A DNA stretch of 64,000 nucleotides. Origin: an uncultured Gammaproteobacteria bacterium (GTDB lineage: Bacteria; Pseudomonadota; Gammaproteobacteria; HK1). The notes beneath the pieces were generated by a model that worked only from the letters and a program-made list of their open reading frames with translations, had not been told where the DNA came from and searched no databases. Position numbers and translations under genes: made by a program. The DNA is taken from the NCBI GenBank assembly GCA_958295465.1, contig OY282353.1:1798001-1862000 (forward strand), given 5' to 3'. Shown here piece after piece: positions 1 to 64,000 of the stretch (positions are counted from its first letter, which is position 1; each line of letters opens with the position of its first letter).

Positions 1-1
1 G

Positions 2-805
2 GGAAAGGCCGGGACGCTGCCGGAAGCGAAGGTGCACGAGCTGATGTACTTCCTGCAGATTGCCGGCGAACCTTTGCAGCTCGATTACTCGGAAGGGAAC
101 GGAGGTCTTTATGCGGGAGATCTCCGCCGGGTCTTGCGCAAGATGGAAGGACATTGGATTTCAGGACGTCACAACGTCAAGGACGGATCCGGCAACCTGT
201 TCGAATTGATACCCGGAGCGGTCGAGGATGCCGAGGGTTTTTTGGTGGATCGTCCTGATACCCAAGGGCGTGTCTCCAGAGTGGGGGATTTGATGGACGG
301 GTTCGAGACGCCCTTAGGCGTGGAGCTCCTGGCGAGCGTTCATTGGGTGGCTCACAACGAACGGTCGGCGTCGGTTGACGACATTACTCGTCGTATGCGA
401 GGAGGCAGATTCTATCGCAGACAAATCGAGCAGGCATATCAGACTCTTGAGAACTTGGGGTGGCTCCACGATGAGGAAAGATCAAACCGTACGATCGACG
501 AAGAACCGGTCTCGTCCAGTGAGACGGACGTTTCTCCGAATATGGTTTCAGAGCATGGCGACGATCATCCGCACAGCGACGGTAGCTCCATCCTCATCAA
601 CGTCAACACGGCTACGGCCGATGATCTGGCAGGCTTGCCGCGCGTCGGCAGTAAATTGGCTCAAGCCATTGTCGCGCACCGGGACAGACATGGCCCGTTT
701 CGTGCTGACGAGGATCTTACCGAGGTGCGAGGCATTGGTAAGGGTCTTTACAAAGGCATCGCCCACTGGATTACCTTCGGGGAGCACGGGCGCCGGCTCA
801 TCTGA
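2..805 (+). CDS. C-terminal part of a DarG-like antitoxin fused to a ComEA-type helix-hairpin-helix domain
   Basis: The reading frame is open from base 2, so the gene starts outside the window; 267 residues are visible. Visible residues about 10–155 match the C-terminal region of DarG, the ADP-ribosyl-DNA glycohydrolase antitoxin of DarTG. Marks are the LMYFLQIAGEPL and GFETPLGVELLASVHWV stretches and a later RRQIEQAYQTLENLGW segment. The macrodomain that defines DarG would lie upstream and is not seen. After a charged linker (about 160–195), residues about 197–257 form a ComEA-like DNA-binding domain with the NVNTATADDLAGLP and EVRGIGKGLYKGI hairpins. This extension is not part of DarG proteins I know. 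A darT toxin gene would be expected upstream. The DarG part is a confident family match; the function of the fusion is inference. Confidence 0.72.
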   Translation, partial: GKAGTLPEAKVHELMYFLQIAGEPLQLDYSEGNGGLYAGDLRRVLRKMEGHWISGRHNVKDGSGNLFELIPGAVEDAEGFLVDRPDTQGRVSRVGDLMDGFETPLGVELLASVHWVAHNERSASVDDITRRMRGGRFYRRQIEQAYQTLENLGWLHDEERSNRTIDEEPVSSSETDVSPNMVSEHGDDHPHSDGSSILINVNTATADDLAGLPRVGSKLAQAIVAHRDRHGPFRADEDLTEVRGIGKGLYKGIAHWITFGEHGRRLI

Positions 806-944
806 TCGTGTGCCGGCCGTTTGTCTCATTCGGGCAGGACCGGCCTTTGATCCGTTACGCCGGGAGTCAACCCGGCCCGGCACTCTGGTCGAGCTGCCGC
901 CGGACTTCGCCGGGTGTCATCCGGATGAGCTCTCCGGCGGATAG

Positions 945-1079
945 ATGAGGTGCTTCTTCTTCGACCGCTGCCCGCTGGCGGTCGAGGGCACCTGCGACCG
1001 GGAGGACCCACCGATCCGGCGCCTCGGCGAGGGACATGCCATCGAATGCCATCGAAGCGAGAGGGAGTTCATGCACTGA
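945..1079 (+). pseudogene. Remnant: C-terminal tail of a peptide ABC transporter ATPase (OppD/DppD type)
   Basis: After an in-frame stop at 942–944, this frame reads CFFFDRCPLAVEGTCD, then a PPIRRLGEGHAIECH segment, and stops at 1077. That is the cysteine-containing oligopeptide-binding tail found at the end of DppD/OppD ATPases (Cys-x5-Cys … Cys … Cys-His spacing). No Walker motifs or other transporter parts are nearby, so it is a decayed fragment. The remaining spacer between 806 and 1131 holds nothing else I can name. Confidence 0.55.
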
Positions 1080-1131
1080 GCGGTGATGCGCGGTATTTCT
1101 CTCAAGGCAGGATCTCGCCGGGTGATTGGAA

Positions 1132-1335
1132 ATGACCATGACAGTCGAACAAGTCGAAGCGGAAGCGCTGAAGTTGCCGGGGCAGGCGCGAGCGGACTTG
1201 CCCGGGCGACTCATGCACAGCTTGACGGATGTGGCGGATCGAGGCATGGCGGAGGCATGGGCACGGAAGGCGGTACGCCGCGACGACGAGATGGAATCGG
1301 GTTCCGAAGCCGGCGTTCCCGCAGCAGAGGTCTGA
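1132..1335 (+). CDS. Putative addiction-module antitoxin (TIGR02574-like), slightly truncated
   Basis: A 67-residue protein. It starts MTMTVEQVEAEALKLPGQAR and continues through the LMHSLTD and EAWARKAVRR segments, which is the layout of the small 'addiction module component' family of antitoxins usually paired with a RelE/ParE toxin. Family members normally end about ten residues after the VPAEEV motif, whereas this one stops at GVPAAEV, so the C-terminus looks clipped. No ParE/RelE gene follows; the next gene is a glutathione S-transferase. It is therefore an orphan or decaying antitoxin. ATG 1132 is chosen over the upstream TTG at 1126. Family match is good; activity is unknown. Confidence 0.55.
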   Translation: MTMTVEQVEAEALKLPGQARADLPGRLMHSLTDVADRGMAEAWARKAVRRDDEMESGSEAGVPAAEV

Positions 1336-1439
1336 CAGAGGCTCTCGAACAGCCTCGCGGACCCCGTCGATCGGCAATATCATGTCCCGCGCCGCCGGCC
1401 ACAGTGCGCGGACGACCATTCAAGCCCGAGACCCTCACC

Positions 1440-2138
1440 ATGAACGAGACATACCATCTGATCAGCTCCGTGACCTGACCCTGGGTACAGCGCGCCGTGA
1501 TCGTGTTGCGTGCCAAGGACGTCGAGTTCGAAGTGACCTGCATCGACCTGCGCGAGAAGCCCGACTGGTTTCTCGAGATCTCTCCCCACGGCAAGGTGCC
1601 AGTGCTCTCCGTCGGCGGGCGGCCCTTGTTCGAGTCGAACGCGATCGCGGAATTCCTCGACGAGATGGTTCCCCCGCGGCTGCATCCCGAAGACCCGTTC
1701 AAGCGCGCGCGAAACCGGGCCTGGACCGATTTCGTCCCCGACTTCTCGGCAAGCCTCGGCGGCGTGTACTACGCACGGGACGAGACGGCGCTCGCCGAAG
1801 GCATGAGGATTGCGCGCGGCCGGCTTGCCAGGCTCGAAGAGGCGCTCGCCAGGGAGCGGGACAACGACGGGCCGTACTTCAACGGCGCCGGGCTCTGCCT
1901 GGTCGACGCCGCCTACGCGCCGTTCCTCCGGCGCTACGCCTTCGTCGAGACCCGGCTCGGCTGCGGGTTGCTGGACGAATTCCCGCTGGTGCAGGCGTGG
2001 TCGGATGCGCTGGCCGCGGACGAGCGGGTCATCGGCTCGGTCGCGGATACCTTCGAGCACGAGTTCGTCGTTGCCCTGCACCGGCGCGGGGCGATGGCCG
2101 CGCCGCGGTTCGGGCCGGTGTCGGACGCGGCCGACTGA
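1440..2138 (+). CDS. Glutathione S-transferase with an in-frame TGA at the catalytic Cys position (candidate selenoprotein)
   Basis: Read through, the frame gives 232 residues. It begins MNETYHLISSVT, then TGA at 1476–1478 (residue 13), then PWVQRAVIVL. In omega/beta-like GSTs this segment is 'CPxVQRAxI', so the stop codon falls exactly on the N-terminal catalytic cysteine. Homology runs on both sides without a frameshift: thioredoxin-fold signatures HGKVPVLSV and ESNAIAEFLDE, then an alpha-helical C-terminal domain with FNGAGLCLVDAAYAPFL. The only alternative start, GTG 1497, would delete strand 1 and the active site. A SECIS-like hairpin follows the TGA. Sec-containing GSTs have been reported from marine metagenomes (recalled, not looked up). 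The alternative is a nonsense mutation. The Cys-to-TGA coincidence favours selenocysteine, but selABCD lie outside the window. Confidence 0.62.
1484..1514 (+). promoter_or_regulatory. Candidate bacterial SECIS element in the GST coding sequence
   Basis: Directly after the TGA the RNA can fold as follows: 1484–1488 with 1510–1514, a bulged A1489, 1490–1492 with 1507–1509, a bulged U1506, and 1493–1495 with 1503–1505. This closes a seven-base loop, CGUGAUC. The loop begins 17 bases after the TGA and has G as its second base, which fits the bacterial SECIS rule as I recall it (G among the first two loop bases, loop about 16–37 bases from UGA). I folded it by hand. Hairpins are common in GC-rich DNA, so this is supporting evidence and not proof. 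Confidence 0.45.
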
Positions 2139-2389
2139 ACCGACCCTCCACCCCGGGCCGCCACCGCCCCGCGGCCGGCCCGGGCGGAGACGATGGACCC
2201 GAACACCGGAAGCCCGAGCCGTCGGCGCCGCAGTACCCTGTTCGCGTGACCGTGCCGAGGGGGACGGCTGTTCCTCCGGATCCGAAGCGGGCGGGCAGGA
2301 CTGCCGGAGCGCGATCCGGCACAGGACGCTTCGCCCCTTCGAATCCCTGCCGTCGGTCACGCTTCCCGAGCCCCGGATTGCCGGCAAGG

Positions 2390-3247
2390 CTATCGATCGA
2401 CGCTCGCCCGCGCCGATTCGATGTAGATCTCACGCAGCCGGCGCGTGATCGCGCCCGGTCGGCCGTCCCCGATCGTCTCCCCGTCGATACGCACCACCGG
2501 GATCACGAAGGACGAGGCGCTGGTGATGAGTGCTTCCGTTGCGCTCTTCGCCTCCTCCACGGTGAACGCCCGCTCTTCGACCGCGATCCGATGCTCGCGC
2601 GAGAGCCGCAGCACCGCGGCACGGGTGATGCCGTGCAGGATCTCGTTGCCGAGATGCCGCGTCACCACCACCCCGCCGCCGGTGACGATGTACGCATTGT
2701 TCGAGCTGCCCTCGGTCACGAAGCCGTCCTCGACCATCCACGCATCGCCGGCGCCGGCATCGAGCGCCGCCTGCTTCGCCATCGACGCCGCGAGCAGCCC
2801 CACGGTCTTGACGTCGCGCCGCTTCCAGCGCAGATCGGGCACGGTGACGACCGCGATCCCGTGTGCCGCGAGCGGATTGTCCACGAGCGGCTTCTCCTGC
2901 GTGAACATCACCAGCGTCGGCTCGGGCTCGGCGGGATATGCGAAGTCGCGGTCGGCGGGTCCGCGTGTGATCTGCAGGTAGACGACGCCCTCGTCGAGGT
3001 CGTTGCGCGCGATGAGCTCCTTCTGCGCGCGCACGATCTCCTCCGGCGAGGCCGGCGAGGCCATCCCCAGCTCGCCGAGCGAGCGTTCGAGCCGGGCGAG
3101 GTGCGCCGCGTTGTCGACGAGGCCGCGGTCGAGCACCGACGACACCTCGTAGACGCCGTCCGCGAACAGGAACCCGCGGTCGAAGACCGACACGCGCGCT
3201 TCGGGTTCGGGGACGAACCGGCCGTTGACGTAGACGATACGGCTCAT
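2390..3247 (-). CDS. dat: D-amino-acid aminotransferase (fold-type IV PLP enzyme)
   Basis: 285 residues. This is a class IV aminotransferase that interconverts D-amino acids and 2-oxo acids. The N-terminus MSRIVYVNGRFVPEPEARVS followed by VFDRGFLFADGVYEV is typical of D-alanine transaminase. The PLP lysine lies in the WKRRDVKTVGLL segment, and EGSSNNAYIV is the conserved phosphate-loop region. The C-terminal part contains LREHRIAVEERAFTVEEA-like sequence and ends near the ITRRLREIYIE helix. It is divergent from the alanine racemase gene 260 bases away, and the two together suggest D-alanine/D-glutamate supply for the cell wall. The ATG at 3247 gives the standard family length. A branched-chain aminotransferase activity cannot be excluded from sequence alone. 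Confidence 0.85.
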   Translation of the reverse strand: MSRIVYVNGRFVPEPEARVSVFDRGFLFADGVYEVSSVLDRGLVDNAAHLARLERSLGELGMASPASPEEIVRAQKELIARNDLDEGVVYLQITRGPADRDFAYPAEPEPTLVMFTQEKPLVDNPLAAHGIAVVTVPDLRWKRRDVKTVGLLAASMAKQAALDAGAGDAWMVEDGFVTEGSSNNAYIVTGGGVVVTRHLGNEILHGITRAAVLRLSREHRIAVEERAFTVEEAKSATEALITSASSFVIPVVRIDGETIGDGRPGAITRRLREIYIESARASVDR

Positions 3248-3433
3248 GACAGGCTCCGGACGGTGGACGCGGACGCGCGGCGGCGATGCGCCGGTGCCGG
3301 AAGGGTATTCTAATGCGCCGGCTTGCGGTTGGGCTTGTTGTTCGACGCGACGCCCGAGCCGATGAGGCATGGCGGGCCTTGGCAAGTACCTCCACCCCGC
3401 GGCCCGATACGGAGCGATCCGCGCCCGCGGCCG

Positions 3434-3462
3434 ATGGATTCCCGCCTTCGCGGGGACGATAG
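3434..3462. repeat. REP-like palindrome (CCCGCCTTCGCGGG type)
   Basis: The spacer between dat and alr carries GATTCCCGCCTTCGCGGGG, a short palindrome of the kind scattered in many proteobacterial genomes. Related forms occur at about 23599–23642 and 23717–23748 in this window. It may act as a transcription stop or nuclease barrier; the function is not shown by the sequence. Confidence 0.5.
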
Positions 3463-3506
3463 ACATGTGGGGATGAGGGCGGGTCCGGGCTGGGAGACTG
3501 CGAACC

Positions 3507-4667
3507 GTGAACGGTGGGACACATGGCCTGGGTATGGAACGTCCGCACTCGGATGCGCCCGCCCGTCATGGCGAAGGCCGCACCGCGGCCCGGGTGCTCG
3601 TCGATCTCGCTGCCCTGGCCGGGAACTACCGCGCCATCGGCTCGGCGACGGCCGCCGAGGTCGCCGGGGTGGTCAAGGCGGACGGCTACGGGCTCGGGGT
3701 CTCGGGTATCGCTCGCGCCTTGTACGAGGCGGGGTGCCGGACCTTCTTCACCGCCTTCGGCCACGAGGCGGTCGAGCTCCGGCGGATGCTCGACGACGTG
3801 GAGATCTTCGTGCTCATGCCGCGCGCCGGCGGCGAGGCGCACCTTCTGCACGAGCACCGCCTGATCCCGTGCCTGTTCGATCTGGACGGCGTCGATCGGT
3901 GGATCGGGAGCGCGGCGGCGCATGGCACGCCGGGACGCGCGGCGCTCCACGTCGAGACCGGGATCCACCGGCTCGGTCTCGGCCGCGAAGAGCTGGACAC
4001 CCTGCTCGGCGACCGTTCCCGGCGGTCCCGTCTCGACGTGACCCTGTTGATGAGCCATCTCGCCTGCGCGGACGAGCCGAGCGCGCCGGCCAACCGCCGC
4101 CAGCTCGATCGATTCCGGGCGGTGAGGGGCGCGTTTCCGGCCGCGCGCGCCAGTCTTGCGAATTCCGCGGGGACGTTTCTCGGATCGGACTACCACTTCG
4201 ATCTGGTACGGCCCGGAATTGCGCTGTACGGCCACGACCCCCATTACGCGCACATCACGCCGCGGGTGCGGCCGGTCGCGACGCTCGAAGCACGGCTGGG
4301 ACAGATTGCGACGGTGGAGCCCGGCGAGAGCGTCGGCTACGGGGGCGTGGCGACCTGCGACACCGCGCGGAGGATCGGCGTGGTGCTCGCGGGCTACGCC
4401 GACGGCATCCCGCGTGCGCTCTACCGGCCCGGACGGCGGTTCGAGGTCGTGATCGCCGGGTACCGGGCGCCGCTGTTCGGGACCGTCTCGATGGATATGG
4501 TCACCATCGATCTGAGCAGCGTTCCCGAGGATGCGGTCGGAGTCGGCGCGTGGGTGGAGATCTTCGGCCCGAACGCCCCCATCGAACGGGTCGCGGAGCA
4601 GGCGGGGACGATCCCCTACGAGATCCTCACCGGCATCGGACCGAGGGTCGAGCGCATCCACGTCTGA
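3507..4667 (+). CDS. alr: Alanine racemase
   Basis: 386 residues from GTG 3507, or 377 from ATG 3534. It is a PLP-dependent racemase making D-alanine for peptidoglycan. The PLP-binding lysine is K57 in VVKADGYGLG. Further signatures are HVETGIHRLGLG, the substrate-side SLANSAGTFL and VRPGIALYG segments, and in the C-terminal beta domain SVGYGGVATCD and FGTVSMDMVTIDL. Length matches the family (about 360–380). The GTG has a GGGAG about 11 bases upstream, while the ATG lacks a clear ribosome site, so the longer start is given with moderate certainty. It is divergent from dat, which supports a joint role in D-amino-acid supply. Confidence 0.88.
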   Translation: MNGGTHGLGMERPHSDAPARHGEGRTAARVLVDLAALAGNYRAIGSATAAEVAGVVKADGYGLGVSGIARALYEAGCRTFFTAFGHEAVELRRMLDDVEIFVLMPRAGGEAHLLHEHRLIPCLFDLDGVDRWIGSAAAHGTPGRAALHVETGIHRLGLGREELDTLLGDRSRRSRLDVTLLMSHLACADEPSAPANRRQLDRFRAVRGAFPAARASLANSAGTFLGSDYHFDLVRPGIALYGHDPHYAHITPRVRPVATLEARLGQIATVEPGESVGYGGVATCDTARRIGVVLAGYADGIPRALYRPGRRFEVVIAGYRAPLFGTVSMDMVTIDLSSVPEDAVGVGAWVEIFGPNAPIERVAEQAGTIPYEILTGIGPRVERIHV

Positions 4668-4703
4668 GCGTGACGCCCGGGTTCGGGCCGAGGCCGCCCG
4701 GAT

Positions 4704-4817
4704 GGCCGACTTCGAGTCGAAGTGCACGTCACGGTGACGCCACCATTACATGCCTTTCGAGGGTGACGCCCCGGAAGACGACCTTCGAGTTGAAGGGAAC
4801 GCCGCGGTGACGTCACC
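4704..4817. repeat. Imperfect direct repeat in the alr–oxidoreductase spacer
   Basis: Two similar segments at about 4704–4743 and 4780–4817 share a TTCGAGTyGAAG core and end in CGGTGACGyCACC, spaced about 76 bases apart. They lie in the 487-base gap after alr. Origin is unknown. Confidence 0.45.
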
Positions 4818-4975
4818 AGCCAGATTTCGGCCGGAATCGATCGAACGGCCGGCTACCGGAGCCGCGGAACCCGGTCGAGTACATGTGCACCTGGAGCAGG
4901 CCGTCCTCCAGCGCGGCGGCGGCCATGCCGGCGCGGGTATGGGTATGCATGACGGCAACCGGCCGAACGGCCCGC
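4813..4975 (-). pseudogene. Remnant of a class II aldolase/adducin-family gene
   Basis: On the minus strand the frame ending at 4813 reads VAVMHTHTRAGMAAAALEDG, the metal-binding His-x-His signature of class II aldolases and adducin heads, followed by a non-homologous tail and stop. Only about 45 residues are recognisable; no start and no C-terminal domain are present. It is a decayed fragment in the 4668–5154 gap, which holds no intact gene. Confidence 0.5.
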
Positions 4976-5154
4976 CTCTCGCCGGCGGCAACCCGGTGAC
5001 CGGAGGCCGCCCGGGCCGGGAACGTCGCAGCCCTCGGATTGACCCGACGGATCCGGTCACGGGCGGCGCGCCACCTCGTGAGTGCGCGCGCGTTCCGGGC
5101 TATAGTCCCCGCCCTTCCTGATTCGCCCCCCGTTTCCGCCCGAAGAGGACCCCG

Positions 5155-6069
5155 ATGAAATACGGCTGCTCCCTGATCGTGCGTGGCGAGGACGCCACCC
5201 CGGACACCTTTCTCAAGATGGCCGAGCGCGCCGAGGCGCTCGAACTGGACTCGTTGTGGCTCAGCGCGCACGTGGTGCTGCCGCCGCAGGTGAAGTCGGG
5301 ATACGTCCTCATTCCTGGGCGGATGCATCCGCCGCACTGGCGCGAATGCTACTGGGAACCCTTCACGATCCTTTCCTTTCTCGCCGCGCACACCAGGCGC
5401 ATCACCCTGGGCACGAGCGTCGTGGTGCTCCCGATGCACAACCCCTTCGAGGTCGCGAAGCAGGTCGCGGAGGTGGACCAGCTTTCCAACGGCCGATTCA
5501 TCTTCGGCATCGGCGTGGGCTGGTTCGAAGAGGAGTTCGAGGTCCTCGGCCAGAACTTCAGGAACCGGGGCGCGCGCACCGACGACGCCATCGAGCTCAT
5601 GAAGAAGCTCTGGGCGGACGACCCTGTCACCTACCAGGGCCGGTTCTACTCCTGCGAGGGCGCATCGTTCGCACCGAAACCGGTGCAGCGCCCGCATCCG
5701 CCGATCTGGGTGGCTGGCGCGAGCCGGCCCGCCTGCCGCCGCGCGGCACAGTACGCCGAAGCGTTCCACCCGGTACGGATGCCGCTGGAGAAGGTCGTCG
5801 AGATGCGCAAGGAGCTGGATGTCCAGTGCGAGAAGTTCGGCCGCGCTCCGGGCTCGGTCAAGCTCTGCGTCAAGCTGCCGATGGCCTTCCAGGATGAACC
5901 GGGGGAGTTCCTGACCCAGGGCACGCCCCGGCAGATTGCGGACGGCATCAAGCGCTACATGGATATCGGAGCCGAGCACCTCACGATCGACTTCGTTCCG
6001 GAGAAGGTGGACGTCGCGCTCGACGTGATGGAGCGCTTCGCCCAGGAGGTGCGGCCGCGGCTCGATTGA
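5155..6069 (+). CDS. LLM-class flavin-dependent oxidoreductase (bacterial luciferase-like)
   Basis: 304 residues. This is a TIM-barrel luciferase-like monooxygenase or F420-dependent reductase. The pattern RITLGTSVVVLPMHNPFEVA, then AEVDQLSNGRFIFGIGVGWFEEEFE, is the canonical signature, followed by QRPHPPIWVAGAS and a C-terminal barrel closing segment. A GAGG site precedes ATG 5155. It stands alone between a decayed aldolase and a Uma2 fragment, so neither substrate nor cofactor (FMN or F420) can be told. An iron-sulfur protein with an F420-type beta-subunit domain occurs at 40.3 kb, but that is not enough to claim F420 use. Confidence 0.82.
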   Translation: MKYGCSLIVRGEDATPDTFLKMAERAEALELDSLWLSAHVVLPPQVKSGYVLIPGRMHPPHWRECYWEPFTILSFLAAHTRRITLGTSVVVLPMHNPFEVAKQVAEVDQLSNGRFIFGIGVGWFEEEFEVLGQNFRNRGARTDDAIELMKKLWADDPVTYQGRFYSCEGASFAPKPVQRPHPPIWVAGASRPACRRAAQYAEAFHPVRMPLEKVVEMRKELDVQCEKFGRAPGSVKLCVKLPMAFQDEPGEFLTQGTPRQIADGIKRYMDIGAEHLTIDFVPEKVDVALDVMERFAQEVRPRLD

Positions 6070-6361
6070 TCGGTCGGGCCGCGCTCGATCGCCGCGGCCC
6101 CCGACCGGCAGACCCGGGCGTCTCCTCGATTCGATGGGTCAAGATGACCGAGGCCGCATTCCCCACGAATCCGAAACACCGACGATACTGGCCGACCGGG
6201 CAAGGGACCGCCTCCCGGAACCTGCTTCCGGGAACACGGCGCAGCACATGCGACGCCACCGAACCACTACCGGCACGGCTCGATTTGAGGGCGCGAATGC
6301 CCCCGTGCTACCGTCCCCGCGCCTCCGATGATCTCTCCTTCCGATCCCGGAGGGCCTGCCC

Positions 6362-6724
6362 ATGAGCGAACCCCTGCTGGACGACCCGACGGGTGAGCAC
6401 TTCACCCCGCGGCTTCAGGGGTTGCGGCTGTGGGGGAAAGGGTATCGGCCCCTGCCGGCGCAGTGGAGGGACGGCACGCAGGTTCTGCACAGCGAGGCCC
6501 TGGGACTCGATTTGCGCGTCGAAGGGGACCGGCTGCGTTTCCGCGACCCGGCGACCGGGGAAGATCTCCGCACCCTCCGGGAAGAGATGGCCGCACGGCG
6601 GGAGTCGGAAGCCGCGCGGCAGGAATCGGAGGCCCGTCTCGTGCAGGAAGCCGCCGCCCGCGAAGCCGCGGAGGCGGAGGTTGCCAGGCTGCGGGCGCTC
6701 GTCCGCGATTTGCAGGAAAAGTGA
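6362..6724 (+). CDS. C-terminal half of a Uma2/DUF820-family protein (probable truncated gene)
   Basis: 120 residues. The segments SEALGLDLRVEGDRLRFRDP and ATGEDLRTLREE match the C-terminal part of Uma2-type proteins. The rest (about 75–120) is an Ala/Glu/Arg-rich coiled coil. The PD-(D/E)XK nuclease core that should precede it is missing, and the 292-base upstream spacer shows no trace of it. A GGAGG lies nine bases before the ATG, so a short protein may still be made. Compare the full-length relative at 11637–12839. Most likely a deletion product. Confidence 0.5.
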   Translation: MSEPLLDDPTGEHFTPRLQGLRLWGKGYRPLPAQWRDGTQVLHSEALGLDLRVEGDRLRFRDPATGEDLRTLREEMAARRESEAARQESEARLVQEAAAREAAEAEVARLRALVRDLQEK

Positions 6725-7084
6725 ATCCTGCCAGAGGAGACGGGCCGTCGATCGAGAGGATGGTGGCCCGGTTTGCCGGATCGACGATCCACGCGCGCCA
6801 GCCGATACGCCGGGGCCAAGCCCGGCTGAAGCCGGCGGCGGGCGGGAATTTGCCGGATCGGCGGTCCGCGCGCGCCGCGCCGCTCACCCGGCGCCGTCTG
6901 CACCAAGGCCCGCCGATGTTCGCCGATGTTCGCCGACGTGAGCGGCAGCCATACGAGGAACGCACCTGCTGCCCGTTGATGCACTTGGGAAGCCTCCGGA
7001 GCGACCGGCCCATGCGCCCGGACCGGGACCGACCGAAGCCGGCGGCGGGTGGGAAGCCCCGATGCGCGCACACGCGCCCGCCCG
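6725..7084. repeat. Gene-free spacer with short direct repeats
   Basis: No coding sequence was recognised. A TTTGCCGGATCGrCGrTCC-like motif occurs twice (about 6772 and 6848), and an AAGCCGGCGGCGGGyGGGAA motif occurs twice (about 6831 and 7035). These look like dispersed GC-rich repeats that have accumulated at the 3' end of the helicase gene. Confidence 0.4.
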
Positions 7085-10003
7085 TCACCGGACAGGGAGC
7101 GTCCCACCATCCGAGGCGTCCCCGTGCGATGCACTCCTGTCCGAAGCGTCCCTGAGCGCCCCCGAAACCCAATCCAGGAGGCTTCCCACGGAGGTGGCCA
7201 CGCCTTCCTCCCCCCCGTCGCCGGACAGGACCCGCACCGCGCCGCGCGGCAGATCGCCGCGGCCCTCCTCGAGCCCCTCTCGCAACAGGAATGCGGCGGC
7301 GGAATCCGCGTCGCCGGGTTCCGGCTCTCCGCGCAGCGCCGCCACTGCGCCGGTGGCGAGGAGGGCGGCTTCCACCGCCGGCGCGCGGGCTTCCTCCGGG
7401 AAGCCGCCGCCTTCGAGCAGCGCCGCCGCCTTGAGCTTGTGCTTCGCCTGGTCCGCCAACGCCCTCGCGCGCCGGACCCGGCCTTCGGACTCGGCCTCCC
7501 GCGCGTCCGGCCCGGGATAGACCTCGCGCATCTCTCCCGCCGATCCGCCGGTCCCGCCGGCCGACAGGGAGATCAGCCCAACATTCGCGAGGCGGAGCAT
7601 CGTCTCGTGCGTGGCCTGATCGATCACCGTCACTTTCAGGTCCGGCGTATCGTCGAGGCGGCGTTGCGTCTCGGCGAGGCGGTCCGGGGGCAGGGAGACC
7701 ACCACCAGCGCGGCGTCCCCGCCCTCGCCTTCGCCCTCGCGCACGAGGATCCGCTGCAACGCCGGGCCGTGCTCGGCGGTCAGGTCGTCGCGCAGCTTCT
7801 CGACGGGCGACGGCGCAGTCGTTGCTTCGCCCTCCACCGCCTTCGGTTTGGCGTCGAGCACCTCGTTCAGCCGCTCCAGGAACGCGGCCCGGCCGCCGGG
7901 CATACGGATCCGCCCGAGGTCGCCACGCCGGTCGAGGACGCCGTCCGCCAGCGCCCGCTTGGCGTCCAGGAGGCCGAGCATGCGGTGCTCGATGGTGTCC
8001 TGGCTCACCAGGTTGATGACGGTCACCGGACGGGTCTGGTGCTTGCGCCAGGCGCGGGCGATGCGCTGCTCCAGGCGTGCCGGATTCCAGGGCTGGTCCA
8101 GGTTGACGACGACGTTCGCCGCTTGCAGGTTGAGCCCCACGCCGCCGGATTCGGAGGAGAGGAACAGGCGGCAGTCCGGGTCTTCACGGAACCTGCGGAT
8201 CTCCGCGCGGCGGCGCTGCTGCGGCACGCTGCCCGTATGCCAGGCGAATTCCAGACCGGCTCCGAGCGCGTAACCGCGCACCAGCGCGAGCATCCGCACC
8301 CATTCGGAGAAGACGATGATCTTGCATCCGGGATCGTCCAGCAGGTCGGGCAGCAGGCGTTCGAGCTCGTCCATCTTGGGGCATTCGTAGGGCTTGTCGT
8401 CGAGAATGTAAGGGGTGTCGCACACCATCCTCATGCAGGCGAGGTAGCGCTGGAGCTGCTCGAATTCCTCCTTGCGCAACGGCCGCCGCCTGGCAATGGA
8501 CGCCAAGCGCCCGACCAGGCGCTCGTAGTCGTCGTAGAAGCTCGTCTGCGCGTCGGTCATGGGCACGAAGAAGGTCTTGTCCACCCGGCCCGGGAGCTGG
8601 CTCTCCACGTCTTCCTTGCGCCGCCGCAGCATGACCGAGGAGACGCGATCCGCCAGCGCTTCCAGGTTCCGGTAGCCGATGGGACGCCCCTTCTCGTCCA
8701 GGTGGTAGAACTCCCGGTTGAAGCGGAACAGGGGGCCGAGGAGTTCCGGATCCAGGAACTGCACGATGGAATAGATCTCGTCGATCCGGTTTTCGAGCGG
8801 CGTCCCGGTCAGGACGAACGCGTACCGGCTGCGGAGCTTCTTGACCGCGTTCGCGGTCTTGGTCTGCCAGTTCTTGATGCGCTGGGCTTCGTCGAGAATG
8901 ACCACGTCGGGCTGCAACGTGGCGACCAGGGCATCGCCGTCTCCCAGAATCTGCTCGTAGTTGCAGAGGGTGAAGAACGTCCGGCGTTCGTAGGCGGCGC
9001 GGCGCGCGGCAGGACCGCCGAACACCGCGGTGACGGGGTACTCGAAGCCCTCGGAAGTGGCGCTTTCGGAACCGGAGCCTTCGGAGCCCGAGCCTTCCGA
9101 GGACACGCCCGGGGGACGCCCTCGCGCATGGAGGAACTTCGCGATCTGCTCCTCCCATTCCGCCTTCAGCGATGCCGGCGACACCACCAGCACCCGCTCG
9201 ATGCCGTGCAGCGCACGCAGCAGGGCGCAGGCGGCGATGGCCTGCGCGGTCTTGCCGAGCCCCATGTCGTCGGCAAGCAGCGCCCGTTCGCCGAACGCGA
9301 GGTGCAACACGCCCTCGGTCTGGTAAGGCAGGAGCGGGCACTTGAGCAGGCCGTCCAGCGACCGGCAGCCGGACGCGAGATCCGCCTCGAAACGGGCGCG
9401 GGCGCGCTTCCTTCGCACCGCCGTCTGCCGGGTTTCCAGCCAGTGTTCCAGGCGGCGGGAAACGCGGAGGCGATCCTCGCTGGAACGCGCCGTGTCCCGC
9501 AGCGCCCGTAGCGCCCTGGACGAGCCGCGGCGCAGGTTCCCGTACAGCCGCCCGACCTCGGCGGCGAGCGCCGGGTGTTCGCGCGCCGTCCCGGCCGGGA
9601 CCACCATACGCGGCTCCCGTGCGCGCTCATCAAGGAAGACCTCGATGCGATCGTTCAACCCACCGCGCTGCCCGCGGGCGCCGATGCGCCGCACCGCGCC
9701 CTCGACGTGCTTGCAGGTGCCGAGGCGGTTGGTGGCGAAGTCACGGCACCCGCAGGAGTTGATCCGTTCCTCGATGGATCGGACCTCCACCACGTAACCG
9801 CTGCCGCTCGATGACCTCACCCGGTAGTCGCAGAACGGGCCGCGCTGCCCGTCGATGGGTTGCACCTCGTCGATCTCGGTGCGCCCGCGCCATTCCCGCC
9901 GCCTGATCTCATCCTCGTCCGTCGATATCCATCCCCGGAACACGGGACCGCGTTCGGACGGGCGTTTGCGCCCGCCGGCAGGTTCCTTTCGCGCCTTTCT
10001 CAC
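7085..10003 (-). CDS. SNF2-family DEAD-like helicase with N-terminal SWIM zinc finger
   Basis: 972 residues from GTG 10003, with AGAGGAC upstream. A SWIM zinc finger lies at residues 84–99 (Cys-x-Cys-x10-Cys-x-His). The SNF2 ATPase lobe follows: LADDMGLGKT (about 244–252) as Walker A, VILDEAQRIKNW (DEAQ box about 371), and VLTGTPLENRIDEI as motif III. The C-terminal lobe has IIVFSEW, SSESGGVGLNLQAANVVVNLDQPWNP and RIARAWRKHQTRPV (motifs IV–VI). After residue about 720 comes a 250-residue tail without a known domain. An insertion at about 300–318 is a Ser-Glu-Gly repeat. Such proteins are ATP-driven DNA translocases; the target is unknown. No methylase or nuclease partner is adjacent, so a defence role is not supported. 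Confidence 0.88.
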   Translation of the reverse strand: MRKARKEPAGGRKRPSERGPVFRGWISTDEDEIRRREWRGRTEIDEVQPIDGQRGPFCDYRVRSSSGSGYVVEVRSIEERINSCGCRDFATNRLGTCKHVEGAVRRIGARGQRGGLNDRIEVFLDERAREPRMVVPAGTAREHPALAAEVGRLYGNLRRGSSRALRALRDTARSSEDRLRVSRRLEHWLETRQTAVRRKRARARFEADLASGCRSLDGLLKCPLLPYQTEGVLHLAFGERALLADDMGLGKTAQAIAACALLRALHGIERVLVVSPASLKAEWEEQIAKFLHARGRPPGVSSEGSGSEGSGSESATSEGFEYPVTAVFGGPAARRAAYERRTFFTLCNYEQILGDGDALVATLQPDVVILDEAQRIKNWQTKTANAVKKLRSRYAFVLTGTPLENRIDEIYSIVQFLDPELLGPLFRFNREFYHLDEKGRPIGYRNLEALADRVSSVMLRRRKEDVESQLPGRVDKTFFVPMTDAQTSFYDDYERLVGRLASIARRRPLRKEEFEQLQRYLACMRMVCDTPYILDDKPYECPKMDELERLLPDLLDDPGCKIIVFSEWVRMLALVRGYALGAGLEFAWHTGSVPQQRRRAEIRRFREDPDCRLFLSSESGGVGLNLQAANVVVNLDQPWNPARLEQRIARAWRKHQTRPVTVINLVSQDTIEHRMLGLLDAKRALADGVLDRRGDLGRIRMPGGRAAFLERLNEVLDAKPKAVEGEATTAPSPVEKLRDDLTAEHGPALQRILVREGEGEGGDAALVVVSLPPDRLAETQRRLDDTPDLKVTVIDQATHETMLRLANVGLISLSAGGTGGSAGEMREVYPGPDAREAESEGRVRRARALADQAKHKLKAAALLEGGGFPEEARAPAVEAALLATGAVAALRGEPEPGDADSAAAFLLREGLEEGRGDLPRGAVRVLSGDGGEEGVATSVGSLLDWVSGALRDASDRSASHGDASDGGTLPVR

Positions 10004-10087
10004 GTCGAATTGTCCTCTGTCCGTGGAGGCGGCGTTCGCCTCGCCGGCGAATGTCTCACAAAACCCTCGAACCGCGTCGCCGGGCGC

Positions 10088-11247
<1,160 letters not shown>

Positions 11248-11636
11248 GGAGCACCCGGCCCGGCGGGCGCGGGCGGCCGGGAAGGCAGGAAGGCCATACG
11301 CCGGTGGATTCGAACATCATCGGCCGTTCGGCCATCCCCCCTGCTTCCTGGTTGACATGGACTCGCCGAGACGCGCGAGCCCGGACGTATATCCGGGATC
11401 ATTCCCGCCGGGACGTGATGCACCCGCGCGCGTCACCCCTCTCCCGCTTGAGCGGCTGCCCATACCGTCTCCGATTCTGCCGCAACTTGCGCGGCTCGAC
11501 CCGGTACGGGGAACCATGGAACGAAGCGTTGCCGTCGGCGGACGCCTTCAAACGGGCGGTTCCGCGGCGCTTTCACGCCGTCGGTAGCGTCCCCCCGCGG
11601 TGGCGTTGCCATTCCGCCGCAGCCTACAATGCCGGC
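11248..11636. other. Gene-free spacer between glnB and the Uma2 gene
   Basis: No convincing coding sequence, RNA or terminator was recognised in these 389 bases. The frame of the following Uma2 gene is open through the spacer, but the upstream part has no homology I know, so it is treated as non-coding. Confidence 0.5.
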
Positions 11637-12839
11637 ATGGACGACGCGCAAACACTGACCGCCATCCCTTCCGGGCTGGCGCGTTCACCGGCGGACGAGC
11701 CGCCGGCAGCGTCGTTGCGGCGCTCGGAGGAGGACGAGCCCCCGGAGGCGCCGGCCGCATTGCCGCCGGAGCCTCCGGCATCCCCGTTGCCGTCGGCGGC
11801 AGAGTCCCCGGCATTCTCGCCACCGGTGGAGCTACCGCTGTCCGAGCTGGCGTTCACCGGCTGCAAGGCCGTCCCCATGACCTATGCCCAGCTCCGCCGC
11901 TTCGACGGACGGCTCGAAGTCTGGGACGCCGAATCCGAGACCGCCTGGATGGTCCGCGAGCCCACCAGCCCCACCCATGAGACCCCCTCCCACGGCCTCG
12001 CCGGACTGGTCGAGCGCATCGCCGCGGTGCGTGGCTCGTCCATCAAGTGCTACGGCTCGATGGACCTGCTGATGCGCGACGCGCGGGGTGAGCCCCGGCG
12101 CATCATGCAGGCGGACCAGACGGTGTACCTGTATCCGCGGCGGGCGGAGTTGCTGGGCGCGAGCGCGATGGTGGTGGGCAGGCACAACTATCCGGACGTG
12201 GTGCTGGAGGTGGACCACACGACGGACGTCCGGCGGGGGAAGCTGAAGCTGTACGAGTCGTGGGGGTTCCCGGAGGTGTGGGTGGAGGTGCCGGAGCACC
12301 GGGTGGCGAGCCGTCCGCGGGGCTTGGTGCCGGGGCTGACGATTCATTTGCTGGAGGGGGGTGTCTACCGGGCCTCGCCGGAGAGTCTGGCGTTTCCGGG
12401 TTGGCGTGCGGAGGCGATCCACGAGGCGATGAACGAGGCGGAGCGTTCGGTACGGACGAACGAGGTACTGGAGGGACTGGGCCGGGTGTTGGGGTCGCGT
12501 GAGGGCACGGGGCCGGACGACGATGCGCTGATGCGTTCCCTGCGTGGCCAGAGCCGGGCGGAGGGTCTGGCGGAAGGCGAGCACAAGGGCCGTGCGGAAG
12601 GCGAGAAGAAGGGCCGTGCGACGGGGTTGGCAGAGGGCCGGCGGAAAGGACGGGCCGGGATGGTCCGCCAGATGCTGTTGTCGCGGGACATCGAGGTGTC
12701 GGAAGGGTTCCCGTCCAACGTCCCCGGATTCGGCGAATCGCCGGAGGCCGTGCTCGTGGACGCGGCATTGGCCTGCGACAGCGAACGCGACTTCCACGCC
12801 CGCATCCGTGACCGCATCGTTCGCACCCGCGGTCGCTGA
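11637..12839 (+). CDS. Uma2-family (DUF820) PD-(D/E)XK endonuclease-like protein
   Basis: 400 residues from ATG 11637. Residues 1–75 are Pro/Glu/Ala-rich and look disordered. The core follows: MTYAQLRRFDGRLEVWDAES, YGSMDLLMRDARGEPRRIMQ, and the nuclease-like YPDVVLEVDHTTDVRRGKLK then YESWGFPEVWVEVP, where the acidic and lysine residues fit a PD-(D/E)XK site. The C-terminal 100 residues contain RAEGLAEGEHKGRAEG-type charged repeats ending in a short globular segment. These proteins are common in large families in cyanobacteria and some gammaproteobacteria; their function is not settled (possible transposon-related nuclease). A partial relative lies at 6362. Confidence 0.75.
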   Translation: MDDAQTLTAIPSGLARSPADEPPAASLRRSEEDEPPEAPAALPPEPPASPLPSAAESPAFSPPVELPLSELAFTGCKAVPMTYAQLRRFDGRLEVWDAESETAWMVREPTSPTHETPSHGLAGLVERIAAVRGSSIKCYGSMDLLMRDARGEPRRIMQADQTVYLYPRRAELLGASAMVVGRHNYPDVVLEVDHTTDVRRGKLKLYESWGFPEVWVEVPEHRVASRPRGLVPGLTIHLLEGGVYRASPESLAFPGWRAEAIHEAMNEAERSVRTNEVLEGLGRVLGSREGTGPDDDALMRSLRGQSRAEGLAEGEHKGRAEGEKKGRATGLAEGRRKGRAGMVRQMLLSRDIEVSEGFPSNVPGFGESPEAVLVDAALACDSERDFHARIRDRIVRTRGR

Positions 12840-13297
12840 TACTGCAAGAACGACACGCTGACACACTCCGGCGCACTCGTCGGTGCAGGCCGTGTGCAGC
12901 TACTGCCCGACACGGCGAAAAGGATAATCGATGCCCCGATCCATCCAGATGAGAGTCAACATCGACTGGGAACAATCTGAAATGATTGTCGGCAGAAACC
13001 CGCACGAACGTTGTAGACGGGCGGGACGTACACACTGGCGAAGTGAGCTCGGCGAAAACGGGAATGAACGGCCAACGGCGCAAAGTATCTGCTGGCTCTA
13101 TTGCTGGGCACGAACCGGAATGGGCAGTCAGAGAGCCGCTGAGGCGGCCCAGGCTGCGATGAATGAAATCTTCGTTCAGGGATAGGATACGACCGGCTCC
13201 GGGACAGGCTAACAGAAAAAATAGCCCGGAGACTCAGATACAGTCCGGAGGATGTGGAAGAAGAATTCTGCCGCGCGCTCGCACACAGGGGCACGGG
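12840..13297. other. Unclassified spacer before leuC, composition unlike its neighbours
   Basis: 458 bases with visibly lower GC than the surrounding genes. Frames on both strands are open over parts (for example plus 12931–13185 and minus about 12956–13180), but none resembles a protein I know and none has a good ribosome site. It could be the residue of a mobile element. No inverted repeat or terminator was seen. Confidence 0.35.
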
Positions 13298-14701
13298 ATG
13301 ACGAAGCCACGCACGTTGTTCGAAAAGATCTGGGACGGCCACGTCGTCGCGACCGAGGAAGACGGCACCTGCCTGCTCTACATCGACCGCCACCTCACCC
13401 ACGAGGTGACCACGCCCCAGCCCTACGAGGGGCTGCGCCAGGCCGGGCGCGGGGTGCGCCGCCCGGACGCGACCATCGCGGTCATCGACCACAACATCGC
13501 CACCGACCGCAGCGAGGGCATCGGCGAGGACTCGCAGCTCCAGATCGACACCCTGATCCGCAACTGCGAGGAGTTCGGCGTCGAGCTCTTCCACTTCGAC
13601 GACCCGCGCAACGGGATCGTCCACATCATCGGACCCGAGCAGGGCTTCACCCTGCCGGGGACCACCATCGTCTGCGGCGACAGCCATACCGCCACCCACG
13701 GCGCGTTCGGCGCCCTCGCCTTCGGCATCGGCACCTCGGAGGTCGAGCACGTGCTGGCGACGCAGACCCTCATCCAGGCGCCGGCGAAGGCGATGCGCAT
13801 CACCGTCAACGGCGCCCTCCCCTTCGGCTGCACCGCGAAGGACCTCGTCCTCGCGATCATCGGGAAGCTGGGGACCGCTGGAGGCACCGGCCACGTCATC
13901 GAGTACGCCGGCCCGGCGGTCGAGGCGCTCTCGATGGAGGGGCGGATGACGGTGAGCAACATGACCATCGAGGCCGGCGCGCGGGCGGGACTCATCGCGC
14001 CGGACGAGACGACGTTCGCGTACCTGGAGGGCCGCCCGATGGCCCCGAAGGGCGACCTCCTGCGCCGGGCGGTGGCGCACTGGAAGACCCTGCCCTCGGA
14101 CCCGGGCGCCCGGTACGCGAAGGAGGTCACGCTGGACGTCTCGGAGATCGTCCCCCTCACCACCTGGGGCACCAGCCCCGAGGACGTGGTGCCGATCACC
14201 GGGGCGGTTCCCGATCCGAAGGACGCTCCCTCCGGGGAGAAGCGCGCGAGCATGCAGCGCGCCCTGGACTACATGGGGCTCGCGCCGGGGACGCGCATGA
14301 CTGACGTGGCGATCGACCGGGTGTTCGTGGGCTCGTGCACCAACGGCCGGATCGAGGATCTGCGCGAGGTCGCCGCGGTCGCCAGGGGCCGCAGGGTCGC
14401 GGGCGGCGTGCGCGCGATGATCGTCCCCGGCTCCGGCCTGGTGAAGCGCCAGGCCGAGGAGGAAGGCATCGCGGACGTGCTGGTCGCGGCCGGCTTCGAG
14501 TGGCGGGAGCCCGGCTGCTCCATGTGCCTCGCGATGAACACGGACCAGCTCGACCCCGGCGAGCGCTGTGCCTCCACGACCAACCGCAACTTCGTCGGCC
14601 GCCAGGGGCGCGACGGGCGCACTCATCTGGTGAGCCCGGCGATGGCCGCCGCCGCCGCGGTCACCGGCCGCCTGATCGACGTGCGCGAGTTGATGCGGTG
14701 A
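13298..14701 (+). CDS. leuC: 3-isopropylmalate dehydratase, large subunit
   Basis: 467 residues, the usual LeuC length. It isomerises 2- to 3-isopropylmalate in leucine synthesis together with LeuD. The N-terminus [17 protein letters not shown] and the [20 protein letters not shown] segment are typical. The three [4Fe-4S] cysteines are present in GSCTNGR and in GCSMC. ATG 13298 is chosen by homology; the ribosome site is weak. leuD, which normally follows at once, is absent here: the next recognisable sequences are a hairpin, a broken asnB fragment and purD on the other strand. leuD must be elsewhere if the pathway works. Confidence 0.95.
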
Positions 14702-14741
14702 CGCCCCAGGAACCTGGACGACCACGACAGGCACTACGGTT

Positions 14742-14768
14742 GGCGGCGCCTCGGCGCGGGGCGCCGCC
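14742..14768 (+). terminator. GC-rich hairpin after leuC
   Basis: GGCGGCGCC (14742–14750) pairs with GGCGCCGCC (14760–14768) around a nine-base loop, 40 bases after the leuC stop. There is no T-run, so it is either a Rho-assisted stop or a plain repeat. Confidence 0.35.
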
Positions 14769-14969
14769 GCCATGCAGCACCGGCAGGCACCCGACCGGGG
14801 AGCAGACGCGATAAAGGGCCGCCAGCCCATGCAACTCGAACCCGTGACGGCTGATGTCTGCCTGGTGACGGCAACCGCGGAGAGCGTCCTGCCGGGCACG
14901 ATCGCCATGCGGGGGCCAGCGCCATTCGCAGGCCTGTCCCGAGCGCCGTGGCTGAGATTGCCACAGTGA

Positions 14970-15100
14970 ATGAGCGCAATCTGCGGAATACTCTCGGATG
15001 CCGCCCCGGAACGAACTCGGATGTGGGCGCCATGCTGGACGCCCTCGCCGACTACGGGCCGGACCGCGCCGAATGGCGAACGGTCAGGGGGCAGTCCGGA
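14970..15100 (+). pseudogene. Remnant: frameshifted N-terminus of an asparagine-synthase-like gene
   Basis: ATG 14970 begins MSAICGIL, the Ntn glutaminase start with the catalytic Cys of AsnB-type amidotransferases. About ten codons later homology moves to the +1 frame, which reads VGAMLDALADYGPDRAEW, the following conserved helix and GPD loop. After about 45 residues homology ends at the purD 3' end. A frameshift plus loss of everything downstream shows that it is dead. The rest of the 14702–15155 gap shows no other gene. Confidence 0.5.
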
Positions 15101-15155
15101 TACCGGCATGAGTCGGGAGAGGCCGTACCTTCCTGCGTACCCCGAGCTCTCCCCG

Positions 15156-16463
15156 CTAGCGTCGGCGCCGGTTTCGCTCGCGGGCAACCGCACGATGTCC
15201 GATGTCGCGGCGATGCCAGGCGCCACTCCATCCCACGGTCCCGGCCCGTTCGAAGGCTCGGTGCCGCGCCTCGGTCACGTCCTTTCCGAGCCCGCATACG
15301 CACAGGACCCGCCCTCCCGAGGTGACGACACGATTCCCCTCGATCGACGTGCCGGCATGGAAGATTTTCGTATCCGGCGCGTCGTCGTCGAGTCCGGCGA
15401 TCGGATATCCCCTGCCGCAGCTTCCGGGATAGCCGGCTGCCGCCATCACCACCCCGAGGGCGGCGCGTTCGTCCCACTCGGGCCGCACGCCCGAGAGGCC
15501 GCCGTCGATGGCCGCCTCGACGAGGCCGAGGAGGTCGGAGCGCAGGCGGAGCAGGATCGGCTGCGCTTCCGGGTCGCCGAGCCGGCAGTTGAACTCGATC
15601 ACCCGCGGTGCTCCGGCGGTATCGATCATCAGGCCCGCGTACAGGAAACCGGTATAGGGTGTCCCGGCCGCCGCGAGTCCTTCCACGGTCGGGCGGACGA
15701 CCTCGCGCATGATGCGTTCGTGCACCGCCGCATCGACCACCGGCGCCGGCGAGTATGCGCCCATCCCACCGGTGTTCGGCCCCGTGTCTCCCTCTCCCGC
15801 CGCCTTGTGGTCCTGTGAAGACGCGAGCGCAACGGCTTCTCCGCCACCGGCCACGCAGATGAAGCTCGCTTCCTCGCCGGCCAGGAACTCCTCGATCACG
15901 ACCTTGCGCCCCGCGTCCCCGAATGCACGTCCGGAGAGCATCTCGCCGGCGGCGGCCAGCGCCTCCGCCTCCGAACGCGCGACCACCACCCCCTTGCCCG
16001 CCGCGAGGCCGTCCGCCTTGACCACGATCGGCGCTCCGTGTCCACGGATATGGGAAGCCGCCTCGTCCAGGGAGGTGCACTCGGCGTAGCGCGCGGTGGG
16101 GATGCGGTGGCGAGAGAGGAACGCCTTGGCGAACGCCTTGGAGCCTTCCAGCCTCGCGGCGGCGGCGCTCGGGCCGAAGACGCGAAGCCCTGCCTCCGCG
16201 AATCGATCGGCGATGCCCGCCACCAGCGGCGCTTCCGGCCCCACCACGGTCAGGTCCAACGAGCGCGCGCGCGCCAGCGCGAGCAATCCATCGACATCCT
16301 CCGCACCCACCGCGACGTTCTCGACGCCGGGCTCGCGCGCGGTCCCCGCGTTGCCGGGCGCCACCAGCACCCGGGACACCCGTTCGCTCCGCGCGAGCTT
16401 CCACGCCAGCGCGTGCTCGCGACCGCCGCCTCCCACCACGAGAACGGTCAGCGGGTCGTTCAC
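15156..16463 (-). CDS. purD: Phosphoribosylamine–glycine ligase (GAR synthetase)
   Basis: 435 residues from GTG 16463. It is an ATP-grasp ligase for step 2 of purine synthesis. Signatures are [17 protein letters not shown] at the N-terminus, [18 protein letters not shown] in the ATP-grasp fold, [20 protein letters not shown], and [18 protein letters not shown]. The C-terminal 25 residues are Arg/His-rich and go beyond the usual end, so the true stop may reflect erosion at the 3' end. It lies 53 bases after purH on the same strand, a classic purH–purD pair. Confidence 0.95.
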
Positions 16464-16516
16464 GGTCGGGGAGACCTCGGAGCCGGGCGCCGGACCACGC
16501 CGTCGGCAGCCGCGGT

Positions 16517-18142
16517 TCAGTGCCGAAAGTGCCGCATGCGGGTGAACACCATCGCCATGCCGTGCTCGTCGGCCGCCGCGATGACCTCATCGTCGCGCAT
16601 CGAGCCACCCGGCTCGATCACCGAGCCGACCCCGGCCTCGGCCGCCGCGTCGATGCCGTCGCGGAACGGGAAGAACGCATCCGAGGCGAGCACCGAGCCC
16701 CGCACCTCGATCCCCTCGTCCGCCGCCTTGACGGCCGCGACCCTCGCGGAGTGGACGCGGCTCATCTGCCCTGCCCCGACCCCGATGGTCATGCCGTCCC
16801 GGCAATAGACGATGGCGTTCGACTTCACGAACTTCACGACCTTCCAGGCGAAGAGGAGATCGCGCATCTCCGCCTCGGTGGGCGCACGCCGGGTCACGAC
16901 CTCCAGATCGTCCCTGGTGACGGCGCCGGTGTCGCGGTCCTGCACCAGCAGCCCGCCGGTGACACGCTTGAAGTCGAGCGCGGCGCGCGGCGCGGCAGGG
17001 AGCGCGCCGCATTCGAGGACGCGCACGTCGGGCTTGTCCGCCAGCGGCGCGAGGGCCGCCGGTTCCAGCCGGGGCGCGATCACCACCTCGACGAACTGCC
17101 GCTCGACGATCGCCGCGGCGGTCTCCGCGTCGAGCGGACGGTTGAACGCGATGATGCCGCCGAACGCGGACGTCGGATCGGTCCTGAACGCCCGCTCGTA
17201 CGCTTCCCGGATACCGGTTCCGATCGCGGCCCCGCAGGGGTTCGCATGCTTGACGATCACGCAGGCCGGCTCCTCGAAGCTCTTCACGCATTCGAGGGCG
17301 GCGTCGGTGTCGGCCACGTTGTTGAACGAGAGCGCCTTGCCCTGGAGCTGCCTCGCCGTCGCGACACTCGCCTCCGCGCCCGTCCCGGAGTGCGTCCCGA
17401 TACCCGTCTTCACGGCGGCTCCGACGCCTGCTCCCGCACCCGCCGGCTCGACGTAGAACGCCGCGCGCTGGTGCGGGTTCTCGCCGTAGCGCATCTCCTG
17501 CGCTTTCACGTATCGGAGGTCCAGGGTGGGAGGAAACGCGGCCGGCGGCGTATCCGTGCCGGCTCGTGTGCCGAGGTAGTTCGCGATCGCGCCGTCGTAG
17601 CGCGCGGTGTGCTCGAACGCCTTGGCCGCGAGGCGGAACCGCGTGGCCGGGGCGACCGCGCTGCCGGCACGCAGCTCCCCGAGCACCTCCGGGTAGTCGT
17701 CCGCATCGACGATCACCGTCACCCATGCCTGGTTCTTGGCTGCTGCGCGCAGCATCGCCGGCCCGCCGACGTCGATGTGCTCGATCGCGGTCGCGAAGTC
17801 GCAGTCCGGCTTCGCCACCGTCTGCTCGAACGGATAGAGGTTGACCACCAGCAGGTCGATCCCCGCGATGCCGTGCTCGCGCATCGCCTCGGAGTCGGTG
17901 TCGCGCCGGGCGAGGAGGCCGCCGTGGATCTTCGGGTGCAGCGTCTTGACGCGACCATCCATCATCTCCGGGCACCCGGTGTACGAGGAGACCTCCACCA
18001 CCGGCACCTCCGCGTCTCCGAGCCGCTTCGCGGTGCCGCCGGTCGAGAGCACCTCGATGCCGAGCTCATGCAGGGCACGGGCGAATTCGACGATCCCGGT
18101 CTTGTCAGAGACGCTGATGAGCGCGCGTGCCACCGGGGCCAC
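16517..18142 (-). CDS. purH: Bifunctional AICAR transformylase/IMP cyclohydrolase
   Basis: 541 residues, close to the usual 520–530. It catalyses the last two steps to IMP. The N-terminal cyclohydrolase domain has [24 protein letters not shown] and [18 protein letters not shown]; the transformylase domain has [29 protein letters not shown] and [13 protein letters not shown], and ends with [16 protein letters not shown]. Between them, at about residues 225–245, is a Gly/Ala/Thr-rich insertion that is probably a loop. Starts GTG 18142 or GTG 18133. It is followed by purD and preceded by fis, matching gammaproteobacterial order. Confidence 0.95.
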
Positions 18143-18216
18143 TCACGTCCTCCTCGTCGGGTCGTGTCCCGTGGCCGGGGCAGGCGCCCGGCGGCGCCAC
18201 GCCCGGCTCCGGGGCG

Positions 18217-18720
18217 TCAGATCAGGTTGTAGCGCTCGAGTTTCTTGCGCAGCGTCGCGCGATTGATGCCGAGCTTCTGCGCGGCCCGGCTCTGGTTGCC
18301 CATGGTGTGCGCGAGCACCGCATCGAACAGCGGCGCCTCGATCTCGGTGACCGCCAGCTCGTACAGCCCCGAGACGTCATGGCCGTCGAGGCGGTGCAGG
18401 TAATTCTCGATCGCCTCCCTGGCGCAGTCGCGTAACAGCCTTCCGCCGCAGATCAACCTGTAGCACCCCGACTCGTCGCCTTGCGTCTTCTTGCGAAGCG
18501 TCCCGCGGTTGATGCCGAGCATGTTCGCGGCCCGGCTCCGGTTCTCCCCGGCGTGTGCGAGCACCGATTCGTACAGGGACGGCTCGATCTCGGCCATGAC
18601 CAGCTTGAACAGTCCCGATGCGTCATGGCCGTCGGGCCGGAGAAAGTAATGCTCCACCGCCTGCCTGACGCAGTCGCGCAGCAGTGCCGCGCCTCGCTTG
18701 TTGTCCCTGCCCTCACTCAA
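18217..18720 (-). CDS. fis: Tandem-duplicated Fis protein (two Fis domains in one chain)
   Basis: 167 residues, about 1.7 times normal Fis (about 98 in E. coli). Copy 1 spans about residues 13–78 (from LLRDCVRQAVEHYF to NRSRAANMLGINRGTLRKK) and copy 2 about 95–160 (from LLRDCAREAIENYL to NQSRAAQKLGINRATLRKK). By my hand count they are about 60% identical. Both keep the helix-turn-helix. Copy 2 ends canonically with LERYNLI; copy 1 runs into a short linker containing two cysteines (86 and 91). Fis is a homodimeric nucleoid and transcription factor, so this looks like a fused dimer. It directly follows dusB, as in E. coli. The start is TTG 18720; no in-frame ATG or GTG lies before the first domain. 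Confidence 0.85.
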   Translation of the reverse strand: MSEGRDNKRGAALLRDCVRQAVEHYFLRPDGHDASGLFKLVMAEIEPSLYESVLAHAGENRSRAANMLGINRGTLRKKTQGDESGCYRLICGGRLLRDCAREAIENYLHRLDGHDVSGLYELAVTEIEAPLFDAVLAHTMGNQSRAAQKLGINRATLRKKLERYNLI

Positions 18721-18765
18721 GGGACGTCGCCGCCGCGCGGCTTTCCCGCGATGGGCGCGACGCGC

Positions 18766-19758
18766 TCACGCGGCGAGCCTTGGCGGTGTTTCGTCGAGCA
18801 TGCGATGGAAGAAATCGCGCGTCAGTGCGAGCTGGCGCCGCGCGCATTCGACGCGGTTGACGCTACGCCAGAACCGCTCGCCTTGCGGGTACGCCCGGCA
18901 GTACCAGGACAGGTGCTTGCGCGCGACCCGGACCCCGCGGGCCTCGCCGTAGAAGGCATGAAGCGCGCGCAGGTGCGCAAGCAGCACACCGGCCCGCTCC
19001 TGCACGCCCGGCGGTTCGGCCTTCGTGCCCGATCGGAGGTACTCGGCGACTGCACCGGGCAGCCAGGGGTTGCCCTGGGCGGCGCGCCCGATCATCACCG
19101 CGTCGGCGCCGGTGTCGTCGAGCACCCGGCGGGCCTGCGCGGGGCTCGTGATGTCGCCGTTGGCGATGATCGGGATCGACACCGCGCGCTTGACGGCCCG
19201 GATCGATTCGTACTCCACGGCACCCTTGAACGCGCACCGTCGCGTCCGCCCGTGCACCGCGATGGCGGCGATGCCGGCCGACTCCGCGATGCGCGCGATC
19301 CGCACCGCGTTGCGCCGGTCCGGAGCGGGGCCGGTGCGGATCTTCAGGGTCACCGGCACCTCGACGGCCGCGACGATGCGCTCGAGAATTCGTGCGACCA
19401 GTGCCTCGTCCGACAGCAGGGCGGAGCCCGCCGCGGCGTTGCATACCTTCTTGGCCGGGCAGCCCATGTTGATATCGATGATATCGGCGCCGTGCGCCAC
19501 GTTGAATCGCGCCGCGTCGGCGAGGTACGCGGGGTCCGCCCCGGCGATCTGCACCGATCGGGGGGCGGGTTCCCCCTGGTGGTCGATGCGCCGCAACGTC
19601 TTCGGGGTTGCGCGCAGCCGTGGATCGCTCGTCACCATCTCCGATACCGTCAGACCGGCGCCGAGCCGCCGGCAGAGCTGGCGGAACGGCCGGTCGGTCA
19701 CCCCGGCCATCGGCGCAAGCGCGACTTGATTCGGCAAGCTGAACGGGCCTGTCTGCAT
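18766..19758 (-). CDS. dusB: tRNA-dihydrouridine synthase B
   Basis: 330 residues from ATG 19758. This FMN-dependent enzyme reduces uridines in tRNA. Signatures are VALAPMAGVTDRPFRQLCRR, INMGCPAKKV with the catalytic Cys, VTLKIRTG, HGRTRRCAF, PIIANGDI and VMIGRAAQGNPWL. The C-terminal tRNA-binding helical domain has RKHLSWYCRAYP. A longer TTG start (19794) adds only unconserved residues. It is co-directional with fis, 45 bases downstream, the conserved dusB–fis operon in which fis translation is linked to dusB in other species. Confidence 0.92.
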   Translation of the reverse strand: MQTGPFSLPNQVALAPMAGVTDRPFRQLCRRLGAGLTVSEMVTSDPRLRATPKTLRRIDHQGEPAPRSVQIAGADPAYLADAARFNVAHGADIIDINMGCPAKKVCNAAAGSALLSDEALVARILERIVAAVEVPVTLKIRTGPAPDRRNAVRIARIAESAGIAAIAVHGRTRRCAFKGAVEYESIRAVKRAVSIPIIANGDITSPAQARRVLDDTGADAVMIGRAAQGNPWLPGAVAEYLRSGTKAEPPGVQERAGVLLAHLRALHAFYGEARGVRVARKHLSWYCRAYPQGERFWRSVNRVECARRQLALTRDFFHRMLDETPPRLAA

Positions 19759-20033
19759 GGCGAACGCTCCCGCGCGGACGTGAACGGCGGGCAATTCATA
19801 GTGAGGGTGAAGACGAAACGACGACCGGGGCGAAGACGGGACCCCACGCCGACGGGGAACTCTTTACCACATCACGCCGGTTGAACAAAGGATGCATCCC
19901 GGCTTCGTCGACGCAGGGCAGAAACGTCCCCCCTTTGCGCGAAGTAGAGACGCCCCCTGGCCACCGGGCCATTTCCCCGGCCGAGGGATCGAATCGCGCC
20001 GGCGCCGGGTTCGGTGGGGCGCGTTTCCCATCT

Positions 20034-20127
20034 CCGGCGTCAGGGATTCCGAGCCGGCCGATTCCAGAACCACGCACACCGCCTCGACGCCGGCACGCCC
20101 GCATTCGAGCACGAGTTCGAACCAGGC
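20034..20127 (-). pseudogene. Remnant of prmA (ribosomal protein L11 methyltransferase)
   Basis: Just 13 bases after the accC stop, the minus strand reads AWFELVLECGRAGVEAVCVV then LESAGSESLTPE. This is the PrmA N-terminus (xWLELxL…EAVxxxLExAGAxSVTxE). No start codon precedes it, and after about 32 codons homology is lost although the frame stays open to 19864. In related genomes prmA sits exactly here, between accC and dusB. The catalytic domain is gone. This explains most of the 382-base gap between dusB and accC. The match is by eye but well placed. Confidence 0.55.
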
Positions 20128-20140
20128 TCGCGGCGGGTGC

Positions 20141-21487
20141 TCAGGGCTCGATCCCGAGCTTGCGCTCCAGGTAGCCGATGCCGGCGCCTCCCGCGAGGAA
20201 CGCGGGGTCGCGGCAAAGCTCCCGGTGCAGCGGGATGTTGGTGTCGATGCCGTCGATGACGATCTCCTCCAGCGCGGTGCTGGCTCGTGCGATGGCGAAT
20301 GCGCGGGTCTCGCCGCATGCGAGGAGCTTGCCGATCATCGAGTCGTAGTAGGGCGGGACCTCGTAGCCGGTGTAGATGTGGCTGTCGAGCCGGATACCGG
20401 GTCCGCCGGGGGGGTGGAACAGCGAGATCGTCCCGGGAGAAGGGCGGAACGTCGTCGGATGCTCGGCATTGATGCGGCACTCGACCGCGTGGCCGCGGAT
20501 GCGTACGTCGTCCTGGGCGAACGGCAACTCCTCGCCCGCCGCGATACGAAGCTGGGCCTTGACGATGTCGATGCCGGTGACGAGCTCCGTCACCGGATGT
20601 TCGACCTGCAGCCGCGTGTTCATCTCGATGAAGTAGAATTCGCCGTCCTCGTACAGGAACTCGAAGGTTCCCGCCCCGCGATAGCCGATTTCGCGGCAGG
20701 CGGCGACGCATCGCGCTCCCATCGCCTCGCGGACGGCCGGGTCGACCCCGGGGGCCGGCGCCTCCTCGAGCACCTTCTGGTGCCGGCGCTGCATCGAACA
20801 GTCGCGTTCGCCGAGATGGACGACGTTGCCGTGGGTGTCGGCAAGCACCTGGAACTCGATATGCCTCGGGTTCTCGAGATACTTCTCCAGGTAGACCGCG
20901 TCGTTGCCGAATGCCGCGCCGGCCTCGGTGCGGGTGAGGGAGACCGCGTTGAGCAGCGACGCCTCGGAGTGGACGACGCGCATCCCGCGCCCCCCGCCGC
21001 CGCCTGCCGCCTTCACGATCACCGGATAGCCGACGTCGCGGGCGGTGCGTAGCGTCTCCCTCGGGTCGTCGCCGATCGGGCCGTCCGAGCCGGGAAGGCA
21101 TGGAATGCCCGTGGCCCGCATCGCCGCGATCGCGGAGAGCTTGTCGCCCATCAGCCGGATCGTCTCCGGCCGCGGGCCGATGAAGATGAAGCCGCTCTGC
21201 TCGACACGCTCGGCGAAATCCGCATTCTCCGAGAGGAACCCGTAGCCGGGATGGACGGCGACGGTATCGGTGACCTCCGCCGCGCTCACCACCGCGGGGA
21301 TGTTGAGGTAGCTCTCGGCCGACGGGGGAGGGCCGATGCACACCGATTCGTCGGCGAGCCGGACGTGCTTCAGGTCCCGATCGGCCATGGAGTGGACGGC
21401 CACGGTGCGGATCCCGAACTCGCGGCAGGCGCGCAGGATCCGCAACGCGATCTCTCCCCGATTGGCGATGAGGACCTTGGTCAGCAT
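20141..21487 (-). CDS. accC: Acetyl-CoA carboxylase, biotin carboxylase subunit
   Basis: 448 residues from ATG 21487 ([20 protein letters not shown]), the normal AccC length. This ATP-grasp enzyme carboxylates biotin on AccB. Signatures are [34 protein letters not shown], the active-site [18 protein letters not shown] and [16 protein letters not shown]. It is unusually far (255 bases) from accB, whose stop usually abuts accC; the gap holds a GC-rich repeat. Directly downstream lies the prmA remnant. Confidence 0.95.
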
Positions 21488-21572
21488 CGGCCGGCGACGA
21501 CGACCGGTCTCCTGCCCTGGGAACGCGGGCGGCTCGTCTGCATGGCCTTGTTGCGAACCTTCGGTCCGCCTG

Positions 21573-21595
21573 CGGGCGGGACGCCCGTGTTCCCG
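21573..21595. repeat. Dispersed repeat, GCCCGyGTTCCC family
   Basis: The accB–accC gap holds GCGGGCGGGACGCCCGTGTT followed by CCC. Similar copies are at about 58325–58347 (GCGGGAACGCCCGTGTTCCC) and 54065–54090 (GCGGGCGAGATGCCCGCGTT then CCC). Each can form a short hairpin. They look like a REP-type family; no function is evident. Confidence 0.5.
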
Positions 21596-21742
21596 TGAGA
21601 GCTTCGAGCAGCACCGGGCGGCTCGAATCGCGAACACGGAGCGTCGGACGTCCGGCCGGTTTCCCGGGGTCCGGTCCCGCCGGGTCGGCTCACTGCACGG
21701 ATGACGGTCCCGATCGGTGGCCGCCCGCGGCGGTGACGGGGA

Positions 21743-22234
21743 TCACGCATCGGTGTCGATCACGAACAGGGGCTCGCCGTACTCCACCGGGTGACCGTTC
21801 TCGGCGATGATCGCCTTCACTTCCCCGGCGACCTCCGATTCGATCTGGTTGAGGATCTTCATCGCCTCGATGATGCACAGCGTATCGCCCGGAGCGACCC
21901 GTTGACCGATGGAGACGAACGGCTTCGAGCCCGGAGAGGACGCCTGGTAGAATGTACCGACCATCGGCGACGTCACCACGTATCCTGGTGGAAGCTGGCC
22001 TTCCGTCTCGGTTTCGGGCTCCACGGCGCCACCCGGCGCCGGGCCTCCCGCCGATGGAGGCATGGCGGTGAGGGGTGCGACGGCCGGCGCGGCATGATAG
22101 TGGTGCACCGGAGCCGCGGGTGGGTCGCGGCGCCGGGTGACCCGCACCGATCCGTCGCCTTCGTGGATCTCGATTTCGTCGACGCCGGAGCTCTCCAGCA
22201 GCTCGATCAGCTTCTTCACCTTGCGGATGTCCAC
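21743..22234 (-). CDS. accB: Biotin carboxyl carrier protein of acetyl-CoA carboxylase
   Basis: 163 residues. The N-terminal helix is MDIRKVKKLIELLESSGVDE. A Pro/Ala-rich linker follows (about 38–80), then the biotinyl domain with VTSPMVGTFYQASSPGSKPF. The biotinylated lysine is in CIIEAMKILNQIE. Length and layout are standard. It lies 12 bases after aroQ on the same strand, the conserved aroQ–accB–accC arrangement. Confidence 0.95.
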   Translation of the reverse strand: MDIRKVKKLIELLESSGVDEIEIHEGDGSVRVTRRRDPPAAPVHHYHAAPAVAPLTAMPPSAGGPAPGGAVEPETETEGQLPPGYVVTSPMVGTFYQASSPGSKPFVSIGQRVAPGDTLCIIEAMKILNQIESEVAGEVKAIIAENGHPVEYGEPLFVIDTDA

Positions 22235-22246
22235 GCCGGATCCCTG

Positions 22247-22693
22247 TCAGCGCACGTCGGTCAGCCGTGAGAGCGCGGCCTGATATGCCAGCCGGTAGCC
22301 CGTCGCGCCCAGGCCGACGATCACGCCGGCCGCGACGTCCGACAGGTAGGAGTGGTGGCGGAACGGCTCGCGCCGGTGAATGTTCGAGAGGTGGATCTCG
22401 ATGAACGGAATGCCCGTGGCCAGAAATGCGTCGCGGATGGCCACGCTGGTGTGCGTGAACGCACCGGGGTTGATGATGGCGCAGTCGACCCCTTCTCGTG
22501 AAGCCTGGTGGATGCGGTCGACGAGGTGGTGCTCGGCATTGCTCTGGAAACATTCGATCCAATGCCCGTCGTCTTCGGCGAGCGCGGTGAGATCCGACTC
22601 GATGTCGGCGAGCGTGGTGTGGCCGTAGACCTCCGGCTCGCGCGTGCCGAGCAGATTCAGGTTGGGGCCGTTCAACAAGAGCAGTCTGGCCAC
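22247..22693 (-). CDS. aroQ: 3-dehydroquinate dehydratase, type II
   Basis: 148 residues from GTG 22693, preceded by an AGAGG site; this start gives the typical beginning [20 protein letters not shown]. The enzyme dehydrates 3-dehydroquinate in the shikimate pathway. The catalytic Tyr is in PEVYGHTTL, with the conserved [34 protein letters not shown] and [17 protein letters not shown] segments. Longer starts would add unconserved residues. First gene of the aroQ–accB–accC group. Confidence 0.94.
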
Positions 22694-22836
22694 TTCGCCT
22701 CTCTTCCGAAGTAGTGGGTTCGACCAGGGGATCGCGTTCCGGATCATGAACGTTCGATGCAATTCGACGTTCGTTCGCGAAATTTAAGCGCAGATTAGCA
22801 TATTCCTCGTCATCGTGCGTACTCCGGGGCGACAGA

Positions 22837-23436
22837 TCAGGGAAGCAGCGCCCGGATCTTCGCCCGGGTCTGTTCCAGGGTCAGCGCTCCCACGTGACGG
22901 TCCCGGATCGAACCCTGCGGATCGACGAACGCGGTGAACGGAAGCGCGGCGGACCGGTTGCCGTAAGCGTGCAGCAGATCGATGGTCCGACGCGGATCGG
23001 CCATGGTGGGGTAGTTCATGCCGAGTTCCTTCGCCATCGCGAACGCAGCGTCGGGATCATCCACGGCGACGCCGATGAACCGGACGCCCTGCGCGCGAAA
23101 CGATTCCTGGACGCTGATCAGCATCGGGATCTCGTGCACGCACGGCGGGCACCACGTCGCCCAGAAGTTCACGACCCTCACCGTATCGTGCCAGTCGGAG
23201 AATCGGCGTTCCTCCCCGTGCTGGTCGGTGAAGCGAAAATCCGGCGCCCTGGCCGGGGGGGAGTCGGCAGAGGACGACCTGATGACCCGGCCGCCGGCGT
23301 TCCATGCCGCTTCACTTGTCGCCGCCTCGGGAATGGGCGACTCGTCCTGCCGCCGCCATCGAGACGCCGCAAACCCGACCGCAAAGGCGCCGGCTCCGAG
23401 CGCCACGGCAATGACCGCACCGCGCCGGGTGATCAT
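22837..23436 (-). CDS. TlpA/ResA-type thiol-disulfide protein, membrane-anchored
   Basis: 199 residues from ATG 23436. A basic start and hydrophobic segment (about 7–25) form an uncleaved signal anchor. A periplasmic thioredoxin fold follows, with the redox motif WATWCPPCVHEIP (Cys96, Cys99), PDFRFTDQHGEE and the cis-proline LPFTAFVDPQG. Proteins of this type reduce apocytochrome c or other exported thiols. It is upstream of and co-directional with aroQ, as in many gammaproteobacteria. The specific partner is unknown. Confidence 0.85.
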   Translation of the reverse strand: MITRRGAVIAVALGAGAFAVGFAASRWRRQDESPIPEAATSEAAWNAGGRVIRSSSADSPPARAPDFRFTDQHGEERRFSDWHDTVRVVNFWATWCPPCVHEIPMLISVQESFRAQGVRFIGVAVDDPDAAFAMAKELGMNYPTMADPRRTIDLLHAYGNRSAALPFTAFVDPQGSIRDRHVGALTLEQTRAKIRALLP

Positions 23437-23598
23437 TGCGCACGCGCGGTCGTGGGCGTCGAAGCGTCTCCGGACGTCGCGGGTAGTCCGAGATGAACGG
23501 GAGGCAGCCGCAGGCCCTCCTGGGCGTATCCGCACGGCGCGGAGAGTCCCCTGTCCGTGATGTCTTGAGCAAAATGACCGGGTAGTGTACGTGACTCG

Positions 23599-23748
23599 TG
23601 GATCCCGCTACCCGCTTTCGCGGGCACGCGCTTCGCGGGACCGGCGGGAGATCCGGGCGCGAGCGGCGGAAAACACGGGCGGGTGCGACGGAAAACGCGC
23701 GGGACACTACTCCCCCTCGTCGTTCCCGCAAAAGCGAGGATCCGGATT
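23599..23748. repeat. REP-like palindromes upstream of fxsA
   Basis: The 347-base gap between tlpA and fxsA has GATCCCGCTACCCGCTTTCG then CGGG (about 23600–23623), a second CGCTTCGCGGG, and an inverted relative at about 23717–23748 (CGTTCCCGCAAAAGCGAGGA). They belong to the same palindrome type as 3434–3462. Nothing else is seen in this gap. Confidence 0.45.
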
Positions 23749-23783
23749 GTCCGGATCCGGCGGCGCCGACTCGGGGTATCGGA

Positions 23784-24215
23784 ATGAGAGTCCTTCATCT
23801 GCTCTTCCTGCTGTTCATCGCGGTACCGCTCATCGAGATCTACCTGCTGCTCGAAGTCGGCGGGATCATCGGCGCGGTTCCCACCATCGGCCTCGTCGTG
23901 CTCACTGCGGCCGCCGGTGCCGCGCTCGTTCGCGCCCAAGGATTCTCGACGATCCGGCAGGTGCGAAGAAGCATGGAGGCCGGCGAAATCCCGGCGGTGG
24001 CGATCGTCGAGGGGATCTTCCTGCTGGTGGCCGGAGCACTCTTGCTGACCCCCGGGTTTCTGACCGATGCGGTCGGATTTGGTTGCCTGATCCCGCCGCT
24101 GCGACGAGGTCTCATCATGCGATTCATCGAAACGAGGGTCATTCATCCGCACCATCCCGCGGCCCCGCAGCGTCATGGAGATGTATTCGAAGGCGAGTTC
24201 AAACGCGAGGACTGA
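23784..24215 (+). CDS. fxsA: FxsA family membrane protein
   Basis: 143 residues. FxsA (suppressor of F exclusion of phage T7 in E. coli) is a small inner-membrane protein. Three or four hydrophobic segments are visible (about 4–22, 28–47, 72–95), with the family hallmarks PLIEIYLLLEVGGIIGAVPT and LLTPGFLTDAVGFGCLIPP. The C-terminal tail is polar with a His-Pro-rich stretch. It lies directly upstream of groSL on the same strand, a conserved pairing, but has its own spacer. Confidence 0.88.
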   Translation: MRVLHLLFLLFIAVPLIEIYLLLEVGGIIGAVPTIGLVVLTAAAGAALVRAQGFSTIRQVRRSMEAGEIPAVAIVEGIFLLVAGALLLTPGFLTDAVGFGCLIPPLRRGLIMRFIETRVIHPHHPAAPQRHGDVFEGEFKRED

Positions 24216-24440
24216 GCGCCGGCGCGGAGCCCGAGGGCATATCGGACGGGACCGCTCCCGATGTAGGCGCACAGCCCGCTTCCGAATCACTACCACGTTG
24301 CGCCGCTCGACGGCCACGAGATCGGCCCGGCGCCGGTTCGGCGTGAACTCCGCAGCCAGGAGGGGACCGTCCCGGTCGCCGGGCGGAGGCGGGAAGGACG
24401 AACCGGCCCAGGACCCGGCGCGCGACCTCCCCCTCTTCCC

Positions 24441-24468
24441 TTGACATCGACATGCTCGGCCCTATTAT
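24441..24468 (+). promoter_or_regulatory. Sigma70-type promoter of groSL
   Basis: A perfect -35 TTGACA (24441–24446) and a -10 TATTAT (24463–24468) are separated by 16 bases, followed at once by the CIRCE operator. This is the clearest promoter in the window. Confidence 0.75.
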
Positions 24469-24494
24469 TGGCACTCGCTTGGATAGAGCGCTAA
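24468..24494 (+). promoter_or_regulatory. CIRCE operator (HrcA binding site) of groSL
   Basis: TTGGCACTC, nine bases, GAGCGCTAA. The consensus is TTAGCACTC-N9-GAGTGCTAA, so each arm has one change. The site overlaps the -10 edge, where HrcA would block transcription until heat shock. hrcA is not in the window. Confidence 0.8.
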
Positions 24495-24580
24495 CAGGGA
24501 TGGTTGCCCGTGCCGATCGATCGGTGTCGGGCGATCGGCTCCGAACATGTGACACGGACCTCAGCAGGAGATGAAACCTC

Positions 24581-26562
<1,982 letters not shown>

Positions 26563-26590
26563 GACGCCCGTGCCTGGTCGAGCAGTCTCG

Positions 26591-26617
26591 AAAGCCCCGC
26601 CCCGAGCGGGGCTTTCT
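26591..26617 (+). terminator. Rho-independent terminator of groSL
   Basis: AAAGCCCCGC (26591–26600), loop CCCGA, GCGGGGCTTT (26606–26615): a perfect 10-bp stem whose 3' arm ends in a T-run, 29 bases after the groL stop. Confidence 0.85.
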
Positions 26618-26760
26618 CCATGAAATGACGAACGACACCGATGATCGCGGTTCGACCACGGCAGGTGAGCCGAGAATCGACGCCCCGGACCGCTTCGTGA
26701 CGTTCCCCCGACAACGAGCCGCGTGATGGATCGGTATCGGTCCAACACTCTCCGCCGAAC

Positions 26761-28446
26761 TCATATCGACAGCAGAAACACACACAGCACGACGATCATC
26801 ACGATGGCCATGCGGCTCGTGTCCCAGGCCTCGCCAAGTCTCCCGGACGGTCCGAAACTGCGTCGCGCCCACTCCCCGACACCCCGCCCGATCCGGACGC
26901 GCGCGCTGCCGAACCCGGCGTACACCGCTCGGGCTCCCGAGCGCGCGCCCAGCGCGGCGCGCCACCCGAGCCTGCGGTAGGCCCACTCGGCATCGAGGTT
27001 GACCGAGGGCAGCTCCGGCGGATAGAGGCCGGTGAGCTTCAGCCAGACGAACGCCAGGGCCGAGAAGAACAGGATCTGGAGCTGCGCGAGCACGTGGGTC
27101 GCGTCGTAGGCGGTGTAGTCGGTGGCGAACGGCAGCAGGTCGTAGAGCAGGCGCGGGTAGCAGCCGATGAGCACGCACAGGCACGCGGCGAGCCCCATCG
27201 CCACCAGCATGTTGGCGGGCGGCTCCGTGGTGCGGATCCCCGAATCGTGCGCGAAGAACGCGAAGAACGGGATCTTGATCCCGGCGTGGTGGAACACCCC
27301 GGCCGATGCGAACAGCAGCGCCGGCCACACCCAGTGGTGGCCTTCCGCGAGCGCCGCGCTCATCACCATCGACTTGCTCACGAAGCCGCTGAACAGCGGA
27401 AACGCGGAGATCGACGCCGCCCCCACGATGCACAGCCCGGTGGTGATCGGCATGCTCTTGTAGAGGCCGCCGAGATCCGAGCCGTTGATGCGCCCGGTCA
27501 TGTGCAGCACCGCGCCCATCGACATCATCAGCAATCCCTTGAAGATGACGTCGTTGAACGCATGGGCGACCGCGCCGTTCACCGCCAGCTCGGTGCCGAT
27601 GCCGATGCCGCACACCATGAACCCGATCTGGTTGATCATGCTGTAGGCGAGCACCCGGCGGAGATCGTTCTCGATCACCGCGTAGAAGATCGGGAAACAG
27701 GTCATCGCCGCGCCGATGTAGACGAGCATCTCCGTGCCGGGGAAGCCGCGCGCGAGCGCGTACACCGCCACCTTGGTGGTGAACGCGCAGAGGAACACCG
27801 TCCCCGTCGGGGTCGCCTCCGGGTAGGCGTCGGTGAGCCAGTTGTGCAGGAACGGGAAGGCGCACTTGATCCCGAACGCGATGAAGATGAGCCAGCCCGC
27901 GACCCCGCCGAGGCCGATGTACGTGAACGCCAGGGTGCCGGTCTCCAGCAGGTGCGCCGCCGCCCCGCCGAGCAGCAGCACCCCCGACAGGACCTGCACG
28001 ACGAGATAACGCAGGCCCGCGCCCGCCGCCCGCCCGGTTCTCCGCGCCCAGATCAGGCAGACGGAGCTCACCGCCATCAACTCCCAGAACACGAACAGGG
28101 TGATCAGGTCACCCGCGAACACCGCACCCAGGGCGGAGCCCGCGTAGACCAGCCCGGCGGCGATCTCGAAGCGGTCGCGCAGATGCAGCGAGAAGACGAT
28201 CCCGAGCAGCGCCGCGATGTGGAACAGGTAGCCGAACAGCCGGCTCAGCCGGTCCACCCGCACCGGCTCGAGGGCGTTGTCCAGGAAGGAAAGCTGCCAG
28301 AGCACGCCGTCGGAGAGGTGGAACAGGTTGACTGCGCCGAGCACCGGCAGCGCCACCAGAACCGCCGCCCGGACGCGCCCGCCAAGCGCGGGGACGAGCG
28401 CCGCCGCGACGAAGAAGGGAACGAACGGCGGCAGGCTACCCATCAT
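26761..28446 (-). CDS. MrpD/NuoL-like proton-translocating membrane subunit
   Basis: 561 residues with about 14 hydrophobic segments. It belongs to the proton-conducting membrane transporter family (NuoL/M/N, MrpA/D). The core has ALGAVFAGDLITLFVFWELM with the key Glu, FGIKCAFPFLHNWLTDAYPE with the conserved Lys, and FHHAGIKIPFFAFF. The family signature LAYSMINQIGFMVCGIGIGT is present. No other mrp or nuo subunits are nearby; only the small gene 28436–28687 precedes it, overlapping by 11 bases. A paired cation/proton antiporter role is likely, as are small Mrp-like units found with bicarbonate or sodium transport, but the partner complex is unknown. Confidence 0.82.
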   Translation of the reverse strand: MMGSLPPFVPFFVAAALVPALGGRVRAAVLVALPVLGAVNLFHLSDGVLWQLSFLDNALEPVRVDRLSRLFGYLFHIAALLGIVFSLHLRDRFEIAAGLVYAGSALGAVFAGDLITLFVFWELMAVSSVCLIWARRTGRAAGAGLRYLVVQVLSGVLLLGGAAAHLLETGTLAFTYIGLGGVAGWLIFIAFGIKCAFPFLHNWLTDAYPEATPTGTVFLCAFTTKVAVYALARGFPGTEMLVYIGAAMTCFPIFYAVIENDLRRVLAYSMINQIGFMVCGIGIGTELAVNGAVAHAFNDVIFKGLLMMSMGAVLHMTGRINGSDLGGLYKSMPITTGLCIVGAASISAFPLFSGFVSKSMVMSAALAEGHHWVWPALLFASAGVFHHAGIKIPFFAFFAHDSGIRTTEPPANMLVAMGLAACLCVLIGCYPRLLYDLLPFATDYTAYDATHVLAQLQILFFSALAFVWLKLTGLYPPELPSVNLDAEWAYRRLGWRAALGARSGARAVYAGFGSARVRIGRGVGEWARRSFGPSGRLGEAWDTSRMAIVMIVVLCVFLLSI

Positions 28447-28687
28447 CGTCGTAGTAGTCCTCGCGACGCATCAGGAGCTTGCGCATCTCCTTGGCGATCA
28501 GCACCAGCAGCACGCAGGCGACGAACCCGTAGCCCGCGTAGAACCCCCACACCCCCTCCCAGGCATGGACGACGTGCCGGTGGACGACGACGTCCGCCAG
28601 CAGCAGCAGCGCGCAGATGACGTAGAACACCCGCAGCACCTTCTTCACGTTGCGGGGGTCGTCGAAGAAGTGCTTTCGTTCGTGCAT
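28436..28687 (-). CDS. Small two-helix membrane protein coupled to the MrpD-like gene
   Basis: 83 residues from ATG 28687. There are two predicted membrane helices (about 17–34 and 45–64), a basic loop and an acidic end (REDYYDDDG). The N-terminus MHERKHFFDDPRNVKKVLRV is charged. It overlaps the antiporter-like gene by 11 bases, so the two are translationally coupled and probably form one complex. I do not recognise a named family. Confidence 0.7.
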   Translation of the reverse strand: MHERKHFFDDPRNVKKVLRVFYVICALLLLADVVVHRHVVHAWEGVWGFYAGYGFVACVLLVLIAKEMRKLLMRREDYYDDDG

Positions 28688-29099
28688 GGGAAGGGCCTTG
28701 TCACGATGAATACCGGCCGGAGGCCGGAGAGCGGCACCGGGTCCTGCCGCCTGCCGGACACGCCACCGGCCGGGCGAGATACGCAGTGCGCACGCCGTTT
28801 CCGGCTCGGCGGTGGACCGGGCGGGATTATAGGGGTAAGCCCCGGAGCCACGACCACGCATCCGTGATCGGTCGGGGGGTCCCGTGCGGCATCGGACACG
28901 TGGTTGATGGCGCAGCAATTCCCGCCAACGTCCCGAACAGGGTCGTGTCATCGGGATTTCGCGGCCTTTTCAGCCGCCTGAGCGTCTGATCGTGGCGATT
29001 CAATGGACGTTTTCGGGCTTGGCGGGAAATGCTGTTGATGGCGTATTGCACGCCGTGCAACACACCGGCGTCCATGAAGATCATCCACGCCCTCGCCCG
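28688..29099. other. Gene-free spacer
   Basis: Between the small membrane protein and the broken ATPase there is no recognisable gene or RNA. The left side should contain the promoter of the antiporter pair; no consensus promoter stood out. The right part may be further decay of the ATPase gene. Confidence 0.4.
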
Positions 29100-29854
29100 A
29101 ACCCGGCTCAGAGCCTCCGCGGTGCAGCGGTTTCCGCTCACGTCCTGACACCGAATCGAGTGCACCGGCGTCGATGCTTGTGCCATGCGCGGCGAGCGGC
29201 TCGACCAGCGCTTCCCTGGCGGCGGCGTCGCTCAAGCGACCGATACCCAGCAGGCCGCTTGCCCAGGCGGTCCCGGAAGGAGGCGCTCATCTTGCCGAGA
29301 TGCGCCAGCAGCCCCGGCGTGCCGGCCAGCACCAGCAGGAACGGCGCTTTGGGGCGAACGTCCTGGCCGGCGTTCAGCAGGAGCTCGCCAACGTCGAGGT
29401 CCAGCGTGTGCGCTTCGTCGAGCAGCGCGGCCACCGGCTTCTTGCGGCACCGGGCGATCAGCCGTTCCATCAGGCCATGCGCCGAGGGAGGCGACGCCAC
29501 CCATTCGGCCTTGCCCACGCCCGTGACACCCCACCCACTTTGCGGGAAGGAGTCGCTTGAGGCCGGTGGCGGGCAGCAAGGCATCGAACAGGGCTTGTCC
29601 GGTGCGCACCCGGCTTGGGGCCAGACGCGCCACATCCACGCGAGCCTCGCGGCAGGTATCCTCGAACCAGTTCAGCAGCACCGTCTTGCCGTTGCCGCGC
29701 GGCCCGACCAGAACCACGTTGTGCGACGGCGACTTGCCGCCGGTCAGGTCCGAAAGGCACAGGGACAGCGCTGCTTGCTCCTCCTCGCGTCCGGCAAGCG
29801 CCGGTGGCAGAGCGCCGTCGCCGGGCGCGAACAGCTTTTTTCTGCCGCTTTCAT
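29100..29854 (-). pseudogene. Frameshifted AAA-family ATPase gene
   Basis: Reading from ATG 29854, three minus frames join into one ATPase. After MKAAEK the frame slips in a run of six A's. The next frame carries AGREEEQAALSLCLSDL and VVLVGPRGNGKTVLLNWF (Walker A). Near 29540 a second slip leads to RCRKKPVAALLDEAHTLDLD (Walker B) and APFLLVLAGTPGLLAHLG (sensor). Near 29250 a third slip gives RLSDAAAREALVEPLAAHG, a typical C-terminal helix of ExeA/ORC-like ATPases. Three shifts in 750 bases mean that it is dead or, less likely, poorly sequenced. Role unknown. Confidence 0.65.
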
Positions 29855-30060
29855 ACCGGCAGTGTAAGTTCGTGGCCCGACTATCGACAAGGCGCGAGCA
29901 GGCTCGGTGAGCGAACTCGATCGCCCCGGGATTCCCGGAGACTGACTTGCCTGAGCCAGGCCGTCATGGTCGATTCCCAACACGCCACCCCCGCCGAACC
30001 GGACTGCAAGACCGGACGCCATCCGACGACGCGCCCGAAGCACACGCCGCCCCCCGACGT

Positions 30061-30267
30061 TGGGAGTTGCTGGACCGGACCGGCAACGTGGTGGGACGGC
30101 TCGCCGGCGGCTTCGATCCCCCCGTCGGGATGCCGTGCCGATCCGCAACGGTGCTGGCGGTCGTGGGTTGGAGTCGCGATGCCTCGGATCCGCAGTACCA
30201 CGACGGCATCAGGTGCGAGACTTGGGAAGTCGTCGTTCCCGAACTGGTGTTCGGGCCGGAAGAGTGA
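30061..30267 (+). pseudogene. Orphan C-terminal fragment, possibly of a helicase
   Basis: The plus frame ending at 30267 reads WELLDRTGNVVGRLAGGFDP, then MPCRSATVLAVVGWSRDASD and WEVVVPELVFGPEE. It is protein-like and recalls the tail of some large RecQ/UvrD-like proteins, but I recognise it only loosely. No start codon or upstream domain is found, so it is treated as a remnant inside the 463-base gap between the dead ATPase and the PhyH gene. Confidence 0.3.
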
Positions 30268-30317
30268 TCCCGGCGAGCCCGGGCGGACCGGCTTCCGGCG
30301 GGACGGAAGCGGAGAGA

Positions 30318-31163
30318 TCAGGCGCCACCGTCCAGGAACGGGGTCCGGTAGCCGTCCTCGCGCCACAGGATGGGGAAGAACGACTCGTCCATCTCGTCGC
30401 TGCCGGCGCGCTTGTAGCGGCCGTAGACGTAGCCGACGTTGGTCGGATGGAAGCGCGCCTCGGAGGACATGCAGTGCGCGACCACCGCCCGGCGGTGGCG
30501 ACCGGAGCGGTTGGCGCCGGAGCCGTGGTACGTGCGGCCGTGGTGGAACGCGCCGCCGCCGGCCGGGACCACCACCGGCACGATCTCCGGCTCGGCGCCG
30601 GCGCGGGCCGCCGCCGCGCGCATCTCCTGCATGGGATCGTCCGGCGCGTGGAACTCGACCTCGGGCGGCGAGAGACCCCAGCGGTGGGAGCCGCGGACAT
30701 ATTCCAGCGTCCCGCCCTCGGGGTGGGTGTCGTCGAGGGCGATCCAGCAGGTGGCCATCTCCGGCGGCACGACCCAGGACTGGTAGCCGTCGTCCTGGTG
30801 AAAGCCCACCGGCTTGGCCCGCGGCGGCTTCCACAGCACGTTGTCCTGGTTGATGCGCGCGCCGGGCCAGCTCCGCAGCATCGCGCACCAGCGCCCGATA
30901 CGCTCGCCGAGCACGGTGCGGGCGATCGTACGATCGGACTTCCAGGCGTTGCAGATCTGGCGGGTGAGATCGTCGGCGTCCCGGCCCTCGCGCCAGTTCC
31001 ACTCGTCGGGGTAGAGGCCGGTTTCGAACTCGCCGCGGAACATCGGCGCGAAGCGTTCGACGAGCGTCGCCGCCATCTCCGGCCCGATGATGCGCTCGAC
31101 GATCAGGAAGCCGTCGCGCCGGAAACGCTCGATCTGTTCAGGTGTCGGTACAGGCGGCAGCAT
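30318..31163 (-). CDS. Phytanoyl-CoA dioxygenase (PhyH) family protein
   Basis: 281 residues from ATG 31163. It is an Fe(II)/2-oxoglutarate hydroxylase. The iron ligands are H122 and D124 (VGFHQDDGYQSWV) and the distal His in the HHGRTYHGSGANRSGRHRRA segment, whose Arg binds 2-oxoglutarate. EGGTLEYVRGSHRWG is a family signature. Ectoine hydroxylase EctD is a relative, but its diagnostic FxWHSDFE motif is absent, so that assignment is not made. The start codon lies in the first unit of the 73-bp tandem repeat. Part of the gene's 3' end is copied at 47211. Confidence 0.82.
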   Translation of the reverse strand: MLPPVPTPEQIERFRRDGFLIVERIIGPEMAATLVERFAPMFRGEFETGLYPDEWNWREGRDADDLTRQICNAWKSDRTIARTVLGERIGRWCAMLRSWPGARINQDNVLWKPPRAKPVGFHQDDGYQSWVVPPEMATCWIALDDTHPEGGTLEYVRGSHRWGLSPPEVEFHAPDDPMQEMRAAAARAGAEPEIVPVVVPAGGGAFHHGRTYHGSGANRSGRHRRAVVAHCMSSEARFHPTNVGYVYGRYKRAGSDEMDESFFPILWREDGYRTPFLDGGA

Positions 31164-31378
31164 TGGCCGATGCGATGGAGGATCGGTTGCGGCAAGGACA
31201 GCACGACACGTTCTTGTTCCCGTCAAGGTGCGGCATTGGCCGGTGCGATGGAGGATCGGTTGCGGCAAGGGCAGCACGACACGTTCTTGTTCCCGTCAAG
31301 GTGCGGTATTGGCCGATGCGATGGAGGATCGGTTGCGGCAAGGGCAGCACGACATGCTCTTGTTCCCTTCAAGGTGAC
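31160..31378. repeat. 73-bp tandem repeat, three copies
   Basis: Units start at 31160, 31233 and 31306 (GCATTGGCCGATGCGATGGA, and so on through CTTGTTCCCGTCAAGGTGCG). They differ by only a few bases. The period is not a multiple of three. The repeat sits between the SDR gene and the PhyH start and includes the PhyH initiation codon. A 48-base piece of the unit recurs at about 47292–47340. Confidence 0.9.
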
Positions 31379-31390
31379 GCGCTCCGGCGG

Positions 31391-32167
31391 TCAGTCCGTG
31401 ACCGGCACCACGTAGTTCAGGCCGAGTCGGCCGCCGTCCGCGACCACCGTCTCGCCGGTGATGTACGACGCCTCGTCGCTCGCCAGGAACGCGGCCACCG
31501 CGGCGATCTCCTCCGGCTTCCCGAGCCGGCCCATGGGCGTGCGCGACATCACGGTACGCCGCGCCTCGTCGCTCGATATGAGCTGCATGACCATGTCGGT
31601 GGCGATGCTGCCGGGTCCGATCGCATTGACGCGGATCCCCTTGGGCGCGAGGGCCAGCGCCATCGCCACCGTGAGCTGCTTCACCCCGCCCTTGCACACC
31701 GCGTAGGAGAGCAGGTTCGCATTGGTGATGTACGCCTGGATCGACGACATGTGGATGATCGCCCCGCCGCGGCCCTGCGCGACCATCTGCCGCGCCGCGG
31801 CCTGGCCGGTGAGGAAGAACCCCTTGAGGTTCACCCGCACCACCCGGTCGAAGTCCTCTTCCTCCAGCTCGAGCACGTCGGCGGGATGGAGCACCGCGGC
31901 GTTGCTGATCATCACGTCGAGGCCGCCGTGGGCCTCGACCGTCCTCGCGACCAGCGCCTCGACCTGTGCGCGGTCGCCCACGTCGCAGGAGACGAACGTC
32001 GCCTCGCCGCCCGCATCACGCAGGGACTGCGCCGCCGCCTCGCCTTTCTCCGACTGGATGTCGGCGATGACCACTTTCGCACCGTCGTTCGCGAATCGCC
32101 GCGCGCACGCGAGCCCGATGCCCTGCGCGGCGCCGGTGACGATGGCCGACCTGCCCGAATGGTCCAT
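31391..32167 (-). CDS. Short-chain dehydrogenase/reductase
   Basis: 258 residues from ATG 32167. It is a classical SDR: the nucleotide site TGAAQGIGLACARRF, VMISNAAVLHP, catalytic Ser in IIHMSSIQAYI, and Tyr-x3-Lys in SYAVCKGGVKQL. It ends with ITGETVVADGGRLGLNYV. It is NAD(P)-dependent, and the acidic residue after strand 2 (VVIAD) suggests NAD. It lies in the minus-strand row GMC–SDR–PhyH, which suggests stepwise oxidation of a hydroxylated compound. Substrate unknown. Confidence 0.88.
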   Translation of the reverse strand: MDHSGRSAIVTGAAQGIGLACARRFANDGAKVVIADIQSEKGEAAAQSLRDAGGEATFVSCDVGDRAQVEALVARTVEAHGGLDVMISNAAVLHPADVLELEEEDFDRVVRVNLKGFFLTGQAAARQMVAQGRGGAIIHMSSIQAYITNANLLSYAVCKGGVKQLTVAMALALAPKGIRVNAIGPGSIATDMVMQLISSDEARRTVMSRTPMGRLGKPEEIAAVAAFLASDEASYITGETVVADGGRLGLNYVVPVTD

Positions 32168-32271
32168 GGACGCTCTCCCCACGTGGTGCCGTACCGCACG
32201 GCGGTATGTTCGGCGATGCACGCGGGGTTTCCAACCCGAGTCTCGTCCGTCGCGCGATCCACGCCGGCGGT

Positions 32272-33921
32272 CTATCTCTGCCGCGTCCTCCACTCCGGGT
32301 CCACGAAGTACGGCAGGTTCGAAGGCGGCGGCGGCGGGCGGCCCGCGATCAGATCGGCGGCCTTCTCGCCGATCATGATGGTGGGGCAGTTGAGGTTGCA
32401 GGACGGGATCAGCGGCATGATGGAGGCGTCGGCGACCCGCAGTCCCTCCACGCCGTGCACCCGGCATTCGGGGTCCACCACCGCCATCGGATCCTGCCCC
32501 ATCCTGCAGGTGCCGCAGGGGTGGTAGGAGGACACCACGTGCTGCCGGATGAAGGCGTCGAGGTCCCGATCCGACTTCAGCGACGATCCCGGCGAGATCT
32601 CCCCGCCGTGCAAATCCCGCATGGCCGGCTGCGCGAGGATCTCCCGGGCGTGGCGGAAGCCGGCCCGGAGCTCGACGAGGTCCCGTTCCGCCTCCAGATA
32701 GTTGAAGCGCATGAGCGGCGGCGCGTCCGGATCGGACGAGGCCAGCCGGACCCGGCCGCGGCTGAGGCTGCGTTGCGTGCTGATCTGCACCTGGAACCCG
32801 TGCTCGCGCATGAAGTCGTTGCTGCCTTCCGCGACCCCGATGGGGAACAGGTAGAGCTGGACGTCGGGAAACTCGACCCCGGCCTCGCTACGGATGAACG
32901 CGCCGCACTCGAAGTGGTTGCCGGCGAGCAGCCCGTCCCTGCGCACGAGCCAACGCAACGCCTCCCGTGCCTTCGCGCCGGTGCCCAGCTTCCCGGCCAG
33001 CGAGACCGGCTGCCGGCATGCCACCTGGATGGCGGTGAGCGGGTGATCCATCAGGTTCGCCCCGACCCCCGGCAACTCCTGCACCACCGGGATGCCGTGC
33101 ACCTTCAGCGCGTCCCCGTCGCCGATGCCGGAGAGCATGAGCAGCTTGGGGCTGTTGAAGGCCCCTGCGCCGAGCACGATTTCCCGCCGGGCGCGGACCC
33201 GATACCGGCCCTTCCCGCGGCGCCAGACCACCGCGACCGCGCGGCGACCCTCGCACTCGATCCGATCCGCATGGCCGCCGCATTGCACCGCGAGGTTCGC
33301 CCGGCCCCGCGCGCCGTACAGGTAGGCTCTCGACACGCCCCAGCGCAGCCCTCCCGCCGCGTTCATCGGAAACCAGCCGCAGCCCTCCTGCCGGTAACCG
33401 TTGACGTCTTCGCTGAAGGCATAGCCCGCCTGCCGGCTCGCCTCGATGAACGCGCGCGAGATGGGGTTGGGGCGCGTGGCGGTGGAGACTTGCACCGGCC
33501 CTCCGTCGCCCTGGTAGGGATTGGCGTGATCCACCCGGGTTTCGAGCTTCCGGAAGTAGGGCAGGACGTCGGCGTAGCCCCATCCCGCCGCACCCGCCGC
33601 CGCCCATCCCTCGTAGTCGAGCGCATGGCCACGCAGGTACACGAGTCCGTTGATGCTCGAAGATCCGCCCAGCACCCGCCCCCGCGGCTGCCCGATCCGC
33701 CGGCCGTTCAGATGGGGTTCGGGCTCGCTCTCGTAGTTCCAGTTGAAGCGGCGTGCGTTGAACGCGTAGCGCGCGGCGGCGGGCAGGTGGAGGACCGGGC
33801 TCCGGTCGGGGGGGCCGGCTTCGAGCAGCAGCACGGAGACGTCCCGATCCTCCGAAAGCCGCGCCGCCACCACCGCTCCGGCGCTGCCGGACCCGACCAC
33901 CACGTAATCGGCTTCTCGCAT
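32272..33921 (-). CDS. GMC-family flavoprotein oxidoreductase (choline-dehydrogenase-like)
   Basis: 549 residues from ATG 33921. The FAD site is YVVVGSGSAGAVVAARLSED with LLLEAGPPDRSP. The GMC signature GGSSSINGLVYLRGHALDYE is present, and the C-terminal active site has SSYHPCGTCRMGQDPMAV and DASIMPLIPSCNLNCPTIMI. It is similar to BetA but broad in substrate. Its promoter region faces the EutA-like gene across the palindrome at 33992. About 45 N-terminal codons plus leader are duplicated at 47341–47493. Confidence 0.88.
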   Translation of the reverse strand: MREADYVVVGSGSAGAVVAARLSEDRDVSVLLLEAGPPDRSPVLHLPAAARYAFNARRFNWNYESEPEPHLNGRRIGQPRGRVLGGSSSINGLVYLRGHALDYEGWAAAGAAGWGYADVLPYFRKLETRVDHANPYQGDGGPVQVSTATRPNPISRAFIEASRQAGYAFSEDVNGYRQEGCGWFPMNAAGGLRWGVSRAYLYGARGRANLAVQCGGHADRIECEGRRAVAVVWRRGKGRYRVRARREIVLGAGAFNSPKLLMLSGIGDGDALKVHGIPVVQELPGVGANLMDHPLTAIQVACRQPVSLAGKLGTGAKAREALRWLVRRDGLLAGNHFECGAFIRSEAGVEFPDVQLYLFPIGVAEGSNDFMREHGFQVQISTQRSLSRGRVRLASSDPDAPPLMRFNYLEAERDLVELRAGFRHAREILAQPAMRDLHGGEISPGSSLKSDRDLDAFIRQHVVSSYHPCGTCRMGQDPMAVVDPECRVHGVEGLRVADASIMPLIPSCNLNCPTIMIGEKAADLIAGRPPPPPSNLPYFVDPEWRTRQR

Positions 33922-33991
33922 GGAATATGAATCCGTTCTTCGCCGGTCAGCGCGCCGGGTATCGGCATCGACGGCTTGCACGATGTTAAAA

Positions 33992-34004
33992 ATATATGAT
34001 ATAT
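33992..34004. promoter_or_regulatory. AT-rich palindromic operator between the GMC and EutA-like genes
   Basis: ATATATGATATAT is a perfect 6-1-6 palindrome in a GC-rich context and includes a -10-like TATGAT. The ten-base core AATATATGAT (33991–34000) recurs exactly at 44074–44083 in the other divergent promoter of the island. It is a plausible site for the GntR/FCD regulator at 46536. Confidence 0.6.
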
Positions 34005-34061
34005 GAAATCCGAATGCAGGCCGCGCAGCGCACTCCATTTCACGGACGTCCCGGTGCGCCC

Positions 34062-34850
34062 ATGTCGATGCAGCTCGAAATGAACACCCGAGAGCAGGCC
34101 GCGCGAAAGGTGTACCGCACGGGCTACCGGCTCGATGACGGCCCGGGCCGTTGTCGAATCGGCCTGCTGGCCCTGGCCAACGATCTGATCGTCGAACGCG
34201 ACTTCATGAACCTGCGGCCGGACGATGAAGTCATGATTTTCACCAACCGTATTCCTTTCGAGCAGGATTGCACGGTCGAGTCCCTCCGTACGGTGGCGCC
34301 GCGGCTTGCCGGCGCCGCTTCCCTGATCCTCCCCGGAAGCCGCCTCGATGCCCTGGTCTACGCCTGCACGTCGGGCACCGCGGTCCTCGGCGTCGAGCAG
34401 GTCACCGCCCTGCTGCGCTCAGCGAGGCCGGAAAGCGCGTGCGTTACACCGATCACCGCCGCCTGGGCGGCGTTCGAGGCCCTCGGAATCCGCAGGATCG
34501 CCGTCCTGACCCCCTATACCGGCGACGTGGCCGGGACTCTTGTGGAAGCCCTGGCCGAAGGCGGCCTCATCCCCGTCGCCACGACCAATATGGGCATCGA
34601 AAAGTCCGCCGACATCAGCGCCGTCACGCCCGCATCGATCCACGCCGGCGCGCTCGCCGCCGATGCTCCCGAGGCGGAAGGCCTGTTCATCTCCTGTACC
34701 GATTTTCGCGCCCTCGACGTCGTCGCCCGCATCGAACGTGATCTCGGAAAGCCGGTGGTCACCAGCAACCAGGCGATGTTCCGGATGGCCTTGCGGGCCG
34801 CCGGCCATGCCGCGCCTCTCGCCGGCCCCGGCCGTCTCCTCGGCCTCTGA
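34062..34850 (+). CDS. EutA-like Asp/Glu-racemase-superfamily enzyme (ectoine-utilisation type)
   Basis: 262 residues from ATG 34062. It belongs to the Asp/Glu racemase–arylmalonate decarboxylase superfamily and closely follows EutA of ectoine-utilisation clusters: IGLLALANDLIVERDFMNL, LVYACTSGTAVLG and FISCTDFRALDVVARIE. Both catalytic-type cysteines are present (C102, C212), the pattern of racemases. The MTPITAAW-like middle strand and VVTSNQAMFRMAL end are intact. It is first of a plus-strand run with M24 hydrolase and EhuB-like genes. EutA's exact reaction is not settled, so none is claimed. Confidence 0.72.
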   Translation: MSMQLEMNTREQAARKVYRTGYRLDDGPGRCRIGLLALANDLIVERDFMNLRPDDEVMIFTNRIPFEQDCTVESLRTVAPRLAGAASLILPGSRLDALVYACTSGTAVLGVEQVTALLRSARPESACVTPITAAWAAFEALGIRRIAVLTPYTGDVAGTLVEALAEGGLIPVATTNMGIEKSADISAVTPASIHAGALAADAPEAEGLFISCTDFRALDVVARIERDLGKPVVTSNQAMFRMALRAAGHAAPLAGPGRLLGL

Positions 34851-34992
34851 ACCGAGGGAAGGGTCGCCGTCATGCGCCCGACACGTTGCCCCGTCCGTGG
34901 AAGGACGCCGGGCGGGCGCGAGGAAGAGTCGTCTCGCCGTGCGCATCCGCGCCGGCGACGGTAACGTTCGACACCATCGAGGAGAACGAACG

Positions 34993-36156
34993 ATGTCACC
35001 GGAGTATCCCGACTTTCCCAAGGAAGAGTTCGAGCACCGCTACGCAAGGACCCGCGCCTTGATGGCCGAACGGAACATCGACGCGCTCTTCATCACCGAG
35101 AAGCTGAACTACGCCTACTTCTCGGGCCACCGCTCCTGCCAGAACCCGATCGACAAGATCCGCTCCTACATGTTCATCCTGCCCAGGGATGACGATCCCG
35201 TCCTGATCACGATGCCCTTCGAGGTCATGCAGGTCGAGCAGACCACTTACGTCGAGAACGTCAGGACGATCGGCGGGTTGACCGGGCATCCGGAGTTCAT
35301 CGTCGACACGTTCAAGTCCATGGGCCTGGGCAAGGCGCGCATCGGCGCGGAGCTGGGCCGCGAGCAGTACCTGGGCACCAACGTCATGGCCCTGGAGGAG
35401 ATCAGGAAGGGACTGCCGGAGGCGGAGTTCGTCGACGCCGCGCAGGTCATCCTGGAGGTGCGGGTCATCAAGTCCCCGCGCGAGATCGAATACATGCGCA
35501 GGGCGTCGCAGATGACCGCGCAGGCGGAGAAGGAAATCTTCGAGGAAGTGCACGCCGGCATGACCGAGAACGAGATCGCGGTCAGGCTGCGCACCCGCCT
35601 GTTCGAGAAGGGGGCTGAGGATCTGACCCTGCTGTGCGTGGTCTCCGGCCCGTCAACCGGAGGAATCTGCCTGCTGCCGACCGACCGGGTCGTGCGCAAG
35701 GGCGATACGCTCGGGTTCGACTGCGGCGTGACCTACAAGGGCTACTGCTGCGACATGGCGCGCACCGCGTCGGTCGGCGAGCCCTCGCAGGAGCTGAGCG
35801 AGTTCTACGAATGGATGATGAAGCTGCGCCACGACTGCAACATGACGTTGCGCCCCGGCCAGTCCCCCCGCGACCTGGTCGCGGTCGTCGACAGGTACCT
35901 CGCCGAGCGCGGCCTCAAGACCATGGGAGTCGGCCGGGTCGGGCACGGGGTCGGCTGCGAGACCACGGAGTACCCCTCGCTCGCCGCCTTCGAGGACGTC
36001 ACCTTTCAGAAGGGCATGGTGTTTGCCTGCAATCCCAACTTCGCCAACCACCTGGGCTTCCTCAACGCGGAGGACAACTGGGCGATCACGGACGGTGATC
36101 CGGATCTTCTGACGGATCCCATCGCCCCGATGCGGATCCCCATCGTCGCCGCATGA
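34993..36156 (+). CDS. M24-family metallohydrolase (aminopeptidase P/creatinase/DoeA superfamily)
   Basis: 387 residues from ATG 34993 with GAGGAG upstream. It has a creatinase-like N-terminal domain (RTRALMAERNIDALFITEKL) and a pita-bread C-terminal domain. Metal-ligand regions are visible in LGFDCGVTYKGYCCDMART, GRVGHGVGCETTEYPSLA and MVFACNPNFANH. Members hydrolyse Xaa-Pro peptides, creatine or, as DoeA, ectoine. Next to EutA-like and EhuB-like genes, an amidine- or amide-opening role is likely. The sequence is not close enough to DoeA as I remember it to give that name. Confidence 0.78.
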   Translation: MSPEYPDFPKEEFEHRYARTRALMAERNIDALFITEKLNYAYFSGHRSCQNPIDKIRSYMFILPRDDDPVLITMPFEVMQVEQTTYVENVRTIGGLTGHPEFIVDTFKSMGLGKARIGAELGREQYLGTNVMALEEIRKGLPEAEFVDAAQVILEVRVIKSPREIEYMRRASQMTAQAEKEIFEEVHAGMTENEIAVRLRTRLFEKGAEDLTLLCVVSGPSTGGICLLPTDRVVRKGDTLGFDCGVTYKGYCCDMARTASVGEPSQELSEFYEWMMKLRHDCNMTLRPGQSPRDLVAVVDRYLAERGLKTMGVGRVGHGVGCETTEYPSLAAFEDVTFQKGMVFACNPNFANHLGFLNAEDNWAITDGDPDLLTDPIAPMRIPIVAA

Positions 36157-36202
36157 GCCATACCGGGCGGAAGGCGTTTCGACAATCTCGGGAGAGACGA
36201 TC

Positions 36203-37072
36203 ATGAAACAGTTCAGCAACGGCCGCAGGACACTTCTCGGGTCGAGCATGGTACTGGCGGCGGCAACCCTGTTCGGCGCGGGCGCCGGGCCGGTTGCCGC
36301 GCAGTCCCTGATGGAGAGAGCCGGGGGCGAGGGGCTCCGGGTGGCCTTCTACAACTTCAAGCCCTACGCCTACAAGAACGAGGAGGGGAAGCTGGTCGGC
36401 GAGCAGGTCGACATCCTGCGCCACGTCATCGGCAGGATGGGCGGCCGGATCGCCAGCGAGCAGGCGACGGAATGGGGCAACCTGATCCCCGGGATCAACG
36501 CCAGGCGTTTCGACGTCGTGGCGGCGGGGATGTTCGTGACGCCGAAGCGTTGCGCGGCGGTGCGCTTCTCCGAGCCCACCTTCGGCATCCGGCAGTCGCT
36601 CGTCGTGCCCAAGGGCAACCCCAAGGGCATCGTCGATTACGACAGCATCCGCGAGATGGGGCTGGTGGTGGCCGCCGTCTCCGGGGCCGCCCAGGTCGGC
36701 TATGCGGAAAGGTCCGGGATCGACGCAGCGAAGATCATGCAGCTCCCCGACAACCCGACGGCGGTCGCGGCGATCAGGGCGGGGCGCGCCGACGCCTACG
36801 CCATCTCCGCCCCCGGGGTGCGCGAGCTCGTGGCCGGGCTGCCGGAACAGGACATGGAGAGTGTGCCCCCCTTCGACACCGTCGCCGGTGAGCCGGCGAT
36901 CGCCCACGGCGCCTATGCGTTCCGCAAGGAGGACGGCGCATTCGTGGACGAATTCGACAAGCACCTGACCGCTTTCATCGGCACGCCGGAGCATATCGCG
37001 ATCATGGAAAGGCACGGCATGAGCGCCGACGAGCTGCCCAAGGCCATGACGGCCGACCTCTGCGGCGGATGA
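36203..37072 (+). CDS. Amino-acid-type ABC substrate-binding protein, EhuB-like
   Basis: 289 residues. The signal peptide has a twin-arginine-like start (NGRRTLLG) and cleavage near VAAQS. The body is a family 3 periplasmic binding protein: LIPGINARRFDVVAAGMFVT then PKRCAAVRFSEPTFGIRQ, which is characteristic of EhuB, the ectoine/hydroxyectoine receptor. GEPAIAHGAYAFRKEDGAF also fits. It follows the M24 gene by 46 bases with a GGGAGAGACGATC site. Probable ligand: ectoine-like zwitterion (inference). Confidence 0.76.
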   Translation: MKQFSNGRRTLLGSSMVLAAATLFGAGAGPVAAQSLMERAGGEGLRVAFYNFKPYAYKNEEGKLVGEQVDILRHVIGRMGGRIASEQATEWGNLIPGINARRFDVVAAGMFVTPKRCAAVRFSEPTFGIRQSLVVPKGNPKGIVDYDSIREMGLVVAAVSGAAQVGYAERSGIDAAKIMQLPDNPTAVAAIRAGRADAYAISAPGVRELVAGLPEQDMESVPPFDTVAGEPAIAHGAYAFRKEDGAFVDEFDKHLTAFIGTPEHIAIMERHGMSADELPKAMTADLCGG

Positions 37073-37160
37073 TCACCGGCGGGGCCGGGTGCAAGGCGCG
37101 GGCACCTCATGCACGGCCGACGCCGATGTCCGGGGAATTCCGCGAGGCTTGAGTGCGTCG

Positions 37161-37931
37161 ATGGGCGCCGGGTCGAAGCGATTGGGGGTCATCTGGCCCG
37201 ACACCGGTGAGGACCTGTCGTGGTTCGAGATGGCGCAGGCCGATCTCCTCAATCGGAAGCTCGGGTCCGGTGCGCTGAACTTCGACGTGGCGTATTCGAA
37301 GGGTCCGCCCGGGCATTCCATCGACGCCCTGTACGACGTGGGTGACGTGGAAAGCGTTGCGGTAGCCGGTGTTTCGCTGGCGGAAAAGGGGGCGGAGGCC
37401 GTGGTCTGGGCCTGTACGTCCGGCAGCTTCATCGGCGGATTTCAATGGGGCCTGGATCAACGGGATGCACTGCGTGCGCAAACCGGGCTTCCGGTGACAA
37501 GCGGTACGCTGGCGTTGATCTCGGGCTGCTTCCGGCTGGGATACCAATCCGTCAATGTATTGAGTCCCTATCCCGAGGATGTTTCGGCAATTTTCCTGAC
37601 GTGTCTGAGGGATGCCGGATTGGAAGTGGCAAGCACCCGGATGCTGCATTCGGAAGATGCCATTGCATCCGCCAACCTTCCTCTCATGGACGAATGCCGC
37701 GCTTTTGCGAGGGGAGATGATCTCACCGGCGACGTGGTGATGATCCCGGACACGGCGGCGAACTCCCTGTGGCTGATACCCGGACTGGAGGCGGTGCTGG
37801 GCAAGCCGGTGCTGACGGTCAACCAGGCGTGTCTTTATGAAGGTGCATGCCTGCTGGATCGGCCGGAAGCCCTGGCCGGAAAGGAGCCGTTCTTCAGGTA
37901 TCGGGGAAAAACGGGGGAGAGCATGTATTGA
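37161..37931 (+). CDS. Second AMDase/Asp-Glu-racemase superfamily enzyme, single catalytic cysteine
   Basis: 256 residues from ATG 37161 (a TTG at 37149 is possible). It resembles maleate isomerase/AMDase proteins: KRLGVIWPDTGEDLSWFEMA, AEAVVWACTSGSFIGG with C85, and FRLGYQSVNVLSPYPEDVSA. Where the second cysteine should be it reads VVMIPDTAANSLW, so this is a one-cysteine variant, unlike the EutA-like protein upstream. That points to a non-racemising reaction such as decarboxylation or isomerisation. Its stop overlaps the start of the permease gene. Confidence 0.72.
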   Translation: MGAGSKRLGVIWPDTGEDLSWFEMAQADLLNRKLGSGALNFDVAYSKGPPGHSIDALYDVGDVESVAVAGVSLAEKGAEAVVWACTSGSFIGGFQWGLDQRDALRAQTGLPVTSGTLALISGCFRLGYQSVNVLSPYPEDVSAIFLTCLRDAGLEVASTRMLHSEDAIASANLPLMDECRAFARGDDLTGDVVMIPDTAANSLWLIPGLEAVLGKPVLTVNQACLYEGACLLDRPEALAGKEPFFRYRGKTGESMY

Positions 37932-38617
37932 TCGACTTCGAATACCTGGCGACGCTCGATTTCAGCGTCCCCTGGAAATATCGATGGCAGTTGCTTTATG
38001 GACTGGGAATCAGCTTCTTCCTGATGCTGGTGTCGTCTGCCGCCGGGCTGGCCCTGGGCGTCGTGCTGGCGATCATGTCCCGCACGAAACACGCCGTGTT
38101 CCGCTGGATGATCTCGGCTTACGTGGAGTTCTTCCGAAATACCCCGCTGCTCGTCCAGTTGATATGGATCCATTTCGTCTTGCCGCTGCTGACCGGGATC
38201 AACACGACGCCCCTGGTCTCGGGCGTGCTTGCCCTGACGTTGAACGTGACGGCGTATTTCTCCGAGATCGCCAGGGCGGGCATCAACTCCGTCGGCAAGG
38301 GGCAATGGGAGGGGGCTCAAGCCCTCGGGCTGCACGCAGTCCCCATCTGGTTGTCGGTCATCCTGCCGCAGGCGCTCCGGGTCATGATCCCGCCGCTCGC
38401 GAACATGGTGATCAACATCTTCAAGGCGACGGCGATCCTGTCGATCCTGGCCATCGACGACTTGATGCGGATCGCCACCCGGATCAGCAACACCACGTTC
38501 AAACCGGTCGAGATGATCACCGCCGCCGCCCTGCTCTACCTGATCCTGGGCAGTCTGCTGGCCTTCGGTGCAGATTGGATTGAACGGAAATACGGACCTC
38601 GGGGGAGACGGGCATGA
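37928..38617 (+). CDS. Polar amino acid ABC transporter permease (HisMQ type)
   Basis: 229 residues from TTG 37928, which overlaps the preceding stop as TTGA. There are five hydrophobic segments; the EAA loop is QWEGAQALGLHAVPIWLSVI then LPQALRVMIPPLAN. FFRNTPLLVQLIWIHFVLP is typical of polar-amino-acid permeases. Translational coupling to the enzyme before and the permease after is strong. It forms the first transporter core with 38614 and one of the two binding proteins; its ATPase is probably the one at 45572. Confidence 0.85.
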   Translation: MIDFEYLATLDFSVPWKYRWQLLYGLGISFFLMLVSSAAGLALGVVLAIMSRTKHAVFRWMISAYVEFFRNTPLLVQLIWIHFVLPLLTGINTTPLVSGVLALTLNVTAYFSEIARAGINSVGKGQWEGAQALGLHAVPIWLSVILPQALRVMIPPLANMVINIFKATAILSILAIDDLMRIATRISNTTFKPVEMITAAALLYLILGSLLAFGADWIERKYGPRGRRA

Positions 38618-39270
38618 GGTTCGACTGGACAATCCTCGCGGACAACATCGACCTGCTCGCGCGTGGCGCGTTGAATACGTTTCTGGTTCTTCTGCTGGCC
38701 CTCTTCTTCGGGTCGATCATCGGAGCGCTGGTCTGCGCGGGGAATCTGCAAACACGCCGTCTGATGCGTCTCCCGTCCCGCGTCTACGTCCACGTGTTCC
38801 GGACCGTCCCGGAAATGGCCCTCATCTTCTGGATCTACCTGAGCCTTCCGCTGATACTCGGCACGTCGTTCTCGGCGTTTACCAGCGGCACGCTCGCGAT
38901 CTCGCTGGTGGCGGGAGCTTTTCTGGGCGAAATTTTTCGCGCCGGCGTCAATGCCATGCCCGTCGGGCAGATCGAGGCGGCGAATGCCCTGGGACTGGGT
39001 TTCATTGCGCGCTGGTACAAAATCATTCTGCCCCAGGCCCTCAGAACGGTTCTGCCGGCAATCGTCAACTTCATTACGGAGTTGCTGAAGATGACCAGCC
39101 TTCTGGCCGCGATCACCGTGGGCGAGCTTGCCTACCAAGCCTACATCCTGGGATCGCAGACCTTCAAGTACAACGAATTCTTCACCTCGGTGGCCATTGC
39201 CTACTTCCTCATGATCTTTCCGGTCAGTCTTCTGGCGCGACGGTTGGAGAGAAAGGGCGAAGGGGCCTGA
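38614..39270 (+). CDS. Polar amino acid ABC transporter permease, partner of 37928
   Basis: 218 residues; ATG overlaps the previous stop (ATGA). EAA loop: QIEAANALGLGFIARWYKII then LPQALRTVLPAIVN. VFRTVPEMALIFWIYLSLPL departs from the usual RGTPLLVQ motif, so this subunit is the more diverged of the pair. Followed, after 49 bases, by a tiny leader frame and the second binding protein. Confidence 0.84.
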   Translation: MRFDWTILADNIDLLARGALNTFLVLLLALFFGSIIGALVCAGNLQTRRLMRLPSRVYVHVFRTVPEMALIFWIYLSLPLILGTSFSAFTSGTLAISLVAGAFLGEIFRAGVNAMPVGQIEAANALGLGFIARWYKIILPQALRTVLPAIVNFITELLKMTSLLAAITVGELAYQAYILGSQTFKYNEFFTSVAIAYFLMIFPVSLLARRLERKGEGA

Positions 39271-39319
39271 CGGAGGGCCGGAGAATCCGACCCTGTTCCA
39301 GGAAAAGGATGAATAGCCG

Positions 39320-39418
39320 ATGAAACTTCCGAATCGCCTGTTCGCAGGTGTCACGGCGGTTGTCGAATTCCCGGCAACCGCATCCACACTGTCCCAAGCA
39401 AGGGAGGAATACCGATGA
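39320..39418 (+). other. 32-codon leader frame duplicating the binding-protein signal peptide
   Basis: ATG 39320 to TGA 39418 encodes MKLPNRLFAGVTAVVEFPAT, then ASTLSQAREEYR. It matches the start of the next protein (MKFLSRVFAGIMVVAGFAAT, then ASAQ) almost position for position. The stop overlaps the next start as ATGA, so it is coupled to the binding-protein gene. It is a local duplication of the signal-peptide region that may act as a leader. Confidence 0.6.
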
Positions 39419-40212
39419 AATTCCTGAGCCGAGTGTTTGCAGGCATCATGGTGGTTGCCGGATTCGCGGCAACCGCGTCCGCACAGTCCACGATCCAGGA
39501 CGTCCAGTCCGAAGGGGTGCTTCGGGTCGGCATGGCGGATTCGGTCCCGATGCAGTACAAGGACGCCGCATCGGGCGAGTGGCGCGGATACAACGTGGAC
39601 CTGGCCAACAACCTGGAGGAGGTCCTGGGCGTCAAGCTGGAGATCGTGGACGCGACCTGGGCGACGTTGATCCCCGGCCTGGTTGCGGGCCGTTGGGACA
39701 TCGCGCTCGTGGACATGTTCGCCACGCCCAAGCGTGCGGTCACCGTGATGTTCACCGACCAGTACTTCCAGACCCGGATGGTGGTCATGGGCAACACCCG
39801 GGAGAACAAGAGGCTCGCCGATTGGGAAGCCCTGAACAGCGAAGGCAGGAACATCGTGGTCCTGGCCGGCACGGCGGATGAGCAGGTCGCGCGGGACAAC
39901 TTCCCCAATGCGACCGTCACCCCGATGGTGGCGGAGGGTCTGGCCGCGCCCCTCCTCGAGGTGGCGGCCGGACGCGCGGACGCGATCGTGTCTTCCGAGA
40001 TCAACATGAGGCTGTATCTGGCGCAAAACCCGGAGGCGCCTCTGGAGATCGTCGAGCCGTCCCGTGGAATCTCCGCGCAAGGGTATGCCTACGCGATCCG
40101 TCCGGGGGACGTGCACCTGCTCAACTTCCTGAATACCTGGATCCGGAGCAACCAGGCCACGGGCCTCTCCGAGGCGCTCAAGACGAAGTGGCTCGACAAC
40201 TTCCCGGGCTGA
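39415..40212 (+). CDS. Second amino-acid-type ABC substrate-binding protein
   Basis: 265 residues with a clear Sec signal peptide (cleavage near ASAQS). Family 3 binding fold: LRVGMADSVPMQYKDAASGE, YNVDLANNLEEVLG, LIPGLVAGRWDIALVDMFAT and IVVLAGTADEQVARDN. It differs from the EhuB-like protein in the ligand-contact regions (no RCxxVxFSEP), so another ligand or affinity is likely. AGGGAGGAAT lies just before the start. It is followed by a strong terminator, so this is the last gene of the run that begins at 34062. Confidence 0.85.
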   Translation: MKFLSRVFAGIMVVAGFAATASAQSTIQDVQSEGVLRVGMADSVPMQYKDAASGEWRGYNVDLANNLEEVLGVKLEIVDATWATLIPGLVAGRWDIALVDMFATPKRAVTVMFTDQYFQTRMVVMGNTRENKRLADWEALNSEGRNIVVLAGTADEQVARDNFPNATVTPMVAEGLAAPLLEVAAGRADAIVSSEINMRLYLAQNPEAPLEIVEPSRGISAQGYAYAIRPGDVHLLNFLNTWIRSNQATGLSEALKTKWLDNFPG

Positions 40213-40232
40213 GCCCGCCGGGACTGGCCAGC

Positions 40233-40266
40233 GGGCACGGTACTCACTCGTACCGTGCCCTTTCTT
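40233..40266 (+). terminator. Rho-independent terminator after the second binding protein
   Basis: GGGCACGGTAC (40233–40243), loop TCACTC, GTACCGTGCCC (40250–40260): a perfect 11-bp stem followed by TTTCTTT. It closes the plus-strand catabolic operon. Confidence 0.9.
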
Positions 40267-40285
40267 TCGCGAAAAGCATCCGTTC

Positions 40286-41710
40286 ATGCCACACTCGTCT
40301 CGCATGGAACAGGACCGTTGTTCCCCGTCCCCCCGCGATTCCGCGCAGCGGAATCGCCAAGCGACCGCACCGGCGGTCGCCGCCCGTCCCGAGCGGTTGA
40401 GTGACATCGTCGAGAACGGGCTCTGCGTGGGATGCGGCTTGTGCCAGGCCATCGCCGGCAAGGACCGGATCGAGTTCGTCATCACCCCTGAAGGACGTGA
40501 ACGACCCGTTGAGCGCAGGAAGATTTCGCCGGACGACTGGCAGCGAATTCTGAGAACCTGTCCGGGGACCCGGGTGGAGGGAGCCTCTTCGGAGTTGTGC
40601 GGACATGATGCGGAATCGGATCGGATCTGGGGTCCATACCATCGGGTCTGTCTTGGCCACGCCGCCGACCCGGACGTGCGCTTTCGGGCGGCTTCGGGCG
40701 GCGTCCTGACGGCTCTGGCGGCCTACCTCGTAGAGTCCGGAAAAGTCTCCTTCATCCTGCAGGTCCGCGCCTCTCTCGACCGGCCGGTGCGCACCGAGAC
40801 CGTGATGTCGGAGGACGGCGCCAGCGTCGTCCGCTCCACCGGCTCGCGCTATGGGCCGGCGACGCCGCTCGCGTCCATCATGGACGCGCTGGACAGGGAC
40901 GAGCCCTTTGCGTTCGTCGGCAAGCCCTGCGACGTCGGTGCCCTGCGACTGCTGGCCAGGGAAGACGGTCGTGTCGCGCGTCGTTGCAAGGCGATGCTGG
41001 CGCTCGTCTGCGGCGGTGCGCCCGAATTCCGCAAGACCGGTGATCTGCTGGAGGAATTGGGGCTTCGAGAAGACGAGATCTCATTGCTGCGATACCGCGG
41101 ATATGGGAATCCCGGACGCACCCGGATCGAAACCCGCGACGGCCGCGCATTCGAAAAGACCTACCTTGAGATGTGGGAAGAAGAAAGCCAATGGTGCATA
41201 CAGAACCGCTGCAAGATCTGTCCGGATGCAATTGGTGAAGTGGCGGACGTCGCCGCCGCGGACTACTGGCCGGGCGGCGCTCCATCGGGTGAGGACGCCG
41301 GGTTCAATTCCATGATCGCCCGGACTCCGGCAGGCCGGGACTTGCTGCGTGATGCGGAGGCCGCCGGCGCGATCAGGATCGTTCGCGAGCTGACCATGCG
41401 CGACATGGACGACACCCAGCCCCACCAGGTGCGCAAGAAGGAATCGGTATGGGCTAGGCTGGCCGGGATGCGGGCGGCGGGACACCTGGCGCCCGAGGTG
41501 GTGAATCTGCGGACAAGGGAGCTGGCGCGGGAACGCCCGATGGCGGCGAATCTGGCCCAGGCCCGGGGCGCCCGCGCCCGGGTCCGGCAGGGCCGGATGA
41601 CGGAGCCGCCCGCCATGCTGCCCGGAGGCGACGGGTGGTCGAAGAAGGAAGGTGGTGCGGGGTTGAAGGGGCGAACATCCTCGGATGACTCACCCTCCGT
41701 CTCGGAATGA
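40286..41710 (+). CDS. Coenzyme F420 hydrogenase/dehydrogenase beta-subunit-like iron-sulfur protein
   Basis: 474 residues from ATG 40286 (ATG 40304 is also possible). A ferredoxin-like cysteine cluster lies near the N-terminus (GLCVGCGLCQ). FrhB/FdhB-type domains follow: RFRAASGGVLTALAAYLVES, GKPCDVGALRLLAREDG and the second cysteine set NRCKICPDAIGEVADVAAAD. Members reduce F420, flavins or other acceptors. The last 60 residues are low-complexity and charged. It stands after the operon terminator, so it has its own promoter or is read through. Its role in the island is unknown. Confidence 0.8.
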   Translation: MPHSSRMEQDRCSPSPRDSAQRNRQATAPAVAARPERLSDIVENGLCVGCGLCQAIAGKDRIEFVITPEGRERPVERRKISPDDWQRILRTCPGTRVEGASSELCGHDAESDRIWGPYHRVCLGHAADPDVRFRAASGGVLTALAAYLVESGKVSFILQVRASLDRPVRTETVMSEDGASVVRSTGSRYGPATPLASIMDALDRDEPFAFVGKPCDVGALRLLAREDGRVARRCKAMLALVCGGAPEFRKTGDLLEELGLREDEISLLRYRGYGNPGRTRIETRDGRAFEKTYLEMWEEESQWCIQNRCKICPDAIGEVADVAAADYWPGGAPSGEDAGFNSMIARTPAGRDLLRDAEAAGAIRIVRELTMRDMDDTQPHQVRKKESVWARLAGMRAAGHLAPEVVNLRTRELARERPMAANLAQARGARARVRQGRMTEPPAMLPGGDGWSKKEGGAGLKGRTSSDDSPSVSE

Positions 41711-41748
41711 CGTGGCACTCGGGGTCGCGGGCATGGACGAATTCCCCG

Positions 41749-42777
41749 TCAGCCCTCGTAGACGTTCAGGGTGAAGAAGAGCGTGTCGCCGATCTGGCAC
41801 AGGGCGGGATGCCGCTTGGTGAAGACCACGCCCCCCCTTTTGAAATGGAGCCTGGTCGGCTCCCGCCATGGCTGGCGGACGTTCCAGATGTAGCCGGCGA
41901 ACTGCCCGTCCTCGACCTCGTCGCCCACGTCCACGACGGGCTCGAACAGGCCGTCCTCGTAGGCGAAGACGTAGTTCTCCTCGTTCTGCATGGCCATCAC
42001 CCGGGGCTCGAACTTCGGCGGATCGGTGGGGTAGCTCTCCGGGAGGATGCCCATCCGCTTCAGGCAGCGCTTGAGCCCCTGATCGCCCAGCTCGCGGATC
42101 CAGGGGGTGATTCTCCCCGCGCCGCCGAGCTCCGTGCTGACGTAGATGATGTCCCTGGGCAGTGCCTCGCCGGAGAGCGTCGTCTCGTGCACGCGGTCAC
42201 CCACCAGGGCAAGGGGCGCGCCGAAGAGCTTCAGGAACTCCATCTGCATCGCGTCCCTGGCCTCGTCCCCCATCAGCCTGATCTTGCACGACGGCCAGTG
42301 GTCGCTGGAGGATCCGGCCGAGTGGAGGTCGAAGATCGCGTCGACCCGCTCGATCAGCCGGCTGGTGATGAACCAGGCGATGGTTTCCGTCGGTGTGCCG
42401 TGCTCGTGCCCCGGGAACAGCCGGTTGAGGTTGCCCTCGCCGCCGTGGTCCAGGGGCGACGTCCGCCGCCCGGCATAGACGGCCGGCGCGTTCGCGGCAG
42501 GCATGAAGATGAGCTGGCCCTCGATGTCTTCCGGGGACAACGTTCGATACAGGTCGATGAAGATCGACATTCCCTCGTACTCGTCGCCGTGGTTGCCGCC
42601 GACGAGCAGCGCGCGGGGTCCGTCGCCGTTGCGGATCGACATGATCGGCACGGGCAGCCAGCCGTAGGCGGAGCGGTGGCTCGACCAGGGGACGCGGACG
42701 TAGCCGTGATGCTTCCCATCCCGATCGAAATCGATCTCGCTGGTGGGGGCGCCGATGCTGACTCTGGGGCAGGGCAT
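41749..42777 (-). CDS. Succinylglutamate desuccinylase/aspartoacylase-family deacylase, DoeB-like
   Basis: 342 residues from ATG 42777. It is a zinc carboxypeptidase-like deacylase. Zinc ligands are visible in LLVGGNHGDEYEGMSIFID (His and Glu) and IFDLHSAGSSSDHWPSCK (His). LNRLFPGHEHGTPTETIAWF is the substrate-binding region. The C-terminal beta domain has VVDVGDEVEDGQFAGYIWNV. The layout is that of DoeB, the N-acetyl-2,4-diaminobutyrate deacetylase of ectoine breakdown, but identity cannot be measured here. It lies 59 bases after the aminotransferase gene. Confidence 0.76.
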   Translation of the reverse strand: MPCPRVSIGAPTSEIDFDRDGKHHGYVRVPWSSHRSAYGWLPVPIMSIRNGDGPRALLVGGNHGDEYEGMSIFIDLYRTLSPEDIEGQLIFMPAANAPAVYAGRRTSPLDHGGEGNLNRLFPGHEHGTPTETIAWFITSRLIERVDAIFDLHSAGSSSDHWPSCKIRLMGDEARDAMQMEFLKLFGAPLALVGDRVHETTLSGEALPRDIIYVSTELGGAGRITPWIRELGDQGLKRCLKRMGILPESYPTDPPKFEPRVMAMQNEENYVFAYEDGLFEPVVDVGDEVEDGQFAGYIWNVRQPWREPTRLHFKRGGVVFTKRHPALCQIGDTLFFTLNVYEG

Positions 42778-42836
42778 GTCCTGGCCTCCTCGTGATTGAA
42801 CGGCGGCGCCGGACCGGAGCACGGGCCGGATCCGGC

Positions 42837-44015
42837 TCAGGCGCGGGCGCCGTATTCTTTCCAGGCGTCGCCCAGGCGGCGGACACCCTCCCTGATCGCC
42901 TCGACGCCGACAAAGCTGTAGGCGAGGCGGAGGTGGTGTCCGGGCAGGTCGTTCGGAAAGCAGAGACGGCCCGAGCTGACCTCCACGCCGTGCGTCAGCG
43001 CGAGTCCGGCGAGCGCCTCGGCATCCGTCCCCTCGGGCAGGGCCGCCCACAGGAAGTAGCCGCCTTGCGGCGCGCGCACCCGGGCTTCCGGCAGGAACTC
43101 CCTGAAGGCATCGACCATGGCGTCGCGGTGCCCGCGCATCTCCACGGAAAGATCGCCGATGTGCTTCGCCATCTTGTTGCTGCGCATCAGCTCCGCGACC
43201 ATCCGCTGCGCGAAAGGGTTGGAGCCGCCGTCCGCCTTCTGCATCGCCATGCGATCGACCACCTCCTTCGGGCCGATCGCCCAACCGACCCTGAGGCCGG
43301 GTGCGAGGATCTTCGAGACGGTGCCGAGTGCGATCACTACCCCGTTCCGGTCGAAGCTCTTGATCGGTGGTACCGGCTCGCCCTCGAAGCGCAGGCGCCG
43401 GTAGGGGTCGTCTTCCAATATGACGAAACCGTGGCTCTCGGCCAGCTCGACCAGGCGCCGGCGCCGGGCCGCCGACGTGGTGATGCCGGTGGGGTTGTGG
43501 AAGTCCGGGACGTCGAAGAGAAGCTTGGGCATCCGTTCGCCGTTCCGTTGCAGGCGGAGGAGCCTGGCTTCCAGCTCCCCGGTATCGAGTCCTTCCTCGT
43601 CCTGCCCGACGTCGAGAAAGGAGACGCCGTGGCAGCGCATGATCTGCAGGGCGGTCATATAGGTCGGGCGGGTGACGACGATGCAGTCGCCGGGCTCGGT
43701 GAACACGCGGCAGGCAAGATCGAGGGCGCTCTTGGCGCCATAGACCACCAGGACGTTTTCCCGGTTGCAGATCACCCCGTCCGCGGCGACGAAGGCGGCG
43801 ATCTCGTCGCGGAGATCGTCGAGCCCCATCAGGGGGCCGTACTGAAGAGTTTCGGCGGGCCGGTCGCGCGCGGCTTCCATGGCTTCCCGCACCACGTCGG
43901 GCAGAAAGGGCGGATAGGCCAGGCCGCTGCTGAGCACGATGGCGCCGGGGGCGTGATCGTAGACGGATTCGCCCAGCACTTCCGCGCGCCGGGCATACCG
44001 GTAACCTGTCGTCAT
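42837..44015 (-). CDS. PLP-dependent class I/II aminotransferase (2-aminoadipate-type)
   Basis: 392 residues from ATG 44015. Fold-type I. PLP contacts: DVPDFHNPTGIT, VILEDDPYRRLRFEG and the PLP lysine in LGTVSKILAPGLRVGW. TLQYGPLMGLDDLRDEIAAF is typical of the LysN/MocR-like aminotransferase group. It is transcribed with the DoeB-like deacylase and away from ehuC. It may remove the amino group of a diamino acid released by the deacylase. Ectoine pathways known to me use a class III enzyme (DoeD), so this would be a different solution. Confidence 0.84.
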   Translation of the reverse strand: MTTGYRYARRAEVLGESVYDHAPGAIVLSSGLAYPPFLPDVVREAMEAARDRPAETLQYGPLMGLDDLRDEIAAFVAADGVICNRENVLVVYGAKSALDLACRVFTEPGDCIVVTRPTYMTALQIMRCHGVSFLDVGQDEEGLDTGELEARLLRLQRNGERMPKLLFDVPDFHNPTGITTSAARRRRLVELAESHGFVILEDDPYRRLRFEGEPVPPIKSFDRNGVVIALGTVSKILAPGLRVGWAIGPKEVVDRMAMQKADGGSNPFAQRMVAELMRSNKMAKHIGDLSVEMRGHRDAMVDAFREFLPEARVRAPQGGYFLWAALPEGTDAEALAGLALTHGVEVSSGRLCFPNDLPGHHLRLAYSFVGVEAIREGVRRLGDAWKEYGARA

Positions 44016-44073
44016 GATGGTCCGTTCCTTGCAGCCGCCTCGCATCGGGAGCCGTGATCGCGCGAAGCCCAAG

Positions 44074-44096
44074 AATATATGATGTATCATTTATTG
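44074..44096. promoter_or_regulatory. AT-rich palindromic operator between the aminotransferase and ehuC
   Basis: AATATATGATGTATCATTTA contains ATGAT-GT-ATCAT, an inverted repeat. The first ten bases equal those at 33991–34000. It lies between divergent starts at 44015 and 44183, where a regulator could control both sides. Confidence 0.6.
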
Positions 44097-44182
44097 CATA
44101 CAACCGGCGTGCACGAACAGCAACTTCCGATCCGGGCGCCAGGGCATATGCGAAACGTCACCGTTCCGGTGTTGCGGCCCCG

Positions 44183-44905
44183 ATGAATACCCGAGTGGCG
44201 GCTATCGCCGTCCTGGTCGCCTTTCTGGCGGGAATGGTCTTCGCGACCTTCTCCGAGTTGCGGGTCTTCCTGCCGGCCCTGCTGCGGGGCGCGTTGATCA
44301 CGATCGAGGTCGCGGCCCTCTCTTTCCTGTTGATGACGGCCAGCGCTTTCACCGCGGGAGTGGCCAGGCTCAGCCCCTGGTGGTCGGTGCGCTGGATCGC
44401 GACGGCGTATGTCGAAGTCTTCCGCGGGACGTCGCTCCTCGTGCAGCTCTTCTGGTTCTTCTTCGTCCTGCCCGAGTTCGGCCTGACCCTGTCACCGATG
44501 GCCGCCGGCGTCCTGGGGGTCGGATTCAACTTCGGGGCTTATGGCGCCGAGATCGTGCGCGGCGCGATCACGGCCGTCCCGAGAGGCCAGTGGGAAGCCG
44601 CCGCGGCTCTCAACCTGCCGGTCTTCCGGCGCATGACCCGGATCGTCCTGCCCCAGGCCCTGGTGGTGGTGATTCCGCCCTTCGGCAACCTCACCATCGA
44701 GATGGTCAAGGCCACTTCAGTCGTCTCCGCCGTCACGCTCGTGGACATCACCTATGCCTCCGTGCAGCAGAACCAGCTCCATTACCGTACGGTGGAGATC
44801 TTCGTCGTGACGCTCTTTCTCTACTACTGCTTTTCCCAGTTGATCCGCTTCAGCATGGGGCTCCTCGAAGAGCGCTCCAAGCGCCATCTGGCCGCGACGA
44901 GGTGA
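44183..44905 (+). CDS. ehuC: Ectoine/hydroxyectoine-type ABC permease EhuC
   Basis: 240 residues from ATG 44183. Five hydrophobic segments. VFRGTSLLVQLFWFFFVLPE and the EAA loop GQWEAAAALNLPVFRRMTRI then VLPQALVVVIPPFGN match EhuC. The C-terminus is basic. It is first of the ehuC–ehuD–ehuA run. The EhuC call rests on family resemblance and on the order; the ligand is inferred. Confidence 0.78.
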   Translation: MNTRVAAIAVLVAFLAGMVFATFSELRVFLPALLRGALITIEVAALSFLLMTASAFTAGVARLSPWWSVRWIATAYVEVFRGTSLLVQLFWFFFVLPEFGLTLSPMAAGVLGVGFNFGAYGAEIVRGAITAVPRGQWEAAAALNLPVFRRMTRIVLPQALVVVIPPFGNLTIEMVKATSVVSAVTLVDITYASVQQNQLHYRTVEIFVVTLFLYYCFSQLIRFSMGLLEERSKRHLAATR

Positions 44906-44909
44906 GGAC

Positions 44910-45575
44910 GTGAACTGGGATTGGCAATTCACCTTCGAGGTCGTGCTCCCCAGGCTGCTGCCGGTGGTGCCCGTCACCATCCAGGCGACCGTCCTTTCCT
45001 TCCTGCTCGCCGTCGTGCTGGGCCTGTTCCTGATGTTGCTCCGGATCTCCCGCTTCAAGCTGATCGCGGTGCCGGCGGGGGAGCTGATCGAGCTGATCCG
45101 CGGCACGCCCCTGCTGGTTCAACTCTTTTTCCTGTTCTTCCTCCTGCCGGAAGTGGGCATCACCCTGCCGCCGCTGACCACGGGCATCCTGGGGATCGGC
45201 ATCTACAACGCGGCGCTGTGCGCCGAGGTCTACCGGGCCGGCATCCAGGCGGTTCCCGCCGGGCAGTGGGAGGCGGCGAAGGCGCTCAACCTCGGCGCCT
45301 ACCGGACCTGGCGGGACATCATCATTCCCCAGTCGCTGCCGCCGATCGTCCCGGCGCTCGGGAATTACCTCATCGGCATCTTCAAGGAAACGCCGCTGCT
45401 CTCCTTCCTGGCGGTGGGAGAGCTGATGCACGCCTCGAAGCTGATCGGCTCCGAGTACTATCGTTTTACCGAGGCGGTGACCCTTGCCGGGCTGTTCTTC
45501 CTCGTCATGAGCCTGGTCGCGGCGGTCCTGGTGCGGATGGTCGAGACTCGCGTCAGCCGGAGCATCCTGCGGTGA
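44910..45575 (+). CDS. ehuD: Ectoine/hydroxyectoine-type ABC permease EhuD
   Basis: 221 residues from GTG 44910, four bases after ehuC, with GAGG just upstream. MNWDWQFTFEVVLPRLLPVV is a typical EhuD start. Also seen are LIRGTPLLVQLFFLFFLLPE, GQWEAAKALNLGAYRTWRDI then IIPQSLPPIVPALGNYL, and FKETPLLSFLAVGELM. It pairs with EhuC in the membrane. Confidence 0.8.
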   Translation: MNWDWQFTFEVVLPRLLPVVPVTIQATVLSFLLAVVLGLFLMLLRISRFKLIAVPAGELIELIRGTPLLVQLFFLFFLLPEVGITLPPLTTGILGIGIYNAALCAEVYRAGIQAVPAGQWEAAKALNLGAYRTWRDIIIPQSLPPIVPALGNYLIGIFKETPLLSFLAVGELMHASKLIGSEYYRFTEAVTLAGLFFLVMSLVAAVLVRMVETRVSRSILR

Positions 45576-46351
45576 CCGAGCCCAGGATCAAGTTCGAGAA
45601 CGTCTGCAAGCGCTATGGTCCGCTGACGGTCCTCGACGGTCTGAACATGGAGGTCGCGGCCGGAGAGCTGGTCACCATCATCGGGCCGTCGGGCTCGGGA
45701 AAGACCACGGTGCTGCGGGTCCTGATGACCCTGGAGACGATAGAGGAAGGACTCATCACTATCGACGGCGAGCCTTTCAACAAGATGCGCTCGCGCGAGG
45801 GAGGGCTGGTTCCCGCGAGCACGGCCCACCTGCGCAGGATCAGGGCCAGGATCGGGATGGTCTTCCAGAACTTCAACCTGTTCCCGCACATGACCGCGCT
45901 CGGCAACTGCATCGAAGCGCCGATCCATTCCCTGGGGCTCTCGAAAGCAGAGGCCGTCGGCCGGGCCGAAGAGCTGCTCGACATGGTCGGACTCTCCGAC
46001 AAGCGGGACCACTACCCCAGCCAGCTTTCCGGAGGCCAGCAGCAGCGCGTGGCGATCGCCCGCGCCCTGGCCATGCGTCCCGAGATCCTCCTGTTCGACG
46101 AGCCGACCTCGGCCCTCGACCCGGAAATGGTCGACGAGGTGCTGCAGGTCATCCGGCAGCTCGCCACCGAGCACAGCTACACCATGCTGCTGGTGACCCA
46201 CCAGATGGGTTTTGCCCGCGAAGTCTCCGGCCGGGTCTGCTTCTTCGACGGGGGGAAGTTCCTCGAAGAAGGTCCGCCGCGGGAATTCTTTGCCTCGCCG
46301 CGACACGAGCGCACGAGGCAATTTCTGAACAAGGTCCTCGCGGCGCATTAG
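45572..46351 (+). CDS. ehuA: Amino-acid ABC transporter ATPase EhuA
   Basis: 259 residues from GTG 45572 (GTGA overlap with ehuD). Walker [18 protein letters not shown]-loop [16 protein letters not shown], signature [15 protein letters not shown], Walker [15 protein letters not shown]-loop [10 protein letters not shown]. The insertion with [20 protein letters not shown] between Walker A and the Q-loop is as in EhuA. It is the only transport ATPase in the island, although there are two permease pairs. Confidence 0.85.
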
Positions 46352-46382
46352 GCCCTTGTCGATCGAGTCCCATGCAGAACGT

Positions 46383-46506
46383 CGAAGAAATTCGTGAACA
46401 GACTCCTGGTTCCGGCTCCGCCGGGTCAGGCACTGATCGCCCGAATCCTGTACAAGATGCCGGAAATTCATGAACGGATTCCCGGTTCCGGCTGCCCAGG
46501 ATCGGG
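46383..46506. repeat. Two tandem REP-like units (GGTTCCGGCTsCGCCGGGT family)
   Basis: Imperfect direct repeats at about 46383–46430 and 46458–46506 (GAAATTCGTGAACAGACTCC and GAAATTCATGAACGGATTCC, each followed by GGTTCCGGCT). A diverged relative lies at 49791–49875. They fill the ehuA–GntR spacer. Confidence 0.55.
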
Positions 46507-46535
46507 CGAAAACGCGAAATTGACGGGAGAAAACC

Positions 46536-47186
46536 GTGTCCGCGGCGATCGACTATGGCGGCGTCCCGAGCGAAATCTACAAGAACCTTCGGGAACGGAT
46601 CCTGAGAGGTCAACTCCCGAGCGGCAGCCGGATCAAGATCGGCGCGGTGGCCGAGGAGTTCGGGGTCAGCATCATCCCGGTGCGCGAAGCCCTGCGGATG
46701 CTGGAAGCCGACCACCTGATCGACATCCTCCCGCGGCGCAGCCCCGTGGTCTCGGGTGTTTCCGCCCACGAAGTCCTGGAAATCAGCGCAATCAGGCTCG
46801 CCCTGGAGCCCCTTGCCCTGGCGGGCGCCATCCCCAACATGACCGGCGAGACGTTGAGGAGGAGTCGGGAGATCCTCAAGGACTACCAGAAATGCCCGGA
46901 TCCCTGGGACCAGGTGGAGCTCAACCGGAGGTTCCACCTGATCCTTTATGAATCCTGCGGCAAGAAACGGTTGATGAAGATCATCTCCGACCAGTACGAC
47001 GGGATGACGCGTTGCGCGCAGGTCCTGGTCATCCGATCGTCGAAGACGATCGACAGAAGCGTCGCGGAGCACGAGGAAATCCTGCGCGCCTGTGAAGCAA
47101 GAGACGTGGAAAGAGCCACGGCGGTGCTCCATTCCCACCTGCAAGCATCCAGTGACCGGCTTCACGAACAGCTCATGGTGGAATAG
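46536..47186 (+). CDS. GntR-family transcriptional regulator, FCD type
   Basis: 216 residues from GTG 46536. The N-terminal winged helix has EIYKNLRERILRGQLPSGSR, then VAEEFGVSIIPVREALRMLE, the GntR signature. The all-helical FCD effector domain has a metal-type His/Asp pattern: VELNRRFHLILYESCG and RSVAEHEEILRACEARD. It lies at the end of the ehu run and is the only regulator in the island, so it is the natural candidate for binding both AT-rich palindromes. Ectoine clusters known to me use EnuR (MocR type) or AsnC-type regulators, so this is different. Confidence 0.85.
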   Translation: MSAAIDYGGVPSEIYKNLRERILRGQLPSGSRIKIGAVAEEFGVSIIPVREALRMLEADHLIDILPRRSPVVSGVSAHEVLEISAIRLALEPLALAGAIPNMTGETLRRSREILKDYQKCPDPWDQVELNRRFHLILYESCGKKRLMKIISDQYDGMTRCAQVLVIRSSKTIDRSVAEHEEILRACEARDVERATAVLHSHLQASSDRLHEQLMVE

Positions 47187-47210
47187 CGGGATTCCCCATC
47201 GGCGGAGCGC

Positions 47211-47493
47211 CTCAGGCGCCGCCGTCCAGGAACGGGGTCCGGTAACCGTCCTCGCGCCACAAGATGGGAAAGAACGATTCGTCCATCTCGTCCTTGTTCC
47301 CGTCAAGGTGCGGCATTGGCCGGTGCGATGGAGGATCGGGCTCCGATCGTGGGGGCCGGCTTCGAGCAGCAGCACGGAGACGTCCCGGTCCTCGGAGAGC
47401 CGCGCCACCACCGCCCCGGCGCTGCCGGACCCGACCAACACGTAATCGGCTTCTCGCATGGAATATGAATCCGCTCTTCGCCGGTCAGCGCGC
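47211..47493 (-). pseudogene. Chimeric remnant: PhyH 3' end, repeat unit and GMC 5' end joined
   Basis: Bases 47211–47291 match the PhyH 3' end (30315–30400), 47292–47340 match the 73-bp repeat unit, 47341–47460 match the first 45 or so codons of the GMC gene, and 47461–47493 match its upstream leader up to 33950. The repeat array is cut down and the SDR gene is missing altogether. It is a deleted copy of the 30.3–33.9 kb block, in the same orientation, with several point changes and one codon lost. Confidence 0.85.
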
Positions 47494-47495
47494 TG

Positions 47496-47564
47496 GCCTG
47501 GAACGTCGCCGCGCCGGAGCGCTGCCACAAGCCGGTGGTGGCGGCGATCCGGGGCTACTGCTTC
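47496..47564 (+). pseudogene. Remnant of an enoyl-CoA hydratase/isomerase gene
   Basis: The plus frame reads AWNVAAPERCHKPVVAAIRG then YCF, the start of the conserved crotonase core before the oxyanion-hole glycine. Homology is lost after 23 codons. It abuts the chimeric remnant and the 3' end of argC. Confidence 0.5.
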
Positions 47565-47586
47565 AGCCCTCGTCGGGGCGCATACG

Positions 47587-48540
47587 TCAGAGCGTGAGCC
47601 CGGCAAGCTCGTCCGCGCCGATCATGACGTTGAGGTTCTGCACCGCTGCTCCCGCTGCTCCCTTGCCGAGATTGTCGAGGCGGGCGAGGAGGAGGATCCG
47701 GGCGTCGTGCCCGTAGACGAAGAGCTCGATCCGATCCGTCCCGTTGGCCGGCGACGGATCGAGAAAGCCCCCGTCCAGGGCGTCGTCGTCCCCGAGGGGA
47801 AACACCTCCACGCAAGGTTCGTCGCGATACCGTGCGTCGAGACGGTCGTGCACCGTTTCGACGGTGGCGCCCTCCCCCAGCGTGTCGGTGTGCAACGGCA
47901 CCATGGCAAGCATCCCCCGCGCGAAGTGCCCGACCATCGGCGAGAAGACCGGCGCCCGCTCGATTCCGGAATAATGCGACATCTCCGGCAGATGCTTGTG
48001 GTCCAGGCCGAGCGCATACGGCCGGACGTGCCAGAGCGATTCCGGGTGCCCGGCGCTGCGCGCCTCGTAGCGCTCGATGAGCCGGCGTCCTCCTCCCGAG
48101 TACCCCGAGACCGCATGGCACGACAGGAGCGCGCTGCGGGGCACGATTCCCGCGTCCACCAGGGGGCGGGTGAGGAGAATGAATCCGGTGGGATAGCAGC
48201 CCGGATTGCTGACCCGTGCCGCCTCGCGGATCTTCCCGCGCTGGTGTTCGTCCAGCTCGGGCAGTCCGTAGACCCAGCCACCCGCGACCCTGTGCGCGGT
48301 GCTCGCATCGAGCACCCGCACGTGGTTGCCCGAGAGGAGGCGCATCGCCTCGCGCGCCGCATCGTCGGGAAGGCAGAGGATCACGACGTCGGCCTCGTTG
48401 AGGTATCGGCGGCGCACCTCCGGGTCCTTGCGCGAGGACTCCGGAATCTCCATGAGCGTGACGTCCCCGCGCGACGCGAGCCGTTCGTGGATCCGAAGCC
48501 CGGTGGTGCCCGCCTGCCCGTCGATGAATACGTTCGTCAT
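47587..48540 (-). CDS. argC: N-acetyl-gamma-glutamyl-phosphate reductase, type 2
   Basis: 317 residues from ATG 48540. It catalyses step 3 of arginine synthesis. The N-terminus NVFIDGQAGTTGLRIHERLA is diagnostic of the short type 2 AGPR. The catalytic Cys is in RVSNPGCYPTGFILL, and the His region is HAVSGYSGGGRRLIE and GLDHKHLPEMSHY. No other arg gene is nearby. Upstream (to 48907) only a transposon-like remnant is found. Confidence 0.93.
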   Translation of the reverse strand: MTNVFIDGQAGTTGLRIHERLASRGDVTLMEIPESSRKDPEVRRRYLNEADVVILCLPDDAAREAMRLLSGNHVRVLDASTAHRVAGGWVYGLPELDEHQRGKIREAARVSNPGCYPTGFILLTRPLVDAGIVPRSALLSCHAVSGYSGGGRRLIERYEARSAGHPESLWHVRPYALGLDHKHLPEMSHYSGIERAPVFSPMVGHFARGMLAMVPLHTDTLGEGATVETVHDRLDARYRDEPCVEVFPLGDDDALDGGFLDPSPANGTDRIELFVYGHDARILLLARLDNLGKGAAGAAVQNLNVMIGADELAGLTL

Positions 48541-48692
48541 CGTCCCCGCCCCTGACCCATTCGTACCTCCCGGTCGAGCGTACCGCAAATCCGGACCACG
48601 GGCGCCGCGAGACGACGTGCGATGCCCTTCCCGATCCGAGCCGGGGGCACGACATCGTCCGGCCGATGACGTAGAGGTCCCGTCGTGTGGAG

Positions 48693-48870
48693 GTTCGTTT
48701 GGCGTACCCGCACGAGCGGCGGTGCCGGGACGCTCTCATGGCGAAGCGCCACTTATGGGATTCCGCCGGTTCGTCGGAGGGAGCCTGCGCCACGTTGCGG
48801 TGTGGTGCGGGCACTGGTTGGCGCTGGTGGGGTGGCAGTCGGGGGGTGTTCAAGTGCCGGCCTCATCACG
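48693..48870 (+). pseudogene. Frameshifted remnant of a DUF4338 (DruA-like/transposase-associated) gene
   Basis: VRLAYPHERRCRDALMAKRH in one frame continues in another as GFRRFVGGSLRHVAVWCGHW then LALVGWQSG, and a third gives FKC. Joined, this matches the DUF4338 pattern (…WDALMxxHHYLGFRxxVGxxLRYVA…WLALLGWxAxxxKC). It is an N-terminal piece only, with two shifts. The family includes DruA of Druantia defence and IS-linked proteins; nothing else of such a system is present. Confidence 0.5.
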
Positions 48871-48907
48871 TGATGAGCGGCCCGGACGGCGTTCCGGGCC
48901 GCGGCGT

Positions 48908-49777
48908 TCAGCTCCGCCCACGCTCCCGGTACAGCACGTACAACCCGCTCGCAACGATGACCACGCTGCCCGCGATCACGTGAGGCTGCGGCACGTCACC
49001 GAAGACCAGGTACCCCAGCGCCACCGCCCACAACAGCTTCGCGTAGTTGAACGGCGCGAGGAAGGACGCCTGGGTGGACGCGTACGCCCGGATCATGCAC
49101 ACGTGCGCGCCGACGCCCAGACCGCCGATGACTGCGAAGACGGCGAGCTCGAAGGCCGAGATCGGCGCCCAGAAGAAGGGAACCGTGAAGCTGCTGCACA
49201 CGAGGGCGCCGATGCCGGTGTAGAGCAGCGTGGTGAACGGCGGCTCGGTGGCGGCGAGTACGCGGGTCGCAAGCTGGAAGAATGCGAAGAAGAGTGCGCT
49301 CGCGAGGGCGAGCAAGGCCGCCCATTCGAACACGCCGGGTCCGGGCCGCATCACGATCGCGACCCCGGCGAGCCCGGCCACCACCGCCCCGATGCGATGC
49401 GCCCCGACCCGTTCCGAGAGCAGGGGCGACGCCAGCAGGGTGATGAACAGCGGCGCGGCAAACGAGATGGCGATCGCGTCGGCGAGCGGCATGTATGCGA
49501 GCGCCACGAACAGCGCCGAAATGGTGATGAACAGCATCGCGCCGCGACCGAGTTGCAGCACCGGCCGCCGCGTCGCGAGTGCGCGGCGAAGCGATCCCGG
49601 ACGAACCGCGGCATACCCGAGCGCAAGCACCGTGATGACGAGCGAGTACCCCCAGACGATCTGCAGGCCGTGCAGGTTCGTGCTCATGTACTTCGCCGCC
49701 GCGTCCACGGTGGCGGTGAGCCCGTTGGACGTCACGAGGAACAGCGCGCCCGAGTACGCATGGCGGAGTGAAGTCAT
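48908..49777 (-). CDS. EamA/DMT-superfamily transporter
   Basis: 289 residues from ATG 49777. Ten hydrophobic helices in two five-helix repeats, as in drug/metabolite exporters: LADAIAISFAAPLFITLLAS in the first half and FNYAKLLWAVALGYLVFGDV in the second. It ends in the basic VLYRERGRS. Substrate unknown. It is divergent from tauD with a 424-base spacer. Confidence 0.85.
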   Translation of the reverse strand: MTSLRHAYSGALFLVTSNGLTATVDAAAKYMSTNLHGLQIVWGYSLVITVLALGYAAVRPGSLRRALATRRPVLQLGRGAMLFITISALFVALAYMPLADAIAISFAAPLFITLLASPLLSERVGAHRIGAVVAGLAGVAIVMRPGPGVFEWAALLALASALFFAFFQLATRVLAATEPPFTTLLYTGIGALVCSSFTVPFFWAPISAFELAVFAVIGGLGVGAHVCMIRAYASTQASFLAPFNYAKLLWAVALGYLVFGDVPQPHVIAGSVVIVASGLYVLYRERGRS

Positions 49778-49790
49778 CGGATGCAATCCA

Positions 49791-49875
49791 TGAATCCCTT
49801 GTCCGTGAAGTCTTCGACAAGACGGCGGAGATTTTCGCCAACCGGCGTTTGGTTCCGGCTCTGCCGGGTTGGGGG
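49791..49875. repeat. REP-like unit in the DMT–tauD spacer
   Basis: TTGGTTCCGGCTCTGCCGGG preceded by GTGAAGTCTTCGACAAGACG belongs to the family of the units at 46383–46506. The rest of the 424-base spacer shows two near-direct TCATGTCGCGG repeats (about 50051–50072) and no gene. Confidence 0.45.
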
Positions 49876-50201
49876 GTGGCGCGAAGCATGGCCGTGGTCG
49901 GAGATGTCGCCGGTCGGCGCCGAGGCCGCCACCCATTGCCGGCATGAGGCGCTGCATGCAGGCAGGCGGGCTGGTTCGAGGCCCCGCGGGAGAAAAGTCC
50001 CGGCCGTCACCCTGCCGGATCCGTCACCATGACCCAGGACGGTATCGCGGTCATGTCGCGGTCATGTCGCGGAAAGGATCTCCGGATTATGATGCCGGGA
50101 AAATCGCATCTTGTCGCCGAGGCCGGACGTTCCGTGCTCCGGCGACGCCGGAACGGGACCCGGCCACACGCCGCGAGCTCGATCAACCTCGGAGACATCG
50201 C

Positions 50202-51068
50202 ATGAGCCACCTCGACGTCGAACCGCTGAATGCCGGCTTCGGCGCCCTGATCAAGGGCCTGGACCTGACGACGGAGCTGTCCGACGAAGACGTGGAGGCG
50301 ATCCGGGAGGCGATCGACACGTACTCCCTGCTCTGCTTTCCCGAGCAGCCGATGACCGACGAAGCCCACCTCGCGTTCACCCGCCGGCTGGGCGAGCCGG
50401 AGGCGGAGCACGTCACCCTGGGCAAGACCGGCAAGGTGGTCTGGTTCGGCACCGTCGGCAACGTCGCCGACGACGGCAGCAGGCAGGACAGCGCGCACGT
50501 CCGCACCCGCTACCAGCGCGGCAACGAGATGTGGCATTCGGACTCCTCCTTCCGGCGCTTGCCCTCCTTCGTCTCGATCACCCATGCCTACGAGGTGCCG
50601 GGGGAAGGCGGCGGGACCTGCTTCGCCAGCATGCGCAACGCCTACGCCGGGCTGCCGGCGGACGTGCAGGCGACGATCGACCCGCTCCACGTCATCCACG
50701 ACTACGTCTTCTCCCGCAGCCAGGTCGCCCCGGTGGACCCCGCCCACGCCGCCTCCCTGCCCCCCATCGAGCACAGGCTCGTACGGAAGAACCCGAGGAA
50801 CGGCCTGAAGAGCTACTACGTCGGCTCCCATGCCCGCTCCATCGTCGGCTGGTCCGGGATCGAGAGCCGCAGGCTCCTCGACGATCTGCTCCGGCGCGCG
50901 ACCGCGCCCGAGGACACGTACACGCACCGGTGGCGGGCCGGCGACACGGTGATCTGGGACAACCGCTGCCTGCTGCATCGCGGGGCGGGCTACGACGCCG
51001 ACCGCTGGCGCCGCCGGATGCGCCAGACCCGCGTGGCCGGAGCCGGCCCGACCCTCGAGGAGCCATGA
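50202..51068 (+). CDS. TauD/TfdA-family 2-oxoglutarate dioxygenase
   Basis: 288 residues from ATG 50202. Iron ligands H112 and D114 (EMWHSDSSFRRLP) and the distal His in NRCLLHRGAGYDADRWRRR, whose Arg binds 2-oxoglutarate. GALIKGLDLTTELSDEDVEA is a typical start (relatives act on taurine, 2,4-D and alkyl compounds). It overlaps prmC by four bases (ATGA), an unusual coupling for such a gene. In related genomes prfA holds this place. Substrate unknown. Confidence 0.84.
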   Translation: MSHLDVEPLNAGFGALIKGLDLTTELSDEDVEAIREAIDTYSLLCFPEQPMTDEAHLAFTRRLGEPEAEHVTLGKTGKVVWFGTVGNVADDGSRQDSAHVRTRYQRGNEMWHSDSSFRRLPSFVSITHAYEVPGEGGGTCFASMRNAYAGLPADVQATIDPLHVIHDYVFSRSQVAPVDPAHAASLPPIEHRLVRKNPRNGLKSYYVGSHARSIVGWSGIESRRLLDDLLRRATAPEDTYTHRWRAGDTVIWDNRCLLHRGAGYDADRWRRRMRQTRVAGAGPTLEEP

Positions 51069-51946
51069 GCACGGCGCCGGTCGCCGGCAACCCGGAGATC
51101 ACCGTCTCCCGGACGCTCGCCCGGGCCCGCGCGGCGCTGGAAGCGACGAGCGGGACGGCGCGCCTCGATGCGGAGGTCCTGCTCGCGCAAGCGCTCGGAT
51201 GGAGCCGTGTTCGGCTTCTCGCGCACTCCGGCGCATCCCTCGACCCCGCCCGCGCGTGCCGCTTCGAGGCCCTGGTGGAACGCAGGCGCGACGGCGAGCC
51301 GATCGCCTACATCACGGGCCGCCGGGAGTTCTGGTCGCTCGATCTCGCCGTGACCCCCGACACCCTCATTCCGCGCCCCGAAACCGAGCACCTCGTCGAA
51401 GCCGTTCTCGGTGTCGTCGCGGAGGATGGTACCGCGACCATCGCGGACGTCGGCACCGGCGCCGGAACGGTCGCGCTGGCGCTTGCGCTGGAACGTCCCC
51501 GGTCGTTCGTCCTCGGTTCCGACCACTCGGCGGTCGCGGTCGCGGTCGCACGGGCGAACGCGGTCCGGCTCGGCGCCGGCAACGTCTCGTTCATCGTGGC
51601 GGACGCCTGCGCCGCGCTGGCGCCGCGCCGCTGGTCCGTCATCGTGTCGAATCCCCCCTACGTCGCCGAGCACGATCCGCATCTCCTGACCGGCGACGTC
51701 CGGTTCGAGCCGCGGGCGGCGCTCGTCGCCGGACCACGGGGGCTGGCCATGCTGGAGACGCTCGCGCGCCAGGGGCCGGCGCGTTTGACCGACGGGGGCT
51801 GGCTGGTGCTGGAGCACGGCCACGACCAGGGGCCGGCGGTGCGCGCCCTCCTCTCCCGCGCGGGGCTGGGAGCGATCGAGACGATCCGCGATCTCTCGGG
51901 GAACGAGCGCGTGACCCTGGGACGGCGCGCCCCGACGGGGCGATGA
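51065..51946 (+). CDS. prmC: Peptide chain release factor N5-glutamine methyltransferase
   Basis: 293 residues. It methylates the GGQ glutamine of release factors. An N-terminal helical domain is followed by the ITGRREFWSLDLAVTPDTLI then PRPETEHLVEAV segment, the SAM site ADVGTGAGTVALALA, and the catalytic NPPY in VIVSNPPYVAEHD. It usually follows prfA, but here it overlaps tauD. moeB follows after 131 bases, as in the canonical prfA–prmC–moeB order. Confidence 0.93.
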   Translation: MSTAPVAGNPEITVSRTLARARAALEATSGTARLDAEVLLAQALGWSRVRLLAHSGASLDPARACRFEALVERRRDGEPIAYITGRREFWSLDLAVTPDTLIPRPETEHLVEAVLGVVAEDGTATIADVGTGAGTVALALALERPRSFVLGSDHSAVAVAVARANAVRLGAGNVSFIVADACAALAPRRWSVIVSNPPYVAEHDPHLLTGDVRFEPRAALVAGPRGLAMLETLARQGPARLTDGGWLVLEHGHDQGPAVRALLSRAGLGAIETIRDLSGNERVTLGRRAPTGR

Positions 51947-52077
51947 CTGCGCCACGGTGATTCGTGATCGCCCGTGATGGCTTCTCGTCGACAGGGAGGA
52001 TGATGACGTTTGCTTGACCCGCGAACGTATCCCGACGAATCTGCGTTCCCGGCACGGATCGATCCGTCATTCCCCCG

Positions 52078-52851
52078 ATGCACGAACGACTTGCGGAACG
52101 TTACAGCCGCCACATGCGGCTTTCCGAAATCGGCGAGAGCGGCCAGGAGCGGCTGAACGCCGCGCGGGTGCTCGTGGTCGGGCTCGGCGGCCTCGGATCG
52201 CCGGTGGCGATGTATCTCGCCGCATCCGGGGTGGGCCACATCGTGCTCAGCGACTACGACGCGGTGGAGCTGTCCAACCTCCAGCGCCAGATCGTCCATC
52301 GCAGCGCCGACGTCGGCCGCAACAAGGTCGAATCCGCACGGGACACCCTGCTCGCGCTCAACCCCGAGATTCGGGTGACGCCATTGCACTGGGCGCTCGA
52401 CGACGACCTCGACGAGCAGGTCGCGGCCGCCACCGTGGTCGTCGACGCCACCGACAACTTCGAGAGCCGGTTCGCGCTGAACGCGGCGTGCTGGCGCCAT
52501 GCGACCCCGCTGGTGTCCGGCGCCGCCATCCGCATGGAGGGACAGATCGCGGTCTTCGATCCCAGGGACCCGGACTCGCCGTGCTACCGCTGCCTGTACA
52601 GCGAGGACGGACGCGCGGAAGGCGAGCCTTGCGCGCTGGTCGGGGTGCTGGCCCCTCTGCTCGGCATCATCGGCAGCGTGCAGGCGGCGGAGGCCATCAA
52701 GCTGATCGCGGGCTTCGGCGCCTCCCTCGCCGGACGGCTCATCGCGCTCGATGCGGCGGAGATGGAATGGCGCGAGCTCAGGCTCGGCAAGGATCCCGAC
52801 TGTCCGGTGTGCGGCACGCCGGCCGGTGAGGCGGCCAGGCCGGGCGAGTGA
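52078..52851 (+). CDS. moeB: Molybdopterin-synthase adenylyltransferase / ThiF-like E1 enzyme
   Basis: 257 residues. It adenylates the C-terminus of MoaD (or ThiS). It has RYSRHMRLSEIGESGQERLN, the nucleotide loop VLVVGLGGLGSPVAMYLA, DYDAVELSNLQRQIVH with the arginine finger, and zinc cysteines C169/C172 and a second CPVC pair. The cysteine C184 precedes the crossover region GVLAPLLGIIGSVQAAEAIK. It lacks the C-terminal rhodanese domain. MoeB versus ThiF is decided by the prmC neighbour, so moderate certainty. The CoxL-like enzyme at 62 kb would need molybdopterin. Confidence 0.85.
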   Translation: MHERLAERYSRHMRLSEIGESGQERLNAARVLVVGLGGLGSPVAMYLAASGVGHIVLSDYDAVELSNLQRQIVHRSADVGRNKVESARDTLLALNPEIRVTPLHWALDDDLDEQVAAATVVVDATDNFESRFALNAACWRHATPLVSGAAIRMEGQIAVFDPRDPDSPCYRCLYSEDGRAEGEPCALVGVLAPLLGIIGSVQAAEAIKLIAGFGASLAGRLIALDAAEMEWRELRLGKDPDCPVCGTPAGEAARPGE

Positions 52852-53184
52852 CCTTCCGCCCGGCCGCCGCGGTCCGGCTCCAATCCCGTACCGTCCCCGG
52901 CGGCCGGCCCGCGGGCGGGGAATCGGCGCCATCCACGCAGCCCAGGGGCTCACGCCTCGGCGAGGCGAAGTGTTATCTTCGAGCGGCGATCGTCGGCGCG
53001 GTCGCCCCCGGCCAACGCCGCAGACGGACGGGGAACAATCCTGTTCCATGCGGGCGCAGACCGGGCTCCGTCATTCCCATCGGTTCACGACTCGACCGGG
53101 TCCCCGCTTTCCGGCCCTGGTGACGTGCAAGCCGGCGAAGGCGCGACGCGACGAGGTTGCGAGGCGAGGACGAAGGAGCCTGCG
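52852..53184. other. Gene-free spacer between moeB and xth
   Basis: No gene, RNA or strong terminator was recognised in these 333 bases. The frames here have no homology known to me. Confidence 0.45.
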
Positions 53185-53952
53185 GTGCGAATCGCGACCT
53201 GGAACGTCAATTCCCTCAACGTGCGGCTGCCGCACGTCCTCGACTGGCTGGGCGGGCATCGCCCCGACGTGCTCATGCTCCAGGAGACGAAGCTCACCGA
53301 CGACCGCTTCCCGGTGGAGGAGCTTCGCAGCGCCGGCTACCACGCGGTGTTCTCGGGCCAGAAGACCTACAACGGCGTCGCCATCCTCGCGCGCGAGCCC
53401 CCGGCCGGCGTCATCCGTCGGTTCCCCCCCGTCACCGACGAGCAGCGCCGCACCATCGCCGCCACCGTCGCAGGGGTGCGGGTGGTGAACCTGTACGTCG
53501 TCAACGGGCAGGCGGTCGGCTCGGAGAAGTACGACTACAAGCTGGAGTGGCTGCGCCAGGTCACCGGGCACCTGCGCACCGAGCTGAGAGAGCACGAGCA
53601 CGTCGTGGTGGCTGGCGACTTCAACATCGCCCCCGAGGACCGCGACGTGCACGACCCCGAGGAATGGAAGGATTCGATCCTGTGCAGCGGCCCGGAGCGC
53701 GACGCCCTCGGCGCCATCACCGCGCTCGGGCTCGCCGACACCTTCCGCCGGTTCGAGCAGCCGGAGCGTTCATTCTCCTGGTGGGACTACCGGGCCGCGG
53801 CGTTCAGGCGCAACCGCGGGCTGCGAATCGATCTGGTACTGGCGTCGGATGGGCTCGCGCATCGCTGCACGTCATGCCGGATCGACCGGGACGCCCGCGC
53901 GAAGGAGCGGCCGTCCGACCACGCCCCGGTGGTCGCGGAATTCGACCTTTGA
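53185..53952 (+). CDS. xthA: Exodeoxyribonuclease III
   Basis: 255 residues from GTG 53185, with AAGGAG seven bases upstream; homology begins here with [20 protein letters not shown]. It is an AP endonuclease and 3'-5' exonuclease of base-excision repair. Metal and catalytic residues: [12 protein letters not shown] (Glu), [19 protein letters not shown] (Asp/Asn), LRIDLVLAS (Asp) and [12 protein letters not shown] (Asp-His). Normal length. A longer frame (53125) adds unconserved residues. Confidence 0.93.
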
Positions 53953-54064
53953 CGCGGCGCAGCTCCGACTTGCGGCCCCTGGGAACGGCGCGTCCCGTTG
54001 GGACACGGGCGTATCGCCCGCATTGTCGTCTCGCGGGGGCTGAGGCTCCGGGCCTTCGGCACAT

Positions 54065-54090
54065 TGCGGGCGAGATGCCCGCGTTCCCGG
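54065..54090. repeat. Dispersed GCCCGyGTTCCC-family repeat upstream of ubiD
   Basis: GCGGGCGAGATGCCCGCGTT then CCC forms a small hairpin just before ubiD. A related inverted form is at about 53987–54010 (GGGACACGGGCGTATCGCCC). Same family as 21573 and 58325. Confidence 0.45.
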
Positions 54091-54106
54091 GAGCCGCCCT
54101 TCCGCG

Positions 54107-55576
54107 ATGAAGTACGGCGACCTCCGTTCGTTCCTCGAGGCCCTGGAGGCGCGCGGGGAGCTCAAGCGCATCGCCGAGCCGGTCGATCCGTACCTCGAGA
54201 TCACGGAGGTATGCGATCGCACCCTCCGCGCGGCAGGACCGGCACTGCTGTTCGAGCACCCCGTGAACCACGACGTCCCGGTGCTCGCGAACCTGTTCGG
54301 GACGCCGCGGCGGGTCGCGCTCGCGATGGGCGCGGAATCCACCGATGCGCTGCGCGAGATCGGCCGGCTCCTCGCATTCCTCAAGGCGCCCGACCCGCCC
54401 CGCGGGATGCGCGACGCGTGGAAGTCGCTTCCGGCGTTCAAGCGCGTGCTGGACATGGCGCCGCGCACCGTCAGGTCCGCACCGTGGCACGCGGTGACCC
54501 TGGCGGGCGGCGACGTCGATCTCGGCCGCTTTCCCATCCAGACGTGCTGGCCGGACGACGCCGGGCCGCTCATCACCTGGGCGCTGGTCATCACCCGCGG
54601 CCCCTCCCGCGACCGCGTCAACCTCGGGATCTACCGCCAGCAGGTCATCGGACCGAACCGGGTCATCATGCGCTGGCTCGCCCATCGTGGCGGCGCCCTC
54701 GACTTCCAGCAGTGGCAGCGCGAGCGTCCCGGCGAGCCGTTCCCGGTTTCCGTGGCGCTCGGCGCCGACCCCGCCACCATGCTCGCGGCGGTCACCCCGG
54801 TCCCCGACTCGATCTCCGAGCTCGCATTCGCCGGACTGTTGCGCGGCTCCCGTACCGAGCTGGTCGAGGGCGGGCTGAACGGGCTGCCGGCGCCGGCCAG
54901 CGCCGAGATCGTGCTCGAAGGGCACATCGCGCCCGAAGACGAAGCGCCGGAGGGTCCCTTCGGCGACCACACCGGCTACTACAACGAAGTCGAACGCTTC
55001 CCGGTGTTCACCATCGCGCGCATCCACCACCGCGAGGCGCCGATCTACCACAGCACCTACACCGGCCGTCCTCCCGACGAACCGGCGGTGCTCGGCGTCG
55101 CGCTGAACGAGGTGTTCGTGCCCATCATCCGGAAGCAGTTCCCCGAGATCACGGACTTCTACCTGCCGCCCGAGGGCTGCTCGTACCGGGTCGCGATCGT
55201 CGGCATCCGCAAGCAGTACGCGGGCCACGCCAAGCGCGTGATGCTCGGCGTGTGGTCCTTCCTGCGCCAGTTCATGTACACCAAGCTCGTGATCGTCACC
55301 GACGACGACATCGACGTCCGCGACTGGAAGGACGTGATCTGGGCGCTGTCCACCCGGGTCGACCCCGCGCGCGACACCACCTTCATCGAGCGATCGCCCA
55401 TCGACTACCTGGACTTCGCCTCCCCGATCCCCGGCCTCGGCTCCAAGATGGGGATCGACGCCACTTCGAAGTGGCCCGGGGAGACGGACCGCTCGTGGGG
55501 CCGACCCATCGCGATGCGCCCGGAGGTGAAATCCCGGATCGACGCGATCTGGGATACGCTGGGGATCGACGGCTGA
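54107..55576 (+). CDS. ubiD: UbiD-family prenyl-FMN-dependent decarboxylase (3-octaprenyl-4-hydroxybenzoate decarboxylase)
   Basis: 489 residues, the normal UbiD length. It decarboxylates the ubiquinone precursor using prenylated FMN made by Ubi[21 protein letters not shown] and [17 protein letters not shown] are typical. Active-site stretches are [20 protein letters not shown] and [20 protein letters not shown], and [19 protein letters not shown] lies near the C-terminus. Single gene; ubiX is not in the window. Confidence 0.93.
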
Positions 55577-55804
55577 CGGCCCCCGGCCCGGATGCCGATC
55601 CGGCGGCCCCCAGGCTCCACCGGCCCGGCGCCCGGCGTGAGCACGCCTTCTTCGGCGGCTGGCGATCCATCTCGACCACCCGGTCCGAGCACGCCCTCCG
55701 GTACTGCCCAATGAGAAGACGGGTATGAACGAAAAGCCGTATCGAAGCGAAACAGACAGGTCCGGGACCTCGTTCATCGTGCATCCCCGACAAGTCCGAA
55801 CGAA

Positions 55805-55824
55805 ATCTCGACCCCGTTCGAGAT
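55805..55824. promoter_or_regulatory. Inverted repeat upstream of rpmE
   Basis: ATCTCGA-CCCCGT-TCGAGAT is a perfect 7-bp inverted repeat about 50 bases before rpmE, followed by a -10-like TAGACT at 55831. It could be an operator; no known box matches. The rest of the 55577–55876 gap holds nothing recognised. Confidence 0.35.
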
Positions 55825-55876
55825 CCGGGATAGACTCCGCCGCCCTTGATCGCGGAGCCATCGCGAGGACGCTGAC

Positions 55877-56080
55877 ATGAAAGCCGGCATCCACCCCGAA
55901 TACGGTGAGATCACCGTGACCTGTAGCTGCGGAAACACGTTCAAGACCCGCTCGACCCTGACGGGTGAGCTTCAGCTCGAGATCTGCTCGCAGTGCCATC
56001 CGTTCTACACCGGCACCCAGAAGATCATGGACACCACGGGACGGGTCGACAAGTTCCGGCGCAGGTACGCGCGGACCTGA
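55877..56080 (+). CDS. rpmE: 50S ribosomal protein L31, zinc-binding form
   Basis: 67 residues. [20 protein letters not shown] with Cys16 and Cys18, and [14 protein letters not shown] with Cys37 and Cys40, give the C+ form that binds zinc. The [11 protein letters not shown] end is standard. Such forms are exchanged for a zinc-free paralogue in zinc starvation; none is seen here. Confidence 0.96.
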
Positions 56081-56173
56081 ATTCATCCCCGAACGGCATC
56101 GCCCGGACGCCGTACTTCATGTGCGATCTGACCGGATACCGCCAACCGCATGAGGTCGGGGAGAAAATGGAGC

Positions 56174-56340
56174 TTATCCACACTTTCTGTGGATAAATTT
56201 GTGGACTAAAGCTCCGGGGCGCCCGTAAATTCGCGTGACAATTGGCCTTTTTACGGTTTTGCCAAAAAATCGACACGTTAAAAATATCGTTTCCAATCAA
56301 TGTGTTATTGGAAAAATAAAGCAATTTCCGGCCAAACGCG
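56174..56340. other. Paired DnaA boxes with AT-rich segment (oriC-like)
   Basis: TTATCCACA (56174–56182) and its exact complement TGTGGATAA (56188–56196) stand five bases apart; both are perfect DnaA-box consensus. A weaker TGTGGACTA follows at about 56200. The next 120 bases (56215–56335) are strikingly AT-rich for this genome, with T5, A6 and A5 runs, like a DNA unwinding element. No gene fits the segment. It lies in the 552-base rpmE–engB gap. It may be an origin or part of one, or a DnaA-titration site. Confidence 0.5.
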
Positions 56341-56558
56341 CGGCCCGCGACGGCGGTGAAGCGCGTCGATCGGATCGCATGTGCATGATTCGACTTCCAT
56401 TGTCCGCGGGGAATGAACTTTTCACGTCGCCGCGGTTCATCTGGGTTCAGAACGCCGGCGGCGGGAATCGACCGGGCTCCTCCGGGCCGCCGCCGCCGGC
56501 GGCTCCCGCTCCCCTCCTCGGGCGGGAGCCAGCCCGGCGGTGCACGCCGGAAACCATT

Positions 56559-56605
56559 CGCCCCGGCATGCTCCCTCCCCTCCAGCCGCCGGGGCGTTTT
56601 CTTTT
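56559..56605 (+). terminator. Plus-strand terminator in the rpmE–engB gap
   Basis: CGCCCCGGC (56559–56567) pairs with GCCGGGGCG (56588–56596), followed by TTTTCTTTT. The 20-base loop is long. It implies a plus-strand transcript across the AT-rich region or from rpmE. Another GC-rich hairpin lies at about 56491–56520. Confidence 0.55.
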
Positions 56606-56632
56606 CGGCGACTCGGCGCAAGGCCCGGCGCC

Positions 56633-57283
56633 TCATCCGAGCCAGGCATCCAGGCCCTCCGTCAGCTCCCGGTGGCCGATCTGCTTCGTGGCGGAGAACG
56701 CCATCGCACGCGCCGCGGCGCCGTACCCGGCGAGACCCCCGCGTACCTCGGCCACGACGGCGGCCCGGCGTCCGCGGGCGAGCTTGTCGGCCTTGGTGAG
56801 CACCGCAAGGACCGGACGGTCCGCGGCGCGGCACCAGTCGAGCAGGGCCGTGTCCAGTTCGGTGAGGGGGTGGCGGATGTCCATCAACACCACCACCCCG
56901 GCCAGCGACTCCCTCGATTCCAGGTACCGTCCGACGAGGGCGCCCCACTCCCGGCTCATCGAGCGGGGCACCTTGGCGTAGCCGTACCCCGGCAGGTCCA
57001 CGAGCCGGCGCCGCTCGTCGAGCGCGAAGAAGTTGATCAGCCGGGTGCGGCCGGGGGTCCGGCTGGTCCGGGCGAGGCGGCGCCGGCCGGTGAGCGCGTT
57101 GATGGCGCTCGACTTCCCTGCGTTCGACCGCCCCGCGAACGCCACCTCGCGGCCGCGGTCGGGCGGAAGGTCGCGGATGGCGGCGACGCTGACGAGGAAC
57201 CGGGCCTGGCGGTAGTCGACCGGCGATGCAGGCGCTCCGCGCGAATCCGGGAGCGAGTTGACCCCGTTTTCGTGCGTTGCCAT
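56633..57283 (-). CDS. engB: Ribosome-biogenesis GTP-binding protein EngB/YsxC
   Basis: 216 residues from ATG 57283. It is a small TRAFAC GTPase for 50S assembly. G1 FAGRSNAGKSSAINAL, G3 LVDLPGYGYAKVP, G4 VLTKADKLARG and G5 AFSATKQIGH are intact. SRTPGRTRLINFF is the switch I area. Slightly long at the N-terminus. It is divergent from the cytochrome c4 gene, the usual gammaproteobacterial pairing. Confidence 0.94.
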   Translation of the reverse strand: MATHENGVNSLPDSRGAPASPVDYRQARFLVSVAAIRDLPPDRGREVAFAGRSNAGKSSAINALTGRRRLARTSRTPGRTRLINFFALDERRRLVDLPGYGYAKVPRSMSREWGALVGRYLESRESLAGVVVLMDIRHPLTELDTALLDWCRAADRPVLAVLTKADKLARGRRAAVVAEVRGGLAGYGAAARAMAFSATKQIGHRELTEGLDAWLG

Positions 57284-57365
57284 ATAATCCGCCTCGTCTC
57301 GCAGCCCGCCTTTCACGTTTCGCCCGCGGCGAACCGTTTCATGGAATCATCCGGAGGAACCGGCC

Positions 57366-57968
57366 TTGAAGCAACGTCTGACCATGGTCCTGCTGTGCTC
57401 GGTGGTCTCGTTCAACATATTCGCCGGCGACCCGGCCGCGGGTGAGGCGAAGGCCGTGGTCTGCGCGAGCTGTCACGGGCCGGCCGGCAACAGCGTCAAT
57501 CCCGAGTGGCCGAAGCTCGCCGGCCAGCACGCCGGGTACACCGCAAAGCAGATCCACGACTTCAAGGCGGGCGCGACGCGCAGCAACGCGCTGATGGCGC
57601 CGATGATCGCGGGACTGTCCGATCGGGACATCGAGGACATCTCGGCCTACTACGCGGCGCAGTCGAGCACCGGCGGGTTCGCGAGCGAGGAGTTGCACGC
57701 ACTCGGCGAGCGCATCTACCGTGGCGGCAAGATGGAATCGGGGGTGCCGGCGTGCATCGCCTGCCACGGTCCCAGAGGCGCCGGCAACGACCCGGCGGGA
57801 TTCCCCCGCCTGGCCGGCCAGCATGCGACCTACACCGCGAAACAGCTCGAAGACTGGCGCACCGGGAATCGGGGGAACGACCCGAACGGGATGATGGCCG
57901 ACGCCGTGCGTTACCTCACCCCGCGGGAGACGAAGGCGGTCAGCGAGTACATCGCGGGTCTGCACTGA
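57366..57968 (+). CDS. Dihaem cytochrome c4
   Basis: 200 residues from TTG 57366 with GGAGG upstream. Signal peptide to about FAGD. Two class I haem domains: CASCHG (C33, C36, H37) and CIACHG (C130, C133, H134), each with an axial Met (NALMAPMIAGL, GMMADAVRYL) and a KLAGQHAGYTAKQI or RLAGQHATYTAKQL repeat. It is a periplasmic electron carrier to terminal oxidases. Standard length. Confidence 0.94.
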   Translation: MKQRLTMVLLCSVVSFNIFAGDPAAGEAKAVVCASCHGPAGNSVNPEWPKLAGQHAGYTAKQIHDFKAGATRSNALMAPMIAGLSDRDIEDISAYYAAQSSTGGFASEELHALGERIYRGGKMESGVPACIACHGPRGAGNDPAGFPRLAGQHATYTAKQLEDWRTGNRGNDPNGMMADAVRYLTPRETKAVSEYIAGLH

Positions 57969-58462
57969 GCCCCGGCGGAGCAGGGACGGCCCCGCACGGC
58001 CCCGGCGCGCGGGGCATCGGTTCGCTCCGACCGGCGGCGCAGGAGGCGCGGCATCACATTCGCAACGGCAACCGATCACCTGCGAATTGGCCGGCGAATC
58101 GCTGTTTCGCCAGCGACGAGAAGCAGGGGTCGGGTTCGGCGGCAAAGGCATTCCGGCCCATCTCGACGGCAGCGACCGACGCGGTGCACAAACCACCGAA
58201 CGGCTCCCGGATCGTGTCGCCTTGCGGAGATTGCCGGAAGTCGCGCCGAATGAGCGCCGATTGGCCCACGCTCGGGCATCGCCCCTGTCTCGACGCCAAC
58301 CTCTATCCGAAGACCGAATGCATGGCGGGAACGCCCGTGTTCCCAGGGCCCGCCTGCTCTCGGCACACCGCGTCAATCCGAACGGCTTGACGATGCCGGC
58401 GCGAGCCTCGGCCTTGCGCTCGGCGCTGATAGAATCGTCCCGTCCCGGCGACGGAATCCTCC
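57969..58462. other. Gene-free spacer with a dispersed repeat at 58325–58347
   Basis: 494 bases without a recognisable gene, although several frames are open on both strands. A GCGGGAACGCCCGTGTTCCC repeat (58325) belongs to the family also seen at 21573 and 54065. The thrC promoter should lie at the right end; no consensus was found. Confidence 0.45.
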
Positions 58463-59872
58463 ATGCGCTACGTCAGCACCCGCGGTCGCGCCCCGGTCCT
58501 CGATTTCGAAGACGTGCTCCTCGCGGGGCTCGCCGCGGACGGCGGCCTCTACGTCCCCGAGCGGTGGCCGGAGTTCAGCCGGGACGAGCTGGCCTCGTTT
58601 CGCGGCCGTGACTACCCGGAGGTCGCGCACGCGGTCATCTCCCGCTTCACCGGCGACGCCATCGAGACGGCGAAGCTCCGCTCGATCGTCGACGCCGCGT
58701 ACGCCGGGTTCGGGCACGCCGCGGTGGCCCCGCTCGCGCAGCTCGGGCCGAGCCACTGGCTGCTGGAGCTGTTCCACGGGCCGACCCTCGCGTTCAAGGA
58801 CGTCGCGCTGCAAGTGCTGGGCCGGCTCTACGACCACGTGCTGGAGCGGCACGACGCGCACGTCACCATCGTCGGCGCCACCTCGGGAGACACCGGCTCC
58901 GCCGCCATCGAAGCCGTCAAGGGGCGCGAGCGGGTCTCGATCTTCATCCTCCATCCGGCGGGGCGCGTCTCGGAGGTCCAGCGCCGGCAGATGACCACGG
59001 TCGGCGCCGGCAACGTTCACAACATCGCGATCGAGGGGACCTTCGACGACTGCCAGGCGATGCTCAAGGCGATGTTCAACGACCCCGGATTCCGCGACGA
59101 GCTCCGGCTCTCGGGGGTGAACTCGATCAACTGGGCGCGCATCGTCCCCCAGGTCGTCTACTACGTCACCGCCGCCGCCGCCTTGGGCGGCCCCGACGTT
59201 CCCGTCTCGTTCTCGGTGCCTTCGGGAAACTTCGGCGACGTGTTCGCCGGCTTCGTGGCGCAGCGGATGGGCCTGCCGGTCGAGCGGCTGGTGGTGGCGA
59301 GCAACGAGAACGACATCCTCACCCGAGCGCTGACCACCGGAGACCACCGGCTCACCGAGGTGACGCCGACGTTGTCGCCGTCGATGGACATCCAGGTCTC
59401 CAGCAACTTCGAGCGGCTGCTGTTCGAGATGCACGACCGGGACGCGGAGTACACCGCCGGACTGATGCGCCAGCTCGCCGAGCATCGCGCGTTCCGGATC
59501 GGGGACGATGCCGCGGCCACCGTCCGGTCGCTGTTCCACGCCGGCCGGTGCAGCGAATCGGAGACGCTGGAGACGATCGCCGCGGTCCATCGCGACACCG
59601 GCATGGTCATCGACCCGCATACCGCGGTCGGCGTGGCGGTCGCGGGGCGGCTGCGGGGGCCTCGGGGGATCCCGATGGTCACCCTCGCCACCGCCCACCC
59701 CGCGAAGTTCCCCGATGCGGTGGAGCGCGCGATCGGGATCCGTCCCGCCCTCCCCGATCGCCTCGCCGGCCTGTACGAGCGCGAAGAACGCTGCACGATG
59801 CTGCCGAACGACCTGCCGGCGGTGATGGACCACATCCGCGAGCACGCCGCGGCGGGGGCGGTCGGGGGCTGA
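58463..59872 (+). CDS. thrC: Threonine synthase
   Basis: 469 residues, the long gammaproteobacterial form. It converts O-phosphohomoserine to threonine. It starts MRYVSTRGRAPVLDFEDVLL; the PLP lysine is in HGPTLAFKDVALQVLG; GATSGDTGSAAIEAVKGRE is the phosphate loop, and VPSGNFGDVFAGFVAQRMGL is conserved. C-terminal TLATAHPAKFPDAVE is typical. thrA and thrB are not adjacent. Confidence 0.95.
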   Translation: MRYVSTRGRAPVLDFEDVLLAGLAADGGLYVPERWPEFSRDELASFRGRDYPEVAHAVISRFTGDAIETAKLRSIVDAAYAGFGHAAVAPLAQLGPSHWLLELFHGPTLAFKDVALQVLGRLYDHVLERHDAHVTIVGATSGDTGSAAIEAVKGRERVSIFILHPAGRVSEVQRRQMTTVGAGNVHNIAIEGTFDDCQAMLKAMFNDPGFRDELRLSGVNSINWARIVPQVVYYVTAAAALGGPDVPVSFSVPSGNFGDVFAGFVAQRMGLPVERLVVASNENDILTRALTTGDHRLTEVTPTLSPSMDIQVSSNFERLLFEMHDRDAEYTAGLMRQLAEHRAFRIGDDAAATVRSLFHAGRCSESETLETIAAVHRDTGMVIDPHTAVGVAVAGRLRGPRGIPMVTLATAHPAKFPDAVERAIGIRPALPDRLAGLYEREERCTMLPNDLPAVMDHIREHAAAGAVGG

Positions 59873-60231
59873 CGTTCCTGCCTGCCAGGATCACCCGCCG
59901 ACGACTCTTCGTTCCCCCCCGTGACCGCGCGGCAACCAACCGCGTGCGGCGATCCCCGGGAACCGATGGGAGCAATTCCCGCTATACGCGAGAACCTCCG
60001 AAGATCCGCCATGATCGGGCGTTCCGGCCATTGGAATCGGCGCGACACCGTGTCGTGACGTCGCGTGCCAGGGCGTGAGCGGGAATTGCTGAACCAATGG
60101 CGGTTCCACTCGATGCAGTCCATCGAGAACAGGGGCGAGTTGCGGAAGTCGGGTTGTCGCCGGCATGGCCCGGCTTCTCTCCGGCGGAGCCGGACGAAGC
60201 CGGAGCCGATGATCGGACCGGGATGCCCGGG
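59873..60231. other. Gene-free spacer, REP-like near 60178–60210
   Basis: 359 bases with no gene recognised. A CTCCGGCGGAGCCGGACGAA segment resembles the GGCTsCGCCGG repeats at 46.4 kb and could form a hairpin between the convergent thrC and nuclease genes, serving both as a stop. Confidence 0.4.
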
Positions 60232-61392
60232 TCAGAAGAGATCGACGGCGATGGGGCAGTGGTCGGAGGGCAGCCCGCGGCGCGGGTCCGCGTCCGCATC
60301 GGTCCACACGATCTGCCGGAAGGACCCCGCGTCCACCCGCTTCCAGGCGTGCGCGCCGAACACGAAGAAGTCGATCGGGTAGCGGTGGTGGCGTGACGTC
60401 CCGCGCCAGCAGGCGGGGTCGCGACCCGCCGACAGCCGGTGAAGCCCGAGCCCCGGCGGGTCACCGTCGTCGATGGCCTCCCACAAGTGATCGCGCCGCC
60501 CGTATCGGTCCATGGCGCGGTTGAAATCGCCCAGCACCACGAACGGCGCCCCCTCGCGCCAGCGGGCGTCGATCCATGTTTCGAGGGGCGCGGCCTGCCG
60601 GGCGAGCTTGCGGCAGTGCCGGCCGCGGGGGTCCGCCAGACTCTTGCTGAAACACTTCGATTTGAGATGGACGTTGAGCAGCCGAAGCCTTCGTCCCTCC
60701 CGCGAAACCATGAGATCGACACCCCACCGGAGCTGGTAGCGAGCGTTGGAGTCGAGCCCGAGCGCCTCGTGATCGCGCTTTACGACCTGGTCGAACCGCC
60801 CCTTGCGCACCGCGAATCCGTTGTAGATGTCGTCATAGCGCGAGTCGTAGCGCCCCGAAAAATGGAGCGAGTAGTCGCGAGGCGGGAAGACCCGGGCCGC
60901 GGCGCGGGGTCCGTTGACCTCCTGGAAGGCAATCACGTCCGCGTTGAGGGCGCGGGCGTAGCGGGCCAGCGTCCGATAGTCCTCGTCGCTCCGGGCCGCC
61001 GCGCCGCGCCACAACGCACCGCCGGTTCGCCAGTGCAGCCGGTTGAGGTTCCAGGTCGCGATCCGGATCCATTCGGCGGGAGCGGGCGGCGTCCTGACCG
61101 GCGGCGGGTTCGCGGCATCGGCTGGCGTTCGTGCAGCGCCGGGAGCCGCTTCGCCGCCGGGCTGCCCGCCGTCCCCACTCCCCCCTTCCCGGTATTCGCT
61201 CGCGCAGCCGGGCCGGCTCGCACCCGCCCGATGGCAATGACAGGCGCCGCTCGCCCGGTGGTTGTGGCAGCCGTCCGCCGCCATCCCCCCGGGGTGGGCC
61301 GGCGCACCCACCGGCGCCAGCAGCACAACCAGGGTGAGGCACCCCGGCAGCAGAGCCCGGAGGCGCCCTCCCGGCCGGCGCGTCCGACCCAT
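60232..61392 (-). CDS. Exported endonuclease/exonuclease/phosphatase-family protein with a His-rich YHYH-like segment
   Basis: 386 residues from ATG 61392. A hydrophobic signal segment (about 10–32) ends at APAHP. A Cys/His-rich HPGGMAADGCHNHRASGACH segment (about 33–55) resembles the calcium/metal 'YHYH' motif seen in secreted nucleases. A Pro/Ala linker follows. The EEP domain starts at about 110: IRIATWNLNRLHWR, VIAFQEVNGPRAA, LLNVHLKSKCF, FVVLGDFNRAMDRYG and LPSDHCPIAVDLF, with all catalytic Glu, Asp, Asn and His positions. It is likely a secreted or periplasmic nuclease or phosphatase. Substrate unknown. Confidence 0.8.
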   Translation of the reverse strand: MGRTRRPGGRLRALLPGCLTLVVLLAPVGAPAHPGGMAADGCHNHRASGACHCHRAGASRPGCASEYREGGSGDGGQPGGEAAPGAARTPADAANPPPVRTPPAPAEWIRIATWNLNRLHWRTGGALWRGAAARSDEDYRTLARYARALNADVIAFQEVNGPRAAARVFPPRDYSLHFSGRYDSRYDDIYNGFAVRKGRFDQVVKRDHEALGLDSNARYQLRWGVDLMVSREGRRLRLLNVHLKSKCFSKSLADPRGRHCRKLARQAAPLETWIDARWREGAPFVVLGDFNRAMDRYGRRDHLWEAIDDGDPPGLGLHRLSAGRDPACWRGTSRHHRYPIDFFVFGAHAWKRVDAGSFRQIVWTDADADPRRGLPSDHCPIAVDLF

Positions 61393-61457
61393 GACCGTGT
61401 TCAACCCGCCCCCGCGGTGGCGTGCTCTCGATGACGGCGCATCGCCACCGCATGCGG

Positions 61458-61847
61458 TTACCCCTTCGCCGCCCAGGCCTCCACCTCGATGAGCATGTCG
61501 GGCTGCGCGAGGCCGTCGATGACGAGCAGCGTCGAGGCCGGGAGCACGTCGCCGCCGAGCATCTCGGCGCGCGCTACGCGATACTCCTCGATCAGTCGTG
61601 ACTCGGTGACGTACACCACGAGCTTGACCAGATCCTCCTTGTGCATCCCGTTCGCGCGGAGGCAGGCGAGGATGTTGCGAAACACCTGCACGGCCTGCCC
61701 GCGCATGCCGGCCCGGAGCTTGCCCTTCGCATCGACCCCCACCTGTCCCGAGAGAACGAGCCAGGTGGCGTTCGGCGGCACCGTGACCGTGTGTGAATAT
61801 GCGCCGAGCGGCGGATGGACCTGCTTGGGATTGTTGAACTCGTTCAT
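61458..61847 (-). CDS. RidA/YjgF/UK114-family protein
   Basis: 129 residues from ATG 61847, with a perfect AAGGAGGAG site. Trimeric chorismate-mutase-like fold; RidA members hydrolyse reactive enamines. LVLSGQVGVDAKGKLRAGMR, QAVQVFRNILACL and LLVIDGLAQPDMLIEVEAWA are typical. The usual catalytic Arg region is replaced by ESRLIEEYRVARAEMLGGDV, so true RidA activity is uncertain. It is divergent from the CoxL-like gene. Confidence 0.85.
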   Translation of the reverse strand: MNEFNNPKQVHPPLGAYSHTVTVPPNATWLVLSGQVGVDAKGKLRAGMRGQAVQVFRNILACLRANGMHKEDLVKLVVYVTESRLIEEYRVARAEMLGGDVLPASTLLVIDGLAQPDMLIEVEAWAAKG

Positions 61848-62076
61848 GCGGCTCCTCCTTCAGGGCGATACCGGTCGGCGGCCATCCGCCTTCCCCGGCG
61901 GCTCCTCCCGGCACCATCGACGTCCGTATCCGCATCGTGCAGCACGAGGGGCGGGTCCACAATGCCCCTCCTTCAGGCTCGTCTCGTTCGACAAGACCTC
62001 GAATGGACTCCCTCCGGCGAGGTCATCAGAATCGGACGCCCGCGGCGTCTGCGCGCCGGCTGCCGGGGAGCGGGTC

Positions 62077-64000
62077 ATGAGCAGGGGTTGGATCGGACGC
62101 CGGGTCCTCCGCAAGGAGGATCACCGTTTTCTCACCGGTCACGGTCGCTTCACCGACGATCTCGCCGACATCGGCGCCGTCTGGGCGACAATGGTGCGCT
62201 CACCGCATCCGCATGCGCGGATCCTCGACGTCGACACTTCGCAAGCCCGGGCGATGGACGGCGTGCTCGCGGTGCTCACCGGCCGGGACGTCGAAGGGAA
62301 AATCGCCCCGGTACCGAGCCTGGCCCGGACCGCACCCTTCGCGCGGCTGAACCGCGACGGCTCGCCGATGCCCGATCCCTGCCAACCGGCCCTCGCGATG
62401 TCCAAGGTGCGGTACGCGGGCGAGCCGGTGGCCGTCGTGGTCGCCGAGGCCGAAGCAGCGGCGCGCGACGCGGCCGAGGCGGTCGCCGTCGAGTACGAGC
62501 CGCTGCCGGCGGTGATCGCCTACGAGCAGGCGCGCGCCCCGGACACCCCGGTGTGGGACGAGATCCCCGGCAATATCACCTTCGATCGGGAGCAGGGCGA
62601 CCGCGAGGCCACCGACGCCGCATTCGCGGCGGCGGTGCACGTGGTGGAGCTGACCGTCGCGAACAACCGGGTCACCCCGGTGTTCCTCGAACCCCGCTCC
62701 GCCATCGCGAGCCACGACGCCGGGACCGGCGCCTGGACCCTGACCCTGGGATGCCAGACCGCGCACGGTATGCGCGGGATCCTCGCGGGTATGCTGGGCA
62801 TCGAACCCGAGCGCCTGCGCGTCGTCGTACCGGACATGGGCGGCGGCTTCGGGGCGCGGGGGACGCCGTATCCCGAGTTCGCGCTGATCCTCGCGGCGGC
62901 GCAACGCACCGGCAGGACCGTGCGCTGGACCGCGACCCGCGCCGAAAGCTTCCTCACCGATGCGCAGTCACGCGATCACCTGCTGCACGGCGCCCTCGCG
63001 ATGGACGCGGAAGGGCGGTTCACCGCGATGCGCGCGCTCGTCGAGTGGCGTCACGGCGCCTACGTCACCCCGCGCGGCTTCGCGACCATGACCGACTACC
63101 TGATCCCCACCATCGGGGGGCCGTACCGCATCCCCGCCGGCTACATCGAGATGCACGGCTACTCGAGCAACACCACGCCGGTGGCCGCGTACCGCGGGAT
63201 CGGGCGGGTGGAGTCGAGCTACCTCACCGAATCGCTGGTGGATGCCGCCGCCGCCACGACCGGTATCGACCGGATCGAGCTCAGGCGGCGCAATCTCGTC
63301 GCGCCGCGGGAGATGCCGTGGACCGCGCCCGGCGGCTGCGTCTATCACGGCGGCGATTTCCGGGCGAACCTGGACCGCGCCGCCGATGCCATCGACATGG
63401 CGGGATTCGGAGCTCGGCGCGCGGAGTCGGCCCGGCGCGGGCGGCTACGCGGCATCGCGGCGACCCCCTACGTCGAGAACGACGGCGGCGCCCCGGCCGA
63501 CTACGCGAAGGTCGAAGCCCATCCCGACGGCACCGTCACGGTGTTCGCCGGGACCCAGAACTTCGGGATGGGGCACGAGACGGTGTACGCCCAGATCGCG
63601 GCCGATCGGCTCGGCATCGACTTCGACGCGGTGCGCTTCGTCGATGGCGATACCGCGAGGGTGAAGGAGGGATTCGGATCACACGGCTCCCGTTCCATGC
63701 GAATCGGGGGAACCGCGTGCGTGATGGGCGCGGACGCCATGATCGAGCGTGGGCGCGGGCTCGCCGCCGAGATGCTGGAGGCGGCGAGCGCCGACGTCGG
63801 GTACGACGCCGGCGTATTCAGCGTCGAAGGCACCAACCGCTCCGTCACCCTTGCCGAGGTCGCGGGATTCGCGGCCGGGCGCGGCGAGGCGCTGAACGGC
63901 GAGCGGCTCTTCACCACCGGGCGCGGCTCCCTCGGCAACGGCGCCGCCGCCTGCGAGGTGGAGATCGACCCGGAGACCGGGGCGGTCGCCATCGTCCGCT
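62077..64000 (+). CDS. Xanthine dehydrogenase/CoxL-family molybdenum hydroxylase large subunit (3' end outside window)
   Basis: 641 codons are visible from ATG 62077; the frame is open to the window end, about 120–150 residues short of family length. It starts WIGRRVLRKEDHRFLTGHGR then FTDD, the typical start of CoxL-like proteins. Substrate/cofactor segments are FLEPRSAIASHD, DMGGGFGARGTPYPEFALIL, and VAAYRGIGRVESSYLTESLV. The loop reads AYRGxGR, as in form II proteins, not AYxCSFR of true CO dehydrogenase, so CO oxidation is unlikely. GTQNFGMGHETVYAQIAADR contacts molybdopterin. The catalytic Glu would lie beyond the edge. Partner FAD and Fe-S subunits are not visible. Confidence 0.85.
   Translation, partial: MSRGWIGRRVLRKEDHRFLTGHGRFTDDLADIGAVWATMVRSPHPHARILDVDTSQARAMDGVLAVLTGRDVEGKIAPVPSLARTAPFARLNRDGSPMPDPCQPALAMSKVRYAGEPVAVVVAEAEAAARDAAEAVAVEYEPLPAVIAYEQARAPDTPVWDEIPGNITFDREQGDREATDAAFAAAVHVVELTVANNRVTPVFLEPRSAIASHDAGTGAWTLTLGCQTAHGMRGILAGMLGIEPERLRVVVPDMGGGFGARGTPYPEFALILAAAQRTGRTVRWTATRAESFLTDAQSRDHLLHGALAMDAEGRFTAMRALVEWRHGAYVTPRGFATMTDYLIPTIGGPYRIPAGYIEMHGYSSNTTPVAAYRGIGRVESSYLTESLVDAAAATTGIDRIELRRRNLVAPREMPWTAPGGCVYHGGDFRANLDRAADAIDMAGFGARRAESARRGRLRGIAATPYVENDGGAPADYAKVEAHPDGTVTVFAGTQNFGMGHETVYAQIAADRLGIDFDAVRFVDGDTARVKEGFGSHGSRSMRIGGTACVMGADAMIERGRGLAAEMLEAASADVGYDAGVFSVEGTNRSVTLAEVAGFAAGRGEALNGERLFTTGRGSLGNGAAACEVEIDPETGAVAIVR

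Follow-up and report, generated by a model that had tools for sequence, protein, structure and literature searches.

The gene and its reading frame

The window analysed here, a 64,000-nucleotide stretch from an uncultured gammaproteobacterium, contains close to its 5' end a glutathione S-transferase (GST) gene with an in-frame TGA at a position where homologues have the catalytic cysteine, and a short hairpin follows this codon (Table 1). The TGA is codon 13, in frame with both the start and the terminal stop, and it is the only internal stop between them. In the read-through protein it lies in the motif TUPWVQRA, and the Pfam models GST_N_2, GST_N_3 and GST_C_2 matched this protein above their cut-offs, with the N-terminal matches spanning the TGA, so the frame is homologous on both sides of the codon, as the initial annotation had proposed. 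Both the thioredoxin-like GST_N domain and the helical GST_C domain were present by Pfam (over cut-offs), by the predicted model and by fold search, and the KVPVL and FESNAI motifs were retained. Solved GSTs had Cys in the column of codon 13 ('vtcpwvqr' in the alignment against 'ATCPFCHR', 'LFCPFVDR' and 'RFCPFAQR'), and eight homologues had TGC or TGT there, which bears out the claim that the TGA replaces the catalytic Cys of the motif. An in-frame UGA aligned with the Cys of homologues, one criterion for a bacterial selenoprotein, was thus found in this gene.

Table 1 Features of the Sec-GST locus (window positions, first five rows) and of the selenocysteine system elsewhere in the same genome
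Feature	Position	Strand	Remarks
Sec-GST gene	1440..2138	+	232 residues; start ATG 1440; true stop TGA 2136-2138; read-through translation
UGA codon, predicted to be read as selenocysteine 13	1476..1478	+	catalytic Cys position of CPWVQRA; TGA in 47 loci, TGC/TGT in 8 homologues
5' arm, conserved SECIS stem (predicted)	1490..1495	+	GCGCGC; 6-pair stem, pairing and compensatory change
SECIS loop, 12 nt (predicted)	1496..1507	+	starts CGUGAU, kept in 45/47 loci
3' arm, conserved SECIS stem (predicted)	1508..1513	+	GCGUGC; TTG and CGT favoured here
tRNA-Sec (selC)	188267-188358		73.6 bits; anticodon TCA; ARAGORN also calls tRNA-SeC
selD	1640262-1641215		over cut-off; longer frame with N-terminal oxidoreductase-like part
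Candidate selenoprotein, peroxiredoxin L101	G000:C1:4966768-4967136		TGA at 886; BCP-like, active-site TPGUT
Candidate selenoprotein, peroxiredoxin L102	G000:C1:2609137-2609577		TGA at 652; active-site HWUPYC

Conservation of the TGA and selection behind it

A search of the window's genome family found the gene in five genomes, its own included, each with exactly one internal TGA, and 53 loci were recovered when GTDB contigs were scanned, the majority of them in alpha- and gammaproteobacterial MAGs. After removal of duplicates, 47 distinct proteobacterial loci had TGA at codon 13 and 8 had TGC or TGT, so that both states expected for this column were recovered. The occurrence of TGA at exactly this codon in 47 loci is far beyond chance and agrees with the earlier argument that a random nonsense mutation would rarely hit it. 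No second stop occurred in the TGA loci, even at the lower end of their range, at about 57% identity; in all complete TGA genes the frame stayed open for around 218 further codons (range 213-222), and 45 complete loci encode homologues of approximately equal length. When the gene was compared with its three closest relatives, dN/dS past the TGA came to 0.20-0.24, which means purifying selection, and the substitutions were mostly at third codon positions; other disabling mutations were absent, and the relatives thus gave none of the signs of a pseudogene for which a check had been suggested. The 12 codons preceding the TGA were 83-100% identical to kin, but farther upstream the identity dropped to 25-39% in an ungapped comparison, so translation starts before the TGA. 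The motif YHLISSxT 5' of the TGA was kept in nearly all loci.

The conserved hairpin

The bacterial SECIS element is described as a stem-loop that follows the UGA closely and whose small apical loop includes a G (PMC1088965), and a 6-bp stem with a 12-nt loop behind codon 13 corresponds to this description. Across 36 distinct sequences, 98.6% of cells in this stem were paired, and RNAalifold recovered the same 6 bp. The outer pair had changed from G-C to A-U in a compensatory manner in two loci that are not sisters on the tree (L080 and L083), and the 3' side of this change turns Ala into Val in both, which suggests that pairing in the RNA is maintained at the expense of a change in the protein. 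The highest synonymous conservation in the gene was found in nine codons, 3-11 after the TGA, of which codons 5, 7, 9, 10 and 11 exceeded all 178 background columns, although the value of codon 9 should be read cautiously because this column mixes several amino acids. Codon choice over the hairpin was also biased, with TTG used for Leu in 31 of 36 cases and CGT for Arg in 37 of 47, compared with 19% and 14%, respectively, outside this stretch of the genes. For the three nearest kin, dS ranged from 0 to 0.11 over the hairpin codons and from 0.11 to 0.53 behind them. None of the Cys homologues had the CGUGAU loop start that nearly all TGA loci share. The two exceptions among the TGA loci were the sister loci L065 and L068 (L065:5025, L068:5025), which kept the TGA and lost this loop; they probably form a longer stem, possibly an alternative SECIS.

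The initial annotation had drawn an 11-bp hairpin with two single-base bulges. This hairpin, together with an outer 3-bp helix, is indeed part of the single-sequence minimum-energy fold, but it was not conserved: only 78.5% of its cells were paired, and of the 36 sequences 28 could not form pair 18-30 and 18 could not form pair 12-36. The window hairpin alone was no more stable than shuffled sequences (z -0.85). Judged by conservation and covariation, the conserved register of the putative SECIS is the 6-bp stem and not the earlier fold. Two other details were correct in both registers: 17 bases separate the TGA from the loop, and the second base of the loop is G.

Selenocysteine pathway and other selenoproteins

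The genome is a single contig of 5.68 Mb, and the search for sel genes that had been recommended as a check found the whole selenocysteine (Sec) pathway, selA, selB, selC and selD. The first three form one cluster, in which selB comes after selA and abuts the tRNA-Sec with its 3' end, and selD is located elsewhere. SelA and SelB matched NCBIfam equivalogs over cut-off, the beta-barrel and winged-helix domains of SelB were found, and SelD carries CGGC, not Sec. SelB has 738 aa, with a charged insertion between the barrel and the winged-helix domains (L009:8756-8976, inside selB) that consists of degenerate repeats spaced 27-39 nt apart.

Among the ten GST_N_3 matches in the genome, only the Sec-GST gene had a TGA; the other nine had no stop. 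Two peroxiredoxins are further candidate selenoproteins (Table 1). The idea that formate dehydrogenase explains the presence of the Sec pathway was rejected, since the matches to its family in this genome had no TGA, and the carboxymuconolactone decarboxylase family was dropped as a further selenoprotein on the same ground.

Distribution of the TGA form and the cysteine versions

Matches to tRNA-Sec were counted as real above 60 bits, weaker ones being likely other tRNAs; a 47-bit match in the window's own genome, for example, was a tRNA-Ser. By this measure, 28 of the 31 genomes that carry the TGA gene have tRNA-Sec, and none of the four that carry a close Cys version has it (p = 7e-4 by Fisher's test, with kinship left out of account). 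In the three remaining TGA genomes no tRNA-Sec above 60 bits was found, which may reflect gaps in the MAGs. The proteobacterial Cys homologues (L057, L069, L073, L075 and L088-L090) have the same length as the Sec-GST and are 47-64% identical to it, but they carry a Cys codon, all have lost the CGUGAU loop, and in most the stem is broken. The genomes without tRNA-Sec are those of L057, L069, L073 and L075. The distant relatives L088-L090 (47-48% identity, CPWVHRA) come from genomes that do contain tRNA-Sec, so they probably form a separate branch.

After masking of the Sec column, the states on the protein tree could be accounted for by three changes, and the Cys groups L057 and L073 + L075 were nested inside Sec branches, with a weakly supported backbone; this nesting is consistent with replacement of Sec by Cys after loss of the pathway. 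Because of its extreme branch, L016 was excluded when the second tree was built. A horizontal transfer linking the alpha- and gammaproteobacterial copies was not adopted, given the low backbone support, and a single gammaproteobacterial clade was not rejected (p-AU 0.40). tRNA-Sec also occurs in the related genomes G002 and G010-G012, which lack a close Sec-GST; in these the pathway is presumably maintained for other selenoproteins.

Alternative explanations of the TGA and the preferred reading

A frame interrupted 12 codons in could be a pseudogene, a GST inactivated by a nonsense mutation at codon 13. However, the TGA is common to all 47 loci over their whole range of divergence, dN/dS of about 0.2 and the third-position changes extend past it, and the sel genes are present. 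Since both the TGA and the open frame that follows it are conserved, this reading is refuted, and we regard it as extremely improbable. It is slightly less improbable, but still very much so, that the cell makes a shorter GST of 213 aa from a GTG at 1497 and leaves the 12 codons before the TGA untranslated. An open frame with this start does exist (1497-2138), and standard gene callers would yield precisely this 213-residue protein without the catalytic residue, but those 12 codons and the YHLISSxT motif are conserved among the relatives, and strand 1 of the fold would be missing together with the catalytic residue.

A changed genetic code, with TGA meaning Trp or Cys throughout the genome, has nothing in its favour apart from the open frame. 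The nine other GST matches and the formate dehydrogenase family matches contain no TGA, the Sec-GST gene itself ends in TGA, and across genomes the TGA form goes together with tRNA-Sec, so we consider the chance of it practically negligible.

In the reading we prefer, and of which we are highly confident, Sec is inserted at the UGA into a functional GST with a Cys-type (omega/tau-like) fold. SelB with Sec-tRNA(Sec) would bind the mRNA hairpin at 1490-1513, as the genes, the conservation and the covariation suggest, and the ribosome would then read the UGA at 1476-1478 as Sec at residue 13.

Predicted structure and possible reaction

In the predicted model (pLDDT 92), residue 13 lies between strand 1 (residues 5-9) and helix 1 (14-25). 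The model thus places it at the N-terminus of helix 1, where GSTs have their catalytic residue next to glutathione. The best fold matches were tau and omega GSTs, which scored equally well, and the nearest sequences were thiol-dependent reductase 1 (TDR1) and omega GSTs. Tau GSTs have Ser as their catalytic residue, so that the type of reaction cannot be read from the fold. Human omega GST (GSTO1, 1eem) and Leishmania TDR1 (4ags) share with the Sec-GST the GST fold and a catalytic residue in the same column within CPF/CPW, but theirs is Cys, not Sec, and they are eukaryotic; in the fold alignment the identity between omega GST and Sec-GST was about 24-27%.

In TDR1 and omega GSTs, thiol transfer relies on Cys. 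In addition, a tau GST has been used as the scaffold for a semisynthetic GPX-like enzyme (PMC10812501), and from these two points a GSH-dependent reduction would be expected. The selenolate of Sec13 would most likely form a selenenyl-sulfide with GSH, and the enzyme may serve thiol transfer, deglutathionylation, or the reduction of dehydroascorbate or hydroperoxides. By analogy with the Cys-type GST classes, we lean moderately towards such a reductase-type reaction over classical conjugation.

Gene neighbourhood

No gene family adjoined the Sec-GST in most loci, so the neighbourhood was rejected as a guide to the substrate. A gene with a GFA domain (glutathione-dependent formaldehyde-activating enzyme family) lies directly 3' of the Sec-GST at L079:696-1131 and in about nine other loci, and this neighbour is confined to these roughly ten. 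Compared with the close relative L041, the aminotransferase, alanine racemase and luciferase-like genes downstream are syntenic, but on the upstream side (window 1-1400) the alignment with L041 ends about 40 bases before the Sec-GST, which suggests a rearrangement or insertion upstream. Just upstream of the gene, at 1126-1335, there is a small ORF that may resemble a putative addiction-module component.

Relation to the known Sec-GST family and significance

The Sargasso Sea set yielded 15 new selenoprotein families, one of them Sec-GST with 4 sequences (Zhang, Fomenko, Gladyshev 2005, PMC1088965), and in the GOS set of 2008 the family had 12 members (COG0625/PF13409; PMC2398784). A 2026 review lists it as 'predicted with high confidence', gives MEK9676863.1 as the example and calls the functions of such families largely uncharacterised (PMC13188914), in line with the earlier remark that Sec-GSTs of marine metagenomes are little studied. 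The published Sec-GSTs are bacterial and marine, with TGA at the Cys position of the homologues and a SECIS-like hairpin downstream, all of which they have in common with the window gene. Set beside the published entries by description, this gene is a new member by the criteria used there; it does not found a new family, since Sec-GST is already listed as one.

It is conceivable, though we hold it only tentatively, that the Sec-GST is a distinct enzyme, either a GSH-dependent selenoperoxidase or a thiol reductase that works through a selenol, that it belongs with the two Sec peroxiredoxins to a small peroxide and thiol defence set for which the genus keeps the Sec pathway, and that it has a SECIS class of its own with a conserved CGUGAU-N4-UU loop. 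The published sequences of 2005 and 2008 were metagenome fragments, whereas here the gene comes with a complete genome, its full sel pathway including its own sel operon, about 50 relatives, nearby Cys versions and a refined SECIS, which makes a direct comparison of Sec and Cys forms of this enzyme possible.

Follow-up and report, generated by a model that had tools for sequence, protein, structure and literature searches.

An in-frame tandem duplication of the Fis domain at the dusB–purH locus of an uncultured gammaproteobacterium

Among nucleoid proteins, Fis is a classic homodimer. In the window, by which we mean the whole 64,000-nucleotide stretch of DNA analyzed here, we found two Fis domains encoded head to tail in a single reading frame that opens with a TTG codon (Table 1). 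Our leading reading, a tentative one, is that this frame is translated into a single-chain Fis pseudo-dimer, perhaps together with some Fis made from the second copy alone. Such a product is plausible given that the frame is the only Fis in the genome, that the two copies are jointly constrained, that the core is intact and its DNA-contact residues are kept, and that AlphaFold predicts a Fis fold; speaking against it are an ancestral start codon now out of frame, an average ribosome-binding match at TTG 18720, the omega of copy 1, its substitution L42P together with the rare P61S, G72E, and Q74R, and a failed fold prediction when no alignment is supplied. The tandem frame is a variant within the known Fis family, not a new kind of system.

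Table 1. Features of the fis locus, with positions numbered from the first letter of the window.
Feature	Position	Strand	Description
fis frame, two Fis domains	TTG 18720 to TGA 18219-18217	-	167 aa; open reading frame with Pfam HTH_8 and NCBIfam Fis matches
Fis core, copy 1 (aa 13-78)	18487..18684	-	matches NF001659 with 77 bits; shares 62% identity with copy 2
Fis core and tail, copy 2 (aa 95-167; core aa 95-160)	18220..18438	-	matches NF001659 with 97 bits
Linker, 16 residues, TQGDESGCYRLICGGR	18439..18486	-	two Cys; YRLI-TGC portion equivalent to YNLI-TGA, with which copy 2 ends
TGC (Cys91), lost stop of copy 1	18448..18450	-	TTGATCTGC; copy 2 ends in CTGATCTGA, and three congeners have CTCATCTGA
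Internal in-frame TTG	18454..18456	-	candidate start of copy 2 alone (79 aa)
GGGGTG, Shine-Dalgarno-like	18464..18469	-	located 7 nt upstream of the internal start; duplex of -8.6 kcal/mol
7-nt insertion TGAGGGC	18709..18715	-	placement uncertain; relative to three congeners; shifts the ancestral frame
Ancestral fis start remnant	18713..18769	-	18 codons from a GTG, which overlaps the dusB stop, to a TGA; 8-nt overlap with TTG 18720
dusB, upstream of fis	18766..19794	-	intact; 81-83% identical to two congeners
purH, downstream neighbor	16517..18142	-	intact

Profile searches matched the frame twice with both Pfam HTH_8 (E 1.3e-22) and the NCBIfam Fis model NF001659 (two stretches, 173 bits against a cut-off of 99 bits, E 1.2e-51), which at such E-values excludes chance. 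The two cores align over 66 residues without a gap and are 62.1% identical in amino acids and 78.8% identical in nucleotides, bearing out the first-pass annotation, which had put two Fis domains here, each with its helix-turn-helix (HTH), at about 60% identity. Over the 198 nt of the core there are zero indels, and 42 positions differ. Both copies retain the residues with which E. coli Fis contacts DNA: Asn73, Asn84, Arg85, Thr87, Arg89, and Lys90. We considered whether the tandem might be a sequencing or assembly artefact, as it occurs in one genome only and has an odd N-terminal frame. However, 42 differences in 198 nt are not what an assembly duplication would leave, a 7-nt insertion is atypical of a base-call error, and the adjoining dusB and purH genes are intact; an artefact is thus very improbable.

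What both copies have in common with E. coli Fis (NF001659, PDB 3iv5/1ety) is the match to helices A to D, the DNA-contact residues, and the dusB–fis gene order, whereas the tandem differs in carrying two domains per chain, in lacking an N-terminal beta-hairpin arm ahead of copy 1, and in missing Arg71 from both copies. In E. coli Fis, Arg71 governs how strongly DNA is curved (PMC4784862); in its place copy 1 has Gly, copy 2 has Met, and the congeners have Asn, suggesting that the Fis of this lineage may wrap DNA less. A typical Fis is a single domain of about 77-110 aa acting as a homodimer, from which a 167-aa frame with two domains departs unless copy 2 alone is translated. In that case the product, at 79 aa, would resemble NF002517, a family of short Fis proteins (77 aa); the tandem frame scores 138 bits with this model (cut-off 122), but the model covers one domain, 77 positions long, of which the frame holds two. 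NinH, a phage lambda mimic of Fis (PMC7166090), is likewise an HTH_8-type, Fis-like DNA binder, but it is a small homodimer with no tandem fusion, and the fis frame gives only a weak match to its Pfam family.

The frame lies between dusB and purH and on the same strand as dusB, its place next to dusB being characteristic of fis. The source genome is closed (one contig of 5,675,689 bases), and neither an HTH_8 profile search nor a search with the tandem protein itself found a second, single-domain Fis in it. Both parts of an earlier proposal are therefore upheld, namely that the tandem sits in the conserved dusB–fis place and that it replaces normal fis rather than accompanying it. The other HTH_8 matches in the genome are frames of 449, 499, and 530 aa, which are NtrC-type sizes, and one frame of 89 aa; we rejected the latter as a second Fis, as it reads as a HigA-type antitoxin. 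A search of the window against Rfam gave zero matches.

Three congeners (G003, G004, and G005) encode an ordinary single-domain Fis at the equivalent place. In each, fis starts at a GTG that overlaps the dusB stop (in G005, that of a dusB remnant) and ends in a YNLI- or HDLI-type tail followed by TGA. In G005 (locus L009), dusB has been lost from the genome, as judged by a search at E 1e-50 or better, while fis is kept and the last dusB codons remain before its GTG. The best codon tree places copy 1 and copy 2 as sisters, 1.7-4.2 lnL units better than rival trees, and dS between the copies (0.34) is lower than dS to the congeners (0.51-1.14). Together these results indicate that the duplication is most likely private to the source lineage.

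The junction between the copies points to how the frame was opened. Copy 2 ends in TAC AAC CTG ATC TGA, whereas copy 1 ends in TAC AGG TTG ATC TGC and reads straight into copy 2, so that the second cysteine of the linker is best explained as a stop codon that has mutated. Sequence comparison shows that a head-to-tail duplication of the fis core (helices A to D, about 240 bp) took place within the gene and that the TGA of copy 1 became TGC. The first-pass annotation had described a 16-residue linker with two cysteines joining the domains; length and cysteines are correct, but the second half represents the former C-terminal end of copy 1, its stop changed to Cys. The linker is accordingly best read as that C-terminus plus about five extra residues and not as a new joint.

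The arrangement appears to be rare. Searching for proteins with two Fis domains, a check that had been suggested from the sequence, returned only the source genome: we found two Fis in one frame in no other genome among all 17 of the order and 369 sampled from the class (323 of which have a Fis match). A DNA pattern specific to the tandem occurred in this genome alone among 398 of the phylum, the pattern being a narrow one (a CGC Arg codon and near-fixed spacing). Two loci (L066 and L074) that looked long at first proved to be single-domain, and genomes in which Fis matched two to four times carry the matches as separate genes; we rejected both groups as further tandems. In the open-access literature we found no report of a fused or tandem Fis.

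We then asked where translation of the frame could begin. The 7-nt insertion puts the ancestral GTG at 18769 out of frame, such that it encodes just 18 codons, and leaves TTG 18720 as the start. This TTG has an ordinary ribosome-binding match (-5.4 kcal/mol; background quartile -5.5), and the 8-nt overlap of the remnant's TGA with it would permit reinitiation. The start proposed for copy 2 alone, TTG 18456, lies within the linker, and its duplex is the best within the fis frame and ranks in roughly the top 5% of the 4580 start codons across the window. Judging from these start sites, both a 167-aa and a 79-aa product are possible. The earlier description of the gene as a tandem fused dimer holds insofar as the duplication is a tandem one and in frame, but the displaced ancestral start and the separate start available to copy 2 weaken the claim that a fused dimer is made. 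The asymmetric binding, fixed dimerization, and DNA looping suggested along with that description would be candidate properties of a fused product.

These start sites also bear on the main rival to a translated pseudo-dimer, which is that the working Fis consists of copy 2 alone, initiated at the internal TTG and acting as a 79-aa homodimer, with copy 1 a decaying leader that has neither a start frame nor a stop. We regard this as a real possibility, short of probable. It would account for the strong duplex at the internal TTG, for the presence in copy 1 of an additional stretch, bearing GGGGTG, that copy 2 lacks, and for the broken ancestral frame, and the existence of a 77-aa Fis family offers a precedent for so short a product. 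However, ranking at the 5% level gives the Shine-Dalgarno match modest evidential weight.

Substitution rates cut both ways. Taken jointly, the two copies have an omega of 0.28 and reject neutral evolution (LRT 9.4), but they evolve faster than the background, for which omega is 0.08 (LRT 7.8). Copy 2 alone (omega 0.13-0.22) is no different from background, whereas copy 1 alone (0.41-0.76) lies above it (P 0.006-0.03), as expected if only copy 2 is used. The omega of copy 1 is also indistinguishable from 1, in a neutrality test that simulation showed to be nearly powerless at 66 codons, and we therefore dropped the claim that copy 1 evolves neutrally. Against a copy 2-only Fis, the difference in omega between the two copies is not significant (P 0.25), and a simulated constrained copy 1 gave an equally high estimate in 23% of runs. 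The copy 1 core furthermore contains no stop and no indel, although simulated neutral decay left it without a stop in 63-75% of runs.

Individual residue changes are found in both copies. In copy 1, L42P occurs in none of 63 relatives, and P61S, G72E, and Q74R are rare; in copy 2, V31A, V54A, M55V, and M80K each occur in none of the 63. P61S and G72E had been considered as marks of a dead copy 1, an argument we dropped, as each is found in other Fis proteins and the title of PDB entry 1fip states that the helix kink is not due to Pro61.

A further alternative is that the genus is in the course of losing the fis locus as a whole, the tandem being a transient stage with little function. The locus is unstable: congener G002 has dusB and purH with no fis between them, and G005 retains fis without dusB, which leaves room for reading the tandem as a stage of decay. 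No single-domain Fis was found anywhere in the G002 genome, which is 96% complete. Where fis would sit between dusB and purH, G002 carries a few small, apparently membrane-spanning frames (locus L154, 2500-3200). That both copies evolve faster than background would fit a locus on its way out, but their joint rejection of neutral evolution and the intact recognition helices of both copies do not, and we consider this alternative improbable.

Structure prediction is consistent with the favored single-chain pseudo-dimer. With 61 relatives in the alignment, which in a test alignment fell on copy 2 only, AlphaFold returned a mean pLDDT of 85 and a pTM of 0.79, with helices A-B-C-D in both halves; without an alignment the prediction failed (pLDDT 45). 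The PDB structures closest to the model are E. coli Fis chains, and the copy 2 model superimposes on E. coli Fis with Z 8.8 and an rmsd of 0.9 over 80 residues. The pTM suggests a defined mutual arrangement of the predicted halves, as expected of an intramolecular pseudo-dimer. In the model, residues 83-95 (window 18439-18486) form short strands at 90-91 and 94-95, which bring the linker to the position taken by the N-terminal beta-hairpin arm in the alignment with E. coli Fis.

In the mechanism we propose for the single-chain pseudo-dimer, ribosomes arriving from dusB would pass the 18-codon remnant and reinitiate at TTG 18720, yielding the 167-aa protein. Its two domains would pair through their A and B helices into a pseudo-dimer with two slightly different HTHs, which would stand in for an ordinary Fis dimer, while the internal TTG probably contributes some Fis consisting of copy 2 only. 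The fusion would then mainly re-package Fis, any new activity being hypothetical. A stronger version, in which the diverging domains form an obligate heteromeric pseudo-dimer that binds DNA asymmetrically, its half-site preferences differing through G72E/Q74R of copy 1 and the replacement of R71, or in which two chains bridge DNA, seems to us rather unlikely.

If copy 2 alone is made, the locus would be a clear case of a decaying tandem duplicate misleading both gene caller and reader. If the whole frame is expressed, it would provide a ready-made single-chain Fis with which to ask whether half-sites need identical readers, and would offer a snapshot of an obligate homodimer becoming a one-chain heteromer.
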